From the IMG/VR virus record IMGVR_UViG_3300009375_000046, positions 1 to 20,597 of that record: a DNA stretch of 20,597 bases, one strand, 5' to 3'. Shown here piece after piece: positions 1 to 20,597 of this stretch. Made by a program: the position numbers and the translations under genes. Positions within the stretch are counted from its first letter, which is position 1. Each line of letters opens with the position of its first letter. This DNA comes from a virus. The notes beneath the pieces were generated by a model. It saw only the letters and a list, made by a program, of their open reading frames with translations. It searched no databases and had not been told where the DNA came from.

Positions 1-1
1 T

Positions 2-439
2 AAAGCAGAAGATATTAAGATTGATAACTATGCAATAGCAGAACTTATTAAAAGAAAGTTTCCAGATTTAAGAAGTACATTAAATGTAATTCAAGGATAT
101 AAAGCAGAAGGGAAGCGTAATATTACTGCAGAAGATGTAAAGAAGTTTCATTCTATATACAAAGACGTATTTGAACTAGTATTTGATAATATAGACCCAG
201 TTGAAAATTATAAGTTAATAGTTAGTAACTATTCAAATAAAGTTGATGATGTAATGGCTGCGCTAGGGAGCGATTTTGTAGAATACATAGTAGCTGAAGA
301 AGAAGATGCTGTTAAGTTCATACCCAACGTGATTATAACCGTCGCAGAACATCAAGCACAGCGAGTGCATGTAATTGATGAGGTAGTTTCACTATTATCA
401 TTGGTTTATAAATTACAAACAATTATCAGAGGAGAATAG
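2..439 (+). CDS. 44: Clamp-loader large subunit, C-terminal part (T4 gp44-like), partial
   Basis: The frame is open from the window edge to a TAG at 437-439, giving 145 residues; the start and the AAA+ ATPase core lie upstream of the window. An early segment reads FPDLRSTLNVIQGY, which corresponds to the FPDFRKTI... stretch of T4 gp44, and is followed by an all-helical tail like the collar domain of clamp loaders. In T4, gp44 is the ATPase that, with gp62, loads the gp45 sliding clamp on DNA for the phage polymerase. The first in-frame ATG inside the window (254) is internal and not the real start. Neighbours support replication: an RNase H-type exonuclease begins 2 nt downstream and a possible gp62 follows. 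No ATPase motif is visible because the N-terminus is missing, so the call rests on C-terminal similarity and context. Confidence 0.7.
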   Translation, partial: KAEDIKIDNYAIAELIKRKFPDLRSTLNVIQGYKAEGKRNITAEDVKKFHSIYKDVFELVFDNIDPVENYKLIVSNYSNKVDDVMAALGSDFVEYIVAEEEDAVKFIPNVIITVAEHQAQRVHVIDEVVSLLSLVYKLQTIIRGE

Positions 440-441
440 AA

Positions 442-1602
442 ATGAATAAAGATTTACATACATTGGTTATTGATGGCAATTATTTTGCAATGTCAAGATT
501 ATTTGTGCTCCCAAGACCAAAGACTGGTGTGTTTATGAATGACAAAAAATCTATGAAAACATTTATGAATAAGCTTGCAATGGATTTTGCATATGAATTT
601 AGAATTTGGAGTCAAATTAGTAATAGATTTGTGTTTACATTAGATGCTAACTCATGGAGAAAAGATTTTAATAAAACATATAAAGCTAATAGAATACAGA
701 AAAATGATATAAATTGGGATAACGTGTGGACAACTATCAATGACTTTTCAGAGATACTTAAATCTCATGGAATTATTGTTAATAGAATAAATGGAACAGA
801 AGGCGATGATTTAATGTTTGCATGGTCCAGCTATCTTAATAGCAAAGATGAAAATGTTATTTTATGGACTGGTGATTCAGACTTGCACCAGCTAGTAAGT
901 TATAACAGATCAAACAACGCATACACGCTGTGTTACGGGTCAGTTAAATCCACGCTTTATGTATATCCTGGGTTTGAAAGATGGCTAAATGAAGAAAAAC
1001 AAGATGCAGATATATTCAACATTGGAGTATTACATAAAGATGCAATTAAAGACTCATTATTAAACATGATTAGAACTAACAAATGGAAGCTTGAACCTAT
1101 ATTTTGTGATGAATACGTATTTAAGAAAATTTTAATGGGAGATTCTGGAGATAACGTCAAATCAGTTATTGAAATTAAAAAAATGACTAAGACTGGTAAA
1201 GAAAGAACATATAGAATTACAGATAAAAAAGCTACTTTGATTTTAAATAAATTTAAAGAAGTACATAGACGAATGAGCATTATATACTTATTTGATGACA
1301 CATATCTAGATGATATTATAAATATTGTCATGGAGGTTGTGCAAAGTGATAGCACATATGCTGAAATAAAAAATGCATTACAGGACAATATAAGTTTAAT
1401 TCTTTTGCACCGTAAAACTATACCAGATGTGATTTATGAAGAAATGTTAAATGAAGTGGAGCTTTCGTATTTAAAAAGACAAGCATTGCAAGAATCTCTT
1501 CAGTCTAAAGATACAATATTAAGACATTCAAAGTACTACAAACAAAGTACTTCAATATCAGGTTTTACCATTGATGAAGAAACTAAAGCAACATTGTTTT
1601 AA
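442..1602 (+). CDS. rnh: RNase H / FEN-family 5'-3' exonuclease (T4 Rnh-like)
   Basis: A 386-residue protein with the acidic residues of the FEN/5'-3' exonuclease family: VIDGNY (D11), TLDANSWRK (D68), an arch-like basic stretch near 73-84, TEGDDLMFAW (E120, D122, D123), WTGDSDLHQL (D145, D147) and GDSGDN (D234, D237), the last being the helix-3-turn-helix region that binds DNA behind the cut site. In T4 this enzyme removes RNA primers and adjoining DNA from lagging-strand fragments. It is longer than T4 RNase H (about 305 aa), mainly through additions after residue 160 and at the C-terminus. The start is well supported by AGAGGAGA ending 6 nt before ATG. It lies 2 nt after the gp44 stop and its TAA overlaps the next ATG (TAATG), so the three genes probably form one operon with translational coupling. 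Confidence 0.87.
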   Translation: MNKDLHTLVIDGNYFAMSRLFVLPRPKTGVFMNDKKSMKTFMNKLAMDFAYEFRIWSQISNRFVFTLDANSWRKDFNKTYKANRIQKNDINWDNVWTTINDFSEILKSHGIIVNRINGTEGDDLMFAWSSYLNSKDENVILWTGDSDLHQLVSYNRSNNAYTLCYGSVKSTLYVYPGFERWLNEEKQDADIFNIGVLHKDAIKDSLLNMIRTNKWKLEPIFCDEYVFKKILMGDSGDNVKSVIEIKKMTKTGKERTYRITDKKATLILNKFKEVHRRMSIIYLFDDTYLDDIINIVMEVVQSDSTYAEIKNALQDNISLILLHRKTIPDVIYEEMLNEVELSYLKRQALQESLQSKDTILRHSKYYKQSTSISGFTIDEETKATLF

Positions 1603-2030
1603 TGAATACATCTAAGCTATTTGATTTTATAAAAGTAATGTTTAATCAAAAGCTTGGATACAGCAATGTATCTAATGCTGATAAGAAAAGACATGCGTTT
1701 ATGATTAATAGATTTTGGTCGATTAAACATCCAGAAACTGCAGGAGCTTTAAACATATTAAAAATCAATTCGGTAGAAGTAGTTAATTTATGGAGTAGAC
1801 TTGCATTAAATTATAAGAAAATACCATACTGGTTCTATACAAAAACAAAAAAGAAAAAAGCTAAAAGTTTAAATTTTAAGTATTCTGAAGAAGCAATTAA
1901 TAAATACATGAACATATATGAAGTAGATAGTTGTTCTTTAGCATCGCTCCAAAAGATGTACCCAAATGAGCTTAAAAAAGAGCTAACAGCTATTGAAAAG
2001 CAATTAAATGTTATATCTCCCAATAAATAA
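1602..2030 (+). CDS. Possible clamp-loader small subunit (gp62-like)
   Basis: A 142-residue basic, mostly helical protein with no enzymatic motif. The N-terminus (LFDFIKVMF) followed by HAFMINRFWSIKHPETAG resembles the layout of small gp62 proteins of marine T4-like phages, where a short helix is followed by F-x-V/I-N-R and a helical region. It overlaps the RNase H stop by one base (TAATG) and lies one gene after gp44; in T4, gp62 directly follows gp44 and partners it in the clamp loader. A lysine-rich stretch (TKTKKKKAK, about residues 80-88) could contact DNA. Similarity is by pattern and position only, so an unrelated conserved protein remains possible. Confidence 0.45.
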   Translation: MNTSKLFDFIKVMFNQKLGYSNVSNADKKRHAFMINRFWSIKHPETAGALNILKINSVEVVNLWSRLALNYKKIPYWFYTKTKKKKAKSLNFKYSEEAINKYMNIYEVDSCSLASLQKMYPNELKKELTAIEKQLNVISPNK

Positions 2031-2033
2031 GAT

Positions 2034-2049
2034 GAATATATAATAAAAA
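2034..2049 (+). promoter_or_regulatory. Shared leader element, possible second promoter class
   Basis: GAATATATAATAAAAA at 2034-2049 recurs exactly at 20072-20087. Its core TATATAATAAAAA also lies in the leader at 15564-15576. All three sit 12-17 nt ahead of a gene start, in gaps. It resembles the TATAAT box but differs from TATAAATA, and no clear -35 box accompanies it. It may be a different promoter class or simply a favoured A/T leader. Confidence 0.35.
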
Positions 2050-2065
2050 GCTAAATAAAAAAGAT

Positions 2066-4753
2066 ATGGCAGATTTTACACTATCAAATTTAGATATTAA
2101 TGTTTTTAAAAAACAAACATTTATTCAAATAGATGAGACTTTACCGGGTACCAATTGGGATTCAAATAAAGGCTGCTGGTCAACTACAGTTGATAATGTC
2201 AAAGTAAATGATTTTGATACTGGTTTAACAATTTCAGCAACACCATACGCAGATGCCGAGGTTCAGGTTTTTGTGAATGGAGTAAGAGTTGAAGTTGGTG
2301 ATGGAGATAAGCATAATACGACAGCAGGAGATAACACAGCAGCTTGCTATTTTTCAGGTGATAATGGAGAAACTGCCAGGCTCATAGATAATATAGAAAT
2401 AGGAGATAAATTTTATTGGAATACTATAATAGCAGGATATGCGTTAGATTATTTTGGTATAAGACATTCAAGTAATGATGATCTTGATTTTGCATATTTT
2501 CTAGAAGACGTAGATATAGAAGAATATTTAGAAGATAAATGGGTTCCTCAATATATGCAGCAAGAACTTTCTGTAGATACAGAAGGGAAACAGACCATAC
2601 TAATAGCTAAAGAGCATTCAGTAAGTTCAATAGGTGGCACCTTGGTTATTACATTGAATGAACCATATAAAAATGTAAAATCAATTCTATCATCATCATC
2701 AATAGTTAAAAGAGATAGAGGAACTATTTCAGGAACAGTTAGCGGTGCTAAAGGGACTGATACTATTTTCGGTACTAACGTTAGCTTCAACTCAGATGTA
2801 GCAGTTGGAGATATCATTTGGATAGACTCTAAACATAGCTACGTGATTAGTACAATATCAGGAGATACACTCGCAATTGTAGGAGAATTAAAAGAAGGTT
2901 TTAGTAATGCTACATACTTTTTAGGAGAATCAGACGATACTAAATTTGATAAATTTTTTAGATGGAGTATTGATAATGACATATATTCAGAATATTTTCC
3001 ACTAGATGATTTAACTTTACAGAATTTAGAATTAGATCCAAAGAATGATTTTTGGATAGAATATAAGTTTGAAGCAGCAGATCTTGAGCAAAACAGTGCA
3101 CTTTCTATAGTATCAATATCACTAGAGGTTGAAACTAATGATGGTATTTTAAGTATAATGCCGCAAATTGAATATGCTGGTGATTATTTTGATCCAGCTG
3201 GATTTGGAAACTTAATCATCGAAGAGATAAATACAGATAATGTATTTAAGCCTTATGATTTAGGAAGAGCAGATAAAGTATATGCACAACTTGTGGGTAT
3301 GACTAGTGACATATTTGGACATGATGTTAAGTATTTTAGAGTAGTTGCAAATGAAAGAAGTAAAGATGTTATTTTACATGAGTATTCTTTAAAGTCTGTA
3401 GCAGCAATCGGCGATATAAAAATCATGGTACCTAACAACGAGTTTCCTACACAAGAACTACAGTATAACCCATTTGGGATAGATTTTGATGAATTCGAGA
3501 TTCATGTCACGAAGAAAGCATTTCAAGAGATATTTGGAGCCAAAACAGAACCACGAGTAGATGATTATCTATATTTGCCAATTATGAATAGAATGTATTT
3601 AGTCAATTCAGTTATACCTGCAGATGAGTTTAACGTACAGCATACTTTCTATAGACTTCAATTAAATAAGTATGAAGATAAAGCTAGTATTGTTAAATCT
3701 GATGAAGTTCAGGAAGAAATGAATGATTTAATTACAGGAGTTGATGCAATATTTGGTGAAGAAGTGCAAGAAGAATTTGAAAAATCAACAAAGCCATTGC
3801 AATATTCTACAATAGGTGCTGGTAAAGATGATTTTGTCAGAAGCGACATTTCTGGAGACTTATCAATTATAGATGAAGACATTAATAACAGCTTTACAAT
3901 AGTATCAAAAAATCACTATGATCTATCAAACATCTCTAATAATAATATTGCAATAAAATATAGAGCAAGTTCAAAGCAAACGCATGAAGAAAGTAGAGCG
4001 TATTCGTTCTGGTTTAGAAGTCATTTGCAAGCTGATAATATAAAGGATGTAAGTTATTCATTATCTGATTCTGGGTATGTTCAATTAAGCTCTCCATACT
4101 TTGATAATGTATATACAGTGGGTGACTTTGTAGAACTTAAGCAATCTGGACAGATTAATGGTTTATTTCAAGTAAGAGAAGTTATTAGTGATACAAAATA
4201 TATGCTTGACTGGGCAGCTAGTGCAGTTCCTGCTACCGGTAAAGCAATATGGAAAGATGTAGTTACACCAATATGTTCAAATACAGATGACGTTACTAAA
4301 GGTATTAGTATTAAAATAATGAGAGGCTTTCTAGCATTTATTATTAATAATGATATTTATAAGTTTGAAACTCTTACAGATTATGAAAATGACACATGGC
4401 ATGCATTTATTATAAATCATAATAACATATTTAATCAACTTGGCGTATTTTTATACCATTTAGATACAAACATGACCCAGCGCTCTTGGGTACAAGGAGA
4501 CACGAATTTAGTTAAAGACTATAGACATACTGTAGACATTAACCCCTTATACGATATCAAAGAAGGTATTAATTGGGCTGTGCTTGGTGGGAATATAGAT
4601 TTAACAAATTTACGGATATTTAATAAGCCGTTAGATGAAGAGCAGCATTCTAATATATTAAATCAATACGTCGTTAGAGATTCAGATAAAGCAATACTTA
4701 TAGATAATGCACTTCCTCAAGTTAAACTAATGCGTTTAGCAAATAACAGATAA
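2066..4753 (+). CDS. Large chimeric virion protein with gp14-like neck segment and lectin-like C-terminus
   Basis: An 895-residue beta-rich protein of mixed make-up. Residues about 60-150 (VFVNGVRVEVG, CYFSGDNGETAR, GDKFYWN) resemble a module seen in marine phage structural proteins. About 215-290 is a small beta domain (GTISGTVSG ... VAVGDIIWID). About 455-545 (NPFGIDFDEFEIHVTKKAF, then DDYLYLPIMNRMYLVNSV, then a FYRLQLNKYE end) follows the pattern of T4 neck protein gp14. From about 620 the protein looks like a concanavalin/LamG-type lectin domain, ending in LTNLRIFNKPLDEEQ, with an inserted module at about 655-740. T4 gp14 is only about 256 aa, so this would be a much enlarged neck or head-completion protein, with possible surface-glycan binding. 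It lies just ahead of the terminase genes, where head-neck genes sit in T4-like phages. No Shine-Dalgarno is present: the 35-nt leader is A/T-rich. Other structural roles (decoration or fibre protein) are possible. Confidence 0.5.
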   Translation: MADFTLSNLDINVFKKQTFIQIDETLPGTNWDSNKGCWSTTVDNVKVNDFDTGLTISATPYADAEVQVFVNGVRVEVGDGDKHNTTAGDNTAACYFSGDNGETARLIDNIEIGDKFYWNTIIAGYALDYFGIRHSSNDDLDFAYFLEDVDIEEYLEDKWVPQYMQQELSVDTEGKQTILIAKEHSVSSIGGTLVITLNEPYKNVKSILSSSSIVKRDRGTISGTVSGAKGTDTIFGTNVSFNSDVAVGDIIWIDSKHSYVISTISGDTLAIVGELKEGFSNATYFLGESDDTKFDKFFRWSIDNDIYSEYFPLDDLTLQNLELDPKNDFWIEYKFEAADLEQNSALSIVSISLEVETNDGILSIMPQIEYAGDYFDPAGFGNLIIEEINTDNVFKPYDLGRADKVYAQLVGMTSDIFGHDVKYFRVVANERSKDVILHEYSLKSVAAIGDIKIMVPNNEFPTQELQYNPFGIDFDEFEIHVTKKAFQEIFGAKTEPRVDDYLYLPIMNRMYLVNSVIPADEFNVQHTFYRLQLNKYEDKASIVKSDEVQEEMNDLITGVDAIFGEEVQEEFEKSTKPLQYSTIGAGKDDFVRSDISGDLSIIDEDINNSFTIVSKNHYDLSNISNNNIAIKYRASSKQTHEESRAYSFWFRSHLQADNIKDVSYSLSDSGYVQLSSPYFDNVYTVGDFVELKQSGQINGLFQVREVISDTKYMLDWAASAVPATGKAIWKDVVTPICSNTDDVTKGISIKIMRGFLAFIINNDIYKFETLTDYENDTWHAFIINHNNIFNQLGVFLYHLDTNMTQRSWVQGDTNLVKDYRHTVDINPLYDIKEGINWAVLGGNIDLTNLRIFNKPLDEEQHSNILNQYVVRDSDKAILIDNALPQVKLMRLANNR

Positions 4754-4756
4754 TAT

Positions 4757-5374
4757 ATGATTAATAAAAAGAAGACACTTAAAGATCAATCTCAAGAAGT
4801 TGCAGATTCACTAGATGCATTTATATCAGACGATACTGTAGATATGGACAATACAGAAGGGCTTCCTTCTATGAGGCCAGTTGAAGATAATGATTATACT
4901 ATAATAAAGACAAGAGCACAAAAAAGAGCAGCTAAAGCAATAGATCAATTAATGTCGTTTTATCTTACTGCTGAGATTATAGAGCAAGAAAAGTATTTAA
5001 AGATAAAGGCAGAGATTGATAAAATGACATTATCAAGTTTAATGTTCCAGTTAGAAGCAGGAGAGATGGCATTAACAACACTATTAAAAACAATTGATTC
5101 TGGTGAACTTGCGCCCAGAATGTTTGAAGTTCTTGCAACACTTCAAAAATCAATGCTTGAAATTATCAAGTCACAAACTTTATATTTAATGGCGGCAGAA
5201 GAAGGTACTAAAAAACTCAGTAGAGATCTTGAAGTTTATAAGGGTAAAATGTTACAAGGTAAAGAAGAACCTAAGCAAGTTGAAGGTCATGTACATCGAG
5301 GTACAAAGAATTTAATGAAAGATATTCAAGGTAGTATAGATAGTGAATTTGAAGAAATTAAAGAAGATAACTAA
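4757..5374 (+). CDS. 16: Small terminase subunit (gp16-like)
   Basis: A 205-residue, charged, helical protein. After an acidic N-terminal tail (residues 1-45), a long helical stretch follows (about 55-170), including FEVLATLQKSMLEIIKSQTL and a final helix LSRDLEVYKGKM, with the coiled-coil character of T4-like small terminases (T4 gp16 is 164 aa). Small terminase forms a ring that recognises DNA and stimulates the large-subunit ATPase during packaging. The main support is position: the ATG lies 3 nt after the preceding stop and its own TAA overlaps the ATG of the unmistakable large terminase (TAATG), as gp16-gp17 do in T4. No Shine-Dalgarno precedes the start; translation probably continues from upstream. 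Confidence 0.72.
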   Translation: MINKKKTLKDQSQEVADSLDAFISDDTVDMDNTEGLPSMRPVEDNDYTIIKTRAQKRAAKAIDQLMSFYLTAEIIEQEKYLKIKAEIDKMTLSSLMFQLEAGEMALTTLLKTIDSGELAPRMFEVLATLQKSMLEIIKSQTLYLMAAEEGTKKLSRDLEVYKGKMLQGKEEPKQVEGHVHRGTKNLMKDIQGSIDSEFEEIKEDN

Positions 5375-7194
5375 TGCTAAATGGATCTTGGGTACCTAAT
5401 AGTGTTGCCAAAAGCAATGAAGTTGAGAAGTTTATATGGTCAACTAAACAGCTTAATGAATTAAACAAAGCTCAAGAAGAAGGCATTAACATTAAAATGG
5501 CAAGCCCTTATTATGAGGGTAATCCTAATCTCAGAAAAGGAAACCTGATATTTGAGTATACTAAAGATGAAATGGGAGAGATTCAGAGATGTGCTAAAGA
5601 CATTATTTATTTCGCAGAACATTATGCAAATGTAATGACTGATGATGGCATAGTGCTCATAAAACTAAGAGACTATCAAAAAGATATGTTGATAGATATG
5701 GTAGAAAATCGTTTTGTTATTGCAATGGCGAGTCGCCAAGTCGGAAAAACTATATTATCAAGTATTTTTATAGCATGGTTCAATCTGTTCAGTTTTGATA
5801 AAAATACAATGATTTTAGCGAATAAGGGAGCAACTACAAAGGAAATTATTGATAAGACAAAGGTTATTATAGAAAACTTACCATTTTTTATGAAACCCGG
5901 AGTAACGAAATATGATGTTATGGAGTCTAGATTTGATAATGGCTGTAGGATTGTTGGTCAAAGTACTACAGCAAAATCAGGTATTTCATTTACAATACAT
6001 TTGTTATTTTTAGATGAGTTTGCGCACATTCATCATTCTATACTAAATTCTTTTTATGAAAACGTGTTTCCTACCCTGTCAGCATCAAAAGTTAGTAGAA
6101 TTATTATTACTAGTACAGTTAATGGCTATAATAAATTTTATGATATCTATAATAAAGCTGAGAGGGGTATGAACGAGTTTCATTCAATTAGAGTTGATTG
6201 GTGGCAAGTCCCAGGAAGAGATGAAGAGTGGAAGCAAAAGGAAATTGCAAATCTCGGGAGCGAAGAGGCATTTAATAGACAATATGGCAATCAATTTATG
6301 TCAAATTCAACATTACTTTTAGATGGTGGGACATTAGATAGACTAACCAGATATAGAGAAGCATATACTAAAGAAACTTTAAATGTATTTGAAGATAGCT
6401 CAATAACAATCGACGATTATTTATTCTGGAGACCAGGCTTTGACATAGAATCTGTTAAAGATAAAAATAGATTTTTTGTCTTTTCAATTGATATAGCAGA
6501 GGGTTCTGGTGGAGATTATTCAGTAATTAACATGTTTGAAGTACTTCCGCTAGAACATGAATATTATAGATATTTAACTGACCCTGGTTCTTTGATTGAT
6601 TTATTTAAATTACAACAAATTGGAGTATTTAGAAGCAATGAGCATATCATTAAAGATTTTGCAAAGATCACATATATTTTAGCAATTGATATATTTGAGC
6701 AAGAAAATGTTAAGCTTGTAATTGAGTTTAATACATACGGGTCTGTGTTTATTAATGAGCTAAGAACTGTGTTTCCGCGTCGCAATAATTTTGATGATGA
6801 AATGATAGTTAGATTTAAGCATAGACATGATGCAAGAAAATATAATTATGGCTTAAAAATTAAAAAAGATAATAAACCCATTTTATGTCAAGCGTTTAAG
6901 AGATTAGCTGAAGAGCATAGAATTAACATAAACGAGGCAGAAACTATTAAGGAAATTCAAAGTTTTGGAAAAATGCCAAATGGGAGTTATGGTGGACAGA
7001 TGGGACATGATGATTTAGCAATGTCGATTGTAAATGTTACAGAGTTTTTAAATACTGTAGATTATGCAGATTATGCAGAAGAACTATTAGATGCAATAAA
7101 TGAAGATGATTATAAGATTATGGAGAACTTTATATTTGAAGATTCAAACTTAGAAGGCAATTTAAACTTTGACATATACTCATTATTATCTTAA
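5374..7194 (+). CDS. 17: Large terminase, ATPase and nuclease (gp17)
   Basis: A 606-residue packaging motor, near the T4 gp17 length (610). The ATPase half has Walker A SRQVGKT (residues 120-126), Walker B LLFLDEF (210-216, D214 and E215) and a coupling-type motif IIITSTVNG near 245. The RNase H-fold nuclease half has its three expected acidic residues: FSIDIAEGSG (D373), LVIEFNTYG (E451) and MGHDDLAMS (D546/D547). It cuts concatemeric DNA and drives it into the prohead through the portal. The start overlaps the gp16 stop by one base, indicating coupled translation. The gene is followed by a 65-nt gap holding a late promoter for the sheath gene, so gp16-gp17 and gp18 can be transcribed independently. 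Confidence 0.95.
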   Translation: MLNGSWVPNSVAKSNEVEKFIWSTKQLNELNKAQEEGINIKMASPYYEGNPNLRKGNLIFEYTKDEMGEIQRCAKDIIYFAEHYANVMTDDGIVLIKLRDYQKDMLIDMVENRFVIAMASRQVGKTILSSIFIAWFNLFSFDKNTMILANKGATTKEIIDKTKVIIENLPFFMKPGVTKYDVMESRFDNGCRIVGQSTTAKSGISFTIHLLFLDEFAHIHHSILNSFYENVFPTLSASKVSRIIITSTVNGYNKFYDIYNKAERGMNEFHSIRVDWWQVPGRDEEWKQKEIANLGSEEAFNRQYGNQFMSNSTLLLDGGTLDRLTRYREAYTKETLNVFEDSSITIDDYLFWRPGFDIESVKDKNRFFVFSIDIAEGSGGDYSVINMFEVLPLEHEYYRYLTDPGSLIDLFKLQQIGVFRSNEHIIKDFAKITYILAIDIFEQENVKLVIEFNTYGSVFINELRTVFPRRNNFDDEMIVRFKHRHDARKYNYGLKIKKDNKPILCQAFKRLAEEHRININEAETIKEIQSFGKMPNGSYGGQMGHDDLAMSIVNVTEFLNTVDYADYAEELLDAINEDDYKIMENFIFEDSNLEGNLNFDIYSLLS

Positions 7195-7225
7195 ATTTTA
7201 ATATTTATTAAAGAAAAGCTTGATA

Positions 7226-7233
7226 TATAAATA
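7226..7233 (+). promoter_or_regulatory. T4-type late promoter upstream of tail sheath
   Basis: Exact TATAAATA, the -10-like element of T4 late promoters, 26 nt ahead of the sheath ATG and in a non-coding gap. No -35 box is evident, as expected for this class. The leader downstream consists only of A/T-rich repeats of AATAAA type and contains no Shine-Dalgarno. Confidence 0.75.
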
Positions 7234-7259
7234 AAACCAATAAAATAAATAAAATTAAA

Positions 7260-9137
7260 ATGGCAATTTCACCACAATTAGCACAATTTAAATCAAGTGG
7301 GGTTTATCGTTTAGAGTTTGATAAAAGTCAAACTGTCAATATTCCAGCTGAAACTATAAGATTAGTAGTTGGATATTCAAATAAAGGCCCTGCTAATACT
7401 CCGATGTATATACCAGATACGTCGTTCTTTCAAGATGTTTACGGACCAATTGATAGAAAATTAGAAAGATTAGGTCATTTTTTCCATAGAAGTGCATTAA
7501 CTGCACTTGAAAGAGGACCTATTTTAGCATTGAACTTACATAACATAGGCGCAGGGGATACAGTAGATGCACTAGCAGTAGATGCTGATGCAACATTTAC
7601 AGCTGCATATAAAATAGATGGAGATTATCAAGATTTTTACAACAGAGAGAAATTTTGGTACCCTGAAGATGAAGCTATGCTAAATGCAATGGGCGTCAGT
7701 TCAAAGCTTTTAAACTTTGTAAATCTAAAACAAGATCCAATTACTATATTAGTAAAGAAATCAGAAAACACAGCAGGCTTTGAAATAGAAGCACAAGAAT
7801 GGTATGGAGTTGGGAATGTACCAGAATTTATTGCTGATGATGATCTCATTTCTGATTACTTAATTGAAGTAGCAGTTCTTAAAGGTGACTGGAGCGCAGA
7901 CTTGAGTTCTCATGCAGTATTTGGAGATTACTTCGACGCAAATGGTCTTTTATACACAACAATGGATGAATTCTTTAATCTTTCACAAGTTACAGTACTT
8001 GGAAGATACGAAGGTATTCTTATTCCAGATTTTGTAGATGGAGATGGAAATTCTATGTCGTTAGAAGATTCAATAAATTTCGAAACATCTAAAACAGGAT
8101 TATTCTGTGCAATAGATGATTCTAAATGGGATACTGAAAACCCAGTAGCAATGTCTGCGACACAACCTACTTCGTATGATATGAATAATCTTGATGGATT
8201 TGCTGCACCTGGTACAGATAATTTCTATAATCCAATTCTTGGTACGAATCTATTTAAAGCATTAATTAATAAAGATGAAGTATCATTTAGATATGTCGTT
8301 GATACATTTTCTAATGGAACTACAGCAGAATCTACTTTATCAAAACTAGCAAAAGCTAGACAAAATGCATTTGCAATTTGTAATGCACCATCAGTTGCTA
8401 CATTTAAAGCATCTGCTGATTATGTTGATTCAAGTGGTACAGTAAGTCCAATGAAAATATCTGAAAATTATGCATTTCCAAGCATTACTGATGGAGCAAA
8501 TTATTCAGGTTGGTACGGACCTCACATAATAGTTAAAGATAAAGGCAAATCAATTAAAGTGCCACCAGCAGCATACATTTCAAATAATTTTATTGATAAG
8601 TATACAGCAGCTACTCCTTGGGCAATTATTGCAGGACCAAGAAGAGGAGTTGTAGGTGGAACTGGTGTAGTTGGTTTAGAAGTTAACTTTGATAGAGAAG
8701 ATAGAGATTTTCTTGAACCGTTTGGCTATAATCCAATCATCTTCCAAAGAGGTGTTGGCTTAACTATCACTGGAAATAAAACAGCACAGCAATCAGTTAA
8801 ATCTGCACTATCTTCAGTACACGTAAGAGAAGTATTAATTTATATTGAAGATGGAATGGCTGCGATCCTTAAAAATTACTTATTTGAATTTAATACAGCA
8901 CAGACAAGACTTGAAATTAAAACATTAGCAGATAGCTTCATGAATACTGTTAAAGCAGAAGGAGGAGTTTATGACTTTAGAAATGTCATGGATTCTACTA
9001 ATAATTCTAACGAAGTAGTCGACGCAAACATGGGTATTCTTGATACTTTTGTAGAACCAGTTAAAGGTTTAGAAATTCTTGTTCATAGAACTACAGTTCT
9101 TAAAACAGGAGGTATTGCAACTGGCCAATATGTTTAA
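7260..9137 (+). CDS. 18: Tail sheath protein (gp18)
   Basis: A 625-residue contractile sheath subunit, close to T4 gp18 (659 aa). The N-terminus (SSGVYRLEFDKSQ ... LVVGYSNKGPANTP) is the conserved opening of myovirus sheath proteins. The C-terminal third (from about 515, VHVREVLIYIEDGMAAILKN, through EVVDANMGILDTFVEPVKGL) is the conserved core domain that links neighbouring subunits. Many copies stack around the tube and contract on host attachment. The gene has its own late promoter 26 nt upstream and no Shine-Dalgarno, yet it should be strongly expressed. The next late promoter begins 5 nt after its stop codon. Start choice: the ATG at 7260 follows the promoter and gives the expected MAISPQLAQ start. 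Confidence 0.93.
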   Translation: MAISPQLAQFKSSGVYRLEFDKSQTVNIPAETIRLVVGYSNKGPANTPMYIPDTSFFQDVYGPIDRKLERLGHFFHRSALTALERGPILALNLHNIGAGDTVDALAVDADATFTAAYKIDGDYQDFYNREKFWYPEDEAMLNAMGVSSKLLNFVNLKQDPITILVKKSENTAGFEIEAQEWYGVGNVPEFIADDDLISDYLIEVAVLKGDWSADLSSHAVFGDYFDANGLLYTTMDEFFNLSQVTVLGRYEGILIPDFVDGDGNSMSLEDSINFETSKTGLFCAIDDSKWDTENPVAMSATQPTSYDMNNLDGFAAPGTDNFYNPILGTNLFKALINKDEVSFRYVVDTFSNGTTAESTLSKLAKARQNAFAICNAPSVATFKASADYVDSSGTVSPMKISENYAFPSITDGANYSGWYGPHIIVKDKGKSIKVPPAAYISNNFIDKYTAATPWAIIAGPRRGVVGGTGVVGLEVNFDREDRDFLEPFGYNPIIFQRGVGLTITGNKTAQQSVKSALSSVHVREVLIYIEDGMAAILKNYLFEFNTAQTRLEIKTLADSFMNTVKAEGGVYDFRNVMDSTNNSNEVVDANMGILDTFVEPVKGLEILVHRTTVLKTGGIATGQYV

Positions 9138-9141
9138 AATA

Positions 9142-9149
9142 TATAAATA
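9142..9149 (+). promoter_or_regulatory. T4-type late promoter upstream of tail tube
   Basis: Exact TATAAATA, starting 5 nt after the sheath stop codon and ending 19 nt before the tube ATG. The intervening leader is A/T-only, with AAATA and TAA repeats and no Shine-Dalgarno. Confidence 0.75.
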
Positions 9150-9168
9150 AAATAAAATAATAATAATA

Positions 9169-9723
9169 ATGGCATTACCACATTATACAAAAGATAAAAC
9201 AAGAACAGGTGATAAACGATATGAACCAGTTTATGGAAATCTGTTTGAAGTAACACTACTACCACCAGGTGGTGCAGGCGTTGATCCAATTATCATGCAA
9301 CATGTGCAATCAGTCTCAGGTCTAGGTGCTTTAAATCCAGAAGTAGGAACAGTAGAACAAAAATATAAATTTTCTACTAGAACTTATGCTGCGATGCCTG
9401 AAGCAACTACGGCAGATATTGGAATTACATTTTCAATGAACTTGAATGATTCTAATCAGATGTACTTGTATAAGTTACTAAAAGATTGGTATACTAAAGT
9501 TTATGATCCTGCAACAGGTGAAGTTGGTTTAAAACAAGATTACATCGGAAAAGTTATAATCGTTCAGCATAATCGATCTGGAGATATTTTCAGAAAGATT
9601 ACATTAGAAGATGCATATATAACAGGTGCAATTGAAATGGGAGAATTGGACTATAGCTCTACAGACCTAGATCCAATTACAGTTACATTTAGAACTGATA
9701 CCTGGACTGAAGAACTTGCATAA
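9169..9723 (+). CDS. 19: Tail tube protein (gp19)
   Basis: A 184-residue protein, slightly longer than T4 gp19 (163 aa). It has the family layout: a short N-terminus, then YEPVYGNLFEVTLLPP, a beta-barrel core with EQKYKFSTRTYAAMPEA, a central YKLLKDWYTKVYDP helix region, and a C-terminal LDYSSTDLDPITVTFRTDTW, typical of tube subunits. Rings of this protein form the inner tube through which DNA passes. The gene directly follows the sheath with its own late promoter and ends 30 nt before a strong rho-independent terminator, so the sheath-tube block is a closed transcription unit. The start ATG follows a (TAA)n leader with no Shine-Dalgarno. Confidence 0.93.
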   Translation: MALPHYTKDKTRTGDKRYEPVYGNLFEVTLLPPGGAGVDPIIMQHVQSVSGLGALNPEVGTVEQKYKFSTRTYAAMPEATTADIGITFSMNLNDSNQMYLYKLLKDWYTKVYDPATGEVGLKQDYIGKVIIVQHNRSGDIFRKITLEDAYITGAIEMGELDYSSTDLDPITVTFRTDTWTEELA

Positions 9724-9752
9724 GTTTAACAGCGTATAGAGATTCACTACAG

Positions 9753-9784
9753 AAAAGGCTCAGTATTATATTGGGCCTTTTTTT
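9753..9784 (+). terminator. Rho-independent terminator after tail tube gene
   Basis: Stem AAAGGCTCA (9754-9762) pairs with TGGGCCTTT (9772-9780) with one G-T wobble around a 9-nt loop, followed directly by a T-run (9778-9784). It separates the sheath-tube unit from the homing-endonuclease unit. Confidence 0.88.
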
Positions 9785-9835
9785 GTGCATATTCAATATA
9801 TAATATAATACAAAACTAAAAAAATAATATAGTCA

Positions 9836-10303
9836 ATGTTAGTATTTAAGACTGTTAATATACTAAACGGGAAGGTTTTTATAGGATCCTCTACAAAAAA
9901 TAATCCTAATTTTCTTGGGTCAAGCAAAGCTTTACTAAAAGACATCAGAAAGTTTGGTATTAAGAATTTTCAAAGGGAAGTAATAGAACACTGTGAAACA
10001 AAGTCAGAGCTATTCGAAAGAGAAAGATATTGGATACAGCAGCTAAAAGCGTACAATAAAAGTATAGGTTATAACAGCGATGAAGAAATTACAAACGAGC
10101 TTTTAAATAAAAAAATACAAGTATTGCTGACAAAGTCAGAGTTGAAAGATCTAAATACCGTTATTTTAAATGAAGCATATGCAGAGCAAATAAAACCAAT
10201 GTCAGTTTCTTCCTATGCTAGAAAAATAATAAATGCACATGTTAGTGTAATATTACATGAGCAGAAATCATATGTTAAAATGAAAACAAAAGAGCTAATA
10301 TAA
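9836..10303 (+). CDS. Probable GIY-YIG homing endonuclease with ribbon-helix-helix-like C-terminus
   Basis: A 155-residue protein. Residues 2-20 (LVFKTVNILNGKVFIGSS) match the opening of Seg-type GIY-YIG nucleases, with VFK where GIY is usual and FIG for YIG. This is followed by FLGSSKALLKDIRKFGIKNF (27-45), EVIEHCETKSEL and the ERERYWI segment (E61, E63) in which the metal-binding glutamate is expected. Residues about 92-137 (KIQVLLTKSEL ... SVSSYARKIINAHV) look like a MobC/CopG-type ribbon-helix-helix DNA-binding segment. T4-like phages carry many such free-standing mobile endonucleases that cut sister genomes and spread. It sits between the tube terminator and the gp26-like gene, its TAA overlapping the next ATG. 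There is no Shine-Dalgarno and no late promoter octamer upstream. The degenerate first motif means activity is not assured. Confidence 0.68.
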   Translation: MLVFKTVNILNGKVFIGSSTKNNPNFLGSSKALLKDIRKFGIKNFQREVIEHCETKSELFERERYWIQQLKAYNKSIGYNSDEEITNELLNKKIQVLLTKSELKDLNTVILNEAYAEQIKPMSVSSYARKIINAHVSVILHEQKSYVKMKTKELI

Positions 10304-11295
10304 TGAGCAAAGCAAAAAAGACAAGGATAGAACAAGAGTTAGAGAAAAAAGAGCAAGATAGCGGGCTGTTTGCAGAAAATTTAAATGACCCATATCTAGA
10401 TTCTACCAGTGAAATTAAAGATAAGACAAGTAAATCTGGTCTTGGTTCAATTAAAAAAGAAACTAATACAGAAAAAACAGGGATGACATTAGGCTGGCAT
10501 ACCATGAATATATCTATGCTTCCTTCTGCAGGGAGATTTTACCCTGAAGATGCTACTTTAGAAATTAAAGCAGCAAGCGTAGCTGACATCAGACATTTTT
10601 CAACTCTTGATGAAACAGATCTATTTGATGTGGATGATAAACTTAATCATGTCATTAAGAACTGTTCTAGGCTAGTTGCTAATTCAAGACAGATGACTTG
10701 GAAAGATATTCTTGAAGAAGATAGAATTTTTGTATTACTTGCAATTAGAGATTTAACATTCTCTGAGCCTGAAAATGAATTGCAATTTACAAAGAGATGC
10801 GATGATTGTGGACAAGAAAATATCATTAAGATCAATAAAGATGGATTTAATTTAAATGAAATACCAGAAGAACTTGATAAGTACTATGATCATAAAACCA
10901 GAATGCTAGAGGTTGAAACAAAATCAGCTGGGCATATTTCTATTAAACCGCCATCAATTGGTGTTATGCAAGTTGTTACGAAGTACATTAAAGATAAAGA
11001 AATGAAAGATCAAACATGGGATAGAGCCTGGGTTCAACTCGCACCTTACATATTTTCCGATTGGAGAGGACTTACATCTAAAAAGATTTATGAAGGCGAA
11101 GTTGATTCAAAGTCATGGACCAGTAAAGAGTTTATGATTAGACACCAATTAGCTGAAAAATTAAAAGTTGGTGTTACTAATGAAATGTCTATAGTTTGTG
11201 AAAATTGCGGTGCTGAGGTTACCGCTCCCGTACGATTTCCAGGGGGAATCAAGAGTTTTTTCATTATTTCAGATTTCGCTGGAGAACTTCTTTAA
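10303..11295 (+). CDS. gp26-like baseplate hub / tail assembly chaperone protein
   Basis: A 330-residue protein. After a charged, low-complexity N-terminus (1-60) it has LPSAGRFYPEDATLEIKAAS (73-92), the signature of the T4 baseplate (gp26) family, then a helical region (DETDLFDVDDKLNHVIKNC). Two CxxC pairs (C166/C169 in CDDCGQ and C299/C302 in CENCGA) could together bind zinc. In T4, gp26 is needed for hub assembly. Here the gene lies between the tail tube and the tape-measure-like gene, the slot of tail assembly chaperones in other phages. Its last codons are GAA CTT CTT TAA, a prfB-like +1 slip site leading into the downstream small frame; fusion would give about 408 residues. The ATG overlaps the homing-endonuclease stop (TAATG). 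Confidence 0.68.
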   Translation: MSKAKKTRIEQELEKKEQDSGLFAENLNDPYLDSTSEIKDKTSKSGLGSIKKETNTEKTGMTLGWHTMNISMLPSAGRFYPEDATLEIKAASVADIRHFSTLDETDLFDVDDKLNHVIKNCSRLVANSRQMTWKDILEEDRIFVLLAIRDLTFSEPENELQFTKRCDDCGQENIIKINKDGFNLNEIPEELDKYYDHKTRMLEVETKSAGHISIKPPSIGVMQVVTKYIKDKEMKDQTWDRAWVQLAPYIFSDWRGLTSKKIYEGEVDSKSWTSKEFMIRHQLAEKLKVGVTNEMSIVCENCGAEVTAPVRFPGGIKSFFIISDFAGELL

Positions 11296-11530
11296 AACTA
11301 AGTTTTATCTCATATATCACTTACATATTCCGCCATCTGAGATTGAGATGCTTCCGTATTATGAGTTTCAATACATGATACGGGAGTTATCTGAGCATCT
11401 TAAGAAAGAGCAAGATGCTCAAAAGGCTGAAAATGAAAAAACGAATATGAGTCAAAAAACGCCAAGTTATAAGATGCCGAAGATGCCGAAGATGCCGAAG
11501 ATGCCTAGTATGAAAACACCTAAATTATAA
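11198..11530 (+). CDS. Downstream frame of tail chaperone, probably made as frameshift extension
   Basis: This frame overlaps the 330-aa gene by 98 nt and has no convincing start of its own: the first start is a GTG at 11198 without a Shine-Dalgarno, the first ATG is at 11348, and an in-frame TAG lies at 11192. Protein-like sequence begins at about the overlap end: KTKFYLIYHLHIPPSEIEML then PYYEFQYMIRELSEHLKKEQ, an amphipathic helical protein like the T-part of tail assembly chaperones. The C-terminus is basic and repetitive, with four tandem KMP tripeptides. A +1 slip at 11290-11296 would append residues from 11294 onward (78 aa) to the preceding protein. A separate small protein starting at 11348 is the alternative. 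The late promoter of the next gene overlaps its stop. Confidence 0.6.
   Translation: MKIAVLRLPLPYDFQGESRVFSLFQISLENFFKTKFYLIYHLHIPPSEIEMLPYYEFQYMIRELSEHLKKEQDAQKAENEKTNMSQKTPSYKMPKMPKMPKMPSMKTPKL
11287..11296 (+). other. Candidate +1 programmed frameshift site (CTT TAA)
   Basis: The 330-aa frame ends CTT CTT TAA. A +1 slip of the tRNA from CTT (11290-11292) to TTT (11291-11293) avoids the stop and continues with AAA at 11294 in the next frame. The same CUU-stop arrangement drives +1 frameshifting in bacterial prfB. A GGAG sequence lies at 11281-11284, 5 nt from the slip codon, where prfB has its stimulatory Shine-Dalgarno-like element (3 nt there). This is inferred, not demonstrated. Confidence 0.5.
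11471..11506 (+). repeat. Four tandem 9-bp repeats encoding KMP
   Basis: Unit AAGATGCCG repeated four times head to tail (the last copy ends in T), coding for Lys-Met-Pro repeats near the C-terminus of the small chaperone frame. The near-perfect DNA identity suggests recent slippage expansion. Confidence 0.9.
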
Positions 11531-11533
11531 ATA
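11526..11533 (+). promoter_or_regulatory. T4-type late promoter upstream of tape-measure gene
   Basis: Exact TATAAATA, overlapping the TAA stop (11528-11530) of the preceding small frame and 24 nt ahead of the ATG at 11558. The short leader is purely A/T apart from one GC pair and lacks a Shine-Dalgarno. Confidence 0.72.
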
Positions 11534-11557
11534 TATAGCTTAATATATAATATAATT

Positions 11558-14500
11558 ATGGCTACACAATTTCAATCACCATTCGAGAAACTAAGTGCAG
11601 ATAATCAAGCTGCAATCATTAAAGAACTTAAAGGCATTTCAAGTCTTTTGGGTGATACTGCTAAAAAGACAACAGAAGCAGGGAAGGGCGGTAGTACCAG
11701 AGATATTGGAAAGTCAACAGAAGCGTTCGCAGAGGGCATTTCAAGCTTAATAACTAGCATTAATAAGTTTAATAAAATTGATGAAAAGAGCATTGCTCAC
11801 TTTGTTGATCAAATAATATATGTGATTAAGCCTTTTGAAAAATTAACAACAATAGAAACTAAGGGCGGATTATTAGAAACAATTGAAAGTGCACAGAAGA
11901 TATCAGAAAGTGCAGTAAGTTTTGGTTTAGGCTTAATTAAATCAATACCTGTGTTTTTAGCAGCAAGACCTTTTGCAAAAACTGCAGGAGACCTAATAAC
12001 ATCAACTATTAACATTTTAAATGTAGAGTTACTTGAAAAATTAAAGATTTCAGAGATTGATGAATCTCAAACAGAAGGTTTAGCAAAACTTAAAATTCTT
12101 TCAGAAGGAATTATTGCATTTGGAGAAAACATAATTAAATCAATACCAATATATGCAAAAGCAAAGATGTTTGCTAAAATTTCTGCACGTTTAATTGCTA
12201 ATATTATTACTACCTTTGATACTGTAATAGCAGAGAGATTAAAGAAAGTAAGTGACGGAGGAGAAACAACAAATCTTGAAAAGCTTAAAGATATAAGTGA
12301 GGGGATTATAACATTTGGACAAACAATTCTTAAATCAATACCTGTTTATTTACCATTAAAAAAGAAAGTGGTAGATATGATTTTTAGTTCAGTTGAGTAT
12401 ATTATTGAAAAGCAAAACACAGTTTTATCAACCGTCGGTTCAGTTAAACAATTTAAAGCGATGAAGCAATTACAACTTCAGGCGCAATCAATTACAAGTT
12501 TTGGAACAGCAATATTATTAGCACTACCCATTTACATGGCAGCAAGTGTAGCGATTGTTCCAGTTATGTTATTAATTAAGTTTACAACCTGGGTGTTTTC
12601 AAAAATGGCTGGTAAAAAAATGAAGGATGGAGTAAAAGACGGTTCATCTACTCTATTAAAAGTATCTGCATCATTGCTGTTATTTGCAGGTGCTATAATA
12701 TTTGCAGGGTATGCGGTTGTAAAAGATTGGAATGCATTAATTGCAATAGCAGGTATGGTTACATTTGCAGTAGGTATTGTTTGGGCTTTATCCAAAATAG
12801 ATAAAGATGCAAGAAAAGCATCTATTTCAATGCTGATTATAAGCGGCTCGATTTTTGTGTTGACAGGTGCAATGACATTTTGGAGTCAAGCAAATATACA
12901 ATATGACCAGATTCTTACTTTGGGCGCTACTCTTTTAATGTTAGCTGGTGCTTTTTGGGTAGTTGGTAAAGTTGGTCCTGGGACTATCGCAAAGGGTGCG
13001 CTTGCATTATTACTAGTTGGTCCTGTACTTTGGGTATTATCTTGGGGTATTACAAAATGGCAAGATGCAAAAGTTAAATGGAGTGATGTGGCTATTTTAG
13101 GTGCAACGATTTTAATGTTAGGCGCTGAGTTTTCAGTTGCTGGTATTCTTATAGGTCTAATCGCAGCAGGTGCAATTGCGATTGCATTAGTTGGTCTTGC
13201 ATTAGTTCCTTTAGGCTGGGGTTTAGGAAAGTTTAAAAAAGAAGTAGGAGTATGGACAAAAGATGATTCAGAAAGTTTAGAATATGCAATTGGAAGTGTT
13301 AAAGCAGCATTCGGTGCTGGCGAGGGTTTGCTTAAGGGTGTTTTTAATACTGTCGGTGCTGCTGTAGATTTACCAGGTATTATGTTAAATGCTGCATCTG
13401 TTGCAATTGGTGCTTTAACAATTGGCTTTGCAGTAGATAAACTTGCATTAGCAAGAACTTTAAACTGGAAGAAAGAAGACTCGCTCTCTGTTGAAATGGC
13501 TATTGCTACGTTAAAAACAGTGTTTGGAGGTGGCAAGGGATTTTTAAAGGGTATAAGCAATGCAGCAGGCGGATTTATGGATGCGATAGGTGCTGGATCT
13601 CAAGCACATGCAATTAATACAGCTGCTAGAACTTTGGTTAGTGTTAATTCTAGTTTAATTCAAGCAAAACAGTTAAATTGGACATTTGAACATAGCAGAA
13701 GTATTGAAATGGCAATAGCTACTCTTAAGGGAGTATTTGGTGGTGGTAAAGGAGTTTGGGCATCAACGAAGAATTTACTTGGTGGGTTTTTAGATGGAGG
13801 AGCAGCAAGTGGACAATCAAAAACATTAAAATTAGCAGCTAAAACACTAATTGATATTGGTAGCAGTTTAAAGGTTTTTGGTGATTTAAGAATTCCTATA
13901 AATGAGTTAGCTGGAGAAAACGGTAAAATAGCTAGAATTGTTAGCGCAGTATCTGGTGTATTTACTGGTATTGGCGAAGGGGAGGGTGGTTTCTTTTCAT
14001 TTTTATCACCATCAGAACTTAAAAAAGGTATTAAATCAATGTCAGGCATTGGTGAAATTATGGGTGGCATGGGAGTTGGAGTTAAGGCATTTTCTGAAGT
14101 TGGAGATATTTCAACAATTGGAACTAATATGCAAAGTTTTATAAGTAGCTTAAGTTCAATGGGCAATATGGATAAAAAAGCACTTGATAATTTTAAGAAG
14201 ATGGGAAGTCACTTTTCAGATCTTTCCATTGAGATGGATTTAGGCGGACTTGATATGGCTACAAATTCTATGGCAACTCTTGCTGATGGAATTGTAAGAG
14301 TCAGCCAAAGTTTAAGTACATTAAATATGGATAACGTTAGAGGGGTTAGCAAAATGTTTGAACACATGGGACACGCTGGAGAAAATACAACAGCAATTCA
14401 ACAAGCAATTGGGTCATTAGGAGATTTAATGGACAAGGGAATTAATGATATGGGCGCAAACATTTCAAGCAGTATTACTGGTGCACCATTACCAGATAAT

Positions 14501-14659
14501 GTAACAAATGTCACAGTTCCTGGCATAAGTAATAAAGATATTGTTGCAGAACTTAAACTTATGAGAGCTCAAATTAATGCTAAGCTAGGTCAAGTCGATG
14601 ATTCACTTAAGGCTGGTATAGATGTGGATATTACAAACCCGCAGGTATTAAAAGATTAG
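11558..14659 (+). CDS. Tape-measure-like tail protein with three families of internal repeats
   Basis: A 1033-residue, Gly/Ala-rich helical protein in the position of a tail tape measure, right after the chaperone-like pair. Residues 110-330 hold four copies of a motif like SFGxxIIKSIPVY (near 121, 187, 252 and 314), spaced about 62-66 residues apart. Residues about 360-555 are strongly hydrophobic, with several membrane-helix-like segments, including KW-S/D-x-x-x-LGATILML copies (near 450 and 508). Residues 566-750 hold three copies of about 70 residues: W-x-x-x-(D/H)S-x-S-(L/I)-E-x-A-I-x-(S/T)-(V/L)-K, each followed by a glycine-rich FGGGKG-like segment. Tape measures set tail length at about 1.5 angstrom per residue, which would suggest a tail near 150 nm, longer than T4. 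The hydrophobic middle fits the part that enters the host membrane. Start: ATG 24 nt after the late promoter. Confidence 0.75.
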   Translation: MATQFQSPFEKLSADNQAAIIKELKGISSLLGDTAKKTTEAGKGGSTRDIGKSTEAFAEGISSLITSINKFNKIDEKSIAHFVDQIIYVIKPFEKLTTIETKGGLLETIESAQKISESAVSFGLGLIKSIPVFLAARPFAKTAGDLITSTINILNVELLEKLKISEIDESQTEGLAKLKILSEGIIAFGENIIKSIPIYAKAKMFAKISARLIANIITTFDTVIAERLKKVSDGGETTNLEKLKDISEGIITFGQTILKSIPVYLPLKKKVVDMIFSSVEYIIEKQNTVLSTVGSVKQFKAMKQLQLQAQSITSFGTAILLALPIYMAASVAIVPVMLLIKFTTWVFSKMAGKKMKDGVKDGSSTLLKVSASLLLFAGAIIFAGYAVVKDWNALIAIAGMVTFAVGIVWALSKIDKDARKASISMLIISGSIFVLTGAMTFWSQANIQYDQILTLGATLLMLAGAFWVVGKVGPGTIAKGALALLLVGPVLWVLSWGITKWQDAKVKWSDVAILGATILMLGAEFSVAGILIGLIAAGAIAIALVGLALVPLGWGLGKFKKEVGVWTKDDSESLEYAIGSVKAAFGAGEGLLKGVFNTVGAAVDLPGIMLNAASVAIGALTIGFAVDKLALARTLNWKKEDSLSVEMAIATLKTVFGGGKGFLKGISNAAGGFMDAIGAGSQAHAINTAARTLVSVNSSLIQAKQLNWTFEHSRSIEMAIATLKGVFGGGKGVWASTKNLLGGFLDGGAASGQSKTLKLAAKTLIDIGSSLKVFGDLRIPINELAGENGKIARIVSAVSGVFTGIGEGEGGFFSFLSPSELKKGIKSMSGIGEIMGGMGVGVKAFSEVGDISTIGTNMQSFISSLSSMGNMDKKALDNFKKMGSHFSDLSIEMDLGGLDMATNSMATLADGIVRVSQSLSTLNMDNVRGVSKMFEHMGHAGENTTAIQQAIGSLGDLMDKGINDMGANISSSITGAPLPDNVTNVTVPGISNKDIVAELKLMRAQINAKLGQVDDSLKAGIDVDITNPQVLKD

Positions 14660-14717
14660 AACTAGAAGCATATACACAAGTTCTAGGGTTTAGTCTAAGA
14701 ACTTTTACTAAAGCACA

Positions 14718-14725
14718 TATAAATA
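14718..14725 (+). promoter_or_regulatory. T4-type late promoter upstream of KTSC gene and tmRNA
   Basis: Exact TATAAATA in the 124-nt gap after the tape-measure gene, 58 nt ahead of the KTSC start. The gap also contains two TATAAT boxes (14753-14758, 14761-14766) with a TTAACA at 14740-14745, a possible host-type promoter with a short 15-nt spacer to the second box, so this unit may be read both early and late. Confidence 0.65.
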
Positions 14726-14783
14726 TATATGAAACTTTTTTAACACTATGTATATAATATTATAATTAAACTAGAAGGAAAAC

Positions 14784-15020
14784 ATGTATACATATATTAG
14801 AGCAGAAGTAAATTCATCAACAATAGAATCCTTTGCATATTTAGTAAAGGATAGGACACTTACCATATATTTTAAAAGTGGAAGTGTTTATGATTACTTT
14901 GATGTTGATGAAGATTCATTTAAAAGTTTTTTAAATTCGAAGTCTGCAGGGAAAGCATTAAATCATTTTATTAAAGATAACTTTGAATTTAGTAAAATTG
15001 AAGTGGTAGAAGAAGTTTAA
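14784..15020 (+). CDS. KTSC-domain small protein
   Basis: A 78-residue protein matching the KTSC domain over its length: an opening with VNSSTIESFAYLVKDRTLTI (residues 9-28), then YFKSGSVYDYFDVDEDSFKS (29-48), SKSAGKALNHFIKDNF. The family is small, widespread in bacteria and phages, and named for a conserved Lys-Thr-Ser-Cys-like motif; its role is unknown, although it often occurs beside RNA- or nucleic-acid-related proteins. A clear Shine-Dalgarno-like AGAAGGA lies 5 nt before the ATG. Its TAA ends 2 nt before the mature 5' end of the tmRNA, so the two are almost certainly on one transcript, with RNase P expected to release the tmRNA. Confidence 0.8.
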   Translation: MYTYIRAEVNSSTIESFAYLVKDRTLTIYFKSGSVYDYFDVDEDSFKSFLNSKSAGKALNHFIKDNFEFSKIEVVEEV

Positions 15021-15022
15021 AT

Positions 15023-15498
15023 GGGGCTGACTGGTTTCGACTAGTGTTTTTTGATAATTAAGTGCAGTAAGAGATTGGGTAAGTCTCTTTTTAAACGTGC
15101 CCACAACCATACTTAGCGAAGAAGTTAATCTCGCAGGGTTAGATATTGATTGGCATTTATCAGATTATGATATGCCTATTGTAGCACCTGTTACACAATA
15201 TCAGCCAATCTATGCATATGCTGCTTAGGTTCGATAGTTACTTAATACTATTGCATTAAACAAATTAAGTAAAAACTGTTGTTAAGTACAGTAAAAAGGG
15301 TTAATATTATGTCTTTAAACCAGTAACCCCGAAACACCCGTAAGACCGCTGTTAGAAAGACAACTTAACTATCTTTCAATTATGATAAGATATAAAAGAA
15401 GAATATTTGACTTTGTTTATTGGAAAGAAATAAGCTAAACTGTGAACGACTTATTATTGATGACATTTAGGACGGGAGTTCGATTCTCCCCAGCTCCA
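15023..15498 (+). ncRNA. ssrA: Transfer-messenger RNA (tmRNA), one-piece
   Basis: Starts GGGGCTGACTGGTTTCGAC and ends with T-arm GGGAG-TTCGATT-CTCCC and CAGCTCC. The 5' GGGGCTG pairs with 3' CAGCTCC over 7 bp (one G-U), followed by discriminator A; CCA is not encoded. The long H2 helix is supported by CTAGTG...AATTAAGT near the 5' end against ACTTATTATT...CATTTAG near 15447-15471. Pseudoknot 1 is visible: stem AAGAGA/TCTCTT with loop TGGG pairing CCCA (15100-15103). Downstream, GGGTTA/TAACCC and ATAGT/ACTAT form later helices. At about 476 nt it is longer than E. coli tmRNA (363). It would free ribosomes stalled on broken messages and tag the products for proteolysis. Being one-piece, it is not of alphaproteobacterial permuted type. 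Confidence 0.94.
15115..15228 (+). other. tmRNA tag reading frame, about 37 codons
   Basis: Best reading: resume codon AGC (15115-15117), 12 nt after pseudoknot 1, with A at -4 in UACUU, as in the E. coli UAGUC. The tag begins SEEVNLAG and ends APVTQYQPIYAYAA before TAG (15226-15228). The Ala-Ala end preceded by aromatic and small residues is what ClpXP-type proteases recognise. Starting instead at GAA would shorten it by one residue. Known tags are mostly about 8-15 residues, with mycoplasma tags near 27. A GCG start in another frame gives AKKLISQG, with an end unlike a degradation signal. Confidence 0.7.
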
Positions 15499-15540
15499 CA
15501 TGAAATTATTTTGCAAATAATTGAAGTTTTCCTTTCATGT
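15498..15540 (+). terminator. Hairpin after tmRNA, possible terminator or processing signal
   Basis: An outer inverted repeat ACATGAAA (15498-15505) / TTTCATGT (15533-15540) can enclose, or compete with, an inner perfect 8-bp stem AATTATTT (15504-15511) / AAATAATT (15515-15522), followed by GAAGTTTTCC. The stem is A/T-only and the T-run is short, so termination is uncertain. Confidence 0.4.
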
Positions 15541-15551
15541 CATGCAGAATT

Positions 15552-15592
15552 GTATTAGATTAGTATATAATAAAAAGGAAATAAACAATGAA
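15552..15592 (+). repeat. Duplicated leader, copy 1
   Basis: A 41-nt stretch running into the first codons of the gene at 15588. Its last 26 nt are identical to 15927-15952 and include AAAAAGGAAATAAACAATG. The upstream part is similar with a few changes. It carries a TATAAT-like box (TATATAATAAAAA at 15564-15576) and an AAGGA Shine-Dalgarno. Confidence 0.8.
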
Positions 15593-15887
15593 TTTGAATT
15601 TCACAGAAAAAGAACAAAAAATGGTAAATGCCCATTTTATAATTGCTGAAGAACAATGTGGAAGACTTAAACCTGAAGATTTAATATGGGATAATTTATC
15701 ATGCGCGTATGTTGAAGATTTTGAAAGATTAACTGGGTTTTCAAAACATCAAATCGCAGGTTTAATTGGAAGCTTAATTGAAAAAGGATTTATGAATTTA
15801 GAAGAAAGATCTGCTCAAAATGGCAGAGATCTTTATTGGATAAATGATACTTATTTAGAAGAAATTACTGGGATTTCAATTTGGTAA
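15588..15887 (+). CDS. Small winged-helix-like protein
   Basis: A 99-residue protein of unknown role. Residues about 42-90 have the look of a winged helix: DFERLTGFSKHQIAGLIGSL (helix-turn-helix, with GFSKHQIAGLI as recognition region), then IEKGFMNLEER and GRDLYWI as the two wing strands. This is the layout of MarR-like DNA-binding domains in which a helix pair is followed by a beta-hairpin wing. The acidic N-terminus (EKEQKMVNAHFIIAEEQCG) is probably helical. It follows the tmRNA with its own leader, nearly identical to the leader of the next gene. A transcriptional role is plausible, but no operator or partner can be seen. Confidence 0.65.
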   Translation: MNLNFTEKEQKMVNAHFIIAEEQCGRLKPEDLIWDNLSCAYVEDFERLTGFSKHQIAGLIGSLIEKGFMNLEERSAQNGRDLYWINDTYLEEITGISIW

Positions 15888-15911
15888 ACCATTTTTATTG
15901 TACAGCAAATA

Positions 15912-15952
15912 GTATTAAATTTAATCATAATAAAAAGGAAATAAACAATGAA
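15912..15952 (+). repeat. Duplicated leader, copy 2
   Basis: Second copy of the leader, exactly 360 bp after copy 1, ending in the start of the gene at 15948. The TATAAT-like box is CATAAT here, so promoter strength may differ while the ribosome-binding part is identical. Confidence 0.8.
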
Positions 15953-16232
15953 CTTAGCAACTACAAACATTCAACCGGCATTTAAAAATATTAATGGACA
16001 TTTATGGTCTTTAATGTCAATGGGATTAAAAACAACCGGCGATTATATGAAGTCTTTACTTTATATTGAAGAATCATTAACATTTGATGAACATGAAACA
16101 TTATATAATTTTTATAAATGGATTTTAGATGGCGGAGAAATGGAATATGCTCCAGGAATGAAAATGCCAAAACGTAGCATTGGGCATGGAAATTATAATG
16201 AACGATATAATGAATACCTGGGGAGCATATAA
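15948..16232 (+). CDS. Hypothetical small phage protein
   Basis: A 94-residue protein that I do not recognise. It has a Trp-containing helical first half (INGHLWSLMSMGLKTTGDYM), a central amphipathic helix (FDEHETLYNFYKWILDGG) and a basic, Gly/Asn/Tyr-rich tail (MPKRSIGHGNYNERYNEYLG). No signal peptide, membrane segment or catalytic motif is seen. AAGGA lies 8 nt before the ATG in a leader duplicated from the previous gene, so the pair is probably expressed at similar levels. Its stop overlaps an ATG of a 13-codon frame that is probably not a gene. Confidence 0.65.
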   Translation: MNLATTNIQPAFKNINGHLWSLMSMGLKTTGDYMKSLLYIEESLTFDEHETLYNFYKWILDGGEMEYAPGMKMPKRSIGHGNYNERYNEYLGSI

Positions 16233-16265
16233 TGAATGGATTTAATTTCAATAGGGAGTTAGATA

Positions 16266-16478
16266 ATGGTTAAAGAATATATATTAAATGATGGTAGAAC
16301 ATTAGTCGTTGAAGCAAGATTTGGAAGAGACTTTGCACATGAACCTGCAGAGTTTTTAGCATATACTATAGATAATAATACAATATCTTTTAAAGATGCT
16401 GAAGAACTTTTAAATGATACAGATGCAGTTGAACTTAGTGAAATAGAAGATGAGTTTGCTCAACATTTTAATAAATAA
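16266..16478 (+). CDS. Small acidic hypothetical protein
   Basis: A 70-residue, strongly acidic protein (MVKEYILNDGRTLVVEARFG opening; many Asp/Glu in the second half, ending QHFNK). I do not recognise it. The first 35 residues look like two beta strands followed by an alpha region, and the size and charge recall small phage proteins that bind or inhibit host factors, but nothing specific supports this. AGGGAG lies 8 nt before the ATG. It sits in the accessory stretch, 33 nt after the previous gene and 18 nt before the next. Confidence 0.65.
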   Translation: MVKEYILNDGRTLVVEARFGRDFAHEPAEFLAYTIDNNTISFKDAEELLNDTDAVELSEIEDEFAQHFNK

Positions 16479-16496
16479 TATAGGAGAAATAAGGTA

Positions 16497-16694
16497 GTGT
16501 CAGAAAAAAGAATACATAGTGATGGACCAAGTTTAGTAGGTCTTTTAGGAATTTTATTCGTTGCCCTTAAGCTTATGGGTTATATTGATTGGTCTTGGTG
16601 GTATGTAACTCTGCCGTTTTGGGGTGGGCTTGCAGCAGGATTAGTAGGAATTTTATTATTAGCGATTTGGGCTTTTTATACTAGAGAAAGCTAA
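16497..16694 (+). CDS. Small two-helix membrane protein ('transmembrane Fragile-X-F' type)
   Basis: A 65-residue protein with a basic, polar N-terminus (SEKRIHSDGPS), a first membrane helix (LVGLLGILFVALKLMGY, about 12-28), a WSWWYV turn, and a second membrane helix (GGLAAGLVGILLLAIWAF, about 43-60). The GLLGILF-ALKL-G-I-WSWWW pattern is shared by small phage proteins often labelled 'transmembrane Fragile-X-F', whose role is unknown. It would sit in the host inner membrane as a hairpin. The start is GTG, with AGGAGA 10 nt before it. It lies 4 nt ahead of the kinase-like gene. Confidence 0.75.
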   Translation: MSEKRIHSDGPSLVGLLGILFVALKLMGYIDWSWWYVTLPFWGGLAAGLVGILLLAIWAFYTRES

Positions 16695-16698
16695 TAAT

Positions 16699-17178
16699 AT
16701 GCATAAGCGAATCGTATTAGTAGGTAAGGCAGCATCTGGTAAGGATTATATGCGAAAGCAGTTAGAAGATAAAGGGTTTATTTATGGGCATAGCTATTCT
16801 ACACGACCTATGAGAGAAGATGAAATTGATGGAGAAGACTATTATTTCATATCTGAAACTGAATTTGAAATAATGAAGATTTCTGATGCCTTTTATGAAG
16901 TAGCTGAATTTAATGGATGGTTCTATGGGACAACACAAGAACAATTTTTTAATGATGATATATTTATTATGACACCAAGTGGAGTTGGTCAAATAAAGGC
17001 AGAAGATAGAAAAAGAACATTAGTAATTTATATAGACATTGATGCAAAAACTAGAATGGAGCGATTGCTTGCTAGAAATATGCCAGGTGATTCAGTAAAA
17101 CGAAGAATAGAAGCTGATGAGAATGATTTTAAGGATTTTACAGATTATGATATTTGTATTTCTTCACCTTCTTTTTGA
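16699..17178 (+). CDS. Guanylate-kinase-like nucleoside monophosphate kinase
   Basis: A 159-residue P-loop kinase. The P-loop is VGKAASGKD (residues 8-16; Asp where Ser/Thr is usual, a form also seen in phage dNMP kinases). STRPMREDEIDGEDYYFIS (36-54) is the guanylate-kinase GMP-binding region, and TRMERLLARNMPGDSVKRRI (about 117-136) supplies the Arg-rich lid. The likely reaction is ATP-dependent phosphorylation of GMP or dGMP, feeding nucleotide supply for phage DNA synthesis. It is shorter than cellular guanylate kinases (about 200 aa), and ends in a short SSPSF tail. No strong Shine-Dalgarno is seen (AAGCTAATAATATG), so translation may be coupled to the membrane-protein gene ending 4 nt upstream. 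Confidence 0.8.
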   Translation: MHKRIVLVGKAASGKDYMRKQLEDKGFIYGHSYSTRPMREDEIDGEDYYFISETEFEIMKISDAFYEVAEFNGWFYGTTQEQFFNDDIFIMTPSGVGQIKAEDRKRTLVIYIDIDAKTRMERLLARNMPGDSVKRRIEADENDFKDFTDYDICISSPSF

Positions 17179-17228
17179 AACAATTTAAATAAATTAGATA
17201 AAATAATAAATAAAATAAAGGTATATTT

Positions 17229-17750
17229 ATGACTAAGAAAGAACAAAAACAATTAGACGCTTTAAGAGAAGAACGGAATACACTTGAACAAGAAGTACAA
17301 AGTCTTCAAATTGAAACAGCACAAAAAGAATACGATATTTCTTTACCAGAAGGCGCTAAGACTTTAACTTCTATTTTAAAAATACTCAACACTGGTGTAA
17401 AATGGAATCACAAGTCAGCACCAGGAATTGTCGAGCTTCATGATACTTTAAATGTTATTAAAAAGAATCAACCAGTTAAAGAGAAAATAACACTTCCTGC
17501 ATATTTGATGCATATATTTTATCAATCTCTTTTAGCCAGAGAAGCAACGGGTATTGCTGCAGCTAAACACCATATCACATTAGTTAAACATATCGGCAAT
17601 GACGTCGGTGCAGCAATGGACTCTATCCATAAAAATAATGAAAATGTTCAGCAACTTCATGTTAAATTAAATGAACTTGATGTGAAAATAGATGAGCTAG
17701 AAAGCAAAGAAAAGCCTAACAAAAAAGCAAAAGAAGCAGTGCCAGCATGA
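17229..17750 (+). CDS. Coiled-coil hypothetical protein
   Basis: A 173-residue protein with coiled-coil segments at both ends (about 2-35, EEVQSLQIE-type heptads preceded by KKEQKQLDALREERN; and about 135-160, VQQLHVKLNELDVKIDELES), a helical middle (LTSILKILNTGVKW; LPAYLMHIFYQSLLAREATG) and a Lys-rich tail. I do not recognise a family. It is probably an oligomeric scaffold or adaptor. The gene follows a 50-nt A/T-rich gap with AAAGG 9 nt before the ATG, and its TGA overlaps the next ATG (ATGA), so it is coupled to the nuclease-like gene that follows. Confidence 0.65.
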   Translation: MTKKEQKQLDALREERNTLEQEVQSLQIETAQKEYDISLPEGAKTLTSILKILNTGVKWNHKSAPGIVELHDTLNVIKKNQPVKEKITLPAYLMHIFYQSLLAREATGIAAAKHHITLVKHIGNDVGAAMDSIHKNNENVQQLHVKLNELDVKIDELESKEKPNKKAKEAVPA

Positions 17751-18283
17751 GAGTAGCTAATAAGTCAATAAAAAGAACTAAACTTATTGATGTAATCATA
17801 GATGCAATAACAGGTTCAAAGATATATGATACTATCGAATATATTCATAAAGATGAAAATTACATAAAGTCATTTATATACCCACATTTAATTGAAGAGT
17901 TAAAAGAATTTTATGTTAGTTCAGAATCACTGTTAGAGTCTTCTGCTCAAAAGAAAGCAGAGTTATCTGTTTTATGGGAAGGCAATAAAAAGACTACAGT
18001 TAATAACATTCTTTTTCTTGGGACATACCATAGACCAGATATGGTAGTTGAGTATAAAGATGTTTCTGTTGCAATTAAATTTAAGAAGGGTTCTACGGGT
18101 TCTTCAGTTAGAGAAGGGCTTGGGCAAAGTTTAATATATTCAAATAATTATGATTTTACAATTTATTTGTATATTGATGTAAGTAAAGATAAACGAATTA
18201 AAAAGGCAGTTGAACTTACAGCTGAGAATTCATTTAGAAATGAACTTTGGAAAAGATATAACATCAGATTCGATGTTATTTAA
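17747..18283 (+). CDS. PD-(D/E)XK nuclease-like protein, altered active site
   Basis: A 178-residue protein with the restriction-endonuclease-like pattern: YPHLIEELK (candidate first Glu at 50-51), HRPDMVVEYKDVSVAIKFKK (D98, then I-K-F-K at 110-113), and SVREGLGQSLIYS (Q127, Y131), the QxxxY helix of the superfamily. The usual motif is E/D-x-K, but here Lys111 replaces the acidic residue before F-K113, so catalysis may be lost, or supplied by a migrated residue. It overlaps the coiled-coil gene by 4 nt and is followed within 20 nt by the sigma-factor gene. Possible roles are DNA processing, or a non-cleaving DNA-binding relative. Fold assignment is by motif only. Confidence 0.6.
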   Translation: MRVANKSIKRTKLIDVIIDAITGSKIYDTIEYIHKDENYIKSFIYPHLIEELKEFYVSSESLLESSAQKKAELSVLWEGNKKTTVNNILFLGTYHRPDMVVEYKDVSVAIKFKKGSTGSSVREGLGQSLIYSNNYDFTIYLYIDVSKDKRIKKAVELTAENSFRNELWKRYNIRFDVI

Positions 18284-18300
18284 AATAGGAGATTAATACC

Positions 18301-18915
18301 ATAGAAACAATCACATACAAAGAAGCAACATTAAATTTCTTAAAAACAAGATCTGATGAAGATTATCAGACATTGTATAATCGAGTAAAGCCTGGGCTAT
18401 ATGGTTTTATCTTAAAGCTAGTCAAAAACAAAGAAGTTGCAGATGATTTATTTGCAAATACAATGATAAAGCTTTATACAAAGATAGATCAATATAATTT
18501 AGATTTTGCAATTACTACTTGGCTTTATCGTATTGCTAGAAATGAATGTTATGCATACTTTAACGAACAAAAGAAAACTGTATCAATTGAGCCCATGCTG
18601 GATAAGGGATATGCACCTCATGAAAACAGTGATGGTCATATTACTATAAACGCATCTGAAGATATTAGTAATGAAGCATTTGTAGAAATAACCGATGAAG
18701 AGTATCTTGAAGAAGAACAGAAAATCATTAATAAATATAATGATGTCATTGAAGCAATTCATGGGTTAAAGCCTTTATACAGAGCTATTATGATTGATAG
18801 AATGATAAATAACATGAAATATAAAGATATTGCAAATAAGCATAATATGACATTACAGACTGTTAAGAACAGAATTCGAAGAGGCAAGTACTTAATTAAA
18901 AAAGAATTGGAGTAG
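18301..18915 (+). CDS. ECF-like RNA polymerase sigma factor, AUA start
   Basis: Region 2 covers about residues 20-92 (DEDYQTLYNRVKPGLYGF ... VADDLFANTMIKLYTKIDQY ... TTWLYRIARNECYAYF), and region 4 about 150-204 (KYKDIANKHNMTLQTVKNRI, a helix-turn-helix, then RRGKYLIKKELE), joined by an acidic linker. The first conventional start, TTG at 18373, has no Shine-Dalgarno and would cut into region 2. The frame continues upstream to ATA at 18301, placed 9 nt after AGGAG (18287-18291), with no ATG, GTG or TTG between, so an AUA start giving 204 aa is the best fit. It probably directs phage transcription, perhaps from the TATAAATA promoters. T4 late sigma gp55 lacks region 4. It follows the nuclease-like gene by 17 nt. 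Confidence 0.82.
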   Translation: METITYKEATLNFLKTRSDEDYQTLYNRVKPGLYGFILKLVKNKEVADDLFANTMIKLYTKIDQYNLDFAITTWLYRIARNECYAYFNEQKKTVSIEPMLDKGYAPHENSDGHITINASEDISNEAFVEITDEEYLEEEQKIINKYNDVIEAIHGLKPLYRAIMIDRMINNMKYKDIANKHNMTLQTVKNRIRRGKYLIKKELE

Positions 18916-18916
18916 T

Positions 18917-19366
18917 ATGTATTGGATAGAATTAGTTAAAGAGCTAGTATTATGGAAGAATTTTTCTAATATTGCAAAGCAAAATAGAGAACTTTTACAA
19001 GAGCATAAAATGAGAGTAGATTGGCTAGGGAGAATTTATACTGTCATTAATATGTCTGAAGAAGTTGTGGGTTCTCATCAGAAAGTACAAGAAGGCTGGG
19101 TCCTACAACAATTAAATTCGTATAATGAAATACTTTTAAATATAGGGCTTTCAGATCATGCATATCCAGAAATACGAAAGATACCAGATTCATACGCATA
19201 TTTAGTTATAATGTACCCTGAGTTATATAGTGTTTCGTTTTTAGAATTAATTAAGCATATAGTTATATATGGCGTTGGCTTTTTTACTGCACTAATTACA
19301 TATAATTTTTTAAGTAAATTTATTGACCCTGTAGCAGTATTTGAATTTTTAGGAGATTTAATATAG
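18917..19366 (+). CDS. Conserved phage protein with C-terminal membrane helix
   Basis: A 149-residue protein. A soluble helical part (residues 1-110) includes RVDWLGRIYTVINMSEEVVG and EGWVLQQLNSYNEILLNIGL, a pattern I recognise from unnamed proteins of marine T4-like phages. It is followed by one predicted membrane helix (HIVIYGVGFFTALITYNFL, about 116-134) and a short tail. The function is unknown. The single helix suggests anchoring to the inner membrane with the soluble part on the cytoplasmic side, or a virion protein. The start is 1 nt after the sigma-factor stop, and its TAG overlaps the GTG of the next gene, so it is translated within the same operon. Confidence 0.68.
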   Translation: MYWIELVKELVLWKNFSNIAKQNRELLQEHKMRVDWLGRIYTVINMSEEVVGSHQKVQEGWVLQQLNSYNEILLNIGLSDHAYPEIRKIPDSYAYLVIMYPELYSVSFLELIKHIVIYGVGFFTALITYNFLSKFIDPVAVFEFLGDLI

Positions 19367-20073
19367 TGGAAGGTGTTAAACAGTTAGCACTAAAAACAGG
19401 TAGACATTATGAAATAGAGGGCGTTGGGAGATTTCCAAGTGTAACTAACATTTTAGGAAAAACTTCTGATAAGTCGTTTTTGATTGAGTGGAAAAAGCGA
19501 ATAGGTGAAAAAGAAGCTAAACGCATTTCTACTTATTCAGCAAGTCGCGGTACTGTAATGCATAAATTATTAGAATTACATCTGCTAAACCCTGAAGTTA
19601 TAGTTGATGATGCTTGGGTAGATCTACAACTCCAGAGCATGAAGTATAAAGAAGATGCTAAAGAAGGCGGTAGAGCACTATTTAATAAGTTTATGAATTA
19701 CACAGATAGCTATACTGGGCGAATTAAAGAGTCATTAGCAAATGAAGTATTTCTTTGGTCAGAAAAGGGTGGAGGTTATGCAGGAACTGTAGATAATGTT
19801 AGCATTATGCATGATGGGTCAGTAAAAATTATTGATTTCAAGAGCTCAAACAAACCAAAGCGAGATGCATGGATTAATGACTATTTCTTACAAGTCTCAG
19901 CATATGCAATCGCTTATTGGGAAAGATATAATATTGCTCCGACAGGTGGAGAAATTTGGATAGCAAATGAAATAGACGAAGAACCGCAGAATTTTACAAT
20001 GACGTTAAATGATATTAAACATTACTTTAAAGAATTTAAAGAGAGACTTAATCAATACTATAAAACTGTTTGA
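19366..20073 (+). CDS. PD-(D/E)XK exonuclease, RecB/Cas4-like
   Basis: A 235-residue nuclease with the motif order of the RecB-type PD-(D/E)XK family: RFPSVTNILGKTSDKSFLIE (22-41), SASRGTVMHKLLELH (H66), ANEVFLWSEKGG with GTVDNV (D143), VKIIDFKSS (D157, K159) and FLQVSAYAIAYWE (Q176, Y180). These residues bind metal and hydrolyse DNA. Phages use such enzymes in recombination, end resection or host DNA breakdown. No iron-sulphur cysteine cluster is present, so it is not a true Cas4. The start is GTG, overlapping the preceding TAG by one base. The intact active site contrasts with the altered one of the relative at 17747-18283. Confidence 0.83.
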   Translation: MEGVKQLALKTGRHYEIEGVGRFPSVTNILGKTSDKSFLIEWKKRIGEKEAKRISTYSASRGTVMHKLLELHLLNPEVIVDDAWVDLQLQSMKYKEDAKEGGRALFNKFMNYTDSYTGRIKESLANEVFLWSEKGGGYAGTVDNVSIMHDGSVKIIDFKSSNKPKRDAWINDYFLQVSAYAIAYWERYNIAPTGGEIWIANEIDEEPQNFTMTLNDIKHYFKEFKERLNQYYKTV

Positions 20074-20099
20074 ATATATAATAAAAACAAAATAATGGT

Positions 20100-20294
20100 T
20101 TGAAATTAGCTAATTTTGATAAATTTATAAAAGAGAATAAAAATAAAGAGGCTTGCGTTAGATGTGGCTTGCTTCCAGATGAATGCATTTGTAAAGAAAA
20201 AGATTATGCATCTACCAGAAATTCTTACAGACTACATAACACTTCTACCAAAGTTAAAAAAATTAAATTATATGAAATTAAACGAATTTATTAG
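20100..20294 (+). CDS. Small CxxC/CxC protein, TTG start
   Basis: A 64-residue basic protein with four cysteines arranged EACVRCGLLPDECIC (C19, C22, C29, C31), a compact zinc-binding knuckle, then a basic tail (KVKKIKLYEIKRIY). I do not recognise a family; short zinc knuckles like this occur in many phage small proteins. The TTG start has no Shine-Dalgarno; an ATG 5 nt upstream (20095) is out of frame and stops at once. A leader element TATATAATAAAAA lies at 20075-20087. Its end overlaps the next gene by 23 nt. The unusual start lowers confidence. Confidence 0.5.
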   Translation: MKLANFDKFIKENKNKEACVRCGLLPDECICKEKDYASTRNSYRLHNTSTKVKKIKLYEIKRIY

Positions 20295-20562
20295 AAAGAA
20301 TTTTATTAATATGTTTCTTCTAATGTTTATGTTATTATTTATACAGACATGTGCACACTCATGCGCAGTAAATGATATAGAAAAAGAATTAAAAGTATTA
20401 CATGAAAAGATGCTTGTTGCTGACGATGTTGCAAGGATTATCATTGAAACCCCTGCAGTTAAAACATTAATGATTGAAGAATTATCAGATCAAGCAGGGA
20501 AAAGCGTGCCTGATTATATTGAAGGTTATGAGATAATTGTAAGAAAGAAGAATAATGAATAA
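20272..20562 (+). CDS. Small membrane-anchored protein
   Basis: A 96-residue protein starting at ATG 20272, with a basic N-terminus (MKLNEFIRKNF), one hydrophobic segment (MFLLMFMLLFIQTCAHSCAV, about 14-33) and a soluble acidic helical domain (EKELKVLHEKMLVADDVARI ... IEGYEIIVRKKN). It is either a membrane anchor with the C-terminal part in the periplasm, or a signal peptide; the Cys after FIQT is not a good lipobox. The frame is open further upstream to 20164, but those residues overlap the CxxC gene and look like shadow sequence, so the inner start is preferred, although it has no Shine-Dalgarno. Its stop overlaps the next start. Confidence 0.6.
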   Translation: MKLNEFIRKNFINMFLLMFMLLFIQTCAHSCAVNDIEKELKVLHEKMLVADDVARIIIETPAVKTLMIEELSDQAGKSVPDYIEGYEIIVRKKNNE

Positions 20563-20597
20563 ATTAGAACGAAGAGTACATGCATTTATTATAGGAA
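20555..20597 (+). CDS. Start of next gene, cut by window end
   Basis: The ATG at 20555 overlaps the previous stop and opens MNKLERRVHAFIIG to the window edge without a stop. It is too short to identify; the tight overlap fits the gene packing seen upstream. A weak AAGAAGAA stretch precedes it. Confidence 0.45.
   Translation, partial: MNKLERRVHAFIIG

Follow-up and report, generated by a model that had tools for sequence, protein, structure and literature searches.

A putative 37-residue, two-block tag in a phage tmRNA and its relatives

The 20,597-nt stretch of viral DNA analyzed here (IMG/VR record IMGVR_UViG_3300009375_000046; hereafter, the window) contains, at 15023-15499, what its sequence and predicted fold identify as the full one-piece tmRNA of a marine phage, in which translation should resume at AGC 15115, 11 nt past pseudoknot 1, to add a tag of 37 residues: this exceeds every published length found. 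As judged by comparison with relatives, the tag is built of two constrained blocks and a neutral, variable-length linker, as would suit a pair of recognition elements held together by a spacer, and the long tail probably does a specific job, because both blocks recur, around a spacer free to vary, in about a hundred further phage contigs. The favored interpretation, held with somewhat better than even confidence and without expression or tagging data, is a functional phage tmRNA whose tag is a two-part degradation signal consisting of a docking block, a spacer and an AYA(A) degron.

The tmRNA gene and its reading frame

The Rfam covariance model RF00023 matched window 15023-15501 over the full model (1-374) with 64.7 bits (E 1.9e-23), above the curated gathering score of 47 bits, and was the sole Rfam match across the window; ARAGORN did not report a tmRNA there. 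The gene itself (ssrA; all features given here are on the + strand) is placed at 15023-15499, with its processed ends inferred: a sequence-only reading of the same DNA had the correct start, and an end one nucleotide short, at 15498. In the acceptor stem, 15023-15029 (GGGGCUG) pairs with 15491-15497 (CAGCUCC), the 3' strand continuing through the discriminator A (15498) and a first C (15499); CCA is not encoded at the 3' end. The pair G15025-U15495 is the G3-U70 alanine-identity pair, a wobble that marks alanine acceptance, charging itself being inferred. The T-arm (GGGAG UUCGAUU CUCCC) occupies 15474-15490. Pseudoknot 1 (15069-15103) is formed by AAGAGA 15069-15074 with UCUCUU 15084-15089 and UGGG 15076-15079 with CCCA 15100-15103, of which the second helix was read by eye.

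Tag-core and 5'-end patterns recovered seven family contigs from IMG/VR beyond the window's own, and a structural alignment was made of eight tmRNAs of the family. The tRNA-like domain, including G3-U70 and the T-arm, is kept in 8/8 with compensatory changes (acceptor-stem columns 1-7/480-486 stay paired in all), and 29 pairs of the consensus fold have changed on both sides, with the acceptor stem, helix 2 and the T-stem represented. In one relative, L416, acceptor pairs are swapped and G3-U70 is retained. The stems of pseudoknot 1 are aligned in the relatives. For the middle pseudoknots the fit to the RF00023 model is poor; one helix in the pseudoknot 2 region (columns 228-234/252-258) covaries among the eight, and the other downstream pseudoknots align weakly. 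The acceptor stem, T-arm, helix 2 and pseudoknot 1 that the sequence-only reading had picked out are borne out by the model score and the alignment, and the identity of the gene is established on these grounds. It is most likely a working phage tmRNA, for which alanine charging and SmpB use are inferred in the absence of expression, charging or tagging data.

Between pseudoknot 1 and the tag lies the 11-nt segment CAACCAUACUU (15104-15114), with U15110 and A15111 at -5 and -4 relative to AGC 15115; in E. coli, this A (A86) is the “ruler” from which the position of the resume codon, four nucleotides further on, is set (PMC2481249). From this AGC, a frame of 37 codons (15115-15225), SEEVNLAGLDIDWHLSDYDMPIVAPVTQYQPIYAYAA, runs to a C-terminal YAYAA and the stop codon TAG (15226-15228). 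The A at -4 is present in 102/102 relatives recovered with the tag-core pattern described below (after correction of 14 tags parsed one codon late, at the GAT after GGC); their resume codons are GGC, AGC, GGT and GAC, so that the AGC of the window is not unique. In the set recovered by a pseudoknot-1 pattern, the tag starts from either GGC or AGC, and position -4 is again A. Might translation resume elsewhere? Such A-rich DNA has further U-A pairs 5' of possible resume codons, which could give a short tag (GCG 15116, AKKLISQG followed by a stop) or entry into the same frame downstream, at about 15145-15175. This is very improbable, however: the spacing from pseudoknot 1, the alignment of GGC/AGC+GA across relatives and a conserved frame beginning exactly at the resume codon all favor 15115, and the AKKLISQG frame has neither conservation nor a hydrophobic end. 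The proposal of an approximately 37-codon tag starting at AGC 15115, with A at -4, has the support of the covariance model, of the pseudoknot 1 spacing together with that A and, above all, of the relatives, which settle the frame because they share it; of the two outcomes that would have overturned it, a tag in a different frame and resumption at about 15214, neither was seen in the model or in the relatives.

Relatives and selection on the tag

The relatives with this tag come from fragmentary IMG/VR contigs, bacterial genomes being outside the scope of the survey. A generic tmRNA 5' pattern recovered L265, whose tag, read from GGC, has 38 residues (GDNSLEGLVIDWHLAESDMSVGVEPVMVNDYQPTYAYA) and is started too late by ARAGORN (VNDYQPTYAYA); since ARAGORN misses or cuts such tags, long phage tags are probably under-counted. 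A looser tag-core pattern matched 105 contigs, in which all of the approximately 104 readable matches lie in a tmRNA context; their tags measure 34-42 residues, apart from one stop-loss variant in which the tag is extended. Because the pattern behind this set includes part of the N-terminal (N) block, the set would be circular as evidence of conservation and was not used alone for that purpose, and a second search therefore relied only on a pattern placed in helix 2 and pseudoknot 1, which takes no account of the tag. This yielded 73 contigs (one of them non-tmRNA), 72 with the start of this tmRNA and, after exclusion of two cut by the contig end, 70 with readable tags: 68 of these are 35-43 residues long and of common design, with IDWH in 60 and VDWH or IDWQ in eight, and two are short. 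The sequence-only reading had looked to conservation in relatives for support, and the relatives indeed have the same frame and tags of 34-43 residues.

The two short tags (L452 and L473; GNTANFAYA), in close relatives of the family tmRNA, keep the resume codon and an xAYA end, and so represent naturally occurring forms that lack both N block and linker. The closest likeness to the window tag is that of L416, GEDINLAGLVIDWHLADTDQVAELFSAPSLEHQPIYAYA. Another contig, IMG/VR 3300009405_000039, is 100% identical to the window over all overlapping DNA, and so gives no evolutionary information and is not an independent copy; BLASTN against 50,697 phage records found no match to the window locus or to the L265 tmRNA. 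In L376 and L417 the tag stop codon has been lost and the frame runs on to ...YAYAQVSELSNTRT; their sister L387 retains the stop. Campylobacterota tags, which end in YAPAYAKAA, were considered as possible kin of YQPIYAYAA and rejected, since the tag bodies differ and the phage relatives are Bacteroidota phages.

Selection was evaluated on 47 distinct long-tag sequences, 46 from the pseudoknot-1 set plus the window. The N block (LAGLDIDWHLS, 15130-15162; family SLxGLxIDWHLA) has a pN/pS of 0.34, with near-invariant L, G, L, D and W, and the C-terminal (C) block (QYQPIYAYAA, 15196-15225; family QP[TS]YAYA(A)), a probable terminal degron, one of 0.37; for the linker, the value is 1.01. Third codon positions account for 59% of changes in the N block, 35% in the linker and 53% in the C block, and linker length varies in both the tag-core and pseudoknot-1 sets with both tag ends fixed. 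Between the window and L265, over 35 aligned codons, dS is 2.4 (near saturation) and dN 0.29, with 22/37 differences at third positions. At the codon level, purifying selection on both blocks and neutrality of the linker are well established. The window tag ends in YAYAA and the family tags mostly in YAYA or AYAA, in place of the C-terminal ALAA/LAA of a ClpXP-type degron. Structure prediction for the tag gave no confident or usable fold (mean pLDDT 64.6), a PDB profile search with the N block matched no known adaptor or solved structure, and the N-block motif was found in no other protein of the family loci examined, the lone extra match being a tag cut by a contig end.

Phage carriers and possible roles of the tag

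The window carries T4-type genes (terminase large subunit, tail sheath, tail tube, baseplate hub), and the closest database relatives of its phage, LR756500.1 (uncultured, 462 kb), Tenacibaculum phage PTm1, Flavobacterium phage MaF61 and phage PAU, point by inference to a Bacteroidota host. A GIY-YIG nuclease gene (9836-10303), probably a homing endonuclease, lies between the tail-tube and baseplate-hub-like genes, and a phage sigma-factor-like gene (18373-18915; phrog_1740) possibly has a role in late transcription. The tmRNA of LR756500.1 has an ordinary 10-residue tag, GNNAEMRMAA, so that a long tag does not characterize this group as a whole. The main tag family is found in T4-like phages akin to Flavobacterium phage immuto and Microcystis phage Mel-JY01, where the tmRNA lies in a co-oriented neighborhood, between an upstream peptide deformylase gene and a downstream gene for a small conserved protein; in one of these contigs (L317, G053) peptide deformylase, GroES-like and SufB-like genes occur near the tmRNA, at 2020-2667, 3977-4273 and 6662-8104. 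No window protein matched the family loci around the tmRNA, and only the terminase matched the largest family contig, at 26% identity, besides two weak matches to an end-of-contig ORF. The sharing of this tmRNA by two phage lineages that scarcely match would mean either that it has moved between them or that it is very old.

On the favored interpretation of a two-part degradation signal, the phage tmRNA would enter stalled ribosomes of the infected cell as host tmRNA does, activated by host alanyl-tRNA synthetase and SmpB, and rescued proteins would gain Ala plus 37 residues rather than the usual tag of about 10. The N block (SLxGLxIDWHLA, here NLAGLDIDWHLS) would dock to an adaptor or protease domain, the unconstrained spacer would separate it from the C block, and the latter, ending in YAYA(A), would engage an AAA+ protease, the phage thereby controlling the fate of proteins from stalled ribosomes; that this benefits the phage is inferred, as are the identities of the protease and adaptor. 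SspB is known to bind the SsrA tag and deliver it to ClpX, which reads the tag C-terminus, and the ALAA end is reported to be highly conserved outside Mycoplasma (PMC3985003); the long mf-SsrA tag of Mesoplasma florum, ending in NYAFA, is read by Lon (PMC9382460). It is a reasonable guess, by analogy and without recognition data, that the AYA(A) end may direct proteins to Lon or to an adaptor-assisted protease. Neither SmpB nor a Lon domain was found in the window or among those larger family contigs that were searched for them, and ClpP-like domains occurred in only 1/37 family contigs, so that the host would need to supply the machinery. A set of 17 phage records was likewise without a Lon domain. 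The consequences that had been suggested from the sequence alone, handling by a different protease, binding of an adaptor or a peptide with a function of its own, are compatible with all of this and are sharpened to two blocks plus an AYA(A) end, with no biochemical data to decide among them. A more tentative extension is that these phages represent a widespread marine tmRNA lineage in which the tag has a second, conserved peptide function, the SLxGLxIDWHLA docking peptide rerouting proteins rescued during infection to a dedicated partner of phage or host origin, and not simply to ClpXP.

It is also possible, if rather unlikely, that the tag is not mainly a degron, and that the N block instead has a function of its own or serves in targeting, bringing truncated proteins, or else the rescued ribosome, to a partner from phage or host, with AYA(A) lowering degradation by ClpXP and not directing it. 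The two blocks are equally constrained, the dispensability of the N block in the two short-tag relatives suggests an added function, and the usual ALAA end (PMC3985003) has been replaced by YAYA or AYAA; but selection on the C block as well fits a degron, and no partner has been found, the motif being confined to the tag in the family loci examined. That the tmRNA serves ribosome rescue alone, its tag length being tolerated drift, is improbable: drift would not be expected to leave each block with a pN/pS of about 0.35, or L, G, L, D and W near-invariant, even though plaque assays require ribosome release and not the tag sequence (PMC2481249), the linker is neutral, and one variant is stop-less (L376, L417). 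Intact key elements, selection across the family and a fixed, co-oriented gene neighborhood in the main phage lineage make it scarcely credible that the window holds a decayed or captured non-functional tmRNA fragment, an idea for which there is only the restriction of the exact copy to one phage population (two identical contigs) and the poor fit of the middle pseudoknots to the model. A two-part degradation signal remains the preferred reading. Because two blocks are under selection around a neutral spacer in about a hundred contigs, the tag itself, beyond ribosome rescue, appears to matter to these phages, and the residues to test can be named.

Comparison with known systems

The sequence-only reading had taken known tags to be mostly of 8-15 residues, with about 27 in mycoplasmas, which is too narrow: published lengths range from 8 to 35 (PMC8012679), the commonest being 10, with new short extremes reported in a 2025 tmRNA database paper (PMC11915505). 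No paper describing long conserved phage tags was found, subscription papers and the tmRNA database itself being outside the search. With the standard one-piece bacterial tmRNA (ssrA, RF00023) the window tmRNA shares a tRNA-like domain with G3-U70, the T-arm, helix 2, pseudoknot 1, an A at -4 of the resume codon, and a hydrophobic-ended tag with its stop; it differs in its 37-codon tag, its AGC resume codon, its YAYAA rather than ALAA end, and in being phage-borne.

Phage-encoded ssrA is itself shared with the mycobacteriophage Bxz1 group, Bacillus phage G, Melnitz and the pelagimyophages, and huge phages, some of which carry SmpB; the Melnitz type is two-piece. No description of a long conserved tag in any of these was found in the papers searched. 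Tags outside the main family were read by hand with the same resume rule, and are less certain: 36 residues in LR756508.1 (GVNNADYESAGFTAEDFAQMDGESLYHGSERKPAAV), 24 or 28 in LR756504.1, about 38 in L165/L261, 27 in L199, 23 in L237 and 22 in L186. LR756504.1 and Lak phages (L343-L346) have SmpB and ClpP-like proteins in addition to their own tmRNA, and in the phage of L237 (219-kb contig G062) a ClpP-like gene, a P-loop kinase gene and the tmRNA form a row on one strand (L329, 175908-177463), the two protein genes being immediately upstream. The tRNA-like-domain-only tmRNA of phage DS6A shares with the present one phage interference with trans-translation, but is tagless and inhibits host tmRNA, whereas the window tmRNA has a full tag. 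A resemblance to this inhibitory mycobacteriophage RNA is seen in L339, a 112-nt RNA consisting of the tRNA-like domain only (LR756508.1 414804-414915; 58.2 bits to RF00023), whose genome also holds the full long-tag tmRNA.

Mycoplasma tmRNA tags are about 27 residues long. Like them, and like the Lon-read tag of Mesoplasma florum, the phage tag is long, and its end (YAYA or YAYAA in the family) recalls their Tyr-Ala-aromatic-Ala, Lon being on this basis only a conceivable reader, but its N block is dissimilar in sequence and its carriers have Bacteroidota-phage relatives. With the SsrA, SspB and ClpXP system of E. coli and Caulobacter it has in common an adaptor-binding segment, here putative, upstream of a C-terminal protease signal; the spacer of the phage tag is much longer, and its N block is presumably unlike known SspB sites.
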